From positions 248,001 to 312,000 of the forward strand of contig NZ_JACJPI010000042.1 of NCBI RefSeq assembly GCF_014695975.1: DNA of 64,000 bases, written 5' to 3'. The stretch is from Leptolyngbya sp. FACHB-321. GTDB lineage: Bacteria; Cyanobacteriota; Cyanobacteriia; Leptolyngbyales; Leptolyngbyaceae. Under the pieces are notes generated by a model. That model was not told where the DNA came from and did no database searches. It saw nothing but the letters and a program-made list of their open reading frames with translations. Shown piece after piece: positions 1 through 64,000 of this stretch; position 1 is the stretch's first letter, and every line of letters begins with the position of its first letter. The position numbers and the translations under genes are program-made.

Positions 1-129
1 GGCGAAACTTACTGTAAGTTTCTCTTAGGCGGTCAAGATCGGATTGATGCTGCCTCCTTCTGGCTCAATGAAGGGGCAACTGCCAGAGATATTGAGAAGC
101 GTTTACGGACAGGAGATCTGTTGCGATGA
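1..129 (+). CDS. V4R-domain protein, Slr0144-type (3' end only)
   Basis: Only the last 42 codons lie in the window; the reading frame is open from base 1 to the TGA at 127-129. The peptide has the end of a V4R (4-vinyl-reductase-like) domain: a G-x3-C-K-F-L-L-G segment followed by a helical tail ending RLRTGDLLR. It aligns with the C-terminus of the second V4R protein at 1087-1746, which supports the assignment. In Synechocystis the slr0144 product starts an operon (slr0144-slr0152) linked to photosystem II assembly; the following genes here match that order. Its stop overlaps the next start (ATGA), implying translational coupling. Function beyond small-molecule binding by the V4R fold is inferred. 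Confidence 0.7.
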   Translation, partial: GETYCKFLLGGQDRIDAASFWLNEGATARDIEKRLRTGDLLR

Positions 130-437
130 GTACCCTTACCCTACCCCAGACCAATGGTGCCAAGGCACGTCCTGACGTTGCATCGTGGCAGCGAGACTCT
201 GTAAAAGCGTTCTTTACGAGTGTGAACTGGGACGATCATCCGCCTGCAATGCAGGAAATGAAACTGAGTTCTTCTGCAGACAGTAACGCTCCTCTAAGTC
301 TAAAAATGAGCGTTTGTCAGTTTTTCGCCACAGTCAACTGGGCAGACACCGCGATCGCAGCACCTACTGTTGTCCAAGCGCCTTCGCCGCCTGCTAATGA
401 TGAACTTACCCTGGATGACTTTTCTGGATTGTTCTAA
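126..437 (+). CDS. Small protein with two FFxxVNW motifs, Slr0145-position
   Basis: A 103-residue protein of unknown function sitting where slr0145 lies in the Synechocystis photosystem II operon. It has no membrane segment or signal peptide. Its main feature is a duplicated short motif: SVKAFFTSVNW at residues 25-35 and SVCQFFATVNW at residues 62-72. Each is followed by an acidic/Ala-Pro linker, and a related LTLDDFSGLF lies at the very C-terminus. The regular motif-linker-motif pattern suggests a mostly disordered adaptor with docking motifs rather than an enzyme. The ATG overlaps the stop of the upstream V4R gene by four bases; 79 bases separate it from the next gene. The role is inferred from position only. 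Confidence 0.7.
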   Translation: MSTLTLPQTNGAKARPDVASWQRDSVKAFFTSVNWDDHPPAMQEMKLSSSADSNAPLSLKMSVCQFFATVNWADTAIAAPTVVQAPSPPANDELTLDDFSGLF

Positions 438-516
438 AGGTTAGATTTTCAAGACTAAAAGCTCATCGCTCAATCAACTTATTCTTCATCCCTCGCCTTT
501 TCTTCTCTAAAAGCAT

Positions 517-1002
517 ATGCACCCACAAATTGAAACGATCTTTGATGAAGCTGAACATCGTTACCTTAAATCTGAAGAGCTTGGGTTGATTAATCAGTAC
601 GTGCATTCCCTCCCAGAGCGGATCGATGTGTATCGGGCGCTGCGTGATCGCGAACTCGAAATCATGCAGCAGGTCGCAGATCAGTTGGAAGCAGCACTGC
701 CCAACGAAACGGTAGAGAATTTGGAGCGGAGTCTTAAAAATGCGTTGCTGTTGTTGCGCTACTCAGCAATGGGAATGTTGCTTAATGATGAGATGTTTGT
801 GCAGGAACGCTTACTGAATTGGCTCACAAAAACAATCAGTATTTACAACACCCAAGCGATCGATACAGCACTCTTCCGGCTACTTAACCAACGCTTGACA
901 CAAGCACTTAGCCCCAAGCAAATCAATCTAGTGGGTCCATATATCGCGAAAGTGCAGACGGCTATGCTGCAAGCACCAACACTTTCCAGTGCTGGACATT
1001 AG
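517..1002 (+). CDS. Phycobiliprotein-fold-like protein, Slr0146-type
   Basis: A 161-residue, almost wholly helical protein in the slr0146 position of the photosystem II cluster. By eye its pattern follows phycocyanin beta subunits along the whole length: an N-terminal helix pair with RYL and RID, then a central LLRYSAMGMLLND segment resembling the phycobiliprotein ILRYVTYA-type helix, then a C-terminal SPKQINLVGPYIAKVQ helix. The residue aligning with the bilin-binding cysteine is serine (ERSLKNALL), and the protein contains no cysteine at all, so covalent bilin attachment is unlikely. No Shine-Dalgarno sequence is obvious. The fold assignment is my own visual alignment; the location beside V4R genes is seen directly. 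Confidence 0.65.
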   Translation: MHPQIETIFDEAEHRYLKSEELGLINQYVHSLPERIDVYRALRDRELEIMQQVADQLEAALPNETVENLERSLKNALLLLRYSAMGMLLNDEMFVQERLLNWLTKTISIYNTQAIDTALFRLLNQRLTQALSPKQINLVGPYIAKVQTAMLQAPTLSSAGH

Positions 1003-1086
1003 AACGAGTTCTGCCCCACTCCCTTTATTCTTTGCCCTCATCAACAGAGGCATTTCTAGTCCAATCTAAATCTCTGGTGTCGCTCT

Positions 1087-1746
1087 ATGATTTCTGTTGC
1101 TGACCTATTAACAAATAACCGCGTTCCCGGTGACTACTTTGCGATCGATGCCTATGTGAAGGGCGATTTAGAGCTGGGCTTGTTAGAAAACCGCCGTGGC
1201 GATCGCCTGCTAGCACTGCCCGAAACGCTGATTCAAGCGATCTATAGTGGACTGCAAAAAGAAACGGGTCAAGCCTCGCGATTGGTGCTTTTCAACTGCG
1301 GTCGCTGGTGGGGCAAAAACTTTTATACACGCTTTCGTGAAGAGCTAACGGACTACTACGGCACAGCTTTAGCAGATATGCCAATGCTGGAGTTTCTTAA
1401 CAGTTTGCAGTCTTGCTGGGTCGCTTATGGCTGGGGCAAAATTGAGTTAGATCAGTCCTACCAGCAGCGTGGCTTTTTGATCCTTAAAACATTGGGTTCG
1501 CCCTTTGCCCGTCAAGCACCTCAAGGCGAGTTGCCCGTCTGCTTCTTGGAGGCTGGTGTCTTGAGTTCGTTCTTTACCCAACTGACAGGTCGTGAGCTGC
1601 ACTGTATCCAAACTGAGTGTGAGTCAATGGGCGCACAACAGAATCAGTTTGTTTTGGGGCTAGCTAATCGCTTACAGCCCGCTGAAGTAATGGTCGAAAG
1701 CCGTCTAGAGCATGACGTGATTATGCAAAAACTCTGCACTAAGTAG
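1087..1746 (+). CDS. V4R-domain protein, Slr0147-type
   Basis: A 219-residue soluble protein with a C-terminal V4R domain (about residues 150-215), the fold named after bacteriochlorophyll 4-vinyl reductase. The domain ends HCIQTECESMGAQQNQFVLG then a helix. The cysteine conserved in the upstream V4R gene (CKFLLG) is asparagine here (NQFVLG), so the two V4R proteins probably differ in ligand or metal binding. The N-terminal part is rich in aromatic residues (CGRWWGKNFY; CWVAYGWGK). It is fourth in the slr0144-slr0147 order linked to photosystem II assembly in Synechocystis. Separation from the previous gene is 84 bases. No enzymatic activity can be claimed from sequence. Confidence 0.75.
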   Translation: MISVADLLTNNRVPGDYFAIDAYVKGDLELGLLENRRGDRLLALPETLIQAIYSGLQKETGQASRLVLFNCGRWWGKNFYTRFREELTDYYGTALADMPMLEFLNSLQSCWVAYGWGKIELDQSYQQRGFLILKTLGSPFARQAPQGELPVCFLEAGVLSSFFTQLTGRELHCIQTECESMGAQQNQFVLGLANRLQPAEVMVESRLEHDVIMQKLCTK

Positions 1747-2087
1747 GCAGGTTTTCGTTGTTGGTTTTTAGACAGGAGACAACACCGTAGCTATCATGAA
1801 TGAAATAGTGAGAGGTACTGTTTAAAGCAATAAGTAGGATGGTTAAATAAAGCACCATTGAGAGACCGGGTTTTGACTGCGCTCAACCCGCCGACACATA
1901 GGACTGAGAGCATTGAGACTTCGGCGTAGGCGCTCAGTTGACTGCGAAGTCGAAATGCATCTTATAAAACTACGCCTAGCTACTTAGCAAATACTAAGAG
2001 TGAACAAGGTTGCCTTCGCTCAGTAGTCTCTCAGCGATCACACAGCAATCAATAACTAACAATTAATAATTAACTACACTTGCCGAT
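1747..2087. other. Intergenic region with short inverted repeats
   Basis: 341 bases with no credible gene. It contains a CGGGTT...AACCCG hairpin (about 1868-1891) and a GACTTCG...CGAAGTC inverted repeat (about 1917-1952), within sequence rich in 'ctcag/gctca' words that looks like a degenerate dispersed repeat. A further repeat copy is listed at 1961-1988. The slr0148-slr0151 genes, which lie between slr0147 and slr0152 in Synechocystis, are absent from this gap. Confidence 0.5.
1961..1988 (+). repeat. Dispersed repeat copy A (CTTATAAA...AGCTACTTAGC)
   Basis: This 28-base segment matches, in inverse orientation, a segment at 15983-16012: both read CTTATAAA, a short variable part, CGCC, one variable base and AGCTACTTAGC. 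The matching words total more than 20 bases, too long to be expected by chance in 64 kb. Both copies lie in intergenic DNA. Confidence 0.55.
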
Positions 2088-4097
2088 GTGTCGTACCTCC
2101 TTGCAAAAGAGCTAAAGCGCTCTAAATATCGACTATTGGGCTTAGTGGGTCAGGGGCAGTTTGGACAGGTGTACTGTGCCAGTCATCGAAAAACGGGTCG
2201 CCTTGTTGCCTTAAAAGAGCTGGATAAAAAACGGTTTCCAACCCACAAATTCTTACGCGAATTGCGGTTTCTGCTGAGTTTGCAACATGACAACATCGTG
2301 ACGTGCCATGCGTTGGAGCATACTTCCACTGGGCGTTATCTGGTGATGGACTACTGCGAAGGAGGCACCTTGCGCGGTTTGATGGAAGATGATGTGCGCC
2401 TGCATCCAAGCCAGTGTTTGAAGCTGGTGATCGATATATTGGCTGGACTTGATCATGCCCATCATCGAGGCATTGTGCATTGCGACATCAAACCAGAAAA
2501 TATTCTGCTGACGCTGCAAGCAGATGGCTGGAGGGCGCGTATCTCTGATTTTGGCATTGCCCGTCTGCATCAAGACATCATTAGCGATGGGAGCGGCAAT
2601 ACTGGATCGCCTGCTTATATGGCTCCGGAGCGGTTTTATGGGCAGTACTCGATTACATCGGATCTATATGCTGTAGGAGTGCTGCTGTTTGAATTACTGG
2701 TAGGCTACCGACCGTTTTCTGGTGTGCCGATCGAGATGATGTCAGCGCATCTGAACCGTCCTGTAAGTATCCCAAATACAGTGCCAGCAGCATTGCAAAC
2801 AGTCATTTTGACGGCATTGCAAAAGCTACCAGCACGACGCTTTCAGTCTGCTACAGAAATGCTGAAAGCCGTGCAGACGGCAGCGATGAGTGTTGAATTT
2901 GATCGCGCTTGGGCAGATACAAGATTGTTACGAGCTTCTGGTGTGCAACCTGTCACTGAGTGCCACTATGTGCAGCAGGAAACCCTACGATCGAGGGTGC
3001 AGCAGCTAGTAACAGTGGCAGGAGATGCATCATCACAGGGTGATCTCAATGGAACTGCTATAGCAAAGACTGTAGTTAATTCTCCGTTTGACGCTACAGG
3101 TGATCGAGTCTATCAGATTCACAAAAACGACATTAGCTGCCGGAGTTATGCAGGAGGGCTTTTGGCTGGGAATGCGGTAAGCCCAGTTGAGGTTGACGGG
3201 CGATCGCTGTTTTCCTGTGTACGGTTGCCCCAAGCGGTGAAAGAATTGCTGGTGCGCCCACAAGGTTGCTTTGCAATCATGCAGCGCTCAATTTATCGTG
3301 TCCCCGTTGAGCTTTTTCAAACTGGCGTTGCCCTGTCCAGCCAAAAGCCGTTGCCACCTATAGTTAGTACCAGCGGCTCTCTAGTACATTTGTTACCTGA
3401 ACTGGTAGCTGAATTTAGTGGAGACTTTTTGGCTGCGATCGAGACAAAAGGTCGCTGGATGGCAGTAGCCGCAGTAGAAGCAAACAAAGTAACTAGCCTT
3501 TTAGACGTTTGGTCGTTGTCACCCATCCAGTCGTCTAAATCCATCCGTTGTAACGGTGCTACTAGTGCTGCCCCTCGTTTAGCTGGCAATCTGTTTCACC
3601 TAACGATGGTTGATTCGCGCTATGTTGTTACTTTTTCCCACCTTTTAGACAAGGGTACGCATTCTTCCATTACTGGCGTGCTGCTAGAAATTTTCACTCG
3701 CCGCGGGCATCCAGTGATTACTCTGAGTCTACCTGTGCCGTTGCGTCATCTTTCGGAGAGCGCTATGCCTTACCGCATGATCGCGCTGGAGCCAGGGCAG
3801 CCTCATTCCGTCTTGCTGATTGATTTGAAACCTCTTAAACTGCTGCGTGTAGGGGTAGACATTGTGCCGATCCTGATAGCATCTGCTTCTTGGGGCGACA
3901 TTTTGATGGCGGCGGATGGAAACATTGTGGTGCTAGACCGCTATGGTCTGGTTGTTGGACGTATGGTAGGACCGGCTAACCCAACAGCGCTCGCAGTACT
4001 TGAACCACATGGGTTACTGGTTGCAACGTGGGCAGAAGGGCAGGGCACCTTAGTGACGATCGATTTAAAGCAAGCTAGTACAGGCATTCTGTTTTGA
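2088..4097 (+). CDS. spkG: Serine/threonine protein kinase SpkG-type
   Basis: A 669-residue protein with an N-terminal Hanks-type kinase domain (about residues 14-265): glycine loop GQGQFGQVY (21-29), ATP-binding lysine in VALKEL (K43), catalytic loop HCDIKPENIL (131-140), DFG (154-156) and APE (179-181). All catalytic residues are present, but the usual HRD arginine is cysteine, making it a non-RD kinase. The roughly 400-residue C-terminal half has no motif I recognise and no membrane helix. Its place after the V4R/phycobiliprotein-like genes matches slr0152 (spkG) in Synechocystis, implicated there in salt stress. The chosen start is GTG at 2088; no strong ribosome-binding site helps decide. 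Confidence 0.85.
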   Translation: MSYLLAKELKRSKYRLLGLVGQGQFGQVYCASHRKTGRLVALKELDKKRFPTHKFLRELRFLLSLQHDNIVTCHALEHTSTGRYLVMDYCEGGTLRGLMEDDVRLHPSQCLKLVIDILAGLDHAHHRGIVHCDIKPENILLTLQADGWRARISDFGIARLHQDIISDGSGNTGSPAYMAPERFYGQYSITSDLYAVGVLLFELLVGYRPFSGVPIEMMSAHLNRPVSIPNTVPAALQTVILTALQKLPARRFQSATEMLKAVQTAAMSVEFDRAWADTRLLRASGVQPVTECHYVQQETLRSRVQQLVTVAGDASSQGDLNGTAIAKTVVNSPFDATGDRVYQIHKNDISCRSYAGGLLAGNAVSPVEVDGRSLFSCVRLPQAVKELLVRPQGCFAIMQRSIYRVPVELFQTGVALSSQKPLPPIVSTSGSLVHLLPELVAEFSGDFLAAIETKGRWMAVAAVEANKVTSLLDVWSLSPIQSSKSIRCNGATSAAPRLAGNLFHLTMVDSRYVVTFSHLLDKGTHSSITGVLLEIFTRRGHPVITLSLPVPLRHLSESAMPYRMIALEPGQPHSVLLIDLKPLKLLRVGVDIVPILIASASWGDILMAADGNIVVLDRYGLVVGRMVGPANPTALAVLEPHGLLVATWAEGQGTLVTIDLKQASTGILF

Positions 4098-4240
4098 TGG
4101 GCTGCACGTAGTTAACTAACGGGCAAGTGGTAGGCAACAGAGGGTAATTTTTTATCTCCGTGTAACTGATCCTTCCTACTTTTTTCTTCACCCTCACATC
4201 CTCTGCTCATTGAGTAGAATAATTGCAGCTAATCAAATTT

Positions 4241-5104
4241 ATGGATGGGGAGGAACAAGGGGTGAATGAACTGAGAGCCGCGTTGGAGTTGGCAACAGAA
4301 GAAGAGTTGCAAGATTTGACGGAAATTCTATTTCGCCCCAAGTTTAACCCGCTTGACTATGTAAATGCTGCTGACCCGATCGCGGTGCAAAGCCAAAATC
4401 GCGCTGACTGGCTCAGTGCTTTGGAAGAACGATTTCAGTTTCTTGCTGCTGATGGTATGACGGTACTGAGTCGCAAAACGCAGCGGCTGACCTACCGCCA
4501 AATCTTAATTCAGGTCTGTCGGCATCTTAAACTGCCATATCAAGAATCAATGTCTACGGTGGATTTGGAAGCAGAGGTTTTTCTTTCACTGCTGTCGCGG
4601 GCCTGGAAGCAGTTACCTGCTACCGAACGAGGTGCATTAACGATTCAGCTACAGCGATCGCTGACCCACTCTCAACTGCTGCCCCAACTCCCTCTAGCTT
4701 TGCAGCAAGACCCACTGAGCTTGCTGATGAAAGGTAGTAGCGCGATCGCGGTTAGCTCAGTGTTGCGCCCGCTTTTGCTACAGCAGATTGCACGCCAGTT
4801 TGCGCTTCATTTTGCGACTTATCAGGTCGCGCAGCAGGCAGTGTCGGCGGGTGGGGCTATAGCGGCGACACAGTTTCAAAATTACCTGGCAGTACAAACC
4901 GCTCGTCGTGGGATGGCGTTAAGTGCAGCACGCTTGACTGCCGTTCGCAGCGTGTTTGCAGTTGTAGGTCCAGCGATGTGGGCTTGGTTTCTGGCAGACC
5001 TGGGATGGCGGACGATCGCCACGAATTACGGTCGCATTATTCCCACCATTTATGCCCTTGCTCAGATTCGCCTTACCCGTGCTGAATGCCTTGAACTCGC
5101 ATAA
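4241..5104 (+). CDS. YaaW family (UPF0174) protein
   Basis: A protein of about 287 residues resembling E. coli YaaW: a segment NRADWLSALEERFQFLAADG, then YRQILIQVCRHLKLPYQESMST, then a C-terminal helical, Ala-rich region (about residues 175-280) that could associate with membranes. The MST-x2-LE-x-E element after the LKL helix is shared with YaaW. The biochemical role of the family is not known to me. I place the start at the ATG at 4241; a TTG at 4223 in the same frame would add six residues. It stands alone between spkG and a membrane protein gene, all on the plus strand, with no clear operon signal. Confidence 0.7.
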   Translation: MDGEEQGVNELRAALELATEEELQDLTEILFRPKFNPLDYVNAADPIAVQSQNRADWLSALEERFQFLAADGMTVLSRKTQRLTYRQILIQVCRHLKLPYQESMSTVDLEAEVFLSLLSRAWKQLPATERGALTIQLQRSLTHSQLLPQLPLALQQDPLSLLMKGSSAIAVSSVLRPLLLQQIARQFALHFATYQVAQQAVSAGGAIAATQFQNYLAVQTARRGMALSAARLTAVRSVFAVVGPAMWAWFLADLGWRTIATNYGRIIPTIYALAQIRLTRAECLELA

Positions 5105-5161
5105 CGACGAGCGCCACAATCCCTTGCAACGAGGCGGTCACGTGCTTCAGGCTAGGCAATT

Positions 5162-6592
5162 ATGACTTTCAAGCACCAGTTAAACGCTTGGGTGCCGTTC
5201 CGACCTGGCTTCAAACCCCGACTTCCCCTCTGGACTCTTACCCAATTAGCGGTGCTGTTGCTGCCGTTCAGTTCTCTCCTAAGTAGTCTGGGCATTTTAC
5301 TGGTGGCACTTGGTCTCTGGCTACAGCGCTTTCCCAGCCTTGTACGTCGTCCCGTTAACTGGGGCTTTGCAGTGCTGAGTGTGCTTATGTTGATCAGCAC
5401 TGCTCTAGCGTTTAACCGGATGGATGCGCTGCTCGGTCTGTTTAACTTTCTGCCGTTCTTTTTTGTGTTTGCAGGGTTAAGCGAGTGGTTCCAAACGCCT
5501 GCTAAACTGCGGCGAATAGCGTGGCTGTTGGTGATTGGCTCGGTGCCTGTCGTGGCGATCGGGCTGGGGCAACAGTTTTTCGGGTTGTCAGGGCAGATGC
5601 AAATACTGTGGATTGTCGCTGACTGGTCGATCGCTCCCACTGGTAATCCTCCCGGCCGTATGGCGTCAATCTTTTCTTACGCTAACGTGCTGGCAAGCTA
5701 TCTGTCCGTGACGCTGACGTTGAGTCTCGGTCTATGGCTTGAGACATTTTTGAGTGATCAGCAGTTAGTGGTCAGTGATCAGTGGTCTGCGGATGGCGGT
5801 CAGTGGTCAGTGACTATTGGTCAGGAGGATGTAGAGGGCGAAGCCTTTGCTCAAAACTCCCCACGCCCCCAGATCTTCCTGATGGTTGCTGTGCTGGGTA
5901 ACGCGATCGCCTTGGTGCTAACCAACTCTCGCAATGCTTGGGCGATCGCAGTCTTTGCGTGTCTTGCCTATGCGCTTTATTTGGGCTGGCGTTGGCTGTT
6001 AGTCGGTGTTGGCGTTGTTGTAAGTAGTACGCTTGGTGCCGCGTTTGCTCCTGCTCCAGGACGCGACTGGCTACGGGTAGTTGTGCCTGAGTTCTTTTGG
6101 GCACGGTTGACCGATCAGCGTTATACCGATCGTCCCCTTGCTCAACTCCGCAGTACACAATGGCGTTTTGCCTGGTCGCTGGCTCAACAGCACCCACTGA
6201 ATGGATGGGGCTTACGTAACTTCACTCCCCTTTACCAGGCAGAGATGCAATACTTCATTGGGCATCCTCATAATTTGTTGCTGATGCTGGCATCAGAAAC
6301 TGGCATACCTGCTGCCCTATTGTTTTTTGGTTTAGTTGGCTGGATCGTGGCACAGGGCAGTTGGATGCTGTATGCCAAAATGCCTTTAAGCGATGCAGAG
6401 GGGCGAACTGAAACCCACGATCGCCTGCTTTACTTCAGCTATCTCGTTGCTTTCGTTGGCTGTGGCCTCTTTAGCTTTCTGGATGTCACGCTGTTTGATG
6501 TCCGCATTAATTTACTCGGCTGGCTCTTGTTGTCAGCCATTGCGGGAATCGTCTACCGAGGGCAAGCAGTCGGAGTGGCAAGTAGGAAGTAA
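5162..6592 (+). CDS. O-antigen ligase / Wzy-like membrane protein
   Basis: A 476-residue integral membrane protein with about ten hydrophobic segments. The late periplasmic-loop region NGWGLRNFTPLY followed by FIGHPHNLLLMLASETGI is characteristic of the O-antigen ligase (WaaL/Wzy/IctB-like) domain, which joins or polymerises glycan chains on lipid carriers at the membrane. A central NSRNAWAI segment also fits. Residues about 197-222 form a polar, Gln/Ser/Trp-rich loop encoded by a repetitive 'gtcagtgatcagtgg' stretch that appears to be an in-frame repeat insertion. The acceptor glycan is unknown. An IctB-type role in carbon transport is less likely because the sequence differs from IctB outside this domain. 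Confidence 0.8.
   Translation: MTFKHQLNAWVPFRPGFKPRLPLWTLTQLAVLLLPFSSLLSSLGILLVALGLWLQRFPSLVRRPVNWGFAVLSVLMLISTALAFNRMDALLGLFNFLPFFFVFAGLSEWFQTPAKLRRIAWLLVIGSVPVVAIGLGQQFFGLSGQMQILWIVADWSIAPTGNPPGRMASIFSYANVLASYLSVTLTLSLGLWLETFLSDQQLVVSDQWSADGGQWSVTIGQEDVEGEAFAQNSPRPQIFLMVAVLGNAIALVLTNSRNAWAIAVFACLAYALYLGWRWLLVGVGVVVSSTLGAAFAPAPGRDWLRVVVPEFFWARLTDQRYTDRPLAQLRSTQWRFAWSLAQQHPLNGWGLRNFTPLYQAEMQYFIGHPHNLLLMLASETGIPAALLFFGLVGWIVAQGSWMLYAKMPLSDAEGRTETHDRLLYFSYLVAFVGCGLFSFLDVTLFDVRINLLGWLLLSAIAGIVYRGQAVGVASRK
5752..5823 (+). repeat. GTCAGTGATCAGTGG-type repeat inside a coding region
   Basis: About 72 bases built of imperfect copies of 'gtcagtgatcagtggtc' and 'gtcagtggtcagtg'. Such words are common in cyanobacterial intergenic repeats. 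Here they sit in frame within the O-antigen-ligase-like gene, encoding a polar loop between two membrane segments. Confidence 0.6.
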
Positions 6593-6708
6593 GGTCGATC
6601 GTTTCCTCCTGTTGACTGCTTATTGTCACCCTGGCTCTGAATCTACCAACCCAGTTACAATAGGCGGAAGCTAATTAAGTCAGACATTTAAGAGAGCAGG
6701 ATTCTCGC

Positions 6709-7359
6709 GTGACTCATGATCGGGCGACTCCACACGGTAATGAAGAAAAGGCATCACAGCAACAAGTGGTGTCTGCAAGTTATTACGGCTTGCTGGGGTT
6801 ACATCCTTCAGCATCAGTGCGTGAAATTCGTCAGTCATATCGAGATTTGAGTAAGCTTTACCATCCCGATACGACTGCGCTGTCAGCCGCGATCGCAACT
6901 GCTAAGTTCCAACAACTCAACGAAGCGTATGCAACGCTTAGTAGCCCAGAGCGGCGCAGTGCTTACGATCGCAAGATTGGTTATTCAAATGTACCTGTGA
7001 TTCAGCCCTCGCCGGCTTTTGCGCAGCCAAAGGTGTCAGCCCGTACTGTGCAATCGTCATCGGCTTATCTTGATGCAACCAATCGTCCGTTGTCACCGGG
7101 AGAAATCTTTGCCTTATTCATCTTAGGGTTGACCTTTGTGGGTTGTCTGGTGCTGGCGATCACGATTGGTATCACCAGAGGCGAAGCTGTTTTACAGCCA
7201 AGTGCTGTCCATCCTGATATCTTGCCGCAGGAAATTAGGACGGTTGAAACCACCAACACGGGCAGCCAACCTCCAATAAGCCAGCCTTCGACAAAACAGT
7301 TGGAAAAGCCTGTTATTGATTCTGCCTTAGAGCCATCCAGTGCGAAACTGGGTACCTGA
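6709..7359 (+). CDS. Membrane-anchored J-domain protein
   Basis: A 216-residue protein with an N-terminal J domain (about residues 24-87): SYYGLLGLHPSASVREIRQ, the HPD motif in LSKLYHPDT, and the final helix FQQLNEAYATLSSPERRSAYD. J domains stimulate Hsp70 ATPase activity. After a linker, one hydrophobic helix (about residues 132-156) anchors it to a membrane and a short Pro/Ser-rich tail follows. It lacks the Gly/Phe and zinc-finger regions of true DnaJ, so it is a specialised co-chaperone. It starts at GTG 6709, with a weak GCAGGA upstream. A DUF3143 gene follows closely in the same direction, a pairing I recall in other cyanobacteria. Confidence 0.85.
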   Translation: MTHDRATPHGNEEKASQQQVVSASYYGLLGLHPSASVREIRQSYRDLSKLYHPDTTALSAAIATAKFQQLNEAYATLSSPERRSAYDRKIGYSNVPVIQPSPAFAQPKVSARTVQSSSAYLDATNRPLSPGEIFALFILGLTFVGCLVLAITIGITRGEAVLQPSAVHPDILPQEIRTVETTNTGSQPPISQPSTKQLEKPVIDSALEPSSAKLGT

Positions 7360-7417
7360 CCCTATACTGCTTCAACACAGGCGATACTAGAGATTCTTCA
7401 TCCCTCGAAATTCTTCA

Positions 7418-7690
7418 ATGCCACTTCCTTCTGCTGATACTCCCCTTTACAATCATCCCCTTCCTGACATTGAGCAATGGCTTATTGCTAAGGGGTGCGA
7501 ACAAGACCGAGCTGAGCGGCACTGCTGGTATGTGCAGCACTCGGATTGGAAAGCAGAACTGTGCCTGGAGATTGACCAACTGACAGTCCGCTATCGTCAG
7601 CCGCCTGAGAGTGATTATGCTGTTCAGCGATCGTTCAAATACTCCCTGAGTCGGCAGGATATTGAAGATGCGGTGTTTGCGGGTCCGTAA
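7418..7690 (+). CDS. DUF3143 family protein
   Basis: A 90-residue soluble protein beginning MPLPSADTPLYNHPLPDIE and ending SFKYSLSRQDIEDAVFAGP, both ends typical of the cyanobacterial DUF3143 family. The middle contains CWYVQHSDWKAELCLEID. No function is established to my knowledge. It lies 58 bases downstream of the J-domain gene and is probably co-transcribed, which hints at a chaperone-related or membrane-protein quality role (inference). It converges on the beta-lactamase-fold gene on the minus strand. Confidence 0.8.
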   Translation: MPLPSADTPLYNHPLPDIEQWLIAKGCEQDRAERHCWYVQHSDWKAELCLEIDQLTVRYRQPPESDYAVQRSFKYSLSRQDIEDAVFAGP

Positions 7691-7762
7691 AGGCACACGT
7701 CCCTGATGTTCACGCAGTGCTGTGTTCGCATTGCCGCACTTCTTACACGCCGCTAGTTGAGT

Positions 7763-9166
7763 CTACCGTTCAGTCATCTGGGTAAAGATGGTGTTGGATA
7801 TAGCTGGCAAAATCTCCGCGTTCTGGCTATAGGCTTCATCAGTCCCAAAGACAGCGAGAATGTATGAAACTTTGCCATCTGGAGATGCAACGAAAGCGAC
7901 TTCGTGACGCGCTTTGCTCGTCATGCCAACTTTAGAAGCAAAGCGCACGTCTGCTGGCAGTGCTGCGCCCAGAAAGCCAGCGATCGGATTATTGGGTTGT
8001 TTTTTCCACTTTTCCGGCTGCAAGTCTCGCGTTAACAGCGTCATCATTTCTTGACTGCGGCTGGTTGATACTGCCTTGCCGGCGTAAAGCTCATACATCA
8101 GTCTGGCGGCTTGATCGGTAGTTGTCAGGCTACGAATTGGCTGCTGCTGTTCGTCGAGCATCTGTAGCTCTCGTCCATCCGGCGCTTCAAGTTGAAGCGA
8201 ATGGATAGGATAGTTCTTTTGGCTGATGCTAAGACCGTTATAGCTCGCTGCCTGAAAGAAGCGGTTTAATTGCAAGCGACGCTTCAGCCAGGTTTCGTAC
8301 TCAGTCCCGCTAAGTGTTGCGCCAGAGGTTGTTTGCGTAATGCGATCGAAAATGCGGCTGGCAGCATCATTGTCGGAGTGGACGATCATAGCGGTCAGAT
8401 CGCTAGTCAATTCAGAATCAGGCTGTAGGAGACCTTGCTCTAGCATCGCTTCGCAAGCAACCAGCCAGAACAGCTTGACGACGCTAGCCGGATAGCGGGG
8501 TGTCTGGTTTTGGTAGCCTGCTGTCTGGTTCGTTTTGAGATCGATCAGTGTGATCGATAGTGGCTCTGTGGGTAAGCCTTTGCTGGCGGCAAGGGCAGTG
8601 GCTCCATCCACGATCGCCTGTAGTGCTTCGCTAGGCACTAGCTGCGGTGGCTGGGGAACGTTATAAACTAATTCAGCGAATGTCTGTGGCTTTGGAGCCA
8701 CCACCGCTGGGGTTGGCTGGCTTGGTGGTAGCTCGACTCGCGCAACACTACGCTGACGGGTGTGCTGCAAGCTAAACAGCGCTGCCACTGTCAGCCCAGC
8801 GATGGCTAAAAGAGCGACATCTAAGCGCTTTCGTAACAGCAGACGTACAAAAGGCGAACGATGCTCAGGCACCTGGTAGCGACGGGATTGGCGCTGTGCA
8901 AACGTAGCCTGACGTGTAGTCTGGGTAGTCGTGCTGGCTAACACGCTAGGTTCCTGTCTTGCCGATCGCGATCGCTGTGCTGCCCTAGGTCGTCGCTCTA
9001 TTTGAGGTGGTACGGGCGATCGTTGCCTCTCTGCAATCTGTGCCCGAAGCTGTGACGCTTCTGCTCTAAGCTGTGCAACCAGGCGCTCGGCTCTAGCAAG
9101 CTTCGCCTTTAGCTCGACATTCTGCCGTTGTATTGTTTCTGGTTTCAGTTTCAGTAATTGGCGCAC
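7763..9166 (-). CDS. Membrane-anchored beta-lactamase-fold serine hydrolase
   Basis: A 467-residue protein: an N-terminal coiled coil (about residues 8-50), a basic linker, one membrane helix (about 115-133), then a class A beta-lactamase-like domain from about 180. Active-site motifs are visible: S-V-V-K (S228, K231), SDN (264-266) and a KVG triad in ASKVGMTS. The omega-loop ExxLN general base of true class A beta-lactamases is not evident, so a role in peptidoglycan processing or penicillin binding is more plausible than drug hydrolysis. The start is taken at 9166. It stands alone, convergent with the DUF3143 gene and divergent from rseP. Confidence 0.8.
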   Translation of the reverse strand: MRQLLKLKPETIQRQNVELKAKLARAERLVAQLRAEASQLRAQIAERQRSPVPPQIERRPRAAQRSRSARQEPSVLASTTTQTTRQATFAQRQSRRYQVPEHRSPFVRLLLRKRLDVALLAIAGLTVAALFSLQHTRQRSVARVELPPSQPTPAVVAPKPQTFAELVYNVPQPPQLVPSEALQAIVDGATALAASKGLPTEPLSITLIDLKTNQTAGYQNQTPRYPASVVKLFWLVACEAMLEQGLLQPDSELTSDLTAMIVHSDNDAASRIFDRITQTTSGATLSGTEYETWLKRRLQLNRFFQAASYNGLSISQKNYPIHSLQLEAPDGRELQMLDEQQQPIRSLTTTDQAARLMYELYAGKAVSTSRSQEMMTLLTRDLQPEKWKKQPNNPIAGFLGAALPADVRFASKVGMTSKARHEVAFVASPDGKVSYILAVFGTDEAYSQNAEILPAISNTIFTQMTER

Positions 9167-9400
9167 AGGTAATGCTTGCTCTTAAGTGACCCACAACTGG
9201 ATACTGGTATACAGCAAGTTTTGGGTATTGACGAAACTTTTTTACAGGCGGCTTTGGCAACGGCGATTCTACAGATAGTAGCGAATTGCCACTGAGGATT
9301 TTGTAGCAAGCAACATTTACTGAGTTGTAGCTTCTAGAATAGTTGGAAGTGCGTTGCAACTGTAGCAACCGCGAAATCACCGTTTTATTGGAAGTTTGGT

Positions 9401-10486
9401 ATGTCAGTTTTGGCTGCGATCGCCGTTTTAGCAATCCTCATTGTGGTTCACGAACTGGGGCACTTTACGGCTGCCCGCGCTCAGGGCATTTATGCCAACC
9501 GCTTCTCCATTGGGTTTGGTCCGATTCTGTGGAAGTATCAAGGTCCCGAGACGGAGTATGCACTGCGGGCATTTCCCCTCGGCGGTTTTGTCGGCTTCCC
9601 TGATGATGACCCCGAGAGCACGATTCCACAGAATGACCCTAATTTGCTGAAGAATCGCCCTGTGCTGGATCGGGCGATCGTGATTAGTGCTGGGGTCATT
9701 GCAAATCTGGTCTTTGCTTACTTCCTGCTTGTGACGCAAATTGGCATCGCTGGCACACAAGACGTGAACTTTCAGTCAGGCGTTTTAGTGCCCGATGTAA
9801 AAACGGAGATTAGTTCAGCGGCTGCCAAAGCAGGCATGAAGCCAGGCGATATTGTGCTGGCAGTAGACGGGAAGGAGCTAGGAGCTTCTAGAGAATCCAT
9901 TAAGACGTTGATGGAGGCGATTCAAAACCGTCCGAATCAGCCGGTTGCGCTAACCGTACAGCGAGAAGGTAAGGTGCTTCCAACACCACTCGTTGTTACG
10001 CCCGATGCGAATGCCAAAATTGGTGTCCAGCTTGCGCCTAACGTCACGATCGAGCGTCGTCGCCTCAGCAACCCGATTGAAGTTTTCACGCTAGCAGCCA
10101 GCGAGTTTCAGCGCATTACAGTCCTCACTGTGCAGGGCTTTGGTCAACTCATCACCAATTTTGGACAAGTTGCCGACCAGATTTCGGGACCCGTGCGAAT
10201 TGTTGATGAAGGGGCGAAACTGGCGCGCTTAGATGCCTTCAATCTCTTTACCTTCGGTGCCCTTATCAGCATCAACCTGGCAATTATTAACATCCTGCCT
10301 TTACCGGCGCTAGATGGCGGTCATCTAGCGTTCTTATTAGTGGAAGGCTTGCGCGGTAAGCCTTTACCATCCAAGCTGCAAGATGGCGTGATGCAAACAG
10401 GTCTAATGCTGTTGCTGGGATTGGGCATTTTTCTGATTGTCCGCGATACCACCCAGCTAGAGTCGGTGCAGAAGCTGTTTCGGTAG
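9401..10486 (+). CDS. rseP: Site-2 protease RseP (M50 zinc metalloprotease)
   Basis: A 361-residue polytopic membrane protease. The zinc-binding HELGH lies at residues 17-21 in the first membrane helix, a PDZ domain spans about residues 120-200 (AAKAGMKPGDIVLAVDG), and the second metal-binding motif NILPLPALDGGH is near residue 300. Site-2 proteases cut transmembrane segments of anti-sigma factors or clear leftover signal peptides. The length is typical of the single-PDZ cyanobacterial form. It is followed after 178 bases of repeat-rich DNA by endonuclease III in the same direction. Confidence 0.93.
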   Translation: MSVLAAIAVLAILIVVHELGHFTAARAQGIYANRFSIGFGPILWKYQGPETEYALRAFPLGGFVGFPDDDPESTIPQNDPNLLKNRPVLDRAIVISAGVIANLVFAYFLLVTQIGIAGTQDVNFQSGVLVPDVKTEISSAAAKAGMKPGDIVLAVDGKELGASRESIKTLMEAIQNRPNQPVALTVQREGKVLPTPLVVTPDANAKIGVQLAPNVTIERRRLSNPIEVFTLAASEFQRITVLTVQGFGQLITNFGQVADQISGPVRIVDEGAKLARLDAFNLFTFGALISINLAIINILPLPALDGGHLAFLLVEGLRGKPLPSKLQDGVMQTGLMLLLGLGIFLIVRDTTQLESVQKLFR

Positions 10487-10490
10487 AGCA

Positions 10491-10530
10491 TGAAGGCTAA
10501 AGGACAAAAGGATAAAGGCTGAAGGATGAA
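10491..10530 (+). repeat. Purine-rich heptad repeat (AAAGGCT/GAAGGAT)
   Basis: Imperfect seven-base units such as gaaggct, aaaggac, aaaggat and aaaggct directly after the rseP stop codon. This resembles the short tandem repeats common between cyanobacterial genes. A reverse-complement counterpart lies at 10631-10663, so the pair could fold together in RNA. Confidence 0.6.
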
Positions 10531-10630
10531 TTTTGAGCTAATTCAAACCCGCTTCCTTCTCCTGTCTCTGCTTCCCTTGCGTTTCTATTGCCTCTATGCC
10601 GTCTGTCTTCTAGCTCTTATTCCCGCCGTT

Positions 10631-10663
10631 CTTATCCTTTACCCTTCATCCCTTATCCTTCTC
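10631..10663 (-). repeat. Inverted counterpart of the heptad repeat
   Basis: Pyrimidine-rich units (cttatcctttacccttcatc and similar) that are the reverse complement of the repeat at 10491-10530. It ends immediately before the nth start codon, so it occupies the position of the ribosome-binding site. Confidence 0.55.
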
Positions 10664-10664
10664 A

Positions 10665-11390
10665 ATGTGCGCCTCTCGCAAATTGCCAGCCAAGCAGCAA
10701 CGGGCGATCGAAATTCTGCTGCGTTTGAAGCGCTTCTACCCAGACGCAACTTGTTCGCTGGACTATGAAACCCCGATGCAGCTTTTGGTAGCGACCATTC
10801 TGTCTGCCCAATGTACTGATGTGCGAGTCAATATGGTGACGCCAGAACTCTTTCGGCGCTTTCCTGATGCGGCAGCAATGGCAGGTGCAGAAGTGTCGGA
10901 AATTGAGGCACTGGTGCGATCGACAGGCTTCTACCGGAACAAGGCAAAGAATATCCAGGCTGCCTGTCGGATGATTATGACGGAGTTTGGTGGTGACGTG
11001 CCGCAAGTAATGGAAGACTTGCTGAAGCTGCCAGGTGTAGCGCGAAAGACCGCAAACGTGGTGCTGGCAAATGCGTTTGGCATCAATATGGGCGTGACGG
11101 TTGATACGCATGTCAAACGGTTGAGCTATCGACTGGGCTTGACAAAGCACACCGATCCGATTCGTGTTGAGCGCGACCTGATGAAGCTGTTGCCGCAGCC
11201 CGATTGGGAAAACTGGTCAATCCGGCTGATCTATCATGGTCGTGCGGTCTGTATGGCGCGTAAACCCCAGTGCGATCGCTGCGAGCTTGCTGACCTCTGC
11301 CCGTCTGCTAGCCTACCTCTAAAGCCGCTGTCAACGCCTGAACCGGATGATCTGGCAATCACACCTGAGCATCCGACGCCTGCCATCTGA
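10665..11390 (+). CDS. nth: Endonuclease III
   Basis: A 241-residue base-excision repair glycosylase/AP lyase that removes oxidised pyrimidines. The helix-hairpin-helix LPGVARKTA holds the catalytic lysine (K128); the catalytic aspartate is in VDTHV (D147). Four cysteines in the pattern C-x6-C-x2-C-x5-C (C196, C203, C206, C212) bind the 4Fe-4S cluster. The core matches the roughly 210-residue bacterial family, with a short proline-rich C-terminal extension. The ATG at 10665 follows directly on a pyrimidine-rich repeat and has no Shine-Dalgarno sequence. Confidence 0.95.
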   Translation: MCASRKLPAKQQRAIEILLRLKRFYPDATCSLDYETPMQLLVATILSAQCTDVRVNMVTPELFRRFPDAAAMAGAEVSEIEALVRSTGFYRNKAKNIQAACRMIMTEFGGDVPQVMEDLLKLPGVARKTANVVLANAFGINMGVTVDTHVKRLSYRLGLTKHTDPIRVERDLMKLLPQPDWENWSIRLIYHGRAVCMARKPQCDRCELADLCPSASLPLKPLSTPEPDDLAITPEHPTPAI

Positions 11391-11488
11391 GAAGCTAGGG
11401 TTCTTCAAAAGAAACGGTTGTCTTATCGCACCATCGGCTTAGAACCCTAACTTCTGCACAAACTTCTATTTCAACAATTTTAATTGCG

Positions 11489-11519
11489 TTGACAAATAGC
11501 CTGCTTAATTCAGTACAAT
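11489..11519 (+). promoter_or_regulatory. Candidate sigma-70-type promoter of rpsN
   Basis: TTGACA at 11489-11494 and TACAAT at 11514-11519, separated by 19 bases, about 40 bases upstream of the rpsN ATG. The -35 box is a consensus match and the -10 is close; the spacer is two bases longer than ideal. Confidence 0.55.
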
Positions 11520-11559
11520 GGTAAGCTGTGTCTTAACTTAAAGAGCATCGGAATGACTC

Positions 11560-11862
11560 ATGGCTAAAAAGAGCATGATTGAGCGCGAAAAGAAGCGCAA
11601 GAGAATGGTGGAACAGTATGCTGAGAAGCGTGCAACTTTGCAAGAGCAGTTTGCAGCAGCAACATCACAGCAGCAAAAACTAATTATCCACCGTCAGATT
11701 CAGCAGCTTCCCCGCAATAGCGCTCCCACCCGCATTCGCAATCGTTGTTGGGTCACTGGTCGCTCTAGAGGGTTCTACGGTGACTTTGGTTTGTCTCGTC
11801 ACGTCCTGCGCGAAATGGCGCACCAAGGGTTATTGCCTGGTGTGGTGAAATCAAGCTGGTAA
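11560..11862 (+). CDS. rpsN: 30S ribosomal protein S14
   Basis: A 100-residue basic protein beginning [14 protein letters not shown] and containing the S14 signature [20 protein letters not shown] near residues 61-80. It binds 16S rRNA in the small-subunit head. It is the long, zinc-independent form: the CxxC pairs of the short zinc form are missing. As is common in cyanobacteria, it lies outside the large ribosomal protein operon, as a single gene with its own candidate promoter upstream and a hairpin downstream. Confidence 0.97.
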
Positions 11863-11867
11863 CTAGA

Positions 11868-11938
11868 GTTGTTAGTTTTTGGTTGTTAGTTGAAGCCGCT
11901 TGATCCGTCTAAAAAACTAACCACTAAAAACTAATGAC
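11868..11938. terminator. Long imperfect hairpin between convergent genes
   Basis: The arm at 11868-11890 (gttgttagtttttggttgtt...) pairs with 11916-11938 (...accactaaaaactaatgac), about 19 of 23 positions complementary, with a 25-base loop. It lies between the converging rpsN and the next gene and has T-rich and A-rich arms, so it could act as a terminator in both directions. Confidence 0.55.
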
Positions 11939-11942
11939 TATT

Positions 11943-12272
11943 TCACTGTCCGCAGCAGCGATCAATGCCCAAGCTGTCGAGCAATAGATCGCTGACGGCG
12001 TTGGCAACGGTGAATTCGCCAAAGAAACTGTTAGAAAAATCAAACGATTCCATTTCGGTGACGATCGCCATTACGAGCGAACCGAGATCGTTTTCTCCTT
12101 CCATGCGCTGCCGGACAAAGATCTGGGCAGCGCGTTTTGCTATTTGCTGGTTAGCGTCTTCTGGAATGAACTCTTGATTGAGCCATGCCAGCAAGGCTAG
12201 TCGCAGCCATTCACCTTCCTGCTCTGGGTTTTGGGCAGGCGGTAAAGTAATCGGTGGAATTGGGTCAGCCAT
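11943..12272 (-). CDS. Conserved cyanobacterial hypothetical protein
   Basis: A 109-residue acidic soluble protein starting MADPIPPITLPPA and ending VSDLLLDSLGIDRCCGQ. The middle, REWLxLALLAWLNQEFIP-like and IFVRQRMEGENDLGSLVMAI, looks well conserved among cyanobacteria as far as I recall; I know no function. I start at the ATG at 12272. A TTG at 12386 in frame would add 38 residues with a different, less conserved-looking character. It lies downstream of thiE on the same strand with about 140 bases between them. Confidence 0.7.
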   Translation of the reverse strand: MADPIPPITLPPAQNPEQEGEWLRLALLAWLNQEFIPEDANQQIAKRAAQIFVRQRMEGENDLGSLVMAIVTEMESFDFSNSFFGEFTVANAVSDLLLDSLGIDRCCGQ

Positions 12273-12412
12273 CAGCGCAGTCGGGTTCACACGGTTGCTG
12301 CTACCTAGTGTAAGCCTGCGAGGGGCTTTGAGTACAAGGCTTGTCCAGTTCGCAGTCGCCACCAGTATCTCGTCAGTAACCGTCAAGCGATAGAACCGTT
12401 GGCTTTATCCTT

Positions 12413-13483
12413 TCAGCGATCGTGTACTGTGCCAAGCAAGGGCTGTGAGGTCAGTTGAGAAAGAAAATATTGAGTCGTTAGGGTTGGCTGGTCAGCATGC
12501 ATGATGGCTCGCACGATCGCGACCCGTTTAACGTTAGCAGCGAGAACGTCAGGCAGATTGCTGGTATCAATGCCCCCGATCGCAAACCAGGGAACTGTCG
12601 CATGGGCAGCCGCATAGCGCACGTAGTCAAACCCAGCGGCAGGTCTACCGACTTTAGTCGGTGTTTCGTAAACGGGACCGACACCAATGTAGTCCGCTCC
12701 TTCATCAATGGCGCGATGGAGATCTTTGGGGCAGTGGGTCGAGCGCCCAATCAGTCGCTGAGAACCTAGCAGTTGTCTAGCAAGGGCGATCGGGATATCC
12801 TGCTGACCCAGATGCACGCCATCTGCATCCACCGCGATCGCCAGATCGACGCGATCGTTCACAATAAACAGCGCACCATAATGCCGACAGAGCTGAGAGA
12901 GTTTTTGAGCATTGCTTAGTCGAACCTCATCATCAGCGGTTTTATCCCGATACTGTACTAGCGTCAGTCCGCCTTTGAGTGCTGCTTCCACCGTAGCAAA
13001 CAGGTTTTCAGTAGGGGATGTAACGAGGTAAAGGGACGATCGTTCTAAACGTTGATGCCGCTGATCTGCCGTCAACTGGCTTTCCAACGTGTATACCCGA
13101 TAGCGCATTTGCTTGCACGCGGCTCCCATCTCTGGACTGTAAACTTTGCCGTATTCTTCTAGCACTCGCAGTGCTTCCTGAACACGACACAGATTGGCTT
13201 GCAGCACCGCCTGAACGCTCGATCGCTCTGCCTCCTTCGGATGTGTGAGCACTGTTCCAGCATCACCCGGTGTATCGCGCGCCACTCGTAAAGCAGGTGT
13301 ATGCCAATGTGCCAGTTCTTGCCGTAGCTGTTTGCACTCATCCGTTAACAGCGCATTATCCAGCCCAAAGCGGCACCATTCTTCGATCGTTCTCAAGCCT
13401 TCACGGGCACGGTCTAAGTTGGCATCTAAAATGCGGCAGAGTGCAAGCTGCACAAACCGAGCTTGACTGTCTGTATTGCCCAT
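12413..13483 (-). CDS. thiE: Thiamine phosphate synthase with N-terminal ThiD2 domain
   Basis: A 356-residue fusion. Residues about 10-130 form a ThiD2-like helical domain (LDANLDRAREGLRTIEEWCRF); residues about 145-345 form a TIM-barrel thiamine phosphate synthase (LVQYRDKTADD, DADGVHLGQQDIP, GRSTHCPKDLHRA, GADYIGVGPVYETPTK, FAIGGI). The enzyme joins hydroxymethylpyrimidine diphosphate with thiazole phosphate to give thiamine phosphate. The long two-domain form is usual in cyanobacteria, whereas the E. coli ThiE is near 210 residues. No TPP riboswitch was found upstream. Confidence 0.93.
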   Translation of the reverse strand: MGNTDSQARFVQLALCRILDANLDRAREGLRTIEEWCRFGLDNALLTDECKQLRQELAHWHTPALRVARDTPGDAGTVLTHPKEAERSSVQAVLQANLCRVQEALRVLEEYGKVYSPEMGAACKQMRYRVYTLESQLTADQRHQRLERSSLYLVTSPTENLFATVEAALKGGLTLVQYRDKTADDEVRLSNAQKLSQLCRHYGALFIVNDRVDLAIAVDADGVHLGQQDIPIALARQLLGSQRLIGRSTHCPKDLHRAIDEGADYIGVGPVYETPTKVGRPAAGFDYVRYAAAHATVPWFAIGGIDTSNLPDVLAANVKRVAIVRAIMHADQPTLTTQYFLSQLTSQPLLGTVHDR

Positions 13484-13792
13484 AGGAAGTACCGATCGAT
13501 TGCTCTGTCTAGGCTATCGAGTTACGGGACAGGAAGCCAACTTTAATAAATTTCCAACAGCCTCAAGAAGCTGGAAATTGTAAACAAAACTATGTGTTTC
13601 AAAGTTGGATGTATGGAGTAAAGTTGACCAGAGTTCATTACAGCTTCCCTTCAAGCTCAACAATCATCGGTTGTTTGGGCTGAGTTTTTGTTGTTATCAA
13701 TCGCTGTGTCTAGAACGAGACACCTTTTCGTTCTCGTTTCTACTGGGCGATCGCTCCTTTGCTTGCTGCTACCAAAATTTGCTGCTACGAAC
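13484..13792. other. Intergenic region between divergent genes, with hairpin
   Basis: 309 bases between thiE and the DUF1565 gene. A hairpin spans 13549-13579: AATTTCC and AGC pair with GCT and GGAAATT around an eight-base loop. It could lie in the thiE 5' leader. The reading frame of the DUF1565 gene stays open upstream to a TTG at 13688, but I consider that stretch noncoding. A consensus promoter is not evident. Confidence 0.45.
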
Positions 13793-15952
13793 ATGGTTTA
13801 CTCGCTTCCCCAACATCGGCTCTGGCAACGGTGTTCCTGCTTCTGTCTTTCTACGTTGGTTGGCTATGCGCTTTTAGCCAGTCTTGACCGTGGGCACGCT
13901 CAAGTTGCCGCGCAGGTACCTGTGGCATCCGCACCAATAATGAGTGCTACAGCGGTTACTCTTCTAGTTAATCCAACGAGTGGTGATGATGCGGTGGCAG
14001 ATGGGAGCGATCGGGCACCATTCAAAACCATTACACGGGCGCTGCAAGTGGCTCCAAGCGGAACCGTCATTCTTTTGACATCGGGAACCTACAGCCAGGA
14101 GACGGGCGAAACCTTTCCGTTGCGCCTGAAGCCGGATGTGGCAATCCAGGGCAATACAGAAACGCGCGGTCAGGATATTGTGATTCAGGGCAACGGCTTT
14201 TTTCTCAGTCCAACCTTTGCGCGGCAGAAGGTGGCGATCGTCGGTGCCGATCGCGCCATCCTCGCTGGAGTAACAGTTAAAAACCCAGATCCACAGGGCT
14301 ATGGTGTGTGGATTGAGTCTACCAGCCCAGCCGTGATCGACAGCACTTTTACTGAGAGCGGGCATGACGGCATTTCGGTAACGGGCAATGGGTCGCCGTT
14401 AATTCGCAACAACTTTTTCTACCAAAATGGTGCGAATGGCATTACCATCTATGGCACCTCGCGGGCAGAAGTGCGGGAGAACATTTTTGAGCAGACTGGT
14501 TTTGCCATCAATGTGAACCAGAAAGCGGCTCCACTGCTAGTTGGCAACCGCATTACCCAAAATAAAGATGGGATTGTGGTGCAGGCAAAAGCGCAGCCCA
14601 TCCTACGAAACAACTCGGTGGAGGGTAATACGCGCGATGGATTGGTGGCGATCGCCCAGTCACGCCCCGATTTGGGAACGGCAACCGAACCGGGTGGTAA
14701 CTCGTTTCGTAGTAATGGTCAGCTTGATGTGAATGCGAAACAGTCTGACCAACAGATTCCCGCCTTTGGCAATGATTTAGATAAAACTAGCGGCACGCTC
14801 GATTTGGCTGGCACCAGTGCGGTAGCGTCTACTCCCGCTGGGTCGCCCATGCCGTGGTCAAACTCGTCAGCATCGGGAAGCCCTACCCTAGTGTCAGCGA
14901 CCGCATTGCGATCGTCTAGCAACGCTGACAACGCCACTGCTGGGAATAAAGCCACAGCGCGTAACCAAAAGCCAGTCTTTGCCCCGAGGCGGTCGATCGC
15001 CGCCACTGATACGAATACGATTCCGTTTGGTCAGCGTTTAGGTAGCGACCGACCTGCTAGAGCTGAACAGCCAGCGTCTTCATCCTTGCAGTCTCCCGCG
15101 CCAACGTTAGAGAAAGGAGCCACGGGTGGCATTTCAGCCTCATCCTTTCCAGTACCGCAAACTTCGGTGGTAGCGAAGCGTCCGGCGTTGCCACTGATAG
15201 CTCCTGCCAACACTGTCGCACAGCCGACCTTTCCTAAACCCTCAGCATCCTCTGGAGCCGCAACACAGGCATCAACGCCTCGCCCTATTCCAGTTGTGAG
15301 GCTTGCCACTGCCCCACAAATTGCGCCACAAGTGCCGTTGAAAGAGCCATTAGAGCCAAGTAGTAGAGCCTTGCCAACGGTGGTAGTGCGTCCATCGCGG
15401 CAGCAGCTTAGTTCGCCATCGATCGTGTCGGTTGCTAGCCCCACCAGCGTCATTACTAGCCCCACTAAACTTGCTCCACCACCAGTTGCACAACCGAGCG
15501 CAATTCCACGTACAGGCTCGATCGAAATTCCCGTCCCAGCACCAGAACGGCGATCGACTCCCTCTCCTGTGCGAGCTGTGGCATCAGAACGTGCGCTCGC
15601 GAGTGCCTCCACCCCGTTAACGAGTCCAGGCTTGCTGCCAGTACCCAGCCCGAACGCACCCATTGGCAATGTGGGCAACGCATCGATCGTTTACCGTACT
15701 CAGCAAACTGCATCTAGCGAGGGCTTTGCCTCTCGTGCTGCATCGGGCTTGCGCTATCGTGTGGTGGTTGCACCTGCGGACGATAGCCAGCAAGCGCTGC
15801 TACGGACTACCTTTCCCAATGCCTTTCGCACCTTTGTGAAGGGACGGGCTTTAATGCAGGTGGGTGCCTTTGGCGATCGCACTAAAGCCGATCAGTTGAT
15901 GCAAACGCTCAGTAGTCAGGGCGTTCAGGCAATGGTTGAAACGTTGGAGTGA
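13793..15952 (+). CDS. Secreted DUF1565 beta-helix protein with SPOR-like C-terminus
   Basis: A 719-residue protein from the ATG at 13793, chosen because it begins a signal-peptide-like sequence (hydrophobic core LSTLVGYALLAS, then GHAQVAAQ). Residues about 45-295 are a DUF1565 parallel beta-helix: VNPTSGDDAVADG, DRAPFKTITRAL, then repeated turns such as SPLIRNNFFYQNG and APLLVGNRITQNKDGI. Residues about 300-635 are a low-complexity Pro/Ser/Thr linker. The end (RALMQVGAFGDRTKADQLMQTLSSQG) matches a SPOR repeat, which binds denuded peptidoglycan at division sites. It is probably periplasmic or wall-bound; a carbohydrate ligand is plausible but unproven. Confidence 0.8.
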   Translation: MVYSLPQHRLWQRCSCFCLSTLVGYALLASLDRGHAQVAAQVPVASAPIMSATAVTLLVNPTSGDDAVADGSDRAPFKTITRALQVAPSGTVILLTSGTYSQETGETFPLRLKPDVAIQGNTETRGQDIVIQGNGFFLSPTFARQKVAIVGADRAILAGVTVKNPDPQGYGVWIESTSPAVIDSTFTESGHDGISVTGNGSPLIRNNFFYQNGANGITIYGTSRAEVRENIFEQTGFAINVNQKAAPLLVGNRITQNKDGIVVQAKAQPILRNNSVEGNTRDGLVAIAQSRPDLGTATEPGGNSFRSNGQLDVNAKQSDQQIPAFGNDLDKTSGTLDLAGTSAVASTPAGSPMPWSNSSASGSPTLVSATALRSSSNADNATAGNKATARNQKPVFAPRRSIAATDTNTIPFGQRLGSDRPARAEQPASSSLQSPAPTLEKGATGGISASSFPVPQTSVVAKRPALPLIAPANTVAQPTFPKPSASSGAATQASTPRPIPVVRLATAPQIAPQVPLKEPLEPSSRALPTVVVRPSRQQLSSPSIVSVASPTSVITSPTKLAPPPVAQPSAIPRTGSIEIPVPAPERRSTPSPVRAVASERALASASTPLTSPGLLPVPSPNAPIGNVGNASIVYRTQQTASSEGFASRAASGLRYRVVVAPADDSQQALLRTTFPNAFRTFVKGRALMQVGAFGDRTKADQLMQTLSSQGVQAMVETLE

Positions 15953-15982
15953 GATTGTTAGTTGCTAGCTTCTTTCGCTCAG

Positions 15983-16012
15983 GCTAAGTAGCTGGGCGTG
16001 ATCATTTATAAG
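15983..16012 (-). repeat. Dispersed repeat copy B
   Basis: The reverse complement of this segment reads CTTATAAATGATCACGCCC then AGCTACTTAGC, matching the copy at 1961-1988 except for the short central part. It is intergenic, just downstream of the DUF1565 gene. Confidence 0.55.
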
Positions 16013-16146
16013 CGTTCGTTGGCTTCTGCAAAGCGTTCTGGTTCAGCAAGCTGGAGACTGAGTGAGCGATCGCCTGATACAGTGCGAAACAGGTAACTTA
16101 GGGTAGGATACGTGTCATTGCTTCCTATCGCGTCTCCTAACTGCTT

Positions 16147-17220
16147 GTGAACGATCGCGCTCGTTGGCTTTTGCCTGTTTTATCGCCGTTTTTGGCGATC
16201 GCTGCCGCCTTGCTGGTTGGTTCAGGGCTAATTGCGATCGCGGGCGTCAGTCCCCTCAAAGCCTACTCTGTTCTTTTTACAGAATCCCTCGCCAACTACT
16301 ACGGTTTTAGCAATACACTCACTAAAACGGCACCACTTTTGCTGACGAGCTTGGGCATTTTGGTTGCTCTCAAAGCGGGACAGTTCAACATTGGTGGGGA
16401 AGGTCAAATCTACATGGGTGGCTTGGGCAGCGCTCTAGTCGGGTTGTATGTGCATGATTTGCCCCTTGTCCTTCACGTACCGCTAGCACTGCTGGGCGGC
16501 TTTTGCTTAGGCGGTTTATGGGGTCTTATCCCTGGCTACTTGAAGGCAATACGGGGTGTGAATGAGGTGATCACGACTCTCTTGCTTAACTACATTGCAC
16601 AAAATCTGGTGAGTTATCTGGTGAGTGGTCCCATGAAAGACCCAGATGCCCCTACACCCTACAGCGCTCTGATTGATGCGTCTGCCCAGTTACCAGTGAT
16701 TCTGCCGCAAACGCAGACCCATGCTGGAATTTTACTGGGAGTGCTGGCAACCATCATTCTGTGGGTTGTCTTTGCCCGATCGCCCGTCGGCTACCAGATC
16801 GAAACCGTGGGGCAAAATCCGATTGCTGCTCGCTATGCCGGTATCTCGGTGGAACGCACCATTATGCTAGTCATGGCACTGTCTGGAGGCTTGGCAGGTT
16901 TGGCTGGTTCTGGTGAAGTCATGGGTTTGAAATATCGTCTGTTTGAGAACTTTTCGCCCGGTTACGGGTTTGACGCGATCGCGATCGCCTTTCTCAGTCG
17001 GGGCAACCTGGCAGGCGTATTGCTTACATCGCTCTTTTTTGGAGCCTTACGCGGGGGTGCTAATGTAATGCAGCGCAGTGCTGGCGTACCTGTCACCGTT
17101 GTTTATGCCATTCAAGGTCTGACCGTTCTCTTTATTGCTATCAGTCTGGTTTTGGAGCGGAAAGTGGTTGCACCGCCACAGCCTCCTGCCCCACTTGCTG
17201 CTACCACAACTGAAACCTAA
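16147..17220 (+). CDS. Nucleoside-type ABC transporter permease (subunit 1)
   Basis: A 357-residue membrane protein with about ten hydrophobic helices, of the BPD_transp_2 permease family (NupP/YufP-like, nucleoside or simple sugar uptake). Typical segments are LLLTSLGILVALKAGQFNIG, GEGQIYMGG, GVNEVITTLLLNYIA, and the cytoplasmic coupling region TVGQNPIAARYAGISVERT. Translation starts at GTG 16147. The partner permease is at 17743-18681, but neither the ATPase nor a BMP-type binding protein is in the window. The stop codon overlaps the stop of the convergent DUF2721 gene by four bases. Confidence 0.88.
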   Translation: MNDRARWLLPVLSPFLAIAAALLVGSGLIAIAGVSPLKAYSVLFTESLANYYGFSNTLTKTAPLLLTSLGILVALKAGQFNIGGEGQIYMGGLGSALVGLYVHDLPLVLHVPLALLGGFCLGGLWGLIPGYLKAIRGVNEVITTLLLNYIAQNLVSYLVSGPMKDPDAPTPYSALIDASAQLPVILPQTQTHAGILLGVLATIILWVVFARSPVGYQIETVGQNPIAARYAGISVERTIMLVMALSGGLAGLAGSGEVMGLKYRLFENFSPGYGFDAIAIAFLSRGNLAGVLLTSLFFGALRGGANVMQRSAGVPVTVVYAIQGLTVLFIAISLVLERKVVAPPQPPAPLAATTTET

Positions 17221-17612
17221 CGTTGGTTCTCAAGATCGCGCAAGTGAAGATCAAGGGCATCGATCGAAACCTGAATCTCACGTACCGAAAGCGCAAGGGA
17301 GCAAATCATCAACAGCAAACTCACCCCAAAAAGTATGCTGCCAAGCCAAACCTGCCCTACAAATAAAACAGACATACAGACCACACAAAGCAGAAAGCTG
17401 CTCACGCCTAAAAACTGCATATCACGCACTAAGCGCACGCGATAACGAAGGCTAAGAATTTCGACCAGAGTAAGCGGATTCGGTGTGACCTTGTACTCAG
17501 AGTGCAAACTGCGGATCAGCGTTGCCAAGGTCAGAAAGCGATTAGTGTAAGCCAGCAGCAGCAGCGAAATAGCAGGAAACAGCAGAGCAGGCGTTGTTAA
17601 CGTAAGTTCCAT
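17217..17612 (-). CDS. DUF2721 family membrane protein
   Basis: A 131-residue protein with a hydrophobic N-terminal helix beginning PAISLLLLAYTNRFLTLA and two adjacent hydrophobic segments (about residues 66-105), the layout of DUF2721. The role of this family is unknown. It lies on the opposite strand between two permease genes of one transporter, splitting what would otherwise be an operon. Its 3' end overlaps the upstream permease stop by four bases. The ATG at 17612 is the natural start. Confidence 0.8.
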   Translation of the reverse strand: MELTLTTPALLFPAISLLLLAYTNRFLTLATLIRSLHSEYKVTPNPLTLVEILSLRYRVRLVRDMQFLGVSSFLLCVVCMSVLFVGQVWLGSILFGVSLLLMICSLALSVREIQVSIDALDLHLRDLENQR

Positions 17613-17649
17613 GGTGAACAGAAGTGAAGGATGCTTTGACAGTAAATTA

Positions 17650-17720
17650 AAGGAGCATAAAGGCAGAAGGCTAAAGGCAGAAGGCTGAACTCAAAACTCA
17701 AAGCTCAAAACTCAAAACTT
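17650..17720 (+). repeat. Heptad plus CTCAAAA repeat block
   Basis: Tandem units ggcagaa/ggctaaa (17660-17687) followed by repeated ctcaaaa units (17689-17720). The same two-part block recurs after yvcK (38589-38667). It occupies the gap between the DUF2721 gene and the second permease. Confidence 0.7.
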
Positions 17721-17742
17721 TCTCTCACTCCTCACTTTCTCC

Positions 17743-18681
17743 ATGAACGATTTTGCCTTCCTGTCTGATTACCTGTCTGCCAGTCTGCGGCTAACAATGC
17801 CATTGGCGTTTGCGGCGCTAGGTGGGCTGTGGTCTGAGCGATCGGGTGTACTTAACATCGGGTTAGAAGGAATGTTGCTGACGGGCGCTTTTGTTGGAGC
17901 GGCAGCAACGTTTTATAGCAATCAGAATGTCTGGCTGGGCATTTTTGCAGCGGTCCTTAGCGGTGGGCTGGTAGGGCTACTCCATGCCTACCTGTGTGTC
18001 ACCTTGAAGGTCAATCAGTTGGTGTCGGGCTTGGCAATTAATTTATCAGCAGCAGGGCTAACGGCGTTTATGTCGCGGCTTGTGTTCAACAGCACCACCA
18101 CTCAAACCTTGCCAGGGTTGCCGACGATCGCCCTTCCCGGCTTGACCCAGATTCCGATCGTGGGTTCGCTTCTGTTTAATCAAGATCCTCTGGTCTACCT
18201 ACTGTTGTTTTTGTTGCCATTGAGCACGTATATCCTCTTTCACACCAGCCTTGGCTTGACCCTGCGAGCAGTGGGAGAATATCCCCGTGCTGCTGATACA
18301 GCAGGCATTCGAGTGTCTCAGGTTCGTTATCTCAGTGTGGTGTTAAGTGGCTGTTTGGCAGCGTTGGGAGGTGCCTATTTAGTGCTGGTACACGTCAAAT
18401 TTTTTACAGAGGATATTAGTGCAGGTAAGGGCTTTATTGCGCTGGCAGCATTGATCTTTGGGCGTTGGCATCCTGTATATACGGTGCTAGCTTGCCTGCT
18501 CTTTGGTGCGACGGAGGCGTTGCAACTGCGGATTCAAGCGTTTAATCTCAATATTCCCTATCAGTTTTTGGTGATGCTGCCCTATGTCATTGCGCTGCTA
18601 GCGATGGTAGGTCTGGCAGGCAAAACAACTCCTCCGGCAGCACTGGGCGTTCCCTATAGCAAGGAAAGTACAGGGAGTTAA
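17743..18681 (+). CDS. Nucleoside-type ABC transporter permease (subunit 2)
   Basis: A 312-residue membrane protein with about nine helices, the second permease of a NupQ/YufQ-like importer. Family features include LGGLWSERSGVLNIGLEGM near residues 27-45, LKVNQLVSGLAINL, the coupling segment LRAVGEYPRAADTAGIRV, and GKGFIALAALIFGRWHP. It pairs with the permease at 16147-17220. Together they would form the membrane channel of an ABC importer for nucleosides or a similar solute; the ATP-binding subunit must be encoded elsewhere. Confidence 0.88.
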   Translation: MNDFAFLSDYLSASLRLTMPLAFAALGGLWSERSGVLNIGLEGMLLTGAFVGAAATFYSNQNVWLGIFAAVLSGGLVGLLHAYLCVTLKVNQLVSGLAINLSAAGLTAFMSRLVFNSTTTQTLPGLPTIALPGLTQIPIVGSLLFNQDPLVYLLLFLLPLSTYILFHTSLGLTLRAVGEYPRAADTAGIRVSQVRYLSVVLSGCLAALGGAYLVLVHVKFFTEDISAGKGFIALAALIFGRWHPVYTVLACLLFGATEALQLRIQAFNLNIPYQFLVMLPYVIALLAMVGLAGKTTPPAALGVPYSKESTGS

Positions 18682-19274
18682 CTTTACATTTCTTAAAACG
18701 ACGCGATCGAACCAGTTAGCGTTTTGTCAGGAGAAGGGAGCAATTCAAACAGTTGGGTGATGGCGTATCTACGAAAATGTGCCAATGTGTTTTGTATCCG
18801 TTACTGAAGGTTCTACTGACAGATTTTTTGCTCATTGTGACTGGCTCACTCTTTTAGGCAAGCTATTGCTGTTTGAGGTGAGCTTCTACGTTAGATAAGC
18901 TTTTTTGTCAACCGTAAGCGTAAAGTCAGGAACAAAGCTGTTGGCAAAATGTCATTCAAGCTAGCGTAAAAGCGCACGATCGAAACCCTTTGTTATCAGG
19001 CATCTACGGTATCTTTGACGTTTCATAAAACCTAGTGAAAGGATCGTTCGGCTGCTTTTTTGTTTGTCCTACTCGTTGTCTCAAAGCCTTGCTTTGAAAC
19101 AGCATCAGTAGATGTTTTAGACATGCGTTCCTAGCGCTTATTAAGGCACTCTTATCGTCATGCTGCCTTATGTCTTGAAAACTTGAGCATTGCCCAGATC
19201 ACTTCTAAGTAAAAATTAAGTTTTTTGCTATATATTTAGAGCGAACTCGGTGTGGTGGTTAGAGGAGTAAAAGA
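18682..19274. other. Long intergenic region upstream of a synthase-like gene
   Basis: 593 bases without a convincing gene. An AAAACG...CGTTTT inverted repeat follows the permease stop (18695-18725), and a short AGCTT...AAGCT stem with a T6 run at about 18881-18907 could act as a weak terminator. A strong ribosome-binding site, AGAGGAG (19260-19266), precedes the next ATG. No known riboswitch was recognised. Confidence 0.45.
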
Positions 19275-20090
19275 ATGGAGTTACGTAAAAGCGCTTTAGA
19301 GGTTTTGCAGGAAACTAGTCGGACATTTTATATCCCGATTATCCGCTTGCCGTCGGGGCTTCAAGAAGCAGTCAGTTCTGCCTATCTCTGTATGCGGGCG
19401 ATCGACCAAATCGAAGATCACCCTGATCTGGATAATGCACTGAAGGTCAGGCTCCTGCAAACGATTAGTCTCGCGTTTCAGGCAGCCACCGATACGATCG
19501 ATGCAGAAGCACTAGCGGCAGAACTGTGTCAGCAGACGAGCCTGTTAGAAGAAGTAAGCATCCGTATTGGTGAGTGGGCCATGCTGGCACCTGGCGCGAT
19601 CGCACCACGGGTGTGGGATGCATCTGCAGCAATGGCAGACCGGATGGCATACTGGGTCGATCGCAACTGGGCGATTGAAACGACCGCAGATCTCGATCGC
19701 TATACGTTTAGCGTGGCAGGCACCGTAGGGCTATTGCTGTCTGACTTGTGGGCTTGGCATGATGGCACTACAACCAATCGGACTCATGCGATCGGCTTTG
19801 GACGCGGTTTACAGGCTGTCAACATTTTACGCAACCAGGCTGAAGACCTGGAGCGTGGTGTCAGCTTTTTCCCCGAAGGTTGGGATTACGAAAGAATGTA
19901 TGCTTACGCGCAGGGCAATCTGTCGCTTGCCGATGCCTATACCCATGCCCTGCCGCTAGGTCCAGCACTCGATTTCTGTCAGATTCCCCTGGCTCTGGCG
20001 CACGCCACACTGGATGCGATGGCTCATGGCGAAGCTAAACTCAGCCGCACGAAAGTCATCGCGCTGGTTGAGCAGTTGACTAGCAGTTAA
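19275..20090 (+). CDS. Squalene/phytoene synthase family protein (atypical)
   Basis: A 271-residue all-helical protein of the head-to-head prenyl synthase superfamily: SRTFYIPIIRLP (15-26), the first Asp-rich motif DQIED (44-48) and, late in the chain, LQAVNILRNQAEDLERG. In active squalene or phytoene synthases the second motif normally begins with Asp (DxxED-like); here that position is Asn (NQAED). It is shorter than CrtB (about 310-340 residues). It may be an altered-specificity or non-catalytic homologue. A clear AGAGGAG site lies nine bases upstream of the ATG. It is monocistronic. Confidence 0.75.
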   Translation: MELRKSALEVLQETSRTFYIPIIRLPSGLQEAVSSAYLCMRAIDQIEDHPDLDNALKVRLLQTISLAFQAATDTIDAEALAAELCQQTSLLEEVSIRIGEWAMLAPGAIAPRVWDASAAMADRMAYWVDRNWAIETTADLDRYTFSVAGTVGLLLSDLWAWHDGTTTNRTHAIGFGRGLQAVNILRNQAEDLERGVSFFPEGWDYERMYAYAQGNLSLADAYTHALPLGPALDFCQIPLALAHATLDAMAHGEAKLSRTKVIALVEQLTSS

Positions 20091-20139
20091 GTAGGGCAAA
20101 CTCTTTCTTGTCTAGCGTTACTCTTGCTGTCGTTAACTT

Positions 20140-20166
20140 AGGGGCACGGCAATTGCTCACGCCCCT
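20140..20166. terminator. GC-rich hairpin between convergent genes
   Basis: AGGGGC (20140-20145) pairs with GCCCCT (20161-20166) around a loop holding the small palindrome GCAATTGC. It lies between the converging synthase-like and dehydrogenase genes. There is no strong T-run, so termination is plausible but not certain. Confidence 0.45.
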
Positions 20167-20224
20167 ATAAGGTTAGTCGCCTTGACGCTGATTGCAACCC
20201 GTAAACGCTCTAGTTAAGAGCGTA

Positions 20225-21103
20225 TTAATCGATCGCGGCTAACAACTCATACAGCGTCACCAAGGCAGCATTGTCCAGGTCGCCTTTACCTTGAGCGAGC
20301 AAGGCATCCATCATGCTTGTCACCTGGGCAGAGCCAAACAGCGGCACACCCGTTTCTCGTCCCGTTTGCAAAACAATATTCATGTCTTTGCGGTGGAGAA
20401 CGAGCTTAAAGCCCGGTTGAAAATCGCCTTCCAGGATACGTTTGCCGTGAACGTCTAAAACACGGCTTTGGGCAAACCCACCCATCAGCGCTTCACGGAC
20501 TCTGGCGACATCCACACCTGACTTCTTTGCCAACGTGAGCGCTTCTGCAACGGCTTGAACGGTCAGCGCAACAACGATCTGGTTACAGGCTTTCGTCACC
20601 TGCCCGGCTCCGGCTTCCCCAATGTAGACAATGTTTTTGCCCATTGCTTGCAAGATTGGCAGCGATCGCTGAAATGCAGGTTCATCCCCACCGACCATAA
20701 TCGACAGCGTTCCCTGCTGTGCCCCAATGTCCCCCCCTGAAACTGGAGCATCCAGTGCATCAACTCCTTTCACCTTCAGTGCTGTGTAGACTTGGCGGGC
20801 GGTTGCAGGGGCGATCGTAGACATATCGACATACAGCAAACCTGGTTTTGCTCCCTCGATGATGCCGTTGCTGCCCAGCGCTACTGCTTCCACGTCGGGT
20901 GAATCCGACACGCAGCTAATCACTACATCCACCTGTTCGGCAACCGCTTTGGGTGAATCTGCCAGCACTGCCCCTTCTGCCGCTAGCGCTTCCATCGCAG
21001 GACGACTACGGTTATAAACCACTAGCGGATAGCCCGCTTTGAGTAAGTTTCGCGCCATCGGCTTGCCCATGATGCCGAGTCCGATAAAGCCAATGGGTTG
21101 CAT
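20225..21103 (-). CDS. garR: Beta-hydroxyacid dehydrogenase (tartronate semialdehyde reductase type)
   Basis: A 292-residue NAD(P)-dependent enzyme of the 3-hydroxyisobutyrate dehydrogenase family: Rossmann motif GLGIMG (8-13), substrate-binding DAPVSGG (118-124), catalytic lysine in GQVTKACNQ (K171), and LHRKDMNI near residue 240, as in tartronate semialdehyde reductases. In cyanobacteria this enzyme serves the glycerate branch of photorespiration. Its upstream neighbour is a DUF1537 kinase, whose family partners in threonate breakdown include a closely related dehydrogenase (LtnD), so a four-carbon acid substrate is an alternative. The gap between the two genes is about 200 bases. Confidence 0.85.
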   Translation of the reverse strand: MQPIGFIGLGIMGKPMARNLLKAGYPLVVYNRSRPAMEALAAEGAVLADSPKAVAEQVDVVISCVSDSPDVEAVALGSNGIIEGAKPGLLYVDMSTIAPATARQVYTALKVKGVDALDAPVSGGDIGAQQGTLSIMVGGDEPAFQRSLPILQAMGKNIVYIGEAGAGQVTKACNQIVVALTVQAVAEALTLAKKSGVDVARVREALMGGFAQSRVLDVHGKRILEGDFQPGFKLVLHRKDMNIVLQTGRETGVPLFGSAQVTSMMDALLAQGKGDLDNAALVTLYELLAAID

Positions 21104-21302
21104 AAGAAGTAAGGGGTAAGGAGTGAGGGGCAGGGGGAGTGGAGGGAGAAGAGAGGCGTTTTGAATGTCTGCTCCAGCTTAGCCACTGCATGAACGCGCC
21201 GCGTTGCTAGTGAGTTTTGGGTTGCAAGAGAGCGGTGAGGACTTAATTGTCAAAGATACAAGTCTGTTTCTACTTTGCAGTCGATGAGGAGGAGACACAA
21301 CA

Positions 21303-22631
21303 TTACTGGTCGTGTCTCCTCAAGCGCTGATAGACCGTTGCTAGGGCATTGGCGTCACCCACGTTGCCAGGGAAGAGAACGACGGGCAAATCGGGAAACT
21401 GGGGGTGATTGGAGGGGGTTCGTACCATGGAAACACCTGCAAGCACTTGCCCTAATAAACGAGCCGTCCTTAGTGCTAGACCGTTGCTGAGTGTGTCGTT
21501 GGAAGTGATGCCGCCTTTGCTGATAAGAAAGCCGATGTCGTTGGGTAGGTGACGAATGATGTCCATAAGCAAGGCAGAAACAGCTTCACCAAAGTCTAAC
21601 CGGGTCTGTGTATCGTCAAAGGTGAGTTCTTGACGACTGGTGTAAACAACAGGGCTTTTGCCTGCAGCCTGAGCGGTGTTGATCTGCTGCATCGCTTCGG
21701 CAAGGAGGGACGATTTCGCCTCCTCCGTTTTCTCTAACAACCGAGCCACTTCTAGCTCGACACCGACGATCCCCCGTTGCGCCAAAAGCTGTTCTAGTTG
21801 CTCAGTCGTCTTCTTAACGTGAGAGCCAACAATGATGGCTCCTGGCTTCCCGTGACGGACGTAGTTTGCCATCGCTTCTGAGGCGATCGGCTGGGGTGGT
21901 AAGGCTGCTAATGCCGTCAACAGGCTTGCCGCACTGCGAAAGAGAAACCGTTTGCCCTGGGATGCTGCGGTGAGAACATCGGCAGCAAAACGATTCAGGT
22001 CATCCTGGGTTTCTGCATCTACCACGCCGCACTGATTGTCGTGGAGTTGCAGCAAGCGATCGAGTACGCCAGCGCGAAGGTCTTCGAGCAAAAAACGCTC
22101 TACGCGATCAGCAGCCACCTTGCCGCTAGTTTTCTCCTCGACATAGGCAGGCAAATAGCTGTGGTGATAGCCAAACACCGAGTCACGCGCAAACTCGGTT
22201 TCATGCACGGGTGTATCGATCCCGTTGACCTTGAGGTAATGGATGCTGTCTTTCGTGGTGCGTCCACCTTCAAAAAAAGCAGGCGTGAGGAAATGGGCAT
22301 CGAAGGGACCCAGTTCCTCGGCAATGACATCTGTTTCAATCGGGTAGTGTCCGCGCAGAGTCGAGTCCGATCGACTCACGACTAGAAAATCATGAATAGC
22401 TTCAAGTTCGATCGCTGCCTTCAAGTTCTGGCAAACCTCTCGCGTTACTGCTGCCGCTTTTTCTGGTGTCAGTGCCCGCGTATTCGTCAACACGAAAAAA
22501 ATAGGAGCGTCGTCTGCCAAGCCCAACCGGAGTGTTTCCACATCCCACTGCATCAGCAACAGACAACTGTGAACCGTTTGCGATCCTGTGGGATCGTCGT
22601 CTAGAACAATGATTCTGGGTTGGGTCGTCAT
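21303..22631 (-). CDS. Four-carbon acid sugar kinase family (DUF1537)
   Basis: A 442-residue two-domain protein. The N-terminal domain begins IIVLDDDPTGSQTVHSC and contains the substrate-binding LVVSRSDSTLRGHYP; the C-terminal domain has GSHVKKTTEQLEQLL, FLISKGGITSNDTL and VLFPGNVGDANAL, fitting the nucleotide-binding half. Family members phosphorylate 3-oxo-tetronates or related acid sugars. The downstream dehydrogenase suggests an acid-sugar route, though the aldolase/decarboxylase and isomerase usually found with these kinases are not nearby. The substrate cannot be assigned from sequence. Confidence 0.85.
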   Translation of the reverse strand: MTTQPRIIVLDDDPTGSQTVHSCLLLMQWDVETLRLGLADDAPIFFVLTNTRALTPEKAAAVTREVCQNLKAAIELEAIHDFLVVSRSDSTLRGHYPIETDVIAEELGPFDAHFLTPAFFEGGRTTKDSIHYLKVNGIDTPVHETEFARDSVFGYHHSYLPAYVEEKTSGKVAADRVERFLLEDLRAGVLDRLLQLHDNQCGVVDAETQDDLNRFAADVLTAASQGKRFLFRSAASLLTALAALPPQPIASEAMANYVRHGKPGAIIVGSHVKKTTEQLEQLLAQRGIVGVELEVARLLEKTEEAKSSLLAEAMQQINTAQAAGKSPVVYTSRQELTFDDTQTRLDFGEAVSALLMDIIRHLPNDIGFLISKGGITSNDTLSNGLALRTARLLGQVLAGVSMVRTPSNHPQFPDLPVVLFPGNVGDANALATVYQRLRRHDQ

Positions 22632-22747
22632 AGGTGGCGTGGCGGAATTTGCTGTTAGCTCATTATCACGCGAGATGGGTGAAGGAAATAGTGTGAGGAG
22701 TGTAGGGTGTAGAGGAAAAAGCTAAAAGCTGAAGCTGGGGGCTAACA

Positions 22748-24328
22748 ATGACGATCGGCGTTTGGGTTTTGGGTGATCAGCTTTGGGCGGAGCAGGCAGC
22801 GTTGCAAAGCTGTTTTGATCAGCAAAAATCAACTCCGGTCATCTTTATTGAGTCGCTAGATCATGTGCAAGAGCGACCGTACCATTTGCAAAAGCTAGTG
22901 CTGGTGTGGTCAGCAATGCGTCACTTTGCTGAGGCTCTGCGGCAGGCGGGTTGGTTAGTCGCGTATGAGCAAGCGGATGATTTTCTAACGCCGCTCAAGG
23001 CATGGATTGAGGCTCATCAGATTACAGAACTGCGGGTGATGAGGCCGAACGATCGCCCCTTTGCCCGCCTCATTCAATCACTACCCCTGCCTTGCACTGT
23101 CACTCTGGTTTCTAATAATCACTTTATTTGGAGCGAAGCCGACTTTAGGGAGTGGGCGGGCGATCGCAAACGACTGGTGATGGAAGACTTCTACCGCGAA
23201 GGTCGTCGTCGCTGCAACATCCTCATGGCAGGGAAGCAGCCTTTCGGTGGTCGCTGGAACTTTGACCAGGACAATCGCAAGCCGCCCAAAGGCAAACTGA
23301 CGCTGCCCGAAGCCCTCTGGTTTGCACCGGATGCAATCACGCAGGATGTGATTGCTTGGGTTAAGCAGGATGACCGCTTCAAAGCCAGTCAGCAGTATTG
23401 GCAAAGTGAGCCGTTTCAATGGGCAGTCACTCGTGATCAGGCGCTCCAGGTGCTGCACTTTTTCCTGACGATGCGCCTTTCTGATTTTGGTCCCTATCAG
23501 GATGCAATGGTGACGGGCGAAATAACCATGTGGCACGCTATGTTGTCGCCTTATCTCAACCTCGGACTCCTGCATCCGCTGGAAGTTGTGGAGGCAGCCG
23601 AGCAGGCATATCTTGACCATCAAGACACCTGGAGCCTTAGCAGCGTTGAAGGCTTTATCCGCCAGGTTTTAGGCTGGCGCGAATATATGCACGGCGTTTA
23701 CAACTTCATGAGTGATGACTACCCAGACCGCAATTGGTTCAACCACACTCAGCCGCTCCCCAACCTTTACTGGACAGGCGAAACATCAATGAATTGTCTG
23801 CATCAGATCCTCACACAAGTGAAGGAAACTGGCTATGCACACCACATTCAACGCCTGATGGTGCTGAATAACTTTGCGCTGATTGCCGGTATTTCTCCCC
23901 AAGCCATTGAAATCTGGTTCCATGCTGCGTTTGTCGATGCCTATGATTGGGTCATGCAAACCAATGTCATCGGTATGGGGCAATTTGCCGATGGTGGCGT
24001 GCTAGCATCCAAACCCTACGCTGCTTCTGCCAACTACATCAACAAGATGAGTGACTACTGCGGCAAGTGTACCTACAACCCCAAAGCCCGCACAGGTGAA
24101 AAGGCTTGTCCCTTCAATTTCTTTTACTGGGATTTTCTCGATCGCCACCGCGCCAAACTTACCTCTCAGGGACGCATGAGCTTTATTCTCCAAAACTTGG
24201 GCAAAATAGCACCGGAGGAGTTGCAGGCAATCAGGGAGGAAGCGATCGCCTGGCACAGCAATAATGTCCAAGACGATCGCCAAGCTCAAGCAGGCATGAA
24301 CATAGACAAGAAGCAAACGCTTAAATAA
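22748..24328 (+). CDS. Iron-sulfur bacterial photolyase (FeS-BCP / PhrB type)
   Basis: A 526-residue cryptochrome/photolyase-related protein. It begins with the DUF-type N-terminal domain (GVWVLGDQLW) and has the FAD-binding helical domain from about residue 230 (EGFIRQVLGWREYMHG). Cysteines at 350, 438, 441 and 454 (TSMNCLHQ; YCGKC; KACPF) have the spacing of the 4Fe-4S ligands of Agrobacterium PhrB, a (6-4) photolyase. It probably repairs UV-induced (6-4) photoproducts using light. Start ATG 22748; a GGGGG run just upstream may act as ribosome-binding site. Confidence 0.9.
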   Translation: MTIGVWVLGDQLWAEQAALQSCFDQQKSTPVIFIESLDHVQERPYHLQKLVLVWSAMRHFAEALRQAGWLVAYEQADDFLTPLKAWIEAHQITELRVMRPNDRPFARLIQSLPLPCTVTLVSNNHFIWSEADFREWAGDRKRLVMEDFYREGRRRCNILMAGKQPFGGRWNFDQDNRKPPKGKLTLPEALWFAPDAITQDVIAWVKQDDRFKASQQYWQSEPFQWAVTRDQALQVLHFFLTMRLSDFGPYQDAMVTGEITMWHAMLSPYLNLGLLHPLEVVEAAEQAYLDHQDTWSLSSVEGFIRQVLGWREYMHGVYNFMSDDYPDRNWFNHTQPLPNLYWTGETSMNCLHQILTQVKETGYAHHIQRLMVLNNFALIAGISPQAIEIWFHAAFVDAYDWVMQTNVIGMGQFADGGVLASKPYAASANYINKMSDYCGKCTYNPKARTGEKACPFNFFYWDFLDRHRAKLTSQGRMSFILQNLGKIAPEELQAIREEAIAWHSNNVQDDRQAQAGMNIDKKQTLK

Positions 24329-24562
24329 CCCAAAGGGTACTACTAGCTTTTTGATTTTGAAACAGAATAAAGGTGATCTAAGCAGATCATCTAGCGTTCC
24401 GACTTGAAATTTGAAAGCATACTGAGACTAGAAACCTCTCCTAGTGGCACTCCTATATCGGAATCTCCTCAAAAAATAACCGAATTCTTGTAGAAAACCC
24501 TGGTAACTAGGTACAGGGTGTTTGAGCTTAGAAATTTTCCAGCCAAAAAATAGAGGATTTTG

Positions 24563-25924
24563 ATGACTTCTCACCAAGAAGAGACCGTGCAACAAAACCA
24601 GACCACTGCTTCTGATTATCAAAATAACAGCCGTCCAGAGCTTAAGGTCACCGTTCTTCCGGCAGTACATACTCAAAAATTTGTTTTAGAAAATATTAAG
24701 CAACTAAGAGAACGGATTGCTAAAGACATTAGAGATTTTGATCAGAAAAACTTACCTGAGGACTTACAAACCGAAATCCCCAAGCTTGCTGTCCTGCTGC
24801 AAAGAATTGAACGCTTAGCGTTAAACACTAATCAAGCCAAAAAGTTAGGCGCGCTGAACAGCTTGGTCTGCTCACTTGAAGTTGCACTCTCGTCTTTATT
24901 TCAGAAGAAACTCACTAAAGAATTCACTCGGCAAATTCGGCTTGATGTTGAACAAGAGGTGATTGGATACGAACAGCCACCCGTCTTAAGATTGTTCGTT
25001 AGCCATTTCTCATACATCTGGCACACAAAGTCAGTCCGCCTTAGTGTCATTTATGGACTTTTTTGGTCGTTTGTCATTATGTTTGGGGGGCTTTTTTCAC
25101 TAGCTCTCATTCAATATACAATCTATAGCTCCAAGGCAAACGCTGAAATTGCAAAGAAGAGTACAGATGGAAAAACAGATGGAAATGATGAGAAGAATAA
25201 AATTTTAGAGAATCTCTACGCCCAGCTAGCGGAAGCCAACTCGGACGTTGAAAAATTTGATGATCAAATTGATAAGCAGAATAAGAAGGTAGAGGAGCTC
25301 AGTACCGAACTATATCAAGTCGTGACAAGTGCACCCTTTGCTAAAGACGTAAAGAATGAAAAGATCGCTGAGCTTAAGAAAAACGACAAGATCGCTGAGC
25401 TTAAGAAAAACATTGCACAAACGAATAAAAGTTTAACTCAACTTGAAGAAAGGCAAAAAATCGCTTTGATAAGGGGACAAAACTCATTTTTACAAATCAC
25501 TAGCGTCGATAGTTTTTCAAAAACACTAAATCAAATACTGTGGGTCGCAGCAGCAGGAACACTAGGCAGTATTGTGAGTATTCTGATTCGTGTGATTGGG
25601 AAATCTTATGATCAAGAGGCATATTACGATCGACTCACGCCCATCTTCATTGGCTTCTTCAAACCTGTCATTGGCGCATCGTTTGGTGTTCTGTTTCTAG
25701 CCTTTATTAAGGCTGGGGTGGTAAGCACACCGCTCATCCCTGATATGAGTAAACCTGCTAGTTCAGAGTTGACTGTAAGAACGTCTGACAATCCAGAAAC
25801 AAAGGCTGGCTTCTTTCTTTTCTCGGTTGGGTTTATCGTTGGGTTTAGCGAACGGTTAGCAAAAGACACGATTAGTAAATTAGAGGGCAGTAGTAGTGCC
25901 AGCAAGGAAGAGGGCAAAGGGTAA
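24563..25924 (+). CDS. Coiled-coil membrane protein of unknown function
   Basis: A 453-residue orphan from the ATG at 24563 (a TTG lies one codon upstream). Layout: a soluble helical N-terminus (about 1-155), a first membrane helix (about 160-187), a charged Lys/Glu-rich coiled coil (about 195-305), then three more hydrophobic segments (about 324-346, 360-388, 415-430). A tandem repeat inside the coiled coil encodes KIAELKKN twice. The segments AAAGTLGSIVSILIRV and FIVGFSERLAKDT may be the family signature. The gene is visibly more AT-rich, with more Lys/Asn codons, than its neighbours. I do not recognise the family; membrane sensing or scaffolding is only a guess. Confidence 0.75.
   Translation: MTSHQEETVQQNQTTASDYQNNSRPELKVTVLPAVHTQKFVLENIKQLRERIAKDIRDFDQKNLPEDLQTEIPKLAVLLQRIERLALNTNQAKKLGALNSLVCSLEVALSSLFQKKLTKEFTRQIRLDVEQEVIGYEQPPVLRLFVSHFSYIWHTKSVRLSVIYGLFWSFVIMFGGLFSLALIQYTIYSSKANAEIAKKSTDGKTDGNDEKNKILENLYAQLAEANSDVEKFDDQIDKQNKKVEELSTELYQVVTSAPFAKDVKNEKIAELKKNDKIAELKKNIAQTNKSLTQLEERQKIALIRGQNSFLQITSVDSFSKTLNQILWVAAAGTLGSIVSILIRVIGKSYDQEAYYDRLTPIFIGFFKPVIGASFGVLFLAFIKAGVVSTPLIPDMSKPASSELTVRTSDNPETKAGFFLFSVGFIVGFSERLAKDTISKLEGSSSASKEEGKG
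25361..25411 (+). repeat. 24-base tandem direct repeat in coding sequence
   Basis: Two identical 24-base copies at 25361-25384 and 25388-25411 with a 3-base spacer (27-base period), beginning aagatcgctgag and ending aagaaaaac. It encodes two KIAELKKN units and points to a recent in-frame duplication in the coiled coil. Confidence 0.85.
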
Positions 25925-26030
25925 CAGCACTCGTTTGATCGCCGTTCGCCACTCAGGATGACAGTTTTACCTCTTAAGCTATCCTCTAAGCTTCTGACAG
26001 TCATAATCCAGGCTCTCCACCTTAAACGCT

Positions 26031-26483
26031 ATGCATCACGTTTCAATTCGGACGGCACATATTTTTCGAGCGATCGCCTTTTACGAACAGCTCGGCTTTC
26101 AAGTGCAAGAGCGCTTCACCACAGGTTACACATTGGCTTGCTGGATGGAGGGCTTAGGCGGACGAATTGAACTCATTCAAATCCCTCAACCAAAACCAGC
26201 ACCCGATGCCTTTGGTGACGAGCATTATGTCGGTTACTACCATCTCTCGTTTGACTTGACTGCCGTTACAGACGATTTGACGCAATGGCTAGATGCCTTG
26301 AGCGATCGCGTTGCACAAGCTGCCGAGGCGCAACCCGACCAGTTTCAACCGCTGAACGTGCTGCTGAAGCCAGAACAACAAATGATTGGCGATCGGGTTT
26401 ACGAAGTCGCGTTTATTGCTGATACAGATGGGCTACCGCTGGAGTTTTTGAGAGAAATGCAGAGGGAAGGGCTGAAGGCTTAA
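26031..26483 (+). CDS. VOC (glyoxalase-fold) family protein
   Basis: A 150-residue protein of the vicinal oxygen chelate superfamily: MHHVSIRTAHIFRAIAFYEQLGF at the N-terminus, then HYVGYYHLSFDLT mid-chain and FIADTDGLPLEFLRE near the end. The likely metal ligands are His3 (MHHVSI), the His in YYHLSF and the final Glu in LEFL. Substrate is unknown; lactoylglutathione lyase-like and ring-cleavage members share this fold. It lies just downstream of the orphan membrane protein but with ordinary base composition. Confidence 0.85.
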   Translation: MHHVSIRTAHIFRAIAFYEQLGFQVQERFTTGYTLACWMEGLGGRIELIQIPQPKPAPDAFGDEHYVGYYHLSFDLTAVTDDLTQWLDALSDRVAQAAEAQPDQFQPLNVLLKPEQQMIGDRVYEVAFIADTDGLPLEFLREMQREGLKA

Positions 26484-26570
26484 AGGCTGAACGCTCAAAA
26501 GTGGAGTCAACCGTGAACAGCCCATTCACAACACCCCTGCTTCCCTAGCTCTCTCTGCTTCCCTAACTCC

Positions 26571-28385
26571 TTACCTGCCCACCTCACTTGTGACTGAAAC
26601 GCTGGGAGGAATTTTCTCAAGGCTAATGATTGCTCCCATCACGGCTTTGACTATAGGCGCAGCGACGGTCGAGCCAAACGCATCGCCACCTTTAGGTTCA
26701 TCGACCACCGCAAGGACAACATAGCGCGGTGACTCAATGGGAAAAACCCCTACAAAGCTGGTGATTTTAGCGCGATCGAGGTAGCCGCCATTGGGATTAG
26801 CTTTTTGTGCTGTACCAGTCTTACCACCAATGCGGTAGCCAGGAATCTGAGCACTTTTACCTGTACCTTTGCTGACCACGGCTTCCATCATCGCCATCAC
26901 AGTTTGGGACGTTGCTTTGGAGAAAACAGGACGCTTCGTGGGAAAATTGGGCTGCCAATAGGGTTGCCCTTTGCTGTCAAACAGTCCCCGAACGATATGA
27001 GGCGTGACCAACCTGCCGCCATTTGCCAGCACCGCGTGCATTTGAACCAGGTGAATGGGGGTCAGTGAAAAGCCTTGACCAAAGGAAGTTGTTGCTCGTT
27101 CGATCGGGGATTCTAAAAAGGTTTTTTTGTCTTTGAATTGTCCTGCTGTCTCGGATGGTAAGTCGATGCCAACAAGTTCGCCCATCCCAAGACGCTTCAG
27201 CCAGGTGTAATACACGCTGGGTTTAATCTGCTGTACAACGTGAACCATACCAACGTTGCTGGAGTATTCCAGAATTTCCGAGAGGGTAATGTTTCCCCTG
27301 CCGCCTGAGCTTGAGTAATCAAAGTTTTGGATGGGCCAACCGCTGACCTGAATCTGCCCCTCGTCATAAAAGGGGGTGTCAGGTTTGACAGAGCCAGTTT
27401 CTAGTGCAATCGCCACATTAATCGGCTTAAAGGTTGATCCCGGTTCGTACAGGTCAGAAAGCGCCCAATTCTTGAAGCGATCCAGGGGATATTTAAAGTA
27501 TTGGTTGGGGTCATAGGACGGAGTTGATGCCAGCGTCAGAAGTGAGCCATCGCGTACATCCATCACGATGACGGTGCCGCGTTTAGCATCAAACTTTGTC
27601 ACCTGCTGCTGTAACGCTGCAATCGCCACTCGTTGTAGTCGGCTATCTAATGTAAGTTGCAGTTGCCAATCATCCACATTTAGAAACCCACCGGGCACTT
27701 GGTCGGGCATCAGCGACCCGTCACCCATACGCCGTAGCCGCACCGGACTAACGATGCGTTCTAGCAAGCGTTGTTGGCTCAACTCTAGCCCTGCTTGCCC
27801 TTTATGCTCATCGTTGACATAGCCCAGCACGTCGGCTGCCATGTCTTTGTGAGGATAGAGCCGCTGTTGGCTTTGCAGTAGCTCCAATCCATCAGCTTTT
27901 AGGTTCGCAACCTGATCCGCCACACTTTCAGAAAGGGCATATTCTACCCGAATGCCTGTTTCACCTTGATCAAGCTTTTTTGTCAGGTCAGTCGTCGATT
28001 TTTGTAAAAGGGGAGCCAGTTTCTCAGCGATCGCCTGTTTGGATTCCTTAAAGAGTTTGGGATGGGCAAACAAGGTATAGACCGGACGATCTAACGCTAA
28101 AACTGTCCCGGTGCGATCGATGATCTGACGACGTGGCACGAAGGGGCGCATATAAAGCATCTGCTGCTCTTGTGCCAGCTTTTGCAATGCAGGAGCCTCC
28201 GCAATTTGAAGGCGACCCAGGTTCAGCAGTAGCAGTCCGCATCCTACCGTTAGCGCACCCCAAACTAGCACCAACCGAAACGTTGGCTGATTTACTAACG
28301 CTGTGCGATCGATCCGTTTAGGGCGGCTGCCAACGGGTAAGCGACGCACACGCTGCGGTGACAGAGAACGGGGAGGATTACTCAT
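26571..28385 (-). CDS. ftsI: Penicillin-binding protein, FtsI/PBP2 transpeptidase
   Basis: A 604-residue division transpeptidase from the ATG at 28385, preceded by AAGG. It has a basic N-terminus, one membrane helix (LVLVWGALTVGCGLLLLNL), a dimerisation region starting VPRRQIIDRTGTVLA, and a transpeptidase domain with STFK (EPGSTFKPIN), SSN (EYSSNVGMVH) and KTG (IGGKTGTAQ) motifs. It cross-links septal peptidoglycan with FtsW. The gene immediately upstream encodes an FtsL-like protein. A longer frame with 24 more residues exists but lacks a good start signal. Confidence 0.93.
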   Translation of the reverse strand: MSNPPRSLSPQRVRRLPVGSRPKRIDRTALVNQPTFRLVLVWGALTVGCGLLLLNLGRLQIAEAPALQKLAQEQQMLYMRPFVPRRQIIDRTGTVLALDRPVYTLFAHPKLFKESKQAIAEKLAPLLQKSTTDLTKKLDQGETGIRVEYALSESVADQVANLKADGLELLQSQQRLYPHKDMAADVLGYVNDEHKGQAGLELSQQRLLERIVSPVRLRRMGDGSLMPDQVPGGFLNVDDWQLQLTLDSRLQRVAIAALQQQVTKFDAKRGTVIVMDVRDGSLLTLASTPSYDPNQYFKYPLDRFKNWALSDLYEPGSTFKPINVAIALETGSVKPDTPFYDEGQIQVSGWPIQNFDYSSSGGRGNITLSEILEYSSNVGMVHVVQQIKPSVYYTWLKRLGMGELVGIDLPSETAGQFKDKKTFLESPIERATTSFGQGFSLTPIHLVQMHAVLANGGRLVTPHIVRGLFDSKGQPYWQPNFPTKRPVFSKATSQTVMAMMEAVVSKGTGKSAQIPGYRIGGKTGTAQKANPNGGYLDRAKITSFVGVFPIESPRYVVLAVVDEPKGGDAFGSTVAAPIVKAVMGAIISLEKIPPSVSVTSEVGR

Positions 28386-28443
28386 AGAGCCTTGCTTGAT
28401 CAAGTAGAGGTGTTGCTTGTGAAGGCAGGATGTAGGTATAGGA

Positions 28444-28499
28444 TATACCGCATCCAAATGAGAATCGCCATGTAAACTTTTTTAGGCACTGGCGGTATA
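28444..28499 (-). other. Inverted repeat between ftsL-like gene and ftsI
   Basis: TATACCGC (28444-28451) and GCGGTATA (28492-28499) form a perfect 8-base stem with a 40-base loop in the 182-base gap. It could be an mRNA structure affecting ftsI expression. Confidence 0.4.
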
Positions 28500-28567
28500 G
28501 CCTGTGAAGCCAGCGCGTAGGACTTCGGTGTATGTTTGCTAGGTGAGAACCGCCACAACAGCACCAA

Positions 28568-29158
28568 CTAATATCCCAAAGGCGTTTTTGGAACTGCTTC
28601 TGCTTGCGGTAGGTTAGTGCTCGGACTGGATGCTGAGCGTTGCAGAGCGGGCTGCAGAAAAATTGTGCTGTCAGGGGTTTGTGGTACTAAACCTGAACCT
28701 GGTTGCCCTGCCTGGAGCGCTAATTGATTCTTCAAACTTTCGTTCGTTGCAATCATCTCTCGTTCGTTCCGCGTCAGTGTCTTGAGCTTGCGATACTCCT
28801 TGCTCCAGAGCTGCTGAGTATAAACGGTGCTGCTGTAGACAAACAGCGTTGCTGTTACCAGTACAAACGCAACGACCACAGAACTACGCTGCGCCTGAAT
28901 CAGCAAGCGCAGCCACAATGGCATAGTCTCTGTTGCCGGAAACCGTTTGACCGCTGACATTCCCGATTCCGGAGCGGAGACTGCTCTCAGGGGTGATCTA
29001 GAGGCTGGAGGGGCGCTATGCAACGAGCGTTGCTGAAGGCTAGGCTTACCAACACTTTTTTTGCCAAGGTTTTGCTTTGCTGTCATTGGATAAAGAGGCG
29101 ATCGACGAGTCGAAGGGGGTCGTCGAGTTTGGGGGGCAGATCGAAACGCAGTAGACAT
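28568..29158 (-). CDS. FtsL-like single-pass division protein
   Basis: A 196-residue bitopic protein: a long basic, Pro/Ser/Arg-rich cytoplasmic N-terminus (1-85), one membrane helix (about residues 92-112, VVVAFVLVTATLFVYSSTV), a coiled coil (about 113-150, WSKEYRKLKTLTRNEREMIATNES) and a Pro-rich periplasmic tail. This topology and its place directly upstream of ftsI fit FtsL, the partner of FtsB and FtsQ in the divisome. Sequence alone does not prove orthology because FtsL diverges quickly. A cyanobacterial conserved protein in this position is known to me only as hypothetical. Confidence 0.7.
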   Translation of the reverse strand: MSTAFRSAPQTRRPPSTRRSPLYPMTAKQNLGKKSVGKPSLQQRSLHSAPPASRSPLRAVSAPESGMSAVKRFPATETMPLWLRLLIQAQRSSVVVAFVLVTATLFVYSSTVYTQQLWSKEYRKLKTLTRNEREMIATNESLKNQLALQAGQPGSGLVPQTPDSTIFLQPALQRSASSPSTNLPQAEAVPKTPLGY

Positions 29159-31385
29159 CAGCTCTTCATCACTCCTTTAACACACGTACAGCTTATCCTC
29201 GTTGCGAGCCACGCTGTACTACTCAACGTACCCAGATTAAGGTTGAGGTTCCCCATCCTTTGTGCAGAGACAACCTTTGAGCATAATGCGTCGATCGCAG
29301 CCCATTTCGTTATCGCTAGTGCTTCTAGAGTCACGATCTGCACCAAGAATACCAGCCAGTCTACTCCAACCGTTCGATTTTCAAACAAAAATAAAGTGGG
29401 CTAAGACGAACACGTTGAGCTTGACGGTTAAATTTCTTAAGCGTTATTGAATAGCAGGCTGAAGCAAGCCGGGACAGGAGCATCCCAAAACTTGAGCTAG
29501 GGCAGCAGCACTTGAACCGCATCTTTCAATATTTCCCTGAGCTTGGAGTCACACAAAGTTTTGTGATGTATGCGCACGAGTGCTACGACCAGGTTTTTCA
29601 CTTCCATATCTGCCACGTTAGAGGCAAGCAGGGTGCGGCGTCGGGTCAATGGAGGTATCTTCAAGTCCACGTCTTGCTAGCCGCAGACTATTGAGATGGC
29701 GATCAGTCAACGTAAGAGTAATTCTAAGTCAACGTGGCTTTTCAGTACTTATACCGCTACGCCTTGGTCATCTATTGGCAAAGCATCACTACCAAGCACC
29801 AATGCATGATATAGAGAACTGTTGAAAAACCAGTACAGAGTACTTCTAAAATCGCAATGCCGCTTCTCGCTATTTCCACTAACGTATGCTTTCTGCCCTT
29901 GCTTAGATGAACAGTATGTAAAAATACGGTAAAATTTTTCCTTTTTGAGATATTAAGTACAACTTTGCTTTATTGTGTATAGAGAAGAAATTTACAAAAG
30001 AAATAAGTCAGGTTGTCTCGTTTCTTTAATGAAAGCCGGTCTGTATACACTGTTATGAGGAGAGGGTGAAAATACTACCTTCATACGTACTCGCGACGTA
30101 AATTTTCAATTGTAGTTCTATTGCGTCTGCAAAGCCTGTTATTTAGCTAGGAAAGTGAAATTCTAGCTGGATGGATTTGGTGTAAATATTGAAAGCTGTT
30201 TCGATAGCAAATCTTGAGATTAATAGAGTATGTCTATAACCTTTGGACCGGAGCTTATAAGCCTGTTCTATAGAGATTAATTGCGTTCTGATAGCAGGCA
30301 GCTTTCAAAGCTTTGATGAAACAGCCAAACCCTATGAAAAATATTTACTGTTGAATCCAGTGCACCGAAATTCATTCCTATCAGAAAGCAAGGGCAACAG
30401 AAAAGCATCTGCAATTAAATTGCCAATTTCCAAAACTCATACGGATTTTTGGGTCGCCTATGGAGTCGTTCTACTCAGCGAACGATAGCGAACCGTCGGC
30501 AAAGAAACAGGCAAAACTAGCTAGATTTATCGCTTCAACAATACATTGAGGCAACAAGTATCTCGCTCAGTCCGCAAAACTTTTTTCTCAAAATCAGCAG
30601 AGATCATATTGGTGCCATTGGGTCTTTCATCTATCGCTACAAAGCATCATTACTTTTGTATCACTATCAGGTTTAACTATACTTATACCTAATCGAAACT
30701 CTACAATACTAGACTGCCTATTTAGGTTTATTTTTATTAGTCTAAGTAATATCACTGGATACCTAGGTTACTTCAGCTGCGTATAACCACTATGTTTTGC
30801 AGGTTGCTCAAAAACTGAAAAATAGTCTGTAAAGAATACCCAATTGCCTCGCCAAAATAGTTCTACAAGATTAGTTAATGCCTAAGCTTTTCGTACCTCA
30901 TTACCAAGCTAAGATACTGTGACCTTTGGCATCGCCTCAGGTACGTACTTTCCCTAGCTACATTAGGTCCTTCATAAAGTTATATTTCTAAATATGCCAC
31001 TTCCACCGCAGAAGAGAGATGAAGCTAAAAAAGCTCTGATGAAGCTGATAAAGCTCTAGCGAAATTAATATGAAGTTGGTGGCTAGTAAGTATAGTAACT
31101 TTCTCCTAGAGGGTAATCTATAGAAGATAAGCAAATAAGCAGAAGAGGCATTTGTATAAATGTCGTCAGTCTTAAAGCCAATGCTGCTTTGATATTTCCG
31201 TAAAGCAGCTTTTTACTCTTGAGGCATCAATAGTATGAGTGCTCGATTGCACTATCCACAGTCTCCTAACTGCCTTAGCATCGAAAACTATTACTTTTAG
31301 CGTAAACGAGTGGCAACTGCTTCATCCTAATAACGGTTTGTGTGAGCATTGCAAACCAATGTCCATTCATCTTGTAGAGGTTACA
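29159..31385. other. 2.2-kb AT-rich gene-free region
   Basis: No reading frame here has convincing codon usage or recognisable protein similarity; the longest frames (60-130 codons) are disordered in composition. Sequence is clearly more AT-rich than the flanks from about 29.8 kb on. Two segments resemble each other: 29768-29800 and 30628-30655 share 'catctat' and 'caaagcatca(c/t)tac'. A fragment at 29748-29764 resembles the start of the dispersed repeat at 1961-1988. This may be a decayed gene region or a long leader of the polysaccharide genes. No transposase was identified. Confidence 0.5.
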
Positions 31386-32645
31386 GTGAAAACAATTGAT
31401 ATGGCAGCATACGTTGATGATAGCGAGACTATAAGCAATCCTTTGCCTATGGATAACCTTGCTCTCAAAGATGGCTTAAACAACATTCCATTTAGTAAGC
31501 TCTATACAACTGAGCATGAGTTGGAGTACATTGCTCAAGCGATTGCTAGTAGACAAATTGCTGGTGATGGAGCTTTTACCAAAAAGTGTCAGCACTGGTT
31601 ACAGCAAGTACTGGGCAGTCAAAAGGTTCTATTGACGCATTCATGCACCGCTGCCCTAGAGATGGCAGTCATCCTAGCTGATATTCAGCCTGGTGATGAA
31701 GTGATTATGCCATCCTATACGTTTGTCTCAACGGCTAATGCTGTTGTTTTACGAGGTGGTATTCCAGTTTTCGTTGATATCCGTCCAGACACTCTTAACT
31801 TAGATGAAACACTGATAGAAGCCGCAATCACGTCTAAAACTAAAGCGATTATGCCTGTGCACTATGCTGGCATCAGTTGTGAGATGAGTGCCATTCAGGC
31901 ATTAGCGACAAAATATGGTCTCGCTATTATTGAAGATGCAGCTCAGGGCTTTGGCTCTATGTATAAAAGTCAGCCTTTAGGTAGTTTAGGGAAGATGGCA
32001 GCTTTTAGCTTTCACGCTACCAAAAACATCGTCTCTGGTGAAGGTGGAGCGCTTGCCATCAATGATCCTGCAATTATGGAACGAGCCGAAATTATTTGGG
32101 AAAAAGGCACAAACCGGAGCCAGTTTTTTAGAGGAGCGGTAGATAAATATACTTGGGTTGATGTGGGGTCATCCTATCTGCCAAGCGATTTACTGGCAGC
32201 TTTCCTATGGGCGCAGTTAGGGCAAGCAGATGAGATTAAACAGCAACGTCTAGGGCTTTGGCAGCGCTACGACAGAGCATTCGCTCCACTAGAGCTACAG
32301 GGTAAAGTGCGTCGTCCAACAGTGCCTTTAGAATGCCAACATAATGCTCATATCTACTACCTACTAGTCGATAACCTCGAAACACGAACACAGGTATTGG
32401 CTGCGCTCAAACAGTATGGTGTTCAAGCAACCTTTCACTATGTACCTCTCCATAGTGCTCCTGCAGGACGCAAGTATGGTCGAGCGCAAGGTGAACTTAG
32501 CGTTACGGACGATATCTGTGATCGCATTGTGAGGCTACCGCTTAGTGCGGCACTGACCACGAGTGAAGTCGATCACGTAATTGCTTTAGTCTTGCAAGCA
32601 TTAGCTGTCCGAGATACGGCTCTGTCTTTTGCGCCCCTAAGTTGA
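31386..32645 (+). CDS. wecE: dTDP-4-amino-4,6-dideoxygalactose transaminase (WecE/RffA type)
   Basis: A DegT/DnrJ/EryC1 family PLP enzyme of about 420 residues. It closely follows E. coli WecE: PFSKLYTTEHELEYIAQAI, AGDGAFTKKCQHWL, LTHSCTAALEMA, PGDEVIMPSYTFVSTANA, HYAGISCEM, the PLP-lysine region FSFHATKNIVSGEGG, and KGTNRSQFFRG-x-VDKYTW. It makes an amino-dideoxy sugar nucleotide for surface glycans. I start at GTG 31386, preceded by TAGAGG (31375-31380); an upstream frame opening at 31239 and an ATG at 31401 are alternatives. A glycosyltransferase follows 16 bases later. Confidence 0.88.
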   Translation: MKTIDMAAYVDDSETISNPLPMDNLALKDGLNNIPFSKLYTTEHELEYIAQAIASRQIAGDGAFTKKCQHWLQQVLGSQKVLLTHSCTAALEMAVILADIQPGDEVIMPSYTFVSTANAVVLRGGIPVFVDIRPDTLNLDETLIEAAITSKTKAIMPVHYAGISCEMSAIQALATKYGLAIIEDAAQGFGSMYKSQPLGSLGKMAAFSFHATKNIVSGEGGALAINDPAIMERAEIIWEKGTNRSQFFRGAVDKYTWVDVGSSYLPSDLLAAFLWAQLGQADEIKQQRLGLWQRYDRAFAPLELQGKVRRPTVPLECQHNAHIYYLLVDNLETRTQVLAALKQYGVQATFHYVPLHSAPAGRKYGRAQGELSVTDDICDRIVRLPLSAALTTSEVDHVIALVLQALAVRDTALSFAPLS

Positions 32646-32661
32646 TTGGTTTATAAAAACA

Positions 32662-33957
32662 ATGCGTGTAATTATTACTGCTCCGAACGTTTCACAGCGC
32701 ATGAGTGGCGAGTCGGTCTTGCCACTATATTATTTCAACCGTTTGCGGGAGCGTGGTGTACAGGTTTGGGTTGTCACTCATGCCCGCTGCCGCGAGGAAG
32801 TTCGGAGCATTTTTCCTAATGATGACGATTTCCAGAAATTTCACTTTATTGAAGATACGCGATCGCAACGTTTGACCTATAAATTGGGTAGTTTTTTTCC
32901 GTATCGCATTGAAGACTTGATTTTTGGGCAAATGATCAATCTGCTGTCGCAACGCCATGCAAGAGCGGTAGTACAGCAACTAGTGAAAGAACACGACATT
33001 GATCTGGTCTTTGAGCCCACTCCCATTACGCCAAAAGGGCTCAGTTGTATGTATGGTCTAGGCGTGCCGGTTGTGATCGGACCAATGTGTGGTGGCTTAG
33101 AGTTTCCACCAGCTTTTCGCTACATGGATTCACCAAGTACTCGCTTATCAATCCAAGTGGGACGCGCTTTATCTCAGCTTGGTCATCTGCTGGTACCAGG
33201 TAAGCTGCAGGCGAATGCGTTGATTGTTGGCAACGATTTGACGGCAGCAGCCTTGCCAAAAGGCTATCGAGGCAAAGTCTATAGAGTGGAAGAAAGCGGA
33301 GTTGATTTATCGCTTTGCCAACCCGTCACACAAACTGATCTTGCGCCTGACCAACCCGTACGCTTTGTTTTCTTTGCCCGTTTCGTGGATTGGAAAGGGG
33401 TACAGTTTTTAGTGGAAGCTTTTAAGCAAGTTGCGCCCAAAGCCAATGCGGTGCTGGAGTTGATTGGTGATGGAGTGCTGTTAGAGGCAACGAAAGCGCA
33501 AGTAGCAGCACTTGGGTTGCAAGATAAAGTTAACTTTCATGGACGCTTAACGCTAGAAGATAGCATTAAGTTAATTAGTAACTGCCAGGTCTACGTAGTT
33601 CCATCTCTGCGCGAGTGTGGTGGGAACGCCATTTTAGAAGTCATGGCAATGGGGTTGCCGCTTATCGCAACGAACTGGGCAGGTCCGGGGCTGTTTGTGA
33701 ATGACTCCTGTGGTCTTTTAGTTGAACCCAGTTCACGTCAGGGGTTTGTTGATGGTTTAGCTGAGGCAATGCTGCGGTTGGCTGAATCACCGGAACTCAG
33801 GCACAAGCTTGGAAGAGGCAGTGCAAAACGGGTGACAGAAAGCTATTTCGATTGGGATTCTAAAACCGATCGCATTCTTGAGATTATGCGTGAGACGATG
33901 CAGCAGCCTAAACCATCTGTTGCAGTAACCAATAACCTGAAACAAGGCACTACATGA
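32662..33957 (+). CDS. Glycosyltransferase family 4
   Basis: A 431-residue GT-B fold glycosyltransferase. The N-terminal half binds acceptor (MRVIITAPNVSQRMSGE, GPMCGGLEFPP); the C-terminal half has the GT4 donor-binding pattern FFARFVDWKGVQFLVEAF, LIGDGVLLEATKAQ, VNFHGRL, and the E-x7-E element VPSLRECGGNAILEVMAMG. It probably transfers a sugar to a lipid-linked or surface glycan. Its start is 16 bases after the wecE-like gene, so the two form an operon for a polysaccharide containing an amino-dideoxyhexose. Donor and acceptor are unknown. Confidence 0.9.
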   Translation: MRVIITAPNVSQRMSGESVLPLYYFNRLRERGVQVWVVTHARCREEVRSIFPNDDDFQKFHFIEDTRSQRLTYKLGSFFPYRIEDLIFGQMINLLSQRHARAVVQQLVKEHDIDLVFEPTPITPKGLSCMYGLGVPVVIGPMCGGLEFPPAFRYMDSPSTRLSIQVGRALSQLGHLLVPGKLQANALIVGNDLTAAALPKGYRGKVYRVEESGVDLSLCQPVTQTDLAPDQPVRFVFFARFVDWKGVQFLVEAFKQVAPKANAVLELIGDGVLLEATKAQVAALGLQDKVNFHGRLTLEDSIKLISNCQVYVVPSLRECGGNAILEVMAMGLPLIATNWAGPGLFVNDSCGLLVEPSSRQGFVDGLAEAMLRLAESPELRHKLGRGSAKRVTESYFDWDSKTDRILEIMRETMQQPKPSVAVTNNLKQGTT

Positions 33958-34159
33958 ATGATTTGCAGATAGTAGGAGATTTGTAGATCAGATAAGACAT
34001 TCAGGTAGTGTTCAAAATGTAGCGATAGGAAGGTAGCATTTTTGCTGTCGATCGCTCTGTATGCTGCTACCGCAGTAGAATGATTACCACGCTGTTATCT
34101 CAAGATGGCGATCGCTTTGCACGTTAAGACTTGCTTACCCAATCACCTGCAACCCGCTT

Positions 34160-34447
34160 ATGGCTCAACCGCAAAAAGATCAGCAGCACCCCCAATGGAG
34201 CGGCGATCGCCAGATCGTTAACACCTTGCTTTCTGAAGCGCCTACTGACTATAACCTGGCAGAACTCGCTCGCCTGCGGCTTCGTTATTGTAGTTTTCCG
34301 GGCGCGCGCGATATTCAGGCAGATCTGGAGAAGGTGCTGCAACAATGGAACCTGACTGACGATGCCCTCAATGCTAAAACTCGTCAAATTCATGCTGCTG
34401 CTCAAGTGTACAAAGGGCGGGGGAGTAAGCGGGATGATTGGAGTTAA
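34160..34447 (+). CDS. DUF3288 family protein
   Basis: A 95-residue soluble protein with the cyanobacterial DUF3288 signatures KDQQHPQWSGDRQIV, PTDYNLAELARLRLRY, FPGARDIQADLEKVLQQWNLT and KTRQIHAAAQVYKG. Function unknown. It is monocistronic, between the polysaccharide genes and the convergent Mla genes. The ATG at 34160 lacks a clear Shine-Dalgarno sequence. Confidence 0.85.
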   Translation: MAQPQKDQQHPQWSGDRQIVNTLLSEAPTDYNLAELARLRLRYCSFPGARDIQADLEKVLQQWNLTDDALNAKTRQIHAAAQVYKGRGSKRDDWS

Positions 34448-34569
34448 GTATGAGTGTCTGTCTTAGTGCTGCGACGGATACGCATAGCGTTTGTGCGCTG
34501 TCTGCTGCTCGCTGCTCGCTCACCCTTATGATTTCCGTTACTTGCGTGTTTGTCTGGTAGGACTGACCG

Positions 34570-35841
34570 CTAGTTGCTCAATGCTTCTTTGCTTAACGGC
34601 TCTTGGCGTGACAACTCTTTGGTAATCGCTGCTTTCTGTGTAGCAGGAAGACTTGGTTCTACCGAGTGGCTAGGACTGTTGGTCAGGTTAGTGGGGGGTG
34701 AGTTGCTACTGTCAGCAGTGGCTTGAGCGATCGGCGTCAGGATTTGTGCCAACTGAGCCTGTTGCTGAAGCTGTTGCGATGATGATACTAGACCGCTCAG
34801 GTTATTAACCAGATTCCGCAAGTTGAGGCGAAATGCTGGATCACCTGTCAATTCATCCATGTCAGACGTGATTTTTTGCACGTTTTGGAATGTAGCTCTG
34901 GCAGAGTCGAGCGTTTGTTGAAGCACCGTCAGATTTGAGGGACTGTTGAGAGCCGTAGACACATCGCGAAGATTTGCAGAAGCTTGAGCCGAATTAGCAG
35001 ACAGGATTTCTAGATTTCGCAATAGCTGCCCCTGCTGAACCTGGGTAACGATCGGATCTAGATTAGTCACTGTTGTCCGAAGCTGCGTTGTAATCACGTT
35101 AATGTTATCCAACGTGCTGACTAGATTTGAGCGGTTAGTTGACAGCAGCCCATTGACCTGATCAGCAGTGAGACCCAGTTTTGTCACTGTGCGATCGACG
35201 TTGCGCGTCGAAGTTGATAGTGTAGATACCTGCTGCTTCACCACTGTCGCAACTCCCTTAAACTCGCGGCTCAAGGCGGCAATTTCGGCGGCGGCTCGGG
35301 CGCTGTTTCTGGTGACAGCTTGCACATCTGCCACAAACGCAGGATTACTGTAAGCGTTGGCAAACATCATCGAGGAGCGAATCAATTCATCGACGCTGAC
35401 TCCTACTCGACCCGATAAACGAGTGTCGTCGCAGAGAATCAGAGCGTTATTACATTGAGCATCCAACGGTTTTGCGTCCACCTCAGCAGTCAATTGCCTA
35501 CGGGGTGTAATGTCGATAGCCGTACTGCCTAATAAACCAGACTGGTTTGCCTCGACCGTCACATCACTGGGAATGAGTAGATCCGCCGGAGAAATCTCCA
35601 CTTCAACTTCGACCCCATTGGGTCCAGGTCGCGTTTTACTGATCTTGCCCACCGTTACGCCACGATAGCGAACAACTGTGCCCACTTCCATCCCAGCAAC
35701 ATTGGCAAAGTCAATGACTACCTTATAGCCACGATTGCCTACGCTGATACCCCGTATCCAGAAGATTAAGCCAACAAAGAGCCCTAATCCTGCAAGGATA
35801 AATAAGCCAACAGAGCCTTCCCGAACGGTTCGCGATCGCAT
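34570..35841 (-). CDS. MlaD family (MCE domain) lipid transport protein
   Basis: A 423-residue protein with one N-terminal membrane helix (about residues 9-30, GSVGLFILAGLGLFVGLIFW) and an MCE domain (about 38-115: YKVVIDFANVAGMEVGTVVRYRG, then GLLGSTAIDITP). A long helical region follows (about 150-385) rich in Asn/Thr/Gln, which may form a tube or coiled coil, as in longer MCE proteins. It is the substrate-binding part of an Mla-like phospholipid transporter. The ATPase gene lies directly upstream (141 bases). The MlaE permease is not in this window. Confidence 0.9.
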   Translation of the reverse strand: MRSRTVREGSVGLFILAGLGLFVGLIFWIRGISVGNRGYKVVIDFANVAGMEVGTVVRYRGVTVGKISKTRPGPNGVEVEVEISPADLLIPSDVTVEANQSGLLGSTAIDITPRRQLTAEVDAKPLDAQCNNALILCDDTRLSGRVGVSVDELIRSSMMFANAYSNPAFVADVQAVTRNSARAAAEIAALSREFKGVATVVKQQVSTLSTSTRNVDRTVTKLGLTADQVNGLLSTNRSNLVSTLDNINVITTQLRTTVTNLDPIVTQVQQGQLLRNLEILSANSAQASANLRDVSTALNSPSNLTVLQQTLDSARATFQNVQKITSDMDELTGDPAFRLNLRNLVNNLSGLVSSSQQLQQQAQLAQILTPIAQATADSSNSPPTNLTNSPSHSVEPSLPATQKAAITKELSRQEPLSKEALSN

Positions 35842-35930
35842 GATGAGTCCTCACTAAGTAGGGAAACATTGGAGAAAGAGTGACTTTAGACCGAGCCTAC
35901 AGCCTGCAAAAGCTAGCTCAACCAATCATT

Positions 35931-35980
35931 TTCCCTTTCTCCTTTTCCTTTTGCCTTCTACCTTCTGCCTTTTGCCTTCT
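35931..35980 (-). repeat. TTTGCCTTCT heptad repeat
   Basis: Pyrimidine-rich units (ttttgccttctaccttctgc and similar), the reverse complement of the aaggcagaagg block seen at 17650 and 38589. It lies between the ATPase stop and the MCE gene. Confidence 0.65.
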
Positions 35981-35981
35981 A

Positions 35982-36764
35982 TTACCCGGTTACCTGTATC
36001 GGTCCATCTATACTGCCACTAAAAAACTGACGAATGAGAGGATTGTCGGTTGTACTCACAGCTTGCACAGTGCCCTGCCATTGCACTCTGCCGTGATACA
36101 AAAAGACAACCCGATCAGCGGTGCGACGAATGGTACTCTCCTGGTGAGTCACCATAACATACGTGCCACAGCCCCCTTCTACACACTGAAGCTGCCGCAC
36201 CAAATCTTCAATTACGGTAGAAGCAACTGGATCAAGCCCTGCGGTGGGTTCGTCATATAGCAGTACTTCTGGTGAATCTCTGGGGTTATCTGGGTTTGCC
36301 ATGATGGCTCGCGCAAAACTGACCCGTTTTCGCATTCCGCCGGAAAGCTCGGACGGGTAGCGATCGCTGACGTTTGCCAAACCCACCATCTCCAGCCGCT
36401 TGATGACCAACTCTCGAATCCGCCGTCGAGAGAGGCGAGAATGCTCGTACAGTAAAAACCCGACATTTTGATCCACCGTCAGCGAATCGAAAAGCGCCGC
36501 CTGTTGAAACACCATCCCAATGCCGATCGGGTCTTGTGCATCTTCAATCAACCCTTTACGTAGCTGCCCCTGCACATAAATTTCGCCGGCATCTGGCGCG
36601 AGCAGACCAGCAATCAAGCGCAGAATAGTCGATTTGCCCGTTCCTGAAGGACCAATAATGGCTACGGCTTCGCCACGATAAATCGTTAGATCGACCGCAT
36701 CCAGCACGACATTTTTGCCAAATGCCTTTGAAACTTGTTTTAGCTCAATCAGTGGTTCAGCCAT
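35982..36764 (-). CDS. MlaF-type ABC transporter ATP-binding protein
   Basis: A 260-residue ATPase with Walker A GPSGTGKS (38-45), ABC signature ELSGGMRKR, Walker B VLLYDEPTAGLDP, and the switch histidine in VMVTHQEST. It resembles MlaF of retrograde or anterograde phospholipid transporters and plastid TGD3. It precedes the MCE gene on the same strand, supporting a lipid-transport role between inner membrane and outer envelope or thylakoid. The C-terminus is extended by a short tail as in MlaF. Confidence 0.9.
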   Translation of the reverse strand: MAEPLIELKQVSKAFGKNVVLDAVDLTIYRGEAVAIIGPSGTGKSTILRLIAGLLAPDAGEIYVQGQLRKGLIEDAQDPIGIGMVFQQAALFDSLTVDQNVGFLLYEHSRLSRRRIRELVIKRLEMVGLANVSDRYPSELSGGMRKRVSFARAIMANPDNPRDSPEVLLYDEPTAGLDPVASTVIEDLVRQLQCVEGGCGTYVMVTHQESTIRRTADRVVFLYHGRVQWQGTVQAVSTTDNPLIRQFFSGSIDGPIQVTG

Positions 36765-37221
36765 TAGGATGTGCGCCAGACAATCCTTGGCAATCTAAGG
36801 CTGTAAATTGCTGATGCCCCATTAGTATCGGTGAAAGCTGAATCAGTCCAGATTAAGTAAGACATTCGACTTTAGCGCAGTCCAGGTAATTCAGATTGTT
36901 CAGAGCACTGCTTTTAAGACTTTATCAGACAAGACTTGTTGCCGGAGAGTAATCAATAAAGTATTGGCTATTATGTTAGCGCGTTGGTTAACCCTACGGC
37001 TTTGGTGCTTGCAGAGGCAGCTACAGGGAGTGAAGAGTGGTTCGTGTGGCATGGAGAGCGATCGCACTCACCCAGACGATGCTAAACAGATGGAACCGTC
37101 AAGCAAAACGAAGAGTCCATAACAGTCCATAGAAGGTAATGAAGTTACGCTATTCTGCTGCTAGGCACAGTGCCGCTTTCGCTTCATCGACCTGTTTTTT
37201 CTTTCCCATGCGTAATCTGCC
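36765..37221. other. Intergenic region between divergent mlaF-like gene and yvcK
   Basis: 457 bases with no credible gene. It should carry both promoters, but I see no consensus -35/-10 pair. It is AT-rich in the first 200 bases and contains one HIP1-like gcgatcgc at about 37060. Confidence 0.4.
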
Positions 37222-38589
37222 ATGACCTTTGGTTTACTCAAACAGGCGCTCCATGTGCTGCGGCACGAATCACGTCACCGTACGCCCAACCGTGTGAACC
37301 AATGGTTTAAATGGTTGGCTCCTGGTTTATTTGTGAAGCGCTGGTTGCTGTTAAGCGCAAGCGGCGTACTGCTAACAACCCTGGGGTTTGCGGTCTGGCT
37401 CAAGTTAACGCCAGTTTTTTATACAACTCAGATTTTAGGGCAAATTCTTGACGAAATCACTGATGTGATTCCCAGCTACATTAGTGGTCCGCTGGCGATG
37501 CTGTTGGGCTTTTTGCTGGTCTGGTGGGGGCAGACACGCACACTTGGGTCGATTACCGAAGTGCTGATGCCTGACGGTGACGAGGAGTTGATTGATGTCC
37601 TACTAACGCACCGACGCTTGCATCGTGGTCCGCGCATTGTCGTGGTTGGCGGTGGCACTGGGTTATCGAATTTACTGCGGGGCTTGAAGCGCTACAGCGC
37701 TAACATCACGGCGATTGTGACTGTGGCGGATGATGGTGGTTCGTCTGGGCGGCTACGGCGCGAAATTGGCGTGCTGCCTCCAGGCGACATTCGTAACTGT
37801 CTGGCAGCGCTAGCAGACGAAGAAAAGCTGCTGACTGAGCTTTTTCAGTACCGCTTTAAGGCGGGTGATGGGCTGATGGGACATAGCTTCGGCAATCTAT
37901 TCCTGACAGCAATGAGTGAGGTAACAGGTGATCTAGAACAGGCGATCGCCGCGAGTTCTCGTGTGTTGGCAGTGCGTGGACAAGTACTGCCTGCTACCTT
38001 AAGCGATGTGCGGCTGTGGGCAGAGTTAGCAGATGGTCGCTACATTGAGGGCGAATCGAGCATTACCGAAGCAAATGGCGCGATCGTCAAAATCGGCTGT
38101 ATACCTGCGAATCCACCCGCGTTGCCCAAAGCGCTGAGAGCCATTGAGGAAGCCGATTACATTATTATTGGTCCGGGTAGTTTGTACACCAGCATCATTC
38201 CCAACCTGTTAGTGCCAGAGATTACTGCCGCGATCGCTCAGCGCGATGTGCCTCGCATCTATGTCTGCAATATCATGACTCAGGAAGGCGAAACCCAGGG
38301 CTACAGCGTCGGTGACCATATTCGAGCGATCGATCAGGCGTGTGGTCGATCCTTGTTTGGAGCCGTACTGGTGCAAAAGAAGATTCCTTCCGCAAGGGCA
38401 CACATTCGTTATGCTCAAGAAAACTCCAATCCTGTGCCTCTCGATCGTGATGTCATTGTCCGCATGGGGCGTCGGATCGTACTGGCAAATGTGATGGACG
38501 AAGACGAACAAACGGGACTCATCCGCCATGATCCCCAACAACTAGCCCGGGTGCTGCTGCGCTGGTACAGTCGGGTGGAGGGGCTTTAG
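37222..38589 (+). CDS. yvcK: YvcK / CofD-like UDP-sugar-binding protein
   Basis: A 455-residue protein with two N-terminal membrane helices (about 41-61 and 88-103) and a soluble CofD-like domain from residue 137: [13 protein letters not shown] (141-153), [35 protein letters not shown] and [17 protein letters not shown]. YvcK proteins bind UDP-GlcNAc and coordinate carbon flow with cell-wall synthesis; they are required on gluconeogenic carbon sources in Bacillus. The membrane anchor is absent from the roughly 320-residue Bacillus form. tsaE follows on the same strand after 90 bases of repeat. Confidence 0.92.
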
Positions 38590-38667
38590 AAGGCAGGAGA
38601 CGGAGGGCAGAAGGCAGAAGGCAGGGGACGTAAGGGAAGCAATTCAAAACTCAAAACTCAAAAACCC
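38589..38667 (+). repeat. AAGGCAG heptads plus CTCAAAA block
   Basis: Units aaggcag/gagggca (38590-38625) followed by tandem ctcaaaa (38643-38664). The order and sequence mirror the block at 17650-17720. It fills the gap between yvcK and tsaE. Confidence 0.65.
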
Positions 38668-38679
38668 CAACTTTCAACT

Positions 38680-39234
38680 ATGCAGGATCAAGCGACCACT
38701 ATTTTTCTGTCAGATGCAGCGGCGACGCGATCGCTGGGCGTTGAGCTGGGACAGACGTTGCCAGCAGGAAGTGTGTTGTTGCTAGAGGGTGAACTGGGCA
38801 GCGGTAAAACGACGTTGGTGCAGGGCCTTGGGGAAGGGTTGGGCATTCAAGACACGATCGACAGCCCCACCTTTACGCTGATTAATGAATACTTCGAGGG
38901 ACGTTTACCGCTCTACCATCTCGATTTGTATCGTTTGAACAAAACGGCAACGGCTGAACTTTCTCTAGAAACCTATTGGGATGGCACCGAGGCTGAACTA
39001 GGCATCGTAGCGATCGAATGGGCAGAACGCTTACCCTATAAGCCTGCCAACTATTTGGCGATCCACCTGATTTATGATGTGAATAGGGGTCGTCACCTAA
39101 CAATACGTGCGATCAGTCAGGGCAATAGCGGTCAGGATGATCATGGTCAAGACAATCACGGTCAATGGGATGCTGTTTTAGCTGCGACTGGTGTTTTGGG
39201 AGACGACGATCGCCCGTCCACTGTTTATCTGTAA
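38680..39234 (+). CDS. tsaE: tRNA threonylcarbamoyladenosine ATPase TsaE
   Basis: A 184-residue P-loop ATPase with Walker A GELGSGKT (37-44), then SPTFTLINEY and the YHLDLYRL element typical of TsaE. It works with TsaB and TsaD to make t6A37 in ANN-decoding tRNAs. The core is about 150 residues; the C-terminal 30 residues hold a DDHGQDNHGQ low-complexity tail not usual in the family. It lies downstream of yvcK and upstream of fusA on the plus strand. Confidence 0.93.
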   Translation: MQDQATTIFLSDAAATRSLGVELGQTLPAGSVLLLEGELGSGKTTLVQGLGEGLGIQDTIDSPTFTLINEYFEGRLPLYHLDLYRLNKTATAELSLETYWDGTEAELGIVAIEWAERLPYKPANYLAIHLIYDVNRGRHLTIRAISQGNSGQDDHGQDNHGQWDAVLAATGVLGDDDRPSTVYL

Positions 39235-39432
39235 ATCCGTACCAAGCCTTCGTCTACAATTTACATCGCAACACTTTACAATTAGAAATGGCGCTGTGAG
39301 CGTAGAAAAGGATTCCTTACGGTTCCGAGTGATTGAGATCCAGCTCATACTGGCTACGACAACACCGATTTTCTTAAGTAACGCTTGCAGGTGGTCACCA
39401 TTAGCGTGTCGCATTTAATTTAGAGAGTAACC

Positions 39433-41520
39433 ATGAAAGACCTCACTCGTTATCGCAATATTGGCATTTTCGCTCACGTTGATGCTGGTAAAACGACCAC
39501 AACTGAACGCATCCTGAAACTGACAGGCAAGATCCACAAAATTGGTGAAGTACATGAAGGTGCGGCAACGACAGACTTCATGGAACAAGAACAAGAGCGT
39601 GGTATCACCATTCAGTCTGCTGCAACAAGCTGCTTTTGGAACGACCACCAACTGAACATCATCGATACTCCTGGACACGTTGACTTCACTATTGAAGTTT
39701 ATCGATCGCTCAAGGTGTTGGATGGTGGTGTTGGCGTGTTTTGTGGATCAGGTGGAGTCGAGCCGCAGTCTGAAACGAACTGGCGCTATGCAAACGACTC
39801 CGAAGTCGCCCGCATTATCTACATCAATAAGCTCGATCGCACGGGTGCCGATTTCTTCCGTGTTGTTAAGCAAGTGAATGACGTTCTGGCTGCCAAACCG
39901 CTGGTTATGGTGCTGCCAGTTGGCGTGGAAGAGAAGTTCTCGGGCGTAGTCGATCTGCTGACCCGCAAAGCCTGGATCTGGGATGAATCCGGCGATCCAA
40001 TGAACTACGTGATCAAAGATGTACCTGCGGATATGGTCGATCAGGTCGAAATGTATCGCGAACAGCTCATTGAGCTTGCTGTTGAGCAAGACGATGAGGT
40101 CATGGAAAAGTACTTGGAAGGGGAAGAACCTGACATTGATACCTTGAAGCGCTGTATCCGTAAGGGCACCCGCGATCGAGCGTTCTTCCCCACCTACTGC
40201 GGCTCGTCCTTTAAGAATAAGGGCGTGCAGTTGGTGCTAGACGCTGTTGTGGACTATCTGCCTAACCCAATGGAAGTCAAGCCGCAGCCTGAAGTCGATC
40301 TAGAAGGTAATGAAACAGGCACGTTTGCTGTTGTCGATCCAGAGAAGCCGCTGCGCGCACTTGCGTTCAAAATCATGGACGATCGCTTTGGTGCCCTGAC
40401 CTTCACGCGGCTCTACTCCGGCAAGATCACCAAGGGTGACACTATCCTCAATACCTTTACGGGTAAAACCGAGCGGGTTAGCCGACTGGTGGAGATGCAC
40501 GCTAATTCGCGTGAAGAAATCGACTCGGCTCAAGCAGGCGACATTATTGCGATCGTCGGTATGAAGAATGTCCAAACTGGGCACACTCTCTGCGATCCCA
40601 AAAATCCTGCGACTTTAGAGCCAATGGTCTTCCCTGAACCTGTGATTTCGATCGCGGTCAAACCTAAGACCAAAGGTGGCGAAGAAAAAATGGGGATTGC
40701 CCTCAGCAAGATGGTGCAGGAAGATCCTTCGTTCCACATGATGACGGATGAAGAAAGCGGCGAAACCATCCTTAAAGGCATGGGTGAACTGCATTTAGAC
40801 ATCAAAGTTGACATTCTTAAGCGCACTCATGGCGTTGAAGTCGAAGTGGGTAAACCACAGGTTGCCTACCGCGAGTCGATCACCAAGCGCCTCGAAGATG
40901 GCTACATCCACAAGAAGCAATCTGGTGGTTCAGGTCAGTATGCCAAGATCAACTACATCATTGAACCTGGCGAACCGGGCAGTGGCTTCCAGTTTGAGTC
41001 AAAGGTGACAGGAGGCAGCGTTCCAAGAGAATACTGGCCCGCTGTCGAAAAAGGCTTTGAAAGCTGTATCGAAAAAGGTGTTCTGGCTGGCTTCCCCTGC
41101 CTGGACTTGAAGTTCACGCTGACAGAAGGCGGGTTCCACCCAGTTGACTCGTCAGCAATGGCGTTTGAAATCGCTGCCAAAGCTGCGTATCGGCAATCTA
41201 TTCCTAAGGCTGCCCCGCAGTTGCTTGAGCCGATTATGAATGTGGATGTGTTTACGCCAGATACCTACATGGGTGATGTCATCGGCGATCTCAATCGTCG
41301 TCGTGGCATGATGAAATCGCAGGAAACTGGCGCAACGGGTGCCCGTATTAAAGCAGATGTGCCGTTGAGCGAAATGTTTGGCTACATTGGCGACCTGCGT
41401 ACGATGACCTCTGGGCGGGGTCAGTTCTCTATGTCGTTCTCTCATTACTCTCCATGCCCAAGCAACATTGCTGAAGTGGTCATTAAGGAGGCAAAAGAAC
41501 GTCAAGCTGCTGCTTCGTAG
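39433..41520 (+). CDS. fusA: Elongation factor G (redox-sensitive Slr1463 type)
   Basis: A 695-residue translocation GTPase with all five domains: P-loop [13 protein letters not shown], switch [18 protein letters not shown] and NKLD G motifs, then domains II-V. Cysteines fall at 104 (VFCGSGG), 241 (LKRCIRK) and 256 (TYCGSSF). These match, shifted by one, Cys105, Cys242 and Cys257 of Synechocystis Slr1463, the EF-G inactivated by disulfide formation under oxidative stress. It is separate from the rpsL-rpsG-tuf operon. A TAGAGAG ribosome-binding site precedes the ATG by five bases. Confidence 0.95.
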
Positions 41521-41562
41521 TGTTGACGGTATACCTTTGATGTAAGAGGGATAAGCAGGAGT

Positions 41563-41627
41563 CAGAAGCTAGAAATCAGGATGATTGAGCCTGTCTAGCT
41601 TCTGGTTCCTTAATGCTGTTTTTGTTT
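41563..41627 (+). terminator. fusA terminator hairpin
   Basis: CAGAAGCTAG (41563-41572) pairs perfectly with CTAGCTTCTG (41595-41604), with an inner CAGG/CCTG stem; a T-rich tail (tgctgtttttgtttt) follows at 41613-41627. It lies about 45 bases after the fusA stop. Confidence 0.65.
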
Positions 41628-41873
41628 TAACCGGGTGCGTCTAGAGTCTTGTGCGCCGTTTGCGCGACCGCATGTACCAGTAGCCTTAATCCATTCTCTC
41701 AGTATTACTTCCCCCGTTCGTTCGCTCTAAATCAGGGTGATGAAGACGGGGGATAGTCTTGCAACGCTTTCAATTTACTCTACCTAGCAGTTTTGCTATC
41801 AGCCCGACATCGCGCAGGACTTTTTAGTGTGTGATGATCCAATTTTTCGGCAGTTTGTCGCTATAGGTTTGCT
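41628..41873. other. Intergenic region with CCCCCGT/ACGGGGG hairpin
   Basis: Together with the fusA terminator this makes a 353-base gap. CCCCCGT (41711-41717) pairs with ACGGGGG (41746-41752), a 7-base GC stem with a 28-base loop, about 120 bases upstream of the DUF6464 gene. No gene is seen. Confidence 0.4.
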
Positions 41874-42236
41874 ATGGGTTTGTCTTCTCTGCCCACAGAA
41901 GTTATTTTGAGCCACTCCTGCTCAACGCTGGGGCATTTGTATTTAGACTATAATCCCCAACCCGGAGCCTGTCTGGAGTGGGAGGGGCAGACCTACTTGA
42001 TCCTAGAGCGTAGACATCGCTATCAACTTCAGTCGGGGCGCTACCATCTGCATAAAATCGCGCTTTATGTCCAGACGTTTGAGGCATTAGCAGAGGAAAG
42101 CTTTAACGATGGGCAAGGGGGGATCGGCGATCGCTCTTGTCGGTATAACGCTCACTCGGCACTGCTTCGGTGTGCTGTTAAGCCTAGTGGACCGTGCGAT
42201 GGCTGCACTGATTATCAACCCGTTGCGATGTCATAA
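41874..42236 (+). CDS. DUF6464 family protein
   Basis: A 120-residue cyanobacterial protein with SHSCSTLGHLYLDYNPQPG at the N-terminus, then EWEGQTYLILERRHRYQLQSGRY and HLHKIALYVQ, which I recall as DUF6464. The C-terminus carries two cysteine pairs (RCAVKPSGPCDGC), which might bind metal. Function unknown. It converges on the LivF-like gene. Confidence 0.75.
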   Translation: MGLSSLPTEVILSHSCSTLGHLYLDYNPQPGACLEWEGQTYLILERRHRYQLQSGRYHLHKIALYVQTFEALAEESFNDGQGGIGDRSCRYNAHSALLRCAVKPSGPCDGCTDYQPVAMS

Positions 42237-42276
42237 GCAGTAAAGGCTGTTAATGACATCCAAGCTTGGCTCGTTC

Positions 42277-43008
42277 TTAGTGTGCAGTTGTTGCGCCCAA
42301 GTAGAGTTCGCCAACTTTCGGGTCATTCAGCAGGTCGATGCCGCGTCCCTCAAAGCGATCGCGCCCTGCTTCTAAAACGTAGCCCCGGTCTGCCATCTCC
42401 AACGCCTTACGGGCATTTTGCTCTACAAGGACGATTGCAGTGCCGCTCTGATTAATACGTTTAATCTGCTCAAAGACACTGTTAACCAGAATCGGTGACA
42501 ATGCTGCCGATGGTTCATCCAGCAACAGCAGGCTTGGTTTGAGCATGAGCGCTTTGCCCATTGCTAGCATTTGCCGTTCACCACCTGAAAGCGTGCCTGC
42601 CCGCTGACGACGACGACTTGCCAGCGCTGGAAACGTGGTGAAAATTTCATCTTTGAGGGTTTGCAGCGGCACCTTATGTACAAAAGCCCCCATTTCCAGG
42701 TTTTCTTCTACCGTGAGCGATCGAAACACGTTGGCAATCTGGGGAATGTAGCCCATGCCAAGCTGCACAATCTGGTCAGGCTTCAGCCCTGCAATGCTTT
42801 TGCCTTTGAAGATCAAGCTACCCGTATGCGGAGCCAGTAGCCCAAAAATCGTTTTTGCCAGAGTCGATTTGCCTGCGCCATTCGGACCAATGACAGCGAC
42901 CAATTCACCAGGATAAAGCTTGAAATTTACCCCTTGCAGGATGTCCAGATCTTTGATGTAGCCAGCAAAGACATTTTGAACTTCGAGCAAGGGATGGGGG
43001 GCAGGCAT
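42277..43008 (-). CDS. LivF/NatE-like ABC transporter ATP-binding protein
   Basis: A 243-residue ATPase of the branched-chain/neutral amino acid importer type: Walker A GPNGAGKS (about residues 40-47), signature TLSGGERQM, Walker B LLLLDEPSAALSP, and the short LivF-like C-terminus. It resembles NatE of the cyanobacterial neutral amino acid permease N-I, whose genes are dispersed on the chromosome. The substrate is not certain; UrtE of urea uptake is an alternative, but no urt gene is nearby. It lies downstream of the ferredoxin gene. Confidence 0.85.
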   Translation of the reverse strand: MPAPHPLLEVQNVFAGYIKDLDILQGVNFKLYPGELVAVIGPNGAGKSTLAKTIFGLLAPHTGSLIFKGKSIAGLKPDQIVQLGMGYIPQIANVFRSLTVEENLEMGAFVHKVPLQTLKDEIFTTFPALASRRRQRAGTLSGGERQMLAMGKALMLKPSLLLLDEPSAALSPILVNSVFEQIKRINQSGTAIVLVEQNARKALEMADRGYVLEAGRDRFEGRGIDLLNDPKVGELYLGATTAH

Positions 43009-43019
43009 GAGAGGGTGAG

Positions 43020-43060
43020 GGAGGCGTAGGGGAAGCAGGGGGAGTAGGGGAAGCAGGGGA
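43020..43060 (+). repeat. GGGGAAGCAGGGG tandem repeat
   Basis: Three imperfect copies of 'taggggaagcaggg' with purine-rich spacers, upstream of the LivF-like gene. It resembles other short G-rich repeats in this genome (21120-21155). Confidence 0.55.
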
Positions 43061-43094
43061 AGAAAGTTTTGGCTATTGACCGTAACTCAAAACT

Positions 43095-43322
43095 TTATTC
43101 TGGTGTTTCTTGCAAGCTAGGGCGTTCTTCGGGGACGATCGCTCCCTCCACAGGACAGACCTGCAAACAAATGCCGCAATCAATGCAGGTTGCAAAGTCA
43201 ATCCAGTACCAATCAGTGCCTTTAGTATTTTTACCAGGACCAGGATGGATGCAGGCAACAGGGCAGGCATCCACGCAGTCGGCAACGCCCTCGCAGATAT
43301 TTGTAACGATCGTATGCGACAC
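43095..43322 (-). CDS. Bacterial-type ferredoxin with two cluster motifs
   Basis: A 75-residue ferredoxin started at GTG 43322, preceded by AGAGAG at good spacing; a longer frame would add 19 residues. The sequence VSHTIVTNICEGVADC is the usual N-terminus of this cyanobacterial group. One motif is a standard CIDCGICLQVCP. The other is C-x5-C-x3-CP-x2-C, which lacks the CxxCxxC pattern, so it may hold a 3Fe-4S or altered cluster as in seven-iron ferredoxins. It lies between hisZ and the LivF-like gene on the same strand. Confidence 0.88.
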   Translation of the reverse strand: MSHTIVTNICEGVADCVDACPVACIHPGPGKNTKGTDWYWIDFATCIDCGICLQVCPVEGAIVPEERPSLQETPE

Positions 43323-43392
43323 AGTGTTCTCTCTAAAAGTTGGGGGTTTTCGGTCGTTGATTGTGGGAAAGAAAGACATTCACAACCAATGG

Positions 43393-44646
43393 TTAGTCAC
43401 TCTGCAATTGCTGGCTAACGGTTTCAATCACAGTTTTGCCATCGGGCTTCACCCAGGCAACCTGAGCAATGCGACGACGACGGGCATACTCGTGAATAGC
43501 AGCGGCATCGCGACCGCCCAGGTCTAATTCGACGGTCGGAGCAGTGGGAGAGTCGCGCAACGTTTGAGCATGGGCGAGAGCCGCCGTGTAAGCCTGTGGG
43601 CTATCGGGCACAATGAGCCAGTCACTGGTGGTAGTTTGCTGGGGTAACTGCCCTGTCGGCAACAGAACTTGATGCAGATGCTCAATCTGTAGGGCAAAAC
43701 CAATACCAGGATGAGTCTGTCCTTCAGGATGATACAGACCCAAAAGCTGATCGTAGCGACCGCCTTGCCCTAGCACTTGTTGTCCTGTTGTGCTGGTGCT
43801 GACAACTTCAAAGACAACGCCTGTGTAATAGTCCAGGGTACGGATGAGGCTGAGGTCGAGGATAAGGTTGTCGGCTGGGGGAACGGCGGGATCAGGCCGA
43901 TCGCTCGTTTGGAGCAAGTCCACCAATGATTTTAAGTTGTTGACGGCTTCCTGTTGGGAGGCATCCAAATCGATCGTAGCGAGGCGTTGCAGCACGTCAG
44001 AGGGTCGTCCACGCAGGTCAAGCAGCAGCATTGCCCGTTCGCGCAGGGCTGGCGACATGGGGAGTGCTTCCAGCATGAGTCGATCGAGCCTGGCAATTGC
44101 CTGTCTAACTTTGTCGCGTAGGGCAGTAGGAAAGATTGAAAGGAGCGATCGGGTGAGTCCGGCTTCGCCCAGAATCACTGACCACTGCTGCAAGCCTAAG
44201 TTGCGAAGACAGTCCAGCACTAGCAGCAACACTTCTGCATCTGCCAGCAGCCCACCCGCACCAACCAGCTCTACACCTGCCTGATAAAACTCCTGCTGCC
44301 GACTATAGCCGCCTTCTGACGCTCGTCGAAACACGTTGGCATTGTAGTAGAGCCGCAGGGGATGGGTAGAGCCTGCCATCCGGGTAACGGCGGTACGGGC
44401 GATCGATGCCGTCAGCTCTGGACGCAGACCGAGCTGCTCATCGTCTGCCTCTTGGAGTTGGAGAACGGTCGATCGTTGGATAGCTCCGCCTGCCATGAGA
44501 GTATCCAGCCGTTCTAACGTCGAAGTGATGATGCGGTGATAGCCCCAGCGCTGAAACACCTGCTGGAGGCGGTCTTCAATCCAACGCTTTTGAGCTACAT
44601 CCAGAGGTAGTAAATCTCTGGCACCCGCTGGGGGTTGATATACCAT
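43393..44646 (-). CDS. hisZ: ATP phosphoribosyltransferase regulatory subunit HisZ
   Basis: A 417-residue protein resembling histidyl-tRNA synthetase catalytic domain: YQPPAGARDLLPLDV at the start, then RPELTASIARTAVTRM, YYNANVFRR, QEFYQAGVELVG, and later LDYYTGVVFEV and LGQGGRYDQLLG. It lacks the anticodon-binding domain. HisZ joins short-form HisG as the regulatory subunit of the first histidine enzyme. Its ATG overlaps the stop of the upstream J-domain/TPR gene (TAATG), so the two are translationally coupled. No hisG is in the window. Confidence 0.92.
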   Translation of the reverse strand: MVYQPPAGARDLLPLDVAQKRWIEDRLQQVFQRWGYHRIITSTLERLDTLMAGGAIQRSTVLQLQEADDEQLGLRPELTASIARTAVTRMAGSTHPLRLYYNANVFRRASEGGYSRQQEFYQAGVELVGAGGLLADAEVLLLVLDCLRNLGLQQWSVILGEAGLTRSLLSIFPTALRDKVRQAIARLDRLMLEALPMSPALRERAMLLLDLRGRPSDVLQRLATIDLDASQQEAVNNLKSLVDLLQTSDRPDPAVPPADNLILDLSLIRTLDYYTGVVFEVVSTSTTGQQVLGQGGRYDQLLGLYHPEGQTHPGIGFALQIEHLHQVLLPTGQLPQQTTTSDWLIVPDSPQAYTAALAHAQTLRDSPTAPTVELDLGGRDAAAIHEYARRRRIAQVAWVKPDGKTVIETVSQQLQSD

Positions 44647-45620
44647 TACTTTTTCTTCCCGCCAAACAGACCAAATAGACCACCACCTGACTTGTCATCC
44701 TTCTTTGCTGACGTTGCTTTTGGTGGAGATGCCTTAGCCTTTGCAGCCGTGCCAGCTCCTTTGCTAGCCGGATTTTGAGCACCCTCTAACTGCTGTTTGC
44801 CTTGCTGCGCCATTGGATCTTCCGGGTCGAGCTGCAATGCTTTATTGAAGTGAATCTTTGCCATTGTCCCTTGATTTTGCTTCAGGTAAATCATACCCAT
44901 TAAGCTATGACAACGACTGTTATTAGGGTCAGCTTGAAGCGCATCGCGTAATTCCAGGGTTGCCTGAGCGAAATTACTCTTGGCAACATATGACTCGGCG
45001 CGACGATAGTATTGGTCAGCCTGCGATTCGCGCGGTGGTGGTGGGGCAGGGGCAGAAGCCTGCGACGATCGTACTCCCACACCGGAATCAGGGATATTGC
45101 TGCCTGTGTACAGTACTTTTTTCTCCCCTGTTTTGAGTTCACCTGTTGACTCTTTACGCATCAGATAAACCAGATTTAACTCGCTCAACTGAGCCGTTAT
45201 TTCCAGCATCTGGTCTAATTCCTCATACTGCCTGGATGCCAGATCTTTAAGTGATGTTGCATAGAAGTGATCAGGGTTGGCAGTGGTAGAGAGCTGTTTC
45301 GCCAGGTTGCCGAGTTCTAGCTCACTTTGCTGTCTTAGCCCTTGCTGCCCTTTGAGCTTCAGCATGATCATGTATTCACTGCGATCGCGCTCCTGCGAAA
45401 GTTTTTCCCAGGCAGGGTTGACCAGCTTCGACAACAGCTCACTTGCCTGCTGCCGTGCTGCTTCCGTTTCAGAAGCCGCACTGTCTGGGTGTAGTCGTCG
45501 AGCAATTTTGAGGTATCGCTTACGAATGTCTTTAATTTCGGCATCCACAGCTACTCCCAAGATGGCGTGATTGTCTGTGAAGTCTAGAAGAAATAGTCCG
45601 CGCTCTATTTGGAAAGACAT
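44646..45620 (-). CDS. J-domain protein with TPR repeats
   Basis: A protein of 324 residues starting at ATG 45620. It has an N-terminal J-like domain (ILGVAVDAEIKDIRKRYLKIARRLHPDS, HPD present), a helical middle, and TPR motifs at about residues 205-275 (ADQYYRRAESYVAKSNFAQATLELR; MGMIYLKQNQGTMAKIHFNKAL). The C-terminus is a Lys/Ala/Gly-rich tail. An Hsp70 co-chaperone or scaffold is likely. Its stop overlaps the hisZ start. A longer frame with 17 more residues upstream is less likely. Why it is coupled to hisZ is unknown. Confidence 0.82.
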   Translation of the reverse strand: MSFQIERGLFLLDFTDNHAILGVAVDAEIKDIRKRYLKIARRLHPDSAASETEAARQQASELLSKLVNPAWEKLSQERDRSEYMIMLKLKGQQGLRQQSELELGNLAKQLSTTANPDHFYATSLKDLASRQYEELDQMLEITAQLSELNLVYLMRKESTGELKTGEKKVLYTGSNIPDSGVGVRSSQASAPAPPPPRESQADQYYRRAESYVAKSNFAQATLELRDALQADPNNSRCHSLMGMIYLKQNQGTMAKIHFNKALQLDPEDPMAQQGKQQLEGAQNPASKGAGTAAKAKASPPKATSAKKDDKSGGGLFGLFGGKKK

Positions 45621-45802
45621 GGTGCAACCCGCTTGCCTGCCGTGAGAAATTCCTTCTAGTGTAATACTCACTGGGCAAGCTGAATGCTAGCGTAGCGTAC
45701 CAAACTGACGAGAAAGAAAAGCTAGGTCTGCTGTTTTGATACCAATTTAATTTTTTGTTTATAAAAAATATGGTGGGCGGTAAAACCCATTCCTGCTCCC
45801 TA

Positions 45803-46636
45803 CTACCTACTCCCTACTCTCCACGCTGCTAACGGCGGCACATCCTGCAATGCCTGGCTCAAACTGATATGAAGCGGTCCGTTGGTTGCCAGGATACGTC
45901 CAGAACTAATGTTAAGCGGGCTGCGATCGTATGCTGTCACGGTGCCCCCGGCTTCTTCGACCAGCACGATCCCGGCTGCCATATCCCAGGGCGATAGACC
46001 ACGTTCCCAGTAGCCATCGAGGCGACCGCAGGCGACGTATGCCAAATCCAGGGCAGCGGAACCGCTGCGCCGTACGCCCTGGGTGAGATGGGTTAAGTGG
46101 CAAAATTCAGCGTAGTTGTTGTCAGTAGTTTGGCGACGATCGTAGGCAAAGCCCGTGACCAACAAACTTTTTTCCAGTGCAGCCGTGTCTGACACGCGGA
46201 TGGGACGACGGTTGCGTGTGGCTCCCAGCCCTTTGGCAGCGCGAAACAACTCCTCCCGAAACGGATCAAAGATTGCCCCTACTTGCGGTATGCCGTCAAT
46301 GAGCAGTCCGACCGAAACGGCTGAAGCAGGGTACTGGTGAGCATAGTTAGTGGTGCCATCGAGCGGGTCGATCGCCCACAGATAAGCACTCTCTTGATTG
46401 CCCAACGAGCCTGATTCTTCCGCCAGGATTTTGTGATCAGGTACATGACGATGCAAAATCTGCAAAATCGCGGCTTCGGCTGCTTTATCTGCTTCTGTCA
46501 CTAGATCGCCGGGGCGACCCTTCTCTTCGATCGCCTCCAGGTTCCCCCAGTAATCTTGCAAAATGGCACCCGCTGCCAGCGCGGCTTCTGTAGCAACATC
46601 AAGAAAAATTTGGAGCTGATTAGAATCAGAAATCAT
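45803..46636 (-). CDS. Inositol monophosphatase family protein
   Basis: A 277-residue phosphatase with the metal-binding motifs EE (73-74), WAIDPLDGTTN (87-97) and LSPWDMAAG near residue 218. Members dephosphorylate inositol phosphates or related sugar phosphates, or act as SuhB. The length and motifs are standard. It lies 128 bases downstream of the nuclease gene on the same strand. Substrate cannot be settled from sequence. Confidence 0.92.
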   Translation of the reverse strand: MISDSNQLQIFLDVATEAALAAGAILQDYWGNLEAIEEKGRPGDLVTEADKAAEAAILQILHRHVPDHKILAEESGSLGNQESAYLWAIDPLDGTTNYAHQYPASAVSVGLLIDGIPQVGAIFDPFREELFRAAKGLGATRNRRPIRVSDTAALEKSLLVTGFAYDRRQTTDNNYAEFCHLTHLTQGVRRSGSAALDLAYVACGRLDGYWERGLSPWDMAAGIVLVEEAGGTVTAYDRSPLNISSGRILATNGPLHISLSQALQDVPPLAAWRVGSR

Positions 46637-46763
46637 ATGGCAGATGAGGAGTAGAGGGTTACGTTCATTCGGCTTTCAGCTTTTTTCCAACTGCCTACTG
46701 CTTATTGTCTCTTTTCGTAACCAATAAAGATGCTTTAGCTTCTCACTTTCTCACTCTTCTCCG

Positions 46764-47312
46764 CTACCGCCGCCGCTGGCTGCGAAACTCTGCTGGGCTG
46801 ATTCGCATGGGCTGATCGGCATTCCAGATGCCCAAACCTAAAACTCTAGCGCGCTCTTGGGCACGGGCAAGCCGTTGATCATACTTACTATTGGGCAGAT
46901 GCGGTGTCGCTAACGCGTAGCCATCCGCGACTAACGCTTCGTTGAGTAGTACGCTGCCTTGCCAAACGTAAGCCAGTCGACGCCCGATCGCATCACGTGG
47001 TTCAGCATCGGTTTCTAACCGCACTGTCTGGTGAAGCAGGCGTTTTTCTAACTGAGCTTTTGCTGCTGTGCCCCAGGGTTGTTGCCCAACATCAGGCACA
47101 TCGATTCCTTCTAACCGAATGCGCTCGGTCAGGTCAGGTTGGGTCGGTACGCCTGTCACTTCAAACTCTCGTCCATTCAAGATTTGCTTGACTTCAGCAT
47201 GAAAACCTTGTGACGAAGCCGCAGGCTGGCAGCTAGTAAGGAAGATTAAAACGGCAAGCTTAAAAATTAAACTTTTCCAGTGTGCCCAAGCAACCCCTTT
47301 TGCATTGTCCAT
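46764..47312 (-). CDS. Thermonuclease (SNase) family lipoprotein
   Basis: A 182-residue protein with a lipobox LTSC (Cys28) after a hydrophobic stretch, then an SNase domain (about residues 40-165): RIRLEGIDVPD, RLLHQTVRLETDAEPRD, IGRRLAYVWQGSVLLNEALVADGYA. The catalytic arginines and acidic residues fit the staphylococcal nuclease fold. It probably acts as a periplasmic or surface-anchored nuclease for DNA/RNA scavenging. It starts three bases after the stop of the upstream ferredoxin gene. Confidence 0.88.
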   Translation of the reverse strand: MDNAKGVAWAHWKSLIFKLAVLIFLTSCQPAASSQGFHAEVKQILNGREFEVTGVPTQPDLTERIRLEGIDVPDVGQQPWGTAAKAQLEKRLLHQTVRLETDAEPRDAIGRRLAYVWQGSVLLNEALVADGYALATPHLPNSKYDQRLARAQERARVLGLGIWNADQPMRISPAEFRSQRRR

Positions 47313-47315
47313 ACT

Positions 47316-47684
47316 CTAGTCTTCATCTAGCGGCAGTCCTGCTTTTATTTTGCCCTTGCCAAAGTAGCGACCAAACTGAAGCTCGTAAACTTCATCTTCA
47401 TCTTGAGTTTCGACCTCAAGGTCAGAGCGAGCATAGCTGACACACAGCAGCGCATAGCCTTGTTTCTGGAGCTTGGGCGATAACCCCATTGCTTCTGGCT
47501 GATAAAGCTCTCCAGTGATGACGCGTACTGCGCAGGTAGTGCAGGCACCGTTGCGGCAGGCAAAGGGCAGTTCTACACCTTGTGCTTCCGCTGTGTGCAA
47601 AATGTAGCGATCGTCCGGTACCTGCACGCTGTGGAGTTGATTGGTGCGACGATCGCGAATACGGACAGTGTAGAAATGCGCCAT
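47316..47684 (-). CDS. 2Fe-2S plant-type ferredoxin
   Basis: A 122-residue ferredoxin with the cluster cysteines C43, C48, C51 (CRNGACTTC) and C81 (LLCVSYA). It has a C-terminal extension (EVYELQFGRYFGKGKIKAGLPLDED) beyond the roughly 97-residue photosynthetic Fed1, marking it as one of the minor cyanobacterial ferredoxins. It is transcribed with the SNase lipoprotein. Its electron partner is unknown. Confidence 0.92.
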   Translation of the reverse strand: MAHFYTVRIRDRRTNQLHSVQVPDDRYILHTAEAQGVELPFACRNGACTTCAVRVITGELYQPEAMGLSPKLQKQGYALLCVSYARSDLEVETQDEDEVYELQFGRYFGKGKIKAGLPLDED

Positions 47685-47889
47685 AGCTTAAGCGTTAAAA
47701 TTGCTGCTGATCAATGATTGGTCTTAGAAGCCGAGTGAACGCACGTTAGCTTGCAGCTTTGACTCGACTTTTTTGGAGAAGCAAGCCATAGCTTTGAACG
47801 TTCCCCTTCTCTTACCAATCCCATGTCTAAAGTTTACCTGGTTCTGCTAGGATAATAATTCTGTGACTGATGACACAGCACAGCGATGT

Positions 47890-47974
47890 GGAGAGATGGC
47901 CGAGTGGTTGAAGGCGCAGCACTGGAAATGCTGTTTAGGGCAACTTAACGAGGGTTCGAATCCCTCTCTCTCCG
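47890..47974 (+). tRNA. tRNA-Ser (anticodon GGA)
   Basis: An 85-base class II tRNA. The acceptor stem GGAGAGA pairs with TCTCTCC (47967-47973), with discriminator G. The anticodon stem CAGCA/TGCTG encloses CTGGAAA, anticodon GGA at 47924-47926. A long variable arm (TTTAGGGCAACTTAACG region) and the T loop GGTTCGAATCC are present. CCA is not encoded. The anticodon reads UCC and UCU. Confidence 0.97.
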
Positions 47975-48152
47975 TTCTTGAAATTTATACACAGAGGTGG
48001 TTTCAGCTTTTTCGGAAAGTTGATATACCTACTAAACAAGGCTTCACGCCCTCAATACTTTTTGATCATGCGTCCGTTGATTGCAGTTGAGGCTTCTTAG
48101 CTGTCTGTCTATCACATATCAATTGGCGCAGCAGCAATGAGAAGGACAGCTT

Positions 48153-48935
48153 ATGCTAGGGGCGATCGCAGGCGACATCATCGGTTCCATTTACGAATTT
48201 GCGAACGTCAAGACAAAGGACTTTCCGCTGTTTAGCGATCGCAGCGCCTTTACAGATGATTCCATTCTGACGGTGGCGATCGCAGATGCCATCCTGCACA
48301 ACGGCGATTATCGTCAGACCTTGCAAGCATACGTCCGCCGCTACCCCAATCCGATGGGCAGCTATGGCGGCAGATTTTCTGCCTGGGCAACCTCGGCTGC
48401 CTTAGAACCCTATAACAGTTGGGGCAATGGTTCTGCGATGCGAGTCAGCCCCGTTGGCTTTGCCTTCAATGATTTGGAAACCGTGTTGCAAGTGGCAAAA
48501 GACACGGCTGAAGTGACCCACAACCACCCGGAGGGCATCAAAGGGGCACAGGCAACGGCAGCCGCGATCTTTTTGGGTCGTACTGGACATGGCAAAGCGG
48601 GCATCAAAGCCTATATTGAGACGCAGTTTGGCTATGACCTGGATCGAACGGTCGATACGATTCGCCCAACGTATCGCTTCAATGAGTCTTGCCAGGAAAC
48701 CGTACCAGAAGCGATCGTTGCCTTTCTAGACTCTACTGATTTTGAGGACGCGATTCGCAATGCAGTGTCTTTGGGGGGCGATACCGATACACTCACCTGC
48801 ATTACGGGCGGCATCGCTGAAGCCTTTTATGGCAATGTCCCAGCGGCGATCGCGCAGGAAACGATCGCTCGACTCGATCGACATTTGAACGACATTGTCG
48901 AAAAGTTCGCGACGCAGTATGGCAAAAACCTTTAG
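48153..48935 (+). CDS. ADP-ribosylglycohydrolase family protein
   Basis: A 260-residue DraG-like protein with the metal-binding motifs FTDDS (33-37) and GGDTDT (about 212-217), plus GNGSAMRVSPVGF and THNHPEGIKGA. Members remove ADP-ribose from proteins or hydrolyse related ADP-ribose derivatives. A GAAGGA site lies nine bases upstream of ATG 48153. No nif genes or DraT are nearby, so a nitrogenase-regulating role is not implied. It follows tRNA-Ser. Confidence 0.92.
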   Translation: MLGAIAGDIIGSIYEFANVKTKDFPLFSDRSAFTDDSILTVAIADAILHNGDYRQTLQAYVRRYPNPMGSYGGRFSAWATSAALEPYNSWGNGSAMRVSPVGFAFNDLETVLQVAKDTAEVTHNHPEGIKGAQATAAAIFLGRTGHGKAGIKAYIETQFGYDLDRTVDTIRPTYRFNESCQETVPEAIVAFLDSTDFEDAIRNAVSLGGDTDTLTCITGGIAEAFYGNVPAAIAQETIARLDRHLNDIVEKFATQYGKNL

Positions 48936-49078
48936 CAGGCAAATAGACTAGTAGACGGCTAGAGTAGAAAGAATTGCAGGTAAAGTGCTAGTTGAACAGG
49001 ACCGCTGGCGGTAAACAGGCTTTCCTACACTAGCCTACACTGCCGCGCAGATCTTGACCTACACGAAACCTAAGTACA

Positions 49079-49606
49079 ATGACCAACTCACAACTTGTAA
49101 ACTTTTACTTAGGGCAGTGTCCTGATATAGAAGGGCGCAAAATCGAGAGCATTTGGGCGTGGGATGATATGTGGCTGGAACACGAGCATACCTATATTCA
49201 GTGGCTCTTCCCGCTTACTGAAAAGAGCCGCTTTAATCCAGACGCTCCTGTGCTAACTAAGGTCGATATTGAGACATTTAACGCGAGTGACGACCTCAAA
49301 AACCGTTTGCTCAAGTCATTCAAGCATCTATTGCGGTTTTACGGCTTGCAGTATGCTGAAGACAATGGTGCAATTAGCGTTACAACGGCTGAAACGTTTC
49401 CAGCGCGACGAGAGAACTGGTTGAACTGGGGCAACCACAATCATCTTCGCATCACTAGAATTTTGACTAGCTTACGACTGCTAGGGTTGGACGCTTACGC
49501 GCAAGCCTTTTTCCAATGTCTCACTCAGATTTACAAGACTGCACCTGATGCAATCGATTCGCGTAGCTACGCCTACTGGAAAGATGCCGTCAGCAAAGTG
49601 CTGTAG
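49079..49606 (+). CDS. Opioid growth factor receptor-related (OGFr) domain protein
   Basis: A 175-residue soluble protein matching the OGFr conserved region: LVNFYLGQCPDIEGRKIESIW, EHEHTYIQWLFPLTEKSRFN, and LNWGNHNHLRITRILTSLRLLG. In animals this region is part of a receptor-like nuclear protein; in bacteria the family is small, cytoplasmic and without known function. The full domain is intact. It stands between the ADP-ribosylglycohydrolase and a VOC gene, with only 24 bases before the latter. Confidence 0.85.
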   Translation: MTNSQLVNFYLGQCPDIEGRKIESIWAWDDMWLEHEHTYIQWLFPLTEKSRFNPDAPVLTKVDIETFNASDDLKNRLLKSFKHLLRFYGLQYAEDNGAISVTTAETFPARRENWLNWGNHNHLRITRILTSLRLLGLDAYAQAFFQCLTQIYKTAPDAIDSRSYAYWKDAVSKVL

Positions 49607-49630
49607 TGCTTCAAGGTTGCGTTAAGTGGT

Positions 49631-49999
49631 ATGGAGTCTCTAAGCACAGACATAGACCTGAATTTGGTCGTGCTTCGTTCTGTTGATCTAGAAAGAGCAC
49701 TCCGTTTCTATGCAGCATTGGGGATAGCGTTGTCTCGTGAGCAGCATGGCTCTGGACCAGAACATCTAGCCGCTACGATCGGTACGCTTGTGCTAGAAAT
49801 TTATCCACAGGGTAGTGCAAACAAAACGGTAGGAGTTCGTCTTGGCTTTCGGGTCAAATCTTTGGTGACGACGATCGCACGTTTGCAGGCGATTAACGGC
49901 GTGATTGTATCGCCAATGCAGGAGAGCCAGTGGGGGTTACGGGCTGTGGTCTCTGATCCAGATGGACATCAGCTAGAGTTGGTTGAAGGGAACCGCTAG
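49631..49999 (+). CDS. VOC family protein (bleomycin-resistance/glyoxalase fold)
   Basis: A 122-residue protein with LNLVVLRSVDLERALRFYAALGI at the start and VSDPDGHQLELVEG at the end, the N- and C-terminal elements of the VOC fold. The last Glu (LELV) fits a metal ligand. Substrate is unknown. It follows the OGFr-like gene by 24 bases, so the pair is probably transcribed together. Confidence 0.85.
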   Translation: MESLSTDIDLNLVVLRSVDLERALRFYAALGIALSREQHGSGPEHLAATIGTLVLEIYPQGSANKTVGVRLGFRVKSLVTTIARLQAINGVIVSPMQESQWGLRAVVSDPDGHQLELVEGNR

Positions 50000-50015
50000 C
50001 TACTTTACTAAACTG

Positions 50016-50726
50016 TTAGCGATCAACCGTCAAATATGTCTGTAACTGCTGATTGCGTTGATTGGTGAGTCGCGTTAAGCATTGATTACGTGCTGCGTTG
50101 CCACCGCCGCTTGCCTCAAAGCCACAGGCAGAGTCACGAAAAGCAATCCAGGCAAATTGGGCGGTTGCTAGTTTGCGTTTGCGATCGGGTTCTAACCCTT
50201 GCCTGAGTTTTTGGTAAAGCTGATTAAGCTGACGATCGGCTATTTTATAGCTGACACCACTCGTACGCTGCCGTCCGGACAGATAGGCTTTCAAATCAGT
50301 GGTGCGCTGTTGTGTCACATGCCCTTTACAGCCTGAGACGATCATGGGTTGCATCGAGCCGCCTTCTACCAGACTACCCACAAAGGTGCATTCCATATCG
50401 CGAAATTTAATCCAGCGCAGTTGAGCATCGGTCAGCTTTTGGCGGCGCATGGCGGAAAGATTAGGCATTAGCGCTTGATAAGCGCGATTTAAGGCGCGAT
50501 CGGCTGCTTCATATCTCAAGTCAGTACAGAGGTTCATCACTGTCTGGGTTGAAGGGTTGTTGCAATCGGGTTGTTGGGCAATAAGCGATTCTCCCTCAAA
50601 GAGGCTCTGCCAAGGCGCTGATAGTAACGTGTTTGCAGCCAGTTGGGTTGCCTGACTGAGGACGGTAACACTAGCTAGACCAGCCAGAGCGGTGTAAAGC
50701 CCAAAGCGATTGATAGACGTTGACAT
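50016..50726 (-). CDS. Secreted protein with two LprI (DUF1311) domains
   Basis: A 236-residue protein from ATG 50726 with a signal-like N-terminus (GLYTALAGLASVTVLSQATQLAA). It carries two LprI-like domains: one with CTDLRYEAADRALNRAYQAL...LTDAQLRWIKFRDMEC, and one with KIADRQLNQLYQKLRQGL...LATAQFAWIAFRDSAC. Paired cysteines probably form disulfides in the periplasm. In Mycobacterium LprI is a lysozyme inhibitor; many other members are only presumed so. The internal duplication is clear. It is divergent from the amidase gene downstream. Confidence 0.82.
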   Translation of the reverse strand: MSTSINRFGLYTALAGLASVTVLSQATQLAANTLLSAPWQSLFEGESLIAQQPDCNNPSTQTVMNLCTDLRYEAADRALNRAYQALMPNLSAMRRQKLTDAQLRWIKFRDMECTFVGSLVEGGSMQPMIVSGCKGHVTQQRTTDLKAYLSGRQRTSGVSYKIADRQLNQLYQKLRQGLEPDRKRKLATAQFAWIAFRDSACGFEASGGGNAARNQCLTRLTNQRNQQLQTYLTVDR

Positions 50727-50981
50727 AGACGTTGGCAGAATGATGACACTGTGTGGTGGCAACAGGCTGCTTCAACAGGTGTCAGAGCAATTCCCGACGC
50801 AGGCAGAGCGCGATCGCGTAAAGAGATATGTGCAGGTGGCAGTTCTAAGCATTCTGTGTCAAACCTGGTTTTAAATAGTAGTAGGGTTTTTGTGCCAGTT
50901 GGAGCCGTCCGCGACCAAACGCGGTTACACTCCAGTAAGCTTTAAACCGATCATTTTCTAGCTGCGATTTGAGTTGAGCCT

Positions 50982-51794
50982 ATGAAGTCCTATCTGGCGG
51001 CTGCTGTGCAAATGACCAGCCTGCCTAATCTCGAAAAAAATCTAATTCAGGCAGAAGAATTAATTGACCTGGCGGTGCGTCGGGGCGCTGAACTGGTTGC
51101 TTTGCCAGAAAACTTCTCGTTTCTGGGTGACGAACACGAAAAACTGGCTCAAGCAGAGACGATCGCCGCTGCCAGCGAAAAATTTCTCAAAACGATGGCG
51201 CAGCGCTTTCAGGTGACGTTACTGGGCGGCGGTTTTCCAGTGCCCGTCGGTAACGGCAAGGTTTACAACACAGCGTTGCTCATTGACCCCAGCGGAGCAG
51301 AATTGGCGCGATACGAAAAAGTGCATCTGTTTGATGTCAACGTCCCCGACGGCAACACGTATCAGGAATCAGGCACCGTGCTGGCAGGTATACAACTACC
51401 ACCTATGCATCCGTCTAAGGAACTCGGCAACCTGGGGCTATCAGTTTGTTACGATGTGCGCTTTCCAGAGCTTTATCGTCATCTCGCGCAAATGGGTGCA
51501 GAAGTGTTGTTTGTTCCTGCTGCCTTTACGGCGTTTACAGGCAAGGATCATTGGCAGGTGCTACTACAAGCACGGGCGATCGAAAACACGTGTTACGTCC
51601 TGGCTCCCGCTCAAACGGGACGACACTATGCCATGCGCCAAACCCACGGACATGCAATGGTGATCGACCCCTGGGGCATGGTGCTAGCCGATGCTGGGAA
51701 TGAACCGGGCGTGGCAATCGCGGCGATCGAACCCTCCCGGTTAGAACAAGTCCGTCGTCAAATGCCCTCTTTGCAGCATCGGGTCTTCCTCTAG
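50982..51794 (+). CDS. Carbon-nitrogen hydrolase (Nit1-like amidase)
   Basis: A 270-residue nitrilase-superfamily enzyme with the catalytic triad Glu43 (LPENFSF), Lys113 (YEKVHLFDV) and Cys156 (GLSVCYDVRFPELYR). The FDV and YDVRFPELYR segments match the Nit1/deaminated glutathione amidase branch, which repairs deaminated glutathione. The length fits. It lies alone on the plus strand. Confidence 0.88.
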   Translation: MKSYLAAAVQMTSLPNLEKNLIQAEELIDLAVRRGAELVALPENFSFLGDEHEKLAQAETIAAASEKFLKTMAQRFQVTLLGGGFPVPVGNGKVYNTALLIDPSGAELARYEKVHLFDVNVPDGNTYQESGTVLAGIQLPPMHPSKELGNLGLSVCYDVRFPELYRHLAQMGAEVLFVPAAFTAFTGKDHWQVLLQARAIENTCYVLAPAQTGRHYAMRQTHGHAMVIDPWGMVLADAGNEPGVAIAAIEPSRLEQVRRQMPSLQHRVFL

Positions 51795-51953
51795 AGGTTA
51801 GCCGTGTTGCGGAAGATGTAAGCGTAAAACGCTTGTCTACTACCGTCCAGGCAACGGCTTACGAACTAAACAACGTCCCTTTCGCCACTTACACCACTTA
51901 ACCTTCTGCCATAGAAACTGTACATTGGGAGGGAAAAATTATTTCCAGAGCCA

Positions 51954-53447
51954 ATGGTAGATTGCATGACTTGGTTAATGGTTCCAGCCGCAACCGTCCA
52001 GGCTAGCTGGTTTGGCACACCGTTGCTGGCAGCAGCGGAGGCGGGTGCTGTTGCCAGCAAAGTGGAGGCGAGTAACGGCTCTCTGGTTTTAGCTGGAGTG
52101 CTGTTAAGCCTGGTTGTCATCTTTTTGGCAAGCAAAATCGGTGGGGAACTGTGCAACCGCATTGACCTGCCGCCTGTGCTGGGAGAGCTAGTAGGCGGTG
52201 TAGTGGTTGGGGTGTCGGTACTAAATCTGCTGGTGTTTCCAGAGGGGGGCGAAGACGGCAGCCACTCGCTGATTATGAGCCTGATGCAGATGACGGCACA
52301 CCTCAGCCCAGCCGCATTAACGTCTGTGTTTGAGGCGCAGAGTGAGGTCATCTCCGTTCTGTCAGAAGTGGGGGTGATCATTCTGCTGTTCGAGATTGGC
52401 TTGCAGTCTGATTTGAAGGAATTGCTGCGGGTCGGACCCCAGGCAACCGTTGTGGCAGTCGTTGGCGTTACGGCTCCGTTTGCTCTAGGAACAGCCGGAC
52501 TGATTGTGATTTTTGGCATTCCAACCGTGCCTGCCATTTTTGCTGGAGCCGCCTTGACAGCTACGAGCATCGGCATTACAGCCAAAGTGCTAGCAGAAAT
52601 GCAGCGTCTAAGTACCCCCGAAGGTCAGATCATCATCGGTGCGGCAGTGATGGATGATGTGCTGGGCATCATTGTTTTAGCAGTGGTCGCCAGCCTTGCA
52701 AGAGATGGCAAGGTGGAGCCAGCCAATGTGGCTTACCTGATTTTTAGCGCGGGTGTCTTTTTAGTCGGCTCAATTTTAGTCGGTCGCTTCCTCAGCCCGT
52801 TTTTTGTGGCGTTAGTAAATGGGATGAAGACACGGGGGCATTTGTTACTGGTTTCCCTGATTTTTGCGTTCATCCTTGCGTATATTGCCGCAGTCATTCA
52901 GCTAGAAGCGATTTTAGGTGCCTTTGCAGCAGGACTGGTATTGGCGGAAACGGAGAAACAGCGAGAGCTAGAGGAAAAAGTTCTCCCGATCGCCGATATG
53001 CTAGTGCCCGTCTTTTTTGTTGTTGTTGGCGCTCGCACTGACTTGAGCGTACTGAATCCGCTGGTGCCCGAAAACCGCGCCGGGTTAATCATTGCTACCT
53101 TTTTGCTGGCGGTTGCCATTTTTGGGAAGGTGATCACGGGGTTCAGCGTTTTTGGGATGCCAGGCATCAATCGGTTGGCGATCGGCGTTGGCATGATTCC
53201 TCGTGGTGAAGTGGGTCTGGTGTTTGCCGCAGTAGGGTCTGAAAGCGGTGTCCTCTCCAAGCCCTTAGAAGCTGCCGTGATTGTGATGGTGATTTTGACT
53301 ACCTTCATGGCTCCACCGTTGCTGCGTGTTGTGTTTAGCCAATCCGATCAGGCTACTGCTACAGCTCTAGGAGTGCAAACAAATCCGTCTGTCACCTTAA
53401 ATCCAGGTTTGGTCGATTTAGAGAATGTAGAGCCAAAATCGGAGTAG
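51954..53447 (+). CDS. CPA2 family Na+(K+)/H+ antiporter
   Basis: A 497-residue membrane protein with about 12-13 helices. After an N-terminal hydrophobic leader it begins SLVLAGVLLSLVVIFLASKIGGE and NRIDLPPVLGELVGGVVVG; the ion-site motif VMDDVLGIIV lies near residue 233 and the HEAD/GMIPRGEVGLVFA region near 415. It resembles NhaS3-type antiporters of cyanobacteria, one of which is in the thylakoid membrane. The ion preference is not certain. No regulatory TrkA-N domain is attached. Confidence 0.88.
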   Translation: MVDCMTWLMVPAATVQASWFGTPLLAAAEAGAVASKVEASNGSLVLAGVLLSLVVIFLASKIGGELCNRIDLPPVLGELVGGVVVGVSVLNLLVFPEGGEDGSHSLIMSLMQMTAHLSPAALTSVFEAQSEVISVLSEVGVIILLFEIGLQSDLKELLRVGPQATVVAVVGVTAPFALGTAGLIVIFGIPTVPAIFAGAALTATSIGITAKVLAEMQRLSTPEGQIIIGAAVMDDVLGIIVLAVVASLARDGKVEPANVAYLIFSAGVFLVGSILVGRFLSPFFVALVNGMKTRGHLLLVSLIFAFILAYIAAVIQLEAILGAFAAGLVLAETEKQRELEEKVLPIADMLVPVFFVVVGARTDLSVLNPLVPENRAGLIIATFLLAVAIFGKVITGFSVFGMPGINRLAIGVGMIPRGEVGLVFAAVGSESGVLSKPLEAAVIVMVILTTFMAPPLLRVVFSQSDQATATALGVQTNPSVTLNPGLVDLENVEPKSE

Positions 53448-54093
53448 CGTAGAAAATCCGATCGCACAATTCACACATCGGTTATATTCTTACAGACGTT
53501 TCGTGTCGTAGATGTTACCGCTACCCATCACTGACCGCTCAGAACGCTTAGTGATGACAGCTTTTCGCGCCCATAAGGCTAAATGCTGGCACTTTCGTTG
53601 ACAAACTTAGATCACTGCCTTGAAACGCAACTGTTCATCGTGGAGCATTCAGAACGGAGGTTACGACTGGCGATCGTGTCACTGTGTGATGGCAACGCAC
53701 TGTCATGGTATGCCTGGTGGATCTCAATAAATGGAAAAACCTCAGACATGAAACTAAATCGCTGCCGTCGCGTCAGGCATCTGTACGCGTCGCTTAGCCA
53801 CTAACGGCAGTAAGGTGGTTCCACTTAAAAACAACCGGATTAGTTGTTTGGCATAGCGGAATGGTTGAATAGAAGGCTCTTAACATCAGCCACTGCTCGA
53901 GAACAGTGCTGATAGTCGTTGACTCTCATTGGGTAGAAATACTGTCACCTAATGCTAGGTCGCGACTGCTGGTTGTTCAGCCGCCTTGAAGGTGAGATCG
54001 GCACCCATTTAAGCGATCGTCCCGTGTGAGGAGAATTGGTTAGAAAAGAATCCTTGGCTGATGTTCAGCTCTTTGAGAAATTGACGATACACC
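53448..54093. other. Gene-free region with a strong hairpin
   Basis: 646 bases between the antiporter and amiC. ATCAG-CACTG (53885-53895, one bulged C) pairs with CAGTG-CTGAT (53904-53913) around an eight-base loop, a stable hairpin without a T-run. The short frame at 53583-53804 has no similarity and is not called. The hairpin could belong to the amiC leader or to an unannotated small RNA. Confidence 0.45.
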
Positions 54094-55923
54094 GTGAAAC
54101 ATCTTCCCCATTTTCTGCTCACTGCTACTTCTCTCTTGCTCCTTGCGGCTCCAGCGCAAGCCTCGCGGCTAGAATCCTGGCGATTTGACTCGACCAACAA
54201 TCAGTTAGAATTCACGACTGATGAAGATGTGCAGCCTAAAGCACAGCTAATTTCTGATCCTACCCGTCTGGTGATTGACTTGCCAGGGGTTATCCTCGGT
54301 CGTCCAGCCTCTACGCAGTCCTATGGCGGTGCTATTCGCTCGGTGCGTTTGGGGCAGTTCGATCGTAGTTCGGCACGGCTGGTAGTAGAACTGGCACCTG
54401 GTTATACGATCGACCCCAATCAGGTACGTTTTCGAGGTATTACAGCGCGTCAGTGGACAGTGCAGCTACCAGCGCCCCAACTGGTATCTACAGGCGTAGC
54501 CACTCCCCCAATTGGTCGCTTGCCTGGCAGTACTAACCAGACGGGCAGCACTCAAATACCGGGCAGCACTCAAATACAGAGTGTACGGGTCACGCAAGAT
54601 GGTATTTTCGTGCGTACAAATGGTGGCTCACCAAAGCTGGATGTGCGCCGGAGCAGCGATCGCGGTCAAATTACAGTGGATGTAGAGGGCGCAACCATCG
54701 CCCTGGCTGCGACACGCGATTTGCTGGTCAACCGTCTGGGCGTTAACCGCATTACGCTTAACCAACAGCAAGCCTCACCGCCTGTTGCCCGCATTACGCT
54801 CAGTGTCGATCGCTCTAGCCCTGACTGGCAAGCGTCCGTCAGCAGTGCTGGTGGTGTAGTGCTGCTGCCGTCCGGTCCTGTTGCAGCCGGTGGCGTTAGT
54901 CGTCCGTCAACCAATCTTCCTGCTGCGGCTCGTCCGGGTACATTGGCAACGATCGAATCCGTCGCGCTAGAAAACAATGACACCCAGCTAATCGTCCGTG
55001 CTAACCAGCCGTTACGATACACCACCGGATGGGATCGAACCACGGGTGCGTATCGCGTCACGATTAATGCCGCCCAGCTAGCCAAAAATGTTAAGGGACC
55101 GCAGCTTCAAGCCTCTAGCCCTGTACTCCAACTGCGGCTGCGCCAGGAAACCGCGAATACGGCTGTTATTCTGATCACACCTGCGTCTGGCGTGCAGATT
55201 AGCGACCTGAATCAGCCGAGCCAGCAAACGTTAGCGCTACAACTTCAGCGTAATCGCCCGTCTGTTGCCCCATTGCCCAATCCCTCTACTGCCAGCATTC
55301 CTGTCCCTACGCCGCCCCGCACTAACCCCTTACCGCCCCGAACAAGTCCTCCTAATCCCGTCATTCCCAGAGCAACGAATGGGCGACCCGTTATCGTGAT
55401 CGATCCGGGGCATGGGGGACCTGACCCAGGCGCGATCGGCGTGGGTGGGCTGCAAGAAAAAGGCGTTGTGCTAGATATTAGTCAGAAGGTCGCCACTATT
55501 CTTGAACAGCAGGGCGTACAAGTCGTCATGACACGCAGCGACGATCGCGATCTTGACCTGGAGCCTCGTGTGCAACTGGCGCAACGAGTTGATGCCACAG
55601 CGTTTGTCAGTATCCATGCCAATGCCATTAGCTTGAGTCGACCAGATGTTAACGGTCTGGAAACCTACTACTATCAGAGCGGTTTGGATCTAGCACGCTC
55701 GATCCACCAAAGCGTGTTGGAAGGCACAGGTGTCCCAGACCGGGGTGTGCGATCATCTCGCTTCTACGTGCTGCGCCGCACTTCGATGCCGTCTGTGTTG
55801 GTAGAAGTTGGCTTTGTCACCGGACGAAATGATGCTGCTAGACTGGCTGATCCAAACTTTCGCAACCAGATGGCAGGGGCGATCGCCCGTGGCATCTTGC
55901 GGTATCTGGGGCGTAGTTCCTAA
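54094..55923 (+). CDS. amiC: N-acetylmuramoyl-L-alanine amidase with AMIN domains
   Basis: A 609-residue secreted amidase: signal peptide (LTATSLLLLAAPAQA, cleavage after AQA), AMIN-like domains at about 25-130, 155-270 and 285-385, a Pro-rich linker, and an Amidase_3 domain from about 430. Zinc ligands are His in DPGHGG, Glu in LQEKG and His in SIHAN, with catalytic Glu in VEVGF. It cleaves the amide linking peptide to glycan for cell separation or nanopore formation in filamentous cyanobacteria. The start is GTG 54094. murI and sds follow in the same direction. Confidence 0.93.
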   Translation: MKHLPHFLLTATSLLLLAAPAQASRLESWRFDSTNNQLEFTTDEDVQPKAQLISDPTRLVIDLPGVILGRPASTQSYGGAIRSVRLGQFDRSSARLVVELAPGYTIDPNQVRFRGITARQWTVQLPAPQLVSTGVATPPIGRLPGSTNQTGSTQIPGSTQIQSVRVTQDGIFVRTNGGSPKLDVRRSSDRGQITVDVEGATIALAATRDLLVNRLGVNRITLNQQQASPPVARITLSVDRSSPDWQASVSSAGGVVLLPSGPVAAGGVSRPSTNLPAAARPGTLATIESVALENNDTQLIVRANQPLRYTTGWDRTTGAYRVTINAAQLAKNVKGPQLQASSPVLQLRLRQETANTAVILITPASGVQISDLNQPSQQTLALQLQRNRPSVAPLPNPSTASIPVPTPPRTNPLPPRTSPPNPVIPRATNGRPVIVIDPGHGGPDPGAIGVGGLQEKGVVLDISQKVATILEQQGVQVVMTRSDDRDLDLEPRVQLAQRVDATAFVSIHANAISLSRPDVNGLETYYYQSGLDLARSIHQSVLEGTGVPDRGVRSSRFYVLRRTSMPSVLVEVGFVTGRNDAARLADPNFRNQMAGAIARGILRYLGRSS

Positions 55924-56078
55924 ACTTTGCAAAAAACAGAATTTGTGAGAATTTGGGGCTTGGCGCGTAATAAGTGACTGCTTTAGTAATTGGATTACCT
56001 CGCAGCCTTCGAGTAATAACTAAAAGCTAGCCAGCTTAGCCGCAATTAAAGTGTTTGTATGAGTAGGAGGTGTGTGGA

Positions 56079-56948
56079 GTGTCAAGTCAACGTTTCGCAG
56101 GTAGCCAAGCCAGCATAGGTCAAAGTTCTGCCCCTATCGGGTTGTTTGATAGCGGTGTCGGTGGTCTAACAGTGCTGCGCGAAGTGTATCGTCAGTTGCC
56201 CTCTGAGTCAGTCATTTACTTCGGCGATACAGCGCGGTTGCCTTATGGGAAGCGATCTCCCTCCGAAATCTTGCAGTACGTCCGGGAAATCCTGACCTGG
56301 ATGGAGCAACAGGGCACCAAAATGGTCATTATGGCGTGCAACACCAGTTCTGCACTGGCGCTGGAAGCGGTGCGTTCTGAGTTTAGTGTCCCTGTGTTAG
56401 GGCTGATTTTGCCAGGGGCTAGAGCCGCCGTGCAACAGGGTTGCCGCATTGGTGTCATTGCTACCCCTGCCACTGCTGCCAGCCGAGCCTATAGCCGCGC
56501 CATTCTTGAAATCGACGCAGACACCGAGGTGTGGGAAGTAGGCTGCCCTGAATTTGTACCGTTGATCGAAGCTGATCGACTGCATGACCCGTATACGACT
56601 GCGATCGCCCAAGCGTACCTCGAACCACTCCTTCAGCAGCAAATTGACACTCTCGTCTACGGCTGTACCCACTATCCTTACTTAGCGCCCATCCTGCGTC
56701 AGCTCTTGCCAGCCAGCGTCAAACTAGTTGATCCTGCCGTTTCAGTCGTTGCTGCTGCTGCTCAAGAGCTAGATTTACTCGCGCTCAGAAATCTCCGCCT
56801 GCCGACACCCACTCGCTTTTGTGTCAGCGGTTCCCCACAGACATTTAGCCAACTGGCAGCACCCTGGTTAGGCTATACGCCGATCGTCGAATCAATCGTT
56901 CCGGCTCAGTGGATTGCTCAAGCGCCTATTTTAGAAGCCATTGATTAA
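56079..56948 (+). CDS. murI: Glutamate racemase
   Basis: A 289-residue racemase making D-glutamate for peptidoglycan. Catalytic cysteines are Cys87 (MACNTSSA) and Cys196 (VYGCTHYPYL); the N-terminal IGLFDSGVGGLTVLR is the family signature. I start at GTG 56079 because TAGGAGG (56064-56070) lies eight bases upstream; a GTG at 56070 sits inside this site. It follows amiC by about 155 bases, so wall genes are grouped. Confidence 0.94.
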   Translation: MSSQRFAGSQASIGQSSAPIGLFDSGVGGLTVLREVYRQLPSESVIYFGDTARLPYGKRSPSEILQYVREILTWMEQQGTKMVIMACNTSSALALEAVRSEFSVPVLGLILPGARAAVQQGCRIGVIATPATAASRAYSRAILEIDADTEVWEVGCPEFVPLIEADRLHDPYTTAIAQAYLEPLLQQQIDTLVYGCTHYPYLAPILRQLLPASVKLVDPAVSVVAAAAQELDLLALRNLRLPTPTRFCVSGSPQTFSQLAAPWLGYTPIVESIVPAQWIAQAPILEAID

Positions 56949-57475
56949 ACCCTTTGCGATCGCTGAATGAGCAACCTTCCGCGCCAATGCTAACTGCTTC
57001 AAAACAGCATCGGCAATGTGTTCAACCTCTACTAAGTGGGCGTGATAAGTGATCGTGCTGTGCAACCGTAAACCGCTTACCTGTCATCGCCTCGTTGTAT
57101 TGGGAATGAGGCATAGCTTTCAAAGCAATCACACTCACTTCAAAAATGAGAGAACTACCCATGTTAGAGACAGCACTTCGAGTTTTTCTTCAGTGCAAGT
57201 AATCCAGAATGGAACTGAACGTTGGCTGAGCCGCACTGCTAAAAGCTTAATCTGCAAAATGCTTGTAACCCATGCTGGCACGATGTTGGACGCTCTGCAC
57301 AAGCCCTTTGACAAATGGTTGCTTTTTGCGAGAGCAGCGTTTACGCATACTGACAAGCTTGCTCAAACGCGACAAAAAGGAAGTTTTATGTTCTAGAGGT
57401 CGGTAGTTTAGCTTAAGATAGATGGAGAATAGTTAAAGTTTCGTAATCTTATCATCTCGCCTGAGTCGGACATCC
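56949..57475. other. Intergenic region between murI and sds
   Basis: 527 bases. A 115-codon frame at 57049-57396 has no recognisable features and atypical residue content, so I treat it as noncoding. The stretch holds a possible promoter for sds near 57425-57450, but no consensus pair can be given. Nothing else is seen. Confidence 0.4.
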
Positions 57476-58447
57476 ATGACCTCAGCTACTTCCTTATTTT
57501 CTCCTGTCGAAGCAGATTTGCAGGCGTTAACGGACAACCTCAAGAACCTCATCGGGGCACGCCATCCGGTTTTGTACGCCGCCGCCGAGCATCTCTTCGG
57601 AGCGAAGGGAAAGCGAGTCAGACCCGCGATCGTGTTTCTCGTTTCGCGTGCCACTATGCTCGACCAGGAGATTACGCTTCGCCATCGGCGGTTAGCTGAA
57701 ATCACCGAGATGATCCACACAGCAAGCCTGGTTCATGATGATGTTGTAGATGAATCAGAACTGCGTCGCGGTGTGCCAACCGTTCATAGTAGCTTTGGCA
57801 ACCGGATTGCTGTGCTAGCAGGCGATTTCTTATTTGCTCAATCATCCTGGTATCTGGCAAATCTGGACAACCTTGAAGTGGTCAAACTGCTGTCACAGGT
57901 CATTATGGATCTAGCAGAAGGTGAAATTCAGCAGGGACTGAATCGCTTTGCGACCAGCCTGTCAATCGATGAGTATTTGGAGAAAAGCTACTACAAAACG
58001 GCTAGTTTGCTTGCCAACAGCGCTAAAGCTGCTGCGACTTTGAGTGAGGCTCCCCCAGCGCTTGCAGAGGATTTATTTCACTATGGTCGCCATATTGGGC
58101 TAGCCTTTCAAATTATTGATGACATTCTGGACTTTACAGGTTCGACAGACGCGCTAGGCAAGCCAGCCGGCTCTGACCTGAAAAGCGGTAACTTAACAGC
58201 GCCCGTCCTTTATGCTCTTAAAGAGAAACCCTATTTAGAAGCCTTGATTGAGCGCGAATTTGCCCAAGCAGGTGACTTAGAGCAAGCGTTACTGCTGGTA
58301 CGCGATAGTCAGGGTATTGAGCAATCGCGAGCGCTAGCAACTCAGCATACACGCAGCGCGATTGAGCATTTGTCTAACCTTCCACCATCCGAATCACGGC
58401 AGGTTTTGGTAAAACTGGCAGACTATGTTCTGAGTCGTCTCTACTAG
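57476..58447 (+). CDS. sds: Solanesyl diphosphate synthase
   Basis: A 323-residue trans-polyprenyl diphosphate synthase with the two Asp-rich motifs DDVVD (88-92) and DDILD (215-219) that bind Mg2+ and diphosphate, plus GKRVRPAIVF and GEIQQGL. In cyanobacteria it makes the C45 side chain of plastoquinone. Long-chain specificity is inferred from its close match to cyanobacterial Sds (small residues before the first motif). The TAG stop overlaps the stop of the convergent aldehyde dehydrogenase gene by four bases. Confidence 0.93.
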   Translation: MTSATSLFSPVEADLQALTDNLKNLIGARHPVLYAAAEHLFGAKGKRVRPAIVFLVSRATMLDQEITLRHRRLAEITEMIHTASLVHDDVVDESELRRGVPTVHSSFGNRIAVLAGDFLFAQSSWYLANLDNLEVVKLLSQVIMDLAEGEIQQGLNRFATSLSIDEYLEKSYYKTASLLANSAKAAATLSEAPPALAEDLFHYGRHIGLAFQIIDDILDFTGSTDALGKPAGSDLKSGNLTAPVLYALKEKPYLEALIEREFAQAGDLEQALLLVRDSQGIEQSRALATQHTRSAIEHLSNLPPSESRQVLVKLADYVLSRLY

Positions 58448-60126
58448 CCCCTAGCCCGCACTGCTGCTAGTACAACTCTGAGAAAGTGCCGCCAGGAAAG
58501 GGTTGCTTGTAAATTTGTAAAATGCTGTGCCAGCCGCAATAAATTTGGGTGGCGGGGAAACCAAAGTGGTAGTGGTCTAAGCCGAAATGGTGCTCGTAGC
58601 ACTGCTTTTTGTGGTTGCTCAAACAGGTACGCATTGTGTACGACTCCACGTCCGGACGCAATGGTCTCTACTGAGTTTTCTGGAAACGCCCCCCACGGCA
58701 AGGCACCCAGCGAAAAAATAACGCCAGACCAGACATTGACCCCAATCGCGCCATAGCGTAGTCGGTCGATCGCCGTCTCAACTTCAGTACTCCACTTCGC
58801 CTGCGTTTGCGAATCGACTAGCAGCGTGCAGGACAAATTGCCCCAGACCTGCTTATTCACAAAGTCAACTGCCTGCGTCAAGAAGACTCCTGTGTTGGCG
58901 GCATCCAGGCTTACGTCTGCCAGCACTCCACAAAACGCCTCTTGGGTAAGCGCATACTCCCCGGCATTAGCTGGTATCCCTGGAATGACCGTCCATGGAA
59001 TAACAGCGTTGTCCATCGGCTCGTCCGAAGGCTTAAGCACGATCGCCTGCGGATACTGTGCTAAAAACGCTTGATAACGCTCTTGTGCACCGGGATAGTA
59101 AGCCACTCGTGTTGGCGTTTGAGCTAACTCTTGCCGCAACTGCGACCAAAAAGCGTCTCGTTGTGCCCAGCCGCTGGCTGTGATAACGACTTTTGCTGCA
59201 GCACAGTTGAAGCTAGCGTTGTGAGTCACCATACCGGCTATATGTCGGGTTTGAAACGTCAGATCTGCCTCTGACCAGGTACCCGGAACGACGATTACCG
59301 GAGTGACACAACCCAGTTCAGAGGTGATCGGTTTCGTCAGTAACGGTTGTTGTGCTGCCTTGCGCTGTGACTGCTCAACAGGTGTCGTGCCCCAGACGAT
59401 CGCGTCATGGGTGTGGTGTGACCCTGTAATATGAATGGTTTGAACCAGCGGATGCTGACAAAGATGACGACCTAGCTCGGCTCCTCCATAAACAATTTCA
59501 AGGAAACCATCCTGCCGCAATGATTGAAACGCCGTTTCCAGAATGGCTCCCATGTACTCGTTCACAGGATTCATCTTGAGTAAGACGACAGCATCTTCAG
59601 CAAACAGCTTGTAAAGGGCATCAAGCGGCGCGATTGATGATACATTGCCTGCTCCCAGTACCAGCGCCAGGGTGCCAGCAATGGGCTTTTGCCGATACAC
59701 TAATCCTTGTGTTGGCAGTTGTCCCGGTTGCAGCCATACCTCTCCCCTAAAGCCAAGCCACAGCAAACGATCGATCACATTGTCGGGAAAGACCTGCGCG
59801 ACCCATTGCCCGTTTTGCAAGTGTTGCTGAACGGGTGGCGGTTGCCCGTTTGCCTTTAGAGCCGTCATCAGCGAGCGTAGATACGCCATCATTGCGATCG
59901 GTCCAACAAACCATTCTTCTCCAGCTAACATTGCTGCTGGATCAATACCTTTGGCACGGCACGCTGCTGCCGCCCACTCTGGTGCAACTGCCTTCACATC
60001 CTCCAGACAGCGTTGTAGACAGAGAATACGATCAGGAATACTAACGTGCAACCAGCGATCCTTACGCTCAGTGAGACGAGCAGCGATCGCATCTGCCTGC
60101 TCAAATGTTGTAGCGGTCACTGACAT
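58444..60126 (-). CDS. Divergent aldehyde dehydrogenase family protein
   Basis: A 560-residue ALDH-superfamily protein. It keeps a Glu in TSELGCVTPVIV and a cysteine in NASFNCAAAK at the place of the catalytic residue, but the usual NxGQxC motif reads NASFNC. The N-terminal region (about 1-150) is longer and unlike typical ALDHs, and the C-terminal 60 residues are basic and tryptophan-rich. An acyl-CoA or long-chain aldehyde substrate is possible but unproven. It stands between sds and the cyclase; start ATG 60126. Confidence 0.75.
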   Translation of the reverse strand: MSVTATTFEQADAIAARLTERKDRWLHVSIPDRILCLQRCLEDVKAVAPEWAAAACRAKGIDPAAMLAGEEWFVGPIAMMAYLRSLMTALKANGQPPPVQQHLQNGQWVAQVFPDNVIDRLLWLGFRGEVWLQPGQLPTQGLVYRQKPIAGTLALVLGAGNVSSIAPLDALYKLFAEDAVVLLKMNPVNEYMGAILETAFQSLRQDGFLEIVYGGAELGRHLCQHPLVQTIHITGSHHTHDAIVWGTTPVEQSQRKAAQQPLLTKPITSELGCVTPVIVVPGTWSEADLTFQTRHIAGMVTHNASFNCAAAKVVITASGWAQRDAFWSQLRQELAQTPTRVAYYPGAQERYQAFLAQYPQAIVLKPSDEPMDNAVIPWTVIPGIPANAGEYALTQEAFCGVLADVSLDAANTGVFLTQAVDFVNKQVWGNLSCTLLVDSQTQAKWSTEVETAIDRLRYGAIGVNVWSGVIFSLGALPWGAFPENSVETIASGRGVVHNAYLFEQPQKAVLRAPFRLRPLPLWFPRHPNLLRLAQHFTNLQATLSWRHFLRVVLAAVRARG

Positions 60127-60253
60127 AATCTGCGCCTAGCGGGATTAGCAGTTACAGCGACGAAACCATTTAAAGCCTCGGGAGTAGAGAGTGAGGAATC
60201 GGGAGTAGGGTAAAACTCAACACGCCTCATTCTTCATCCTTTAGACCTCATCC

Positions 60254-63001
60254 TCACTTCTCTGTCATCATCCACGACCCATCCCACTCCTCTGGTGGCG
60301 GGTTTTTGAGCCAGTGCTGGCAGCGTTCCAGATGCAGGTTGGCAGATTTGTCGTCTTTGTCGATCTCCAGCACCATACCAAAGGCACCCATTGCCAGGGG
60401 GAATTTGCGATCGCGGTAGTGCTTTAGCCCAGTGCCGTAATACTCAATAATACGTTTTTTAGCGTCAGGGATAGGCTCTGATTGTAGCCCTACTAATTCG
60501 TAGACGGCGACAGGGCGATTTTTGCCTTTGACTTTGATGTAATCAAGTTCGCGCGTCCAGATGCGATCGGCACAGGGTTTGAATGTGTTCTCGCTAATTA
60601 CAATATCAATGCCATATTGCTTACTGGCGCTTTCAAGCCGCGAGCCCAAGTTAACACCATCGCCGATCGCGGTGAACTCCATCCGCTTACTAGAGCCAAT
60701 ATTGCCACTGATGACGCTATCAGAATTGATACCAATGCCGATTTTGATCGGTGGTTGATTCTCAGCAATACGATCGGCATTGAAGAGTGTCAGGCGACGA
60801 CGCATTTCGATCGCAGTTTGTACTGCCATCCAGGCATGGTCATCCAGCGGTAGCGGTGAGCCAAACACAGCCATAATGGCATCGCCAATGTATTTGTCGA
60901 GGGTACCCTTGTGTTGAAAGACTGCATCCACCATCGACTCGAAGTACTTGTTGAGCATTTCGACCACAGCTTCGGCTTCCAACGTTTCAGTCAGAGTGGT
61001 GTAGCTGCGGATGTCGGAAAAGAGGACAGTGACATCTTTGCGATCGCCGCCCATTTTTGCTGCATCAGGATTTTCGAGAAGCTGTTCGGCTAGCTCTTGA
61101 GTCATGTAGCGATACATCGTGCTTTTGAGCCGTTTTTCATCGCTAATGTCATCCATCACCACCAACGCACCCGATACCGTCGCCGCATCTTTGGCATCAG
61201 CGATCGTGTTGATCGAGATATTAATGCTGTGTTGCTCGTCACCCTTGTAAGGATGCAAAAGCTGGTCAGGGTAGTATTGCTGACGGCTCTTTTCGTCTTT
61301 GCCACTCAACCCCGTCGCAAACCATTTGGTAAAGTCAGCTTTATCGAGCTTAATAAGGTCACTAACGACTTTGCCTTCAAGGGTGTCGCCATCGCTGAGT
61401 CCAAGTAGTTTTTTGGCACTTTCATTCGCGGCGATAATGTTGCCCTTTTTGTCGGTCGAGATGACCCCGTTGCTGAGCGATCGCAGAATGTCTCGCTGCA
61501 TCTGCTCTTGCTGCTTGACCGTCTCAAACAATTTGGCATTTTGCAGAGCGACACCCGCCTGGATGTTAAATGCCTGCATAAACTCCTGATCGTTACGGTT
61601 AAAGCTTGCTCGCCAGCAGTCTGGTGCTTCGGGGTAATTGGCAGGGTCATAGGCAGGATAGTCGCCCTGCTTTTTCTTGTTAATAAGCTGCGTTACGCCA
61701 ATTAGTTCACTATTAGCGTTAAAGACGGGCATACAGAGGATACTGCACGTTCGGTAGCCTGTTTTTTTGTCAGTATCTTTCGACGTTTGGGAGTTGGGAT
61801 CATCGTACAGGTCGAAGGGGATAATGACAGGCTCACCTGTAGTTGCCACCTGTCCAGCAAAACCTGCACCCATAGGAATACGGAGTTCCTGAAGCACACC
61901 GTTAATCGGGATTTTCGTCCAGAGCTGGTCACGATCGCGGTCTATGAGCCATAGAGTACTGCGGTCTGCCTGCATCAGCTCTTGCGCTTCATCCATCACC
62001 TTTTTCAAAGTTTCCTGCAGATCGAGACTGCTCTGGCTAAGAGATTTGGTTGCCTTCATTAAGGCGGAAGCTGCACGTTGTTGCTGTGTCGCTTTGTAGA
62101 ACGAGCGCGATGATTCAATAATCAGCCGAATCGAAGGCGCAAATTCTTCAAACACCTGCTCGTCTTTGTAGGTAAAACCATCGCGATCGATTTTTTCATC
62201 CAACGATGCATAGGGATCAAGGTCTTGCTTCAGCTTGTTGATCAACTGCACGACCGCAACCAGCTTACCAGTCTCATCCAACAACGGCATTGCTAGCATT
62301 GTGTAGGTGCGGTAGTGGTTCTTTTCATCAAACCTCCGCGCTGCTTCAGAACGATGATCGTCGTAGAAGTCGTAGGGGATATTCACAACTTCCAACTTGG
62401 TGGCGACTTCACCAGCGATCCCTACTGTGGCAGGAAGTCGTAGCTCTAGATTGTTGCCCCGTTCGTCTTTTGCCACGATCGCCCAAAGCTCGTTTTTGTC
62501 TTCGTCGAGCAAATAAATCGTGGCGCGATCAGCGTTCAGTAGCTCACTCGTTTTGAGCGTAATAGAGCGCAGCATCTCCTCTAAAATCGCGTCAAACCCT
62601 TGTGCATCAAGCAAATTGTCCAGCATGGACAGGGTTTGATGTACGACCTGGAGCTTTTGCTCGACATCGTTAACTACTTCTTTAAATCTGTCCTTTGTCA
62701 GAGGAGCTAGAAAAGCACCAAAGCTACGCTTACCTGTGACAAGTGACCCTCCTGGTGAGTGTTTCTGTCCTGTTTCTAATAGCTCTAATGAATGGTTGCC
62801 ACGATGCGGCGCAGGTTCGGCATACACTGATTCGACCTGAGCAGCTTCAACGCGGCTGCGATCGCTACCTGCTTGACGGCTAGTGACGCTTTTGTTAAGC
62901 GCATCGGGCGTCATTGAGACAATTTCCACCTCTCGGTGTGCAACGTCAATCGTGATGTCCCCAGGATTGGGATCAGGCAGATGCGGCGATCTAGCGTTCA
63001 T
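60254..63001 (-). CDS. Class III nucleotide cyclase with tandem GAF and PAS domains
   Basis: A 915-residue soluble signalling enzyme from ATG 63001: N-terminal region (1-125), GAF1 (about 130-300), GAF2 (about 320-495), a PAS domain (about 510-630) and a cyclase domain (about 655-840) with metal residues in VLFSDIRSY and GDAIMAVFG and the VNLGSRLE region. The GAF1 segment INK...FTYKDE fits the NKFDE motif that marks cyclic-nucleotide-binding GAF domains; GAF2 has FNRNDQ in that place. The architecture matches Anabaena CyaB1/CyaB2, which make cAMP and are activated by it. Confidence 0.93.
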   Translation of the reverse strand: MNARSPHLPDPNPGDITIDVAHREVEIVSMTPDALNKSVTSRQAGSDRSRVEAAQVESVYAEPAPHRGNHSLELLETGQKHSPGGSLVTGKRSFGAFLAPLTKDRFKEVVNDVEQKLQVVHQTLSMLDNLLDAQGFDAILEEMLRSITLKTSELLNADRATIYLLDEDKNELWAIVAKDERGNNLELRLPATVGIAGEVATKLEVVNIPYDFYDDHRSEAARRFDEKNHYRTYTMLAMPLLDETGKLVAVVQLINKLKQDLDPYASLDEKIDRDGFTYKDEQVFEEFAPSIRLIIESSRSFYKATQQQRAASALMKATKSLSQSSLDLQETLKKVMDEAQELMQADRSTLWLIDRDRDQLWTKIPINGVLQELRIPMGAGFAGQVATTGEPVIIPFDLYDDPNSQTSKDTDKKTGYRTCSILCMPVFNANSELIGVTQLINKKKQGDYPAYDPANYPEAPDCWRASFNRNDQEFMQAFNIQAGVALQNAKLFETVKQQEQMQRDILRSLSNGVISTDKKGNIIAANESAKKLLGLSDGDTLEGKVVSDLIKLDKADFTKWFATGLSGKDEKSRQQYYPDQLLHPYKGDEQHSINISINTIADAKDAATVSGALVVMDDISDEKRLKSTMYRYMTQELAEQLLENPDAAKMGGDRKDVTVLFSDIRSYTTLTETLEAEAVVEMLNKYFESMVDAVFQHKGTLDKYIGDAIMAVFGSPLPLDDHAWMAVQTAIEMRRRLTLFNADRIAENQPPIKIGIGINSDSVISGNIGSSKRMEFTAIGDGVNLGSRLESASKQYGIDIVISENTFKPCADRIWTRELDYIKVKGKNRPVAVYELVGLQSEPIPDAKKRIIEYYGTGLKHYRDRKFPLAMGAFGMVLEIDKDDKSANLHLERCQHWLKNPPPEEWDGSWMMTEK

Positions 63002-63436
63002 AAGCACCAACTAAGGATTGAGAGTCAAAGCGTCTATACAAGTACAAGCCTCTAAAAGGACTATGTGCCAATGCCGCAGTCAAAGGGCTAATGTAGTGGT
63101 CACGCAGGTTGACCTTAAAACTACTTTAGCCTGCATAATCTGCACTCTAAATCTAGGATGATTCTGGCACTATGGCATAAGAATGTGTGTACTGACGCTT
63201 ACCGTTATGCGTATTGCTTAACTAGCTCTTCTTGTCAGAATGCCCCATAGCAGCCATCTTTGATCACTAAAGCGCTCACAGGTTGCAGTTGAGGTAAGAG
63301 ATAGAAAATAACGGTACAGACACAGTCACTTCGGTAATCTCATCTGTCTCAGTAGTGTTCTCACTAACTTCAGTGGACTTTAATCACTGTATATTGTCAA
63401 TTGTAAGCAAATATCCTTTAGCGGGAGACGGTTAAG
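63002..63436. other. Intergenic region between divergent cyclase and DUF4870 genes
   Basis: 435 bases, AT-rich in the middle, with no credible gene. It should carry both promoters. A purine-rich GCGGGAGA lies just before the DUF4870 ATG. No palindromic CRP-type site matching TGTGA-N6-TCACA was found. Confidence 0.4.
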
Positions 63437-63784
63437 ATGCAAAGTCCTGGAGTATTCGATCCCGATAAACGTAAGCTGCTGTCGGCTCTAAGTCATGGGT
63501 CAATTTTTCTAAGTGGCTTAGTGATCTCTATAGCCATCCCGATCGCTGTTTTGTTTGTCTCTGATGATCCTGTGGTGAAGGACAACGCTAAAGAAGCCAT
63601 TAACTTTCACTTCAATGTGTGGTTGTATGGCTTGATTCTTGTGCCGCTCTCGTTTATTACCCTTGGTTTAGCTGGGGGCATTTGGTGGCTAGTGCATTGG
63701 GGTCTGACGCTCTGGGCAATCTCTCACAGCCTTAACAAGCCTGACCAAGCATTCCGTTATCCGTTCATTTTCCGGCTGCTTTAA
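63437..63784 (+). CDS. DUF4870 family membrane protein
   Basis: A 115-residue protein with three hydrophobic helices (about residues 20-44, 58-80 and 78-100) and the DUF4870 layout: RKLLSALSHGSIFL at the N-terminus, KDNAKEAINFHFN in the middle, and a basic end PDQAFRYPFIFRLL. Members resemble Tic20 in size and topology, but function is unknown. A GGGAGA site precedes ATG 63437. It is the last gene in the window. Confidence 0.85.
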   Translation: MQSPGVFDPDKRKLLSALSHGSIFLSGLVISIAIPIAVLFVSDDPVVKDNAKEAINFHFNVWLYGLILVPLSFITLGLAGGIWWLVHWGLTLWAISHSLNKPDQAFRYPFIFRLL

Positions 63785-64000
63785 TGACTTTTACAGTTTT
63801 GGCTAGAACACTGAACGGGTAGCATCAACAAACAAAATTGCTGCAAAAAATAAATTGCCCCCCAGGTGTAGTGCTGAAGGGCAACGGAGACAGTTAAACG
63901 CTTATGGACAGTCTCAGGGGCTTTGAGGATGAGCATGAGATTGAATGTGACGGTTTCTACAGTGTCCCTCACATAATGCCCTCTCAAGTCATGCTGGTTC
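63785..64000. other. Terminal stretch without recognised gene
   Basis: 216 bases to the window edge. A short minus-strand frame (63781-63987) is open but has no recognisable features. Nothing can be called. Confidence 0.3.

Follow-up and report, generated by a model that had tools for sequence, protein, structure and literature searches.

The window analyzed in this study, a 64-kb stretch of DNA from a cyanobacterial genome (G000; 6.7 Mb in 91 contigs), contains an AT-rich gene for a membrane protein, which was originally predicted to be an orphan, to have been gained horizontally, and to serve in sensing or scaffolding at a membrane. The question raised by this locus is whether the gene is indeed a solitary newcomer or belongs to a family with a role of its own. 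We find that the gene belongs to a bacterial family of membrane proteins with four helices, which has no name so far and is called here the GFSER family.

Results

Composition and repeats of the gene

The start codon of the gene (Table 1) is directly preceded by TTG, and a candidate ribosome-binding site, AGAGGA, was read by eye at about 24552–24557. Among the 48 ORFs of at least 120 aa in the window, the gene is lowest in GC content (0.410), being 10.6 points under the ORF mean of 0.516 (sd 0.028); given also a GC3 of 0.402 and a Lys plus Asn content of 13.9%, the richness in A/T and in Lys/Asn noted in the original prediction is confirmed. A recent tandem duplication had also been claimed, and the duplication is indeed there: the 24-base word at 25361 and 25388, repeated in frame with a period of 27 and giving KIAELKKN twice, is the sole exact direct 24-base repeat in the 64 kb when one strand is compared with itself, and a 12-base duplication is found in the same gene. 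Elsewhere in the window, a second AT-rich stretch lies at 30001–32000 (GC 0.379–0.413) with a 20-base tandem repeat at 31018–31057, and heptamer short tandem repeats, which are common in filamentous cyanobacteria, occur at 17688–17719, 35929–35978, 38588–38663, and 45792–45819.

Table 1. Features of the gene and of its conserved upstream neighbor in the window
Feature	Position	Strand	Details
GFSER-family four-TM membrane protein gene	24563..25924	+	453 aa; ATG 24563, stop 25922-25924; homologs
N-terminal helical domain, residues 37-157, predicted cytosolic	24671..25033	+	dN/dS 0.13-0.18 against two congeners; AlphaFold2, K+R density
TM1, residues 158-187	25034..25123	+	
Extracytoplasmic coiled coil (predicted), residues 188-315	25124..25507	+	AlphaFold2, congener comparison
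12-base tandem duplication, 1.9 copies	25163..25185	+	
27-base tandem duplication	25361..25411	+	24-base identical copies at 25361-25384 and 25388-25411
Conserved three-TM C-terminal domain, residues 316-445	25508..25897	+	G..GS..S...R / KP.IG..F / F..GFSER...D
GFSER motif, residues 427-431	25841..25855	+	alignments A1 and A2
Photolyase-related gene (DPRP, PF04244), conserved upstream neighbor	22748..24328	+	4/7 genus genomes

Relatives in cyanobacteria and other phyla

No model of Pfam or NCBIfam was matched by the window protein over its cut-off; the best, TIGR04527 (the MG_279/MG_280 two-TM family), gave 24.6 bits vs a cut-off of 125 (E 1.8e-5, residues 169–380), and this match is confined to the window member among 20 members. 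When 20 full-length members and 49 C-domains were scanned, each of the Pfam or NCBIfam families listed matched one to three members with an E-value no better than 1.8e-5. Also, nothing convincing was hit in PDB sequences and PHROGs, a PADLOC search gave no family either, and the string GFSER led to no relevant paper among the literature matches listed. The original statement that no family could be recognized therefore stands as to Pfam, NCBIfam, and PDB sequences at their cut-offs, but many relatives exist. With the own genome counted in each case, the family is present in 16 of 97 related genomes, in 8 of 42 genomes of the taxonomic family, and in 10 of 386 genomes of a phylum sample; it is hence patchy in cyanobacteria and occurs in at least four other phyla as well, so that the gene can no longer be called an orphan.

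A pattern search based on an alignment confirmed 82 out of 171 stretches, of which 80 loci in named genomes were kept; most are cyanobacterial, and the others are from Gemmatimonadota, Myxococcota (Archangium), Pseudomonadota, Actinobacteria, and a MAG of Acidobacteria. Because GFSER was included in the pattern, the constancy of the motif in these loci is partly built in. Furthermore, 13 of 195 Myxococcota genomes were found to have the family, in 17 distinct loci. Gene starts were taken as the first start codon throughout; in some of the myxobacterial ORFs, the long N-terminus is probably not part of the translated protein. For the census of neighbors, eight duplicate loci were dropped, and then 9 of 93 without a recognizable family ORF, to give 84 loci, which keep near-duplicates of Nostoc and Microcystis.

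The family is defined by a three-TM C-terminal domain with G..GS..S...R, KP.IG, and F..GFSER...D, and all of the named positions are found in the window protein. G427–R431 and D435 are invariant in all 20 members that were found without using the motif (alignment A1); the invariance of GFSER in the 49-row alignment A2 is largely by construction, as the motif was used to find the loci.

Predicted architecture and topology

The AlphaFold2 model of the window protein (46 sequences; mean pLDDT 81.4, pTM 0.64) starts with a low-confidence tail (residues 1–36) and a helical domain (38–137), which are followed by the first of four TM helices (158–202, 316–345, 358–384, and 411–445) and, between the first and the second, by two coiled-coil helices (209–255 and 263–311) forming a hairpin (209–311). 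In all of the 46 aligned members, furthermore, the density of Lys and Arg is higher on the N-terminal flank, the TM2–TM3 loop, and the C-terminal flank than in the other loops. The four membrane segments around a coiled coil, as envisaged in the original prediction, are thus supported by both the model and the charge density. Because of this charge pattern, both ends of the protein are predicted to be cytosolic with the coiled coil outside, and the conserved R343, K367, E430, R431, and D435 would therefore face the cytosol. A short relative of 239 aa from a Methylococcaceae MAG (L147) is modeled with a pLDDT of 92.4 on the same plan and has hardly any coiled coil.

The predicted structure was also submitted to Foldseek, as had been suggested with the original prediction, and no match was obtained at E ≤0.001 either for the whole model (PDB and viral structures) or for the 239-aa relative (viral structures). 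Fold searches gave coiled-coil and helical-bundle matches with Z up to 13.1 for the whole model and 11.1 for the 239-aa relative (PDB, by a VIA second look), a level that is common for helical models according to the tool and does not prove that the fold is new.

A conserved scaffold with a hypervariable coiled coil

When compared with two congeners (L087 and L089, which are the same genes as rows L035 and L036 of the alignment), the protein is well conserved except in one part. Identities are 79 and 69% in the N-domain, 80–83% in TM1, and 83–92% in TM2, TM3, their loop, and TM4; moderate variation is seen in the N-terminal tail (69 and 47%) and the TM3–TM4 loop (50 and 58%). Residues 188–315, in contrast, retain 28 and 26% identity with 35 deleted and 8–10 inserted residues, and the segment aligned with residues 180–322 ranges from 19 to 212 aa in 46 members. 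Indeed, dN in the coiled coil is 0.52–0.68 vs 0.06–0.18 in the N- and C-domains, and dN/dS is 0.25–0.39 vs 0.05–0.18, where the coiled-coil values rest on a shaky alignment for the pairs with the window gene and on a firmer one for L087–L089 (0.39, two gap columns). The conserved parts are therefore under purifying selection, and the coiled coil, within which the 27-base duplication sits, is hypervariable. No dN/dS above 1 was seen in the coiled coil in this congener comparison, and a relaxed spacer hence accounts for the variation no less well than a recognition surface would.

Descent of the gene in the genus

In four of the seven genus genomes (G000, G004, G005, and G006), one and the same photolyase-related gene lies immediately upstream of the gene, with the copy in G004 cut by a contig end; in G001, G002, and G003, neither a family gene nor a detectable remnant is found there, while a distant member is encoded at another place in G001. 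The family tree puts the window protein in one group with L087 and L089 (100/100), and these two are sisters, as they are in the genus tree. A tree of three neighboring genes, with an outgroup of our choice, joins G001 and G002 (99.2/99) as a nested sister pair and places G000 with weak support (45.3/63). The simplest reading of these data is one old gain at the site and one loss, plus the absence in G003, the chosen outgroup. Between the window gene and its congeners, dS is 0.58–1.32 in the N- and C-domains as compared to 1.34–1.68 in the photolyase neighbor, although these values are near saturation and rough. The comparison of GC content bears out the low value, yet this is shared by the family: in 62 of 69 loci, the member is under its flanking ORFs (by 6.7 points on average), and in 38 it is the lowest of all ORFs, the test having left out 15 of the 84 loci as too short or with fewer than five other ORFs. 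Composition as a family trait is therefore no sign of recent transfer.

It might still be supposed that the gene is a recently acquired, AT-rich foreign gene without a settled function, given a GC content that far below the window ORFs, the absence from the site without any remnant in three genus members, and a patchy occurrence in both the family and the phylum. The shared upstream neighbor, a dS like or below that of the neighbor, and the family-wide low GC argue nonetheless against a recent transfer into the source genome, to which the purifying selection can be added; we regard recent acquisition as very improbable, and the horizontal gain originally proposed is not supported for this genome. 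An older transfer, beyond the genus, is possible. In the family at large, inheritance with the same neighbors, considered in the original prediction for the whole order, is seen within the genus only; beyond it, the occurrence is patchy and the contexts differ. The conservation of the neighborhood is likewise partial, since the photolyase-like gene is kept upstream in the four genomes but the 3′ neighbor is not ancestral. The interval 25925–26030 of the window is a rearrangement junction, and the block of VOC (26031) and PBP (26571) genes is elsewhere in the other genus genomes examined; genes after the photolyase-like gene differ between lineages. A mobile-element origin was also considered and rejected, as no plasmid, phage, or viral-contig relative was found.

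Wall hydrolases fused to or beside relatives

In 11 of the 17 Myxococcota loci, the relative is fused to, overlapping with, or directly after a peptidoglycan hydrolase. Eight of the 17 ORFs, including that of Archangium (L134, the same locus as L264), combine a muramidase, a PG-binding domain, a proline-rich linker, and the four-TM domain in one chain; in L266 these parts are divided between two ORFs with a 7-base overlap, by a natural split or a frameshift, and in L272 and L274 a GH25 lysozyme gene ends 92–95 bp before the likely start of the family gene. The part homologous to these muramidase fusions is the C-terminal domain (residues 316–445). Indeed, when the window C-domain alone was compared with the 17 ORFs, 11 of them matched at E 2.9e-16 to 1.8e-11 with 29–35% identity, and these are exactly the 11 hydrolase-linked loci. 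The other six (E ≥0.003) are divergent, none having the exact GFSER or an adjacent hydrolase; in one of them, L278, there is a PG-binding gene at a distance of about 1.1 kb, beyond another gene.

Other leaderless hydrolases adjoin relatives in Crocosphaera, Okeania, and one Gemmatimonadota. In Crocosphaera and Okeania, the hydrolase is the next gene upstream, and the two cases form one clade. Furthermore, in the Crocosphaera MAGs (L125, L132, and L140), a lysozyme-type gene, the family gene, and a patatin-like phospholipase gene are co-directional with gaps of 32–120 and 20 bp, and the lysozyme fold differs between the Crocosphaera species, either GH19 or GH24, both with M15. Pfam domains were confirmed in L134 (N-terminal Muramidase, 6.7e-61, and PG_binding_1) and in the adjacent genes of L140 (Phage_lysozyme, 8.3e-51, and Peptidase_M15_3; L132 alike), L125 (Glyco_hydro_19 and M15_3), L114 (Glyco_hydro_19 alone; L115 alike), and L143 (Amidase_2 and PG_binding_1, divergent strand). 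The remaining cases, L132 and L115 included, rest on phmmer similarity to these, and GH25 rests on PDB sequences (L272, match to 1jfx at 2.6e-30), with L274 called by its similarity to L272. The hydrolase partners thus come from three phyla and cover five catalytic families, all wall glycosidases or amidases.

In the 84 loci, hydrolase-domain genes make up 6 of 156 adjacent genes vs 1 of 790 others, a count that is biased since the queries were cut from the cases themselves, may miss other hydrolase types, is uncorrected for the relatedness of loci, and is thin outside Myxococcota and cyanobacteria. No constant partner is seen among the neighbors across the family loci, and most cyanobacterial members have no hydrolase neighbor. 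Also, no hydrolase domain of the kinds searched was found in the 64-kb window (phmmer, E ≤0.01, ORFs of at least 60 aa), nor is a hydrolase adjacent to the close relatives of the window gene.

An N-terminal hydrophobic stretch is absent from the partners inspected (nine separate ones and four of the nine fused or split ones), with a maximum of 0.35–1.33 vs 2.32 in a secreted protein; endolysins that need a holin have no such stretch. The N-terminus that is fused to the muramidase in myxobacteria is predicted to be cytosolic from the charge pattern. It is the leaderless hydrolases together with this putatively cytosolic N-terminus that suggest a holin-like or type 10-like partner. Among the literature matches listed for a muramidase–holin fusion in Myxococcus, no title concerned the GFSER family.

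Other neighbors

In L272 (3801–9386, minus strand) and L274 (6755–12108, plus strand), the GH25 lysozyme gene and the GFSER membrane protein gene are followed by a row of reb-like genes. Several small genes downstream of both carry the Reb signatures QITD, NAV, and QQQ, taken from PMC13430693, nine ORFs being matched in L272. The search of further loci and of the window turned up no reb-like or GH25-like ORF.

In four loci, a convergent gene for a secreted protein of 110 aa with conserved Cys residues (C39, C51, C53, and C91) lies directly 3′ of the family gene (L087:9423–9752, L089:6535–6921, L037:10863–11201, and L103:9295–9624, all on the minus strand). This protein has no match in the window genome, and no Pfam family was hit by the two copies scanned (L087 and L103). 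As a constant partner it was rejected, because the wider family occurs in 47 of 386 genomes, mostly without a GFSER gene; where the two do co-occur (G017, G199, G309, and G311), they either do not share a contig or are separated by about 82 kb. In Stenomitos frigidus, as read from the sequence, a distant member (L124, 4910–9872) stands between hsdR- and hsdM-like type I restriction genes, with gaps of 52 and 3 bp. The PADLOC tally of neighbors, which names no member, contains one entry each for REase_I and MTase_I.

Discussion

We tentatively propose, at somewhat short of even odds, that the family would supply the membrane half of a wall-breaching module, holin/endolysin-like or type 10-like, with the window copy as a solo version. 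The TM protein would hold a leaderless peptidoglycan hydrolase, or open a way for it across the membrane; the enzyme would come in the same polypeptide or from the next gene upstream in myxobacteria, and from the next gene upstream in Crocosphaera and Okeania, with the patatin-like gene directly downstream in Crocosphaera. In the window copy, which is solo, the enlarged and fast-changing extracytoplasmic coiled coil may choose the partner or the trigger. Both the passage of the enzyme through the membrane by way of the TM domain and the retention of this role in the window copy are inferred; the genomic traces would be no different if the protein simply tethered or regulated the enzyme. More doubtful is the wider picture of a chromosomal, non-phage, holin-like family whose members would take leaderless hydrolases of the wall, unrelated in fold, through the inner membrane, and which would include a one-protein muramidase-transporter in myxobacteria, a GH25 pair in R-body clusters, a lysozyme/TM/patatin operon in Crocosphaera, and the solo copy with a hypervariable ectodomain in Stenomitos-type cyanobacteria. 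Membership among the holins is not claimed; the family may only work like a holin. The observation that drew attention to the gene is right, nonetheless, even though the orphan and recent-gain readings do not hold for the source genome, and the main weakness of the hydrolase partnership as an explanation is that the window copy stands alone.

This very solitude is accommodated by the main rival, in which the sensing or scaffolding of the original prediction survives as a possibility, while the comparative evidence points more to a partnership with wall-cutting enzymes. As an envelope sensor or tether, the protein would sense or hold a target in the wall, the outer membrane, or the thylakoid lumen through its coiled coil, and the TM bundle would signal to the cytosolic face (R343, K367, E430, R431, D435, and the N-terminal domain), with the hydrolases as regulated clients and not cargo. 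A hypervariable ectodomain on a conserved scaffold, the conserved charges predicted on the cytosolic side, and the gene for the convergent secreted Cys protein at the 3′ end in the four loci (L037, L087, L089, and L103) would all suit such a protein. The small relatives L129, L147, and L143 have hardly any ectodomain (19–24 aa in the segment), however, and ectodomain sensing hence cannot be the core function of the family; the dN/dS of the ectodomain also fits a merely relaxed spacer, and no fused domain of known signaling role was seen. We consider this rival somewhat less probable than the wall-breaching module. A third reading, a pore-forming effector of a defense or cell-suicide system resembling the TM effectors SLATT and YLATT, is improbable. 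It draws on single relatives that adjoin a caspase-like gene (L110), patatin genes, and type I restriction and argonaute-like genes, but the PADLOC comparison of 99 adjacent proteins vs 110 proteins three to five genes away showed no clear excess near the family, in 57 of the 84 loci (the 27 left out being mostly near-duplicates and short contigs) and with 63 vs 154 model families matched, the best 25 of each being listed; a defense island was rejected on this ground. The YLATT model (PF20303) was hit in 3 of 49 C-domains at E ≤0.1, the best at 0.0013 and that of the window not among them; it gave no match to the window protein at E ≤10, did not exceed its cut-off anywhere in a set of 10 genomes or in 386 cyanobacterial ones, and was therefore dropped. 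The lack of hits in phages, plasmids, and viral contigs speaks against an effector as well.

If the partnership with wall hydrolases is right, holin-like export or lysis would not only be a loan from phages but be performed by an unannotated bacterial family with its own membrane domain, sometimes with the enzyme in one chain with that domain and sometimes beside R-bodies. Many unnamed membrane proteins would then be given a testable role, and it could be asked how myxobacteria and filamentous cyanobacteria release large proteins. Even if the role is wrong, the sharp division of the protein into a membrane scaffold that is conserved and a coiled coil that is hypervariable shows the low GC and the gain of repeats to be features of the family, not marks of recent arrival.

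Comparison with known systems

Parallels seen by eye are with superfamily III holins (the LydA type, PF16083, and the Serratia phage Serbin type), which likewise have three TMs, the first of them rich in glycine with an Arg at its end and the last with a G..G..E-like pattern. Weak Foldseek matches include several holins, all at E >0.8: a LydA holin is at rank 38 (E 0.83) with the full window model, and several holins are among the matches with E >1 for the minimal model of the 239-aa relative. A test for homology nonetheless found none: the hhalign profile comparison with LydA- and Serbin-type sequences gave a probability of 1.2–2.7%, and its score was reached by 1, 2, and 3 of 40 locally shuffled holin alignments, although not by reversed ones; PF16083 was not among the 21 families matched by the 49 C-domains at E ≤0.1 either. 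Besides this lack of significant profile similarity, the GFSER protein exceeds these holins in size and has in addition a helical domain in the cytosol, TM1, and a coiled coil, the shortest member modeled being 239 aa and thus twice a LydA holin (109 aa), and the family is chromosomal with no relative found in phage records. Serbin has the endolysin-then-TM gene order that is seen in hydrolase-adjoining relatives; adjacency to an endolysin, a feature of holins, has its counterpart in the 11 Myxococcota loci (fused, overlapping, or adjacent) and in the 6 adjacent genes of the 84 loci but not, with the domain queries used, in the 64 kb around the window copy.

For R-bodies, which have to get out of the cell before they can act, the likeness is that the membrane protein of the two Myxococcota loci stands between a GH25 lysozyme gene and the reb-like row, and the difference is that only these 2 of the loci examined do so. 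In a term search, the main text of PMC13430693, an R-body paper, contained no Myxococc-, lysozyme, muramidase, or holin, and none of the terms sought occurs in PMC8322103 on P. aeruginosa R-bodies.

Type 10 secretion systems consist of a holin and a peptidoglycan hydrolase, as in chiWXYZ, according to PMC13284979. The relatives described here similarly pair a leaderless hydrolase with a TM protein, and the product of the patatin-like gene downstream in Crocosphaera could be a cargo; the differences are that the GFSER TM protein is not a recognized holin and that the window copy has no hydrolase gene beside it. Finally, a natural holin–endolysin fusion has been described in C. sporogenes (PMC9527704), in which a TM part and a wall hydrolase are united in a single chain, as in the myxobacterial proteins; the holin there is of the TpeE family with the cargo at the C-terminal end in the model of that paper, whereas the enzyme precedes the four-TM domain here.
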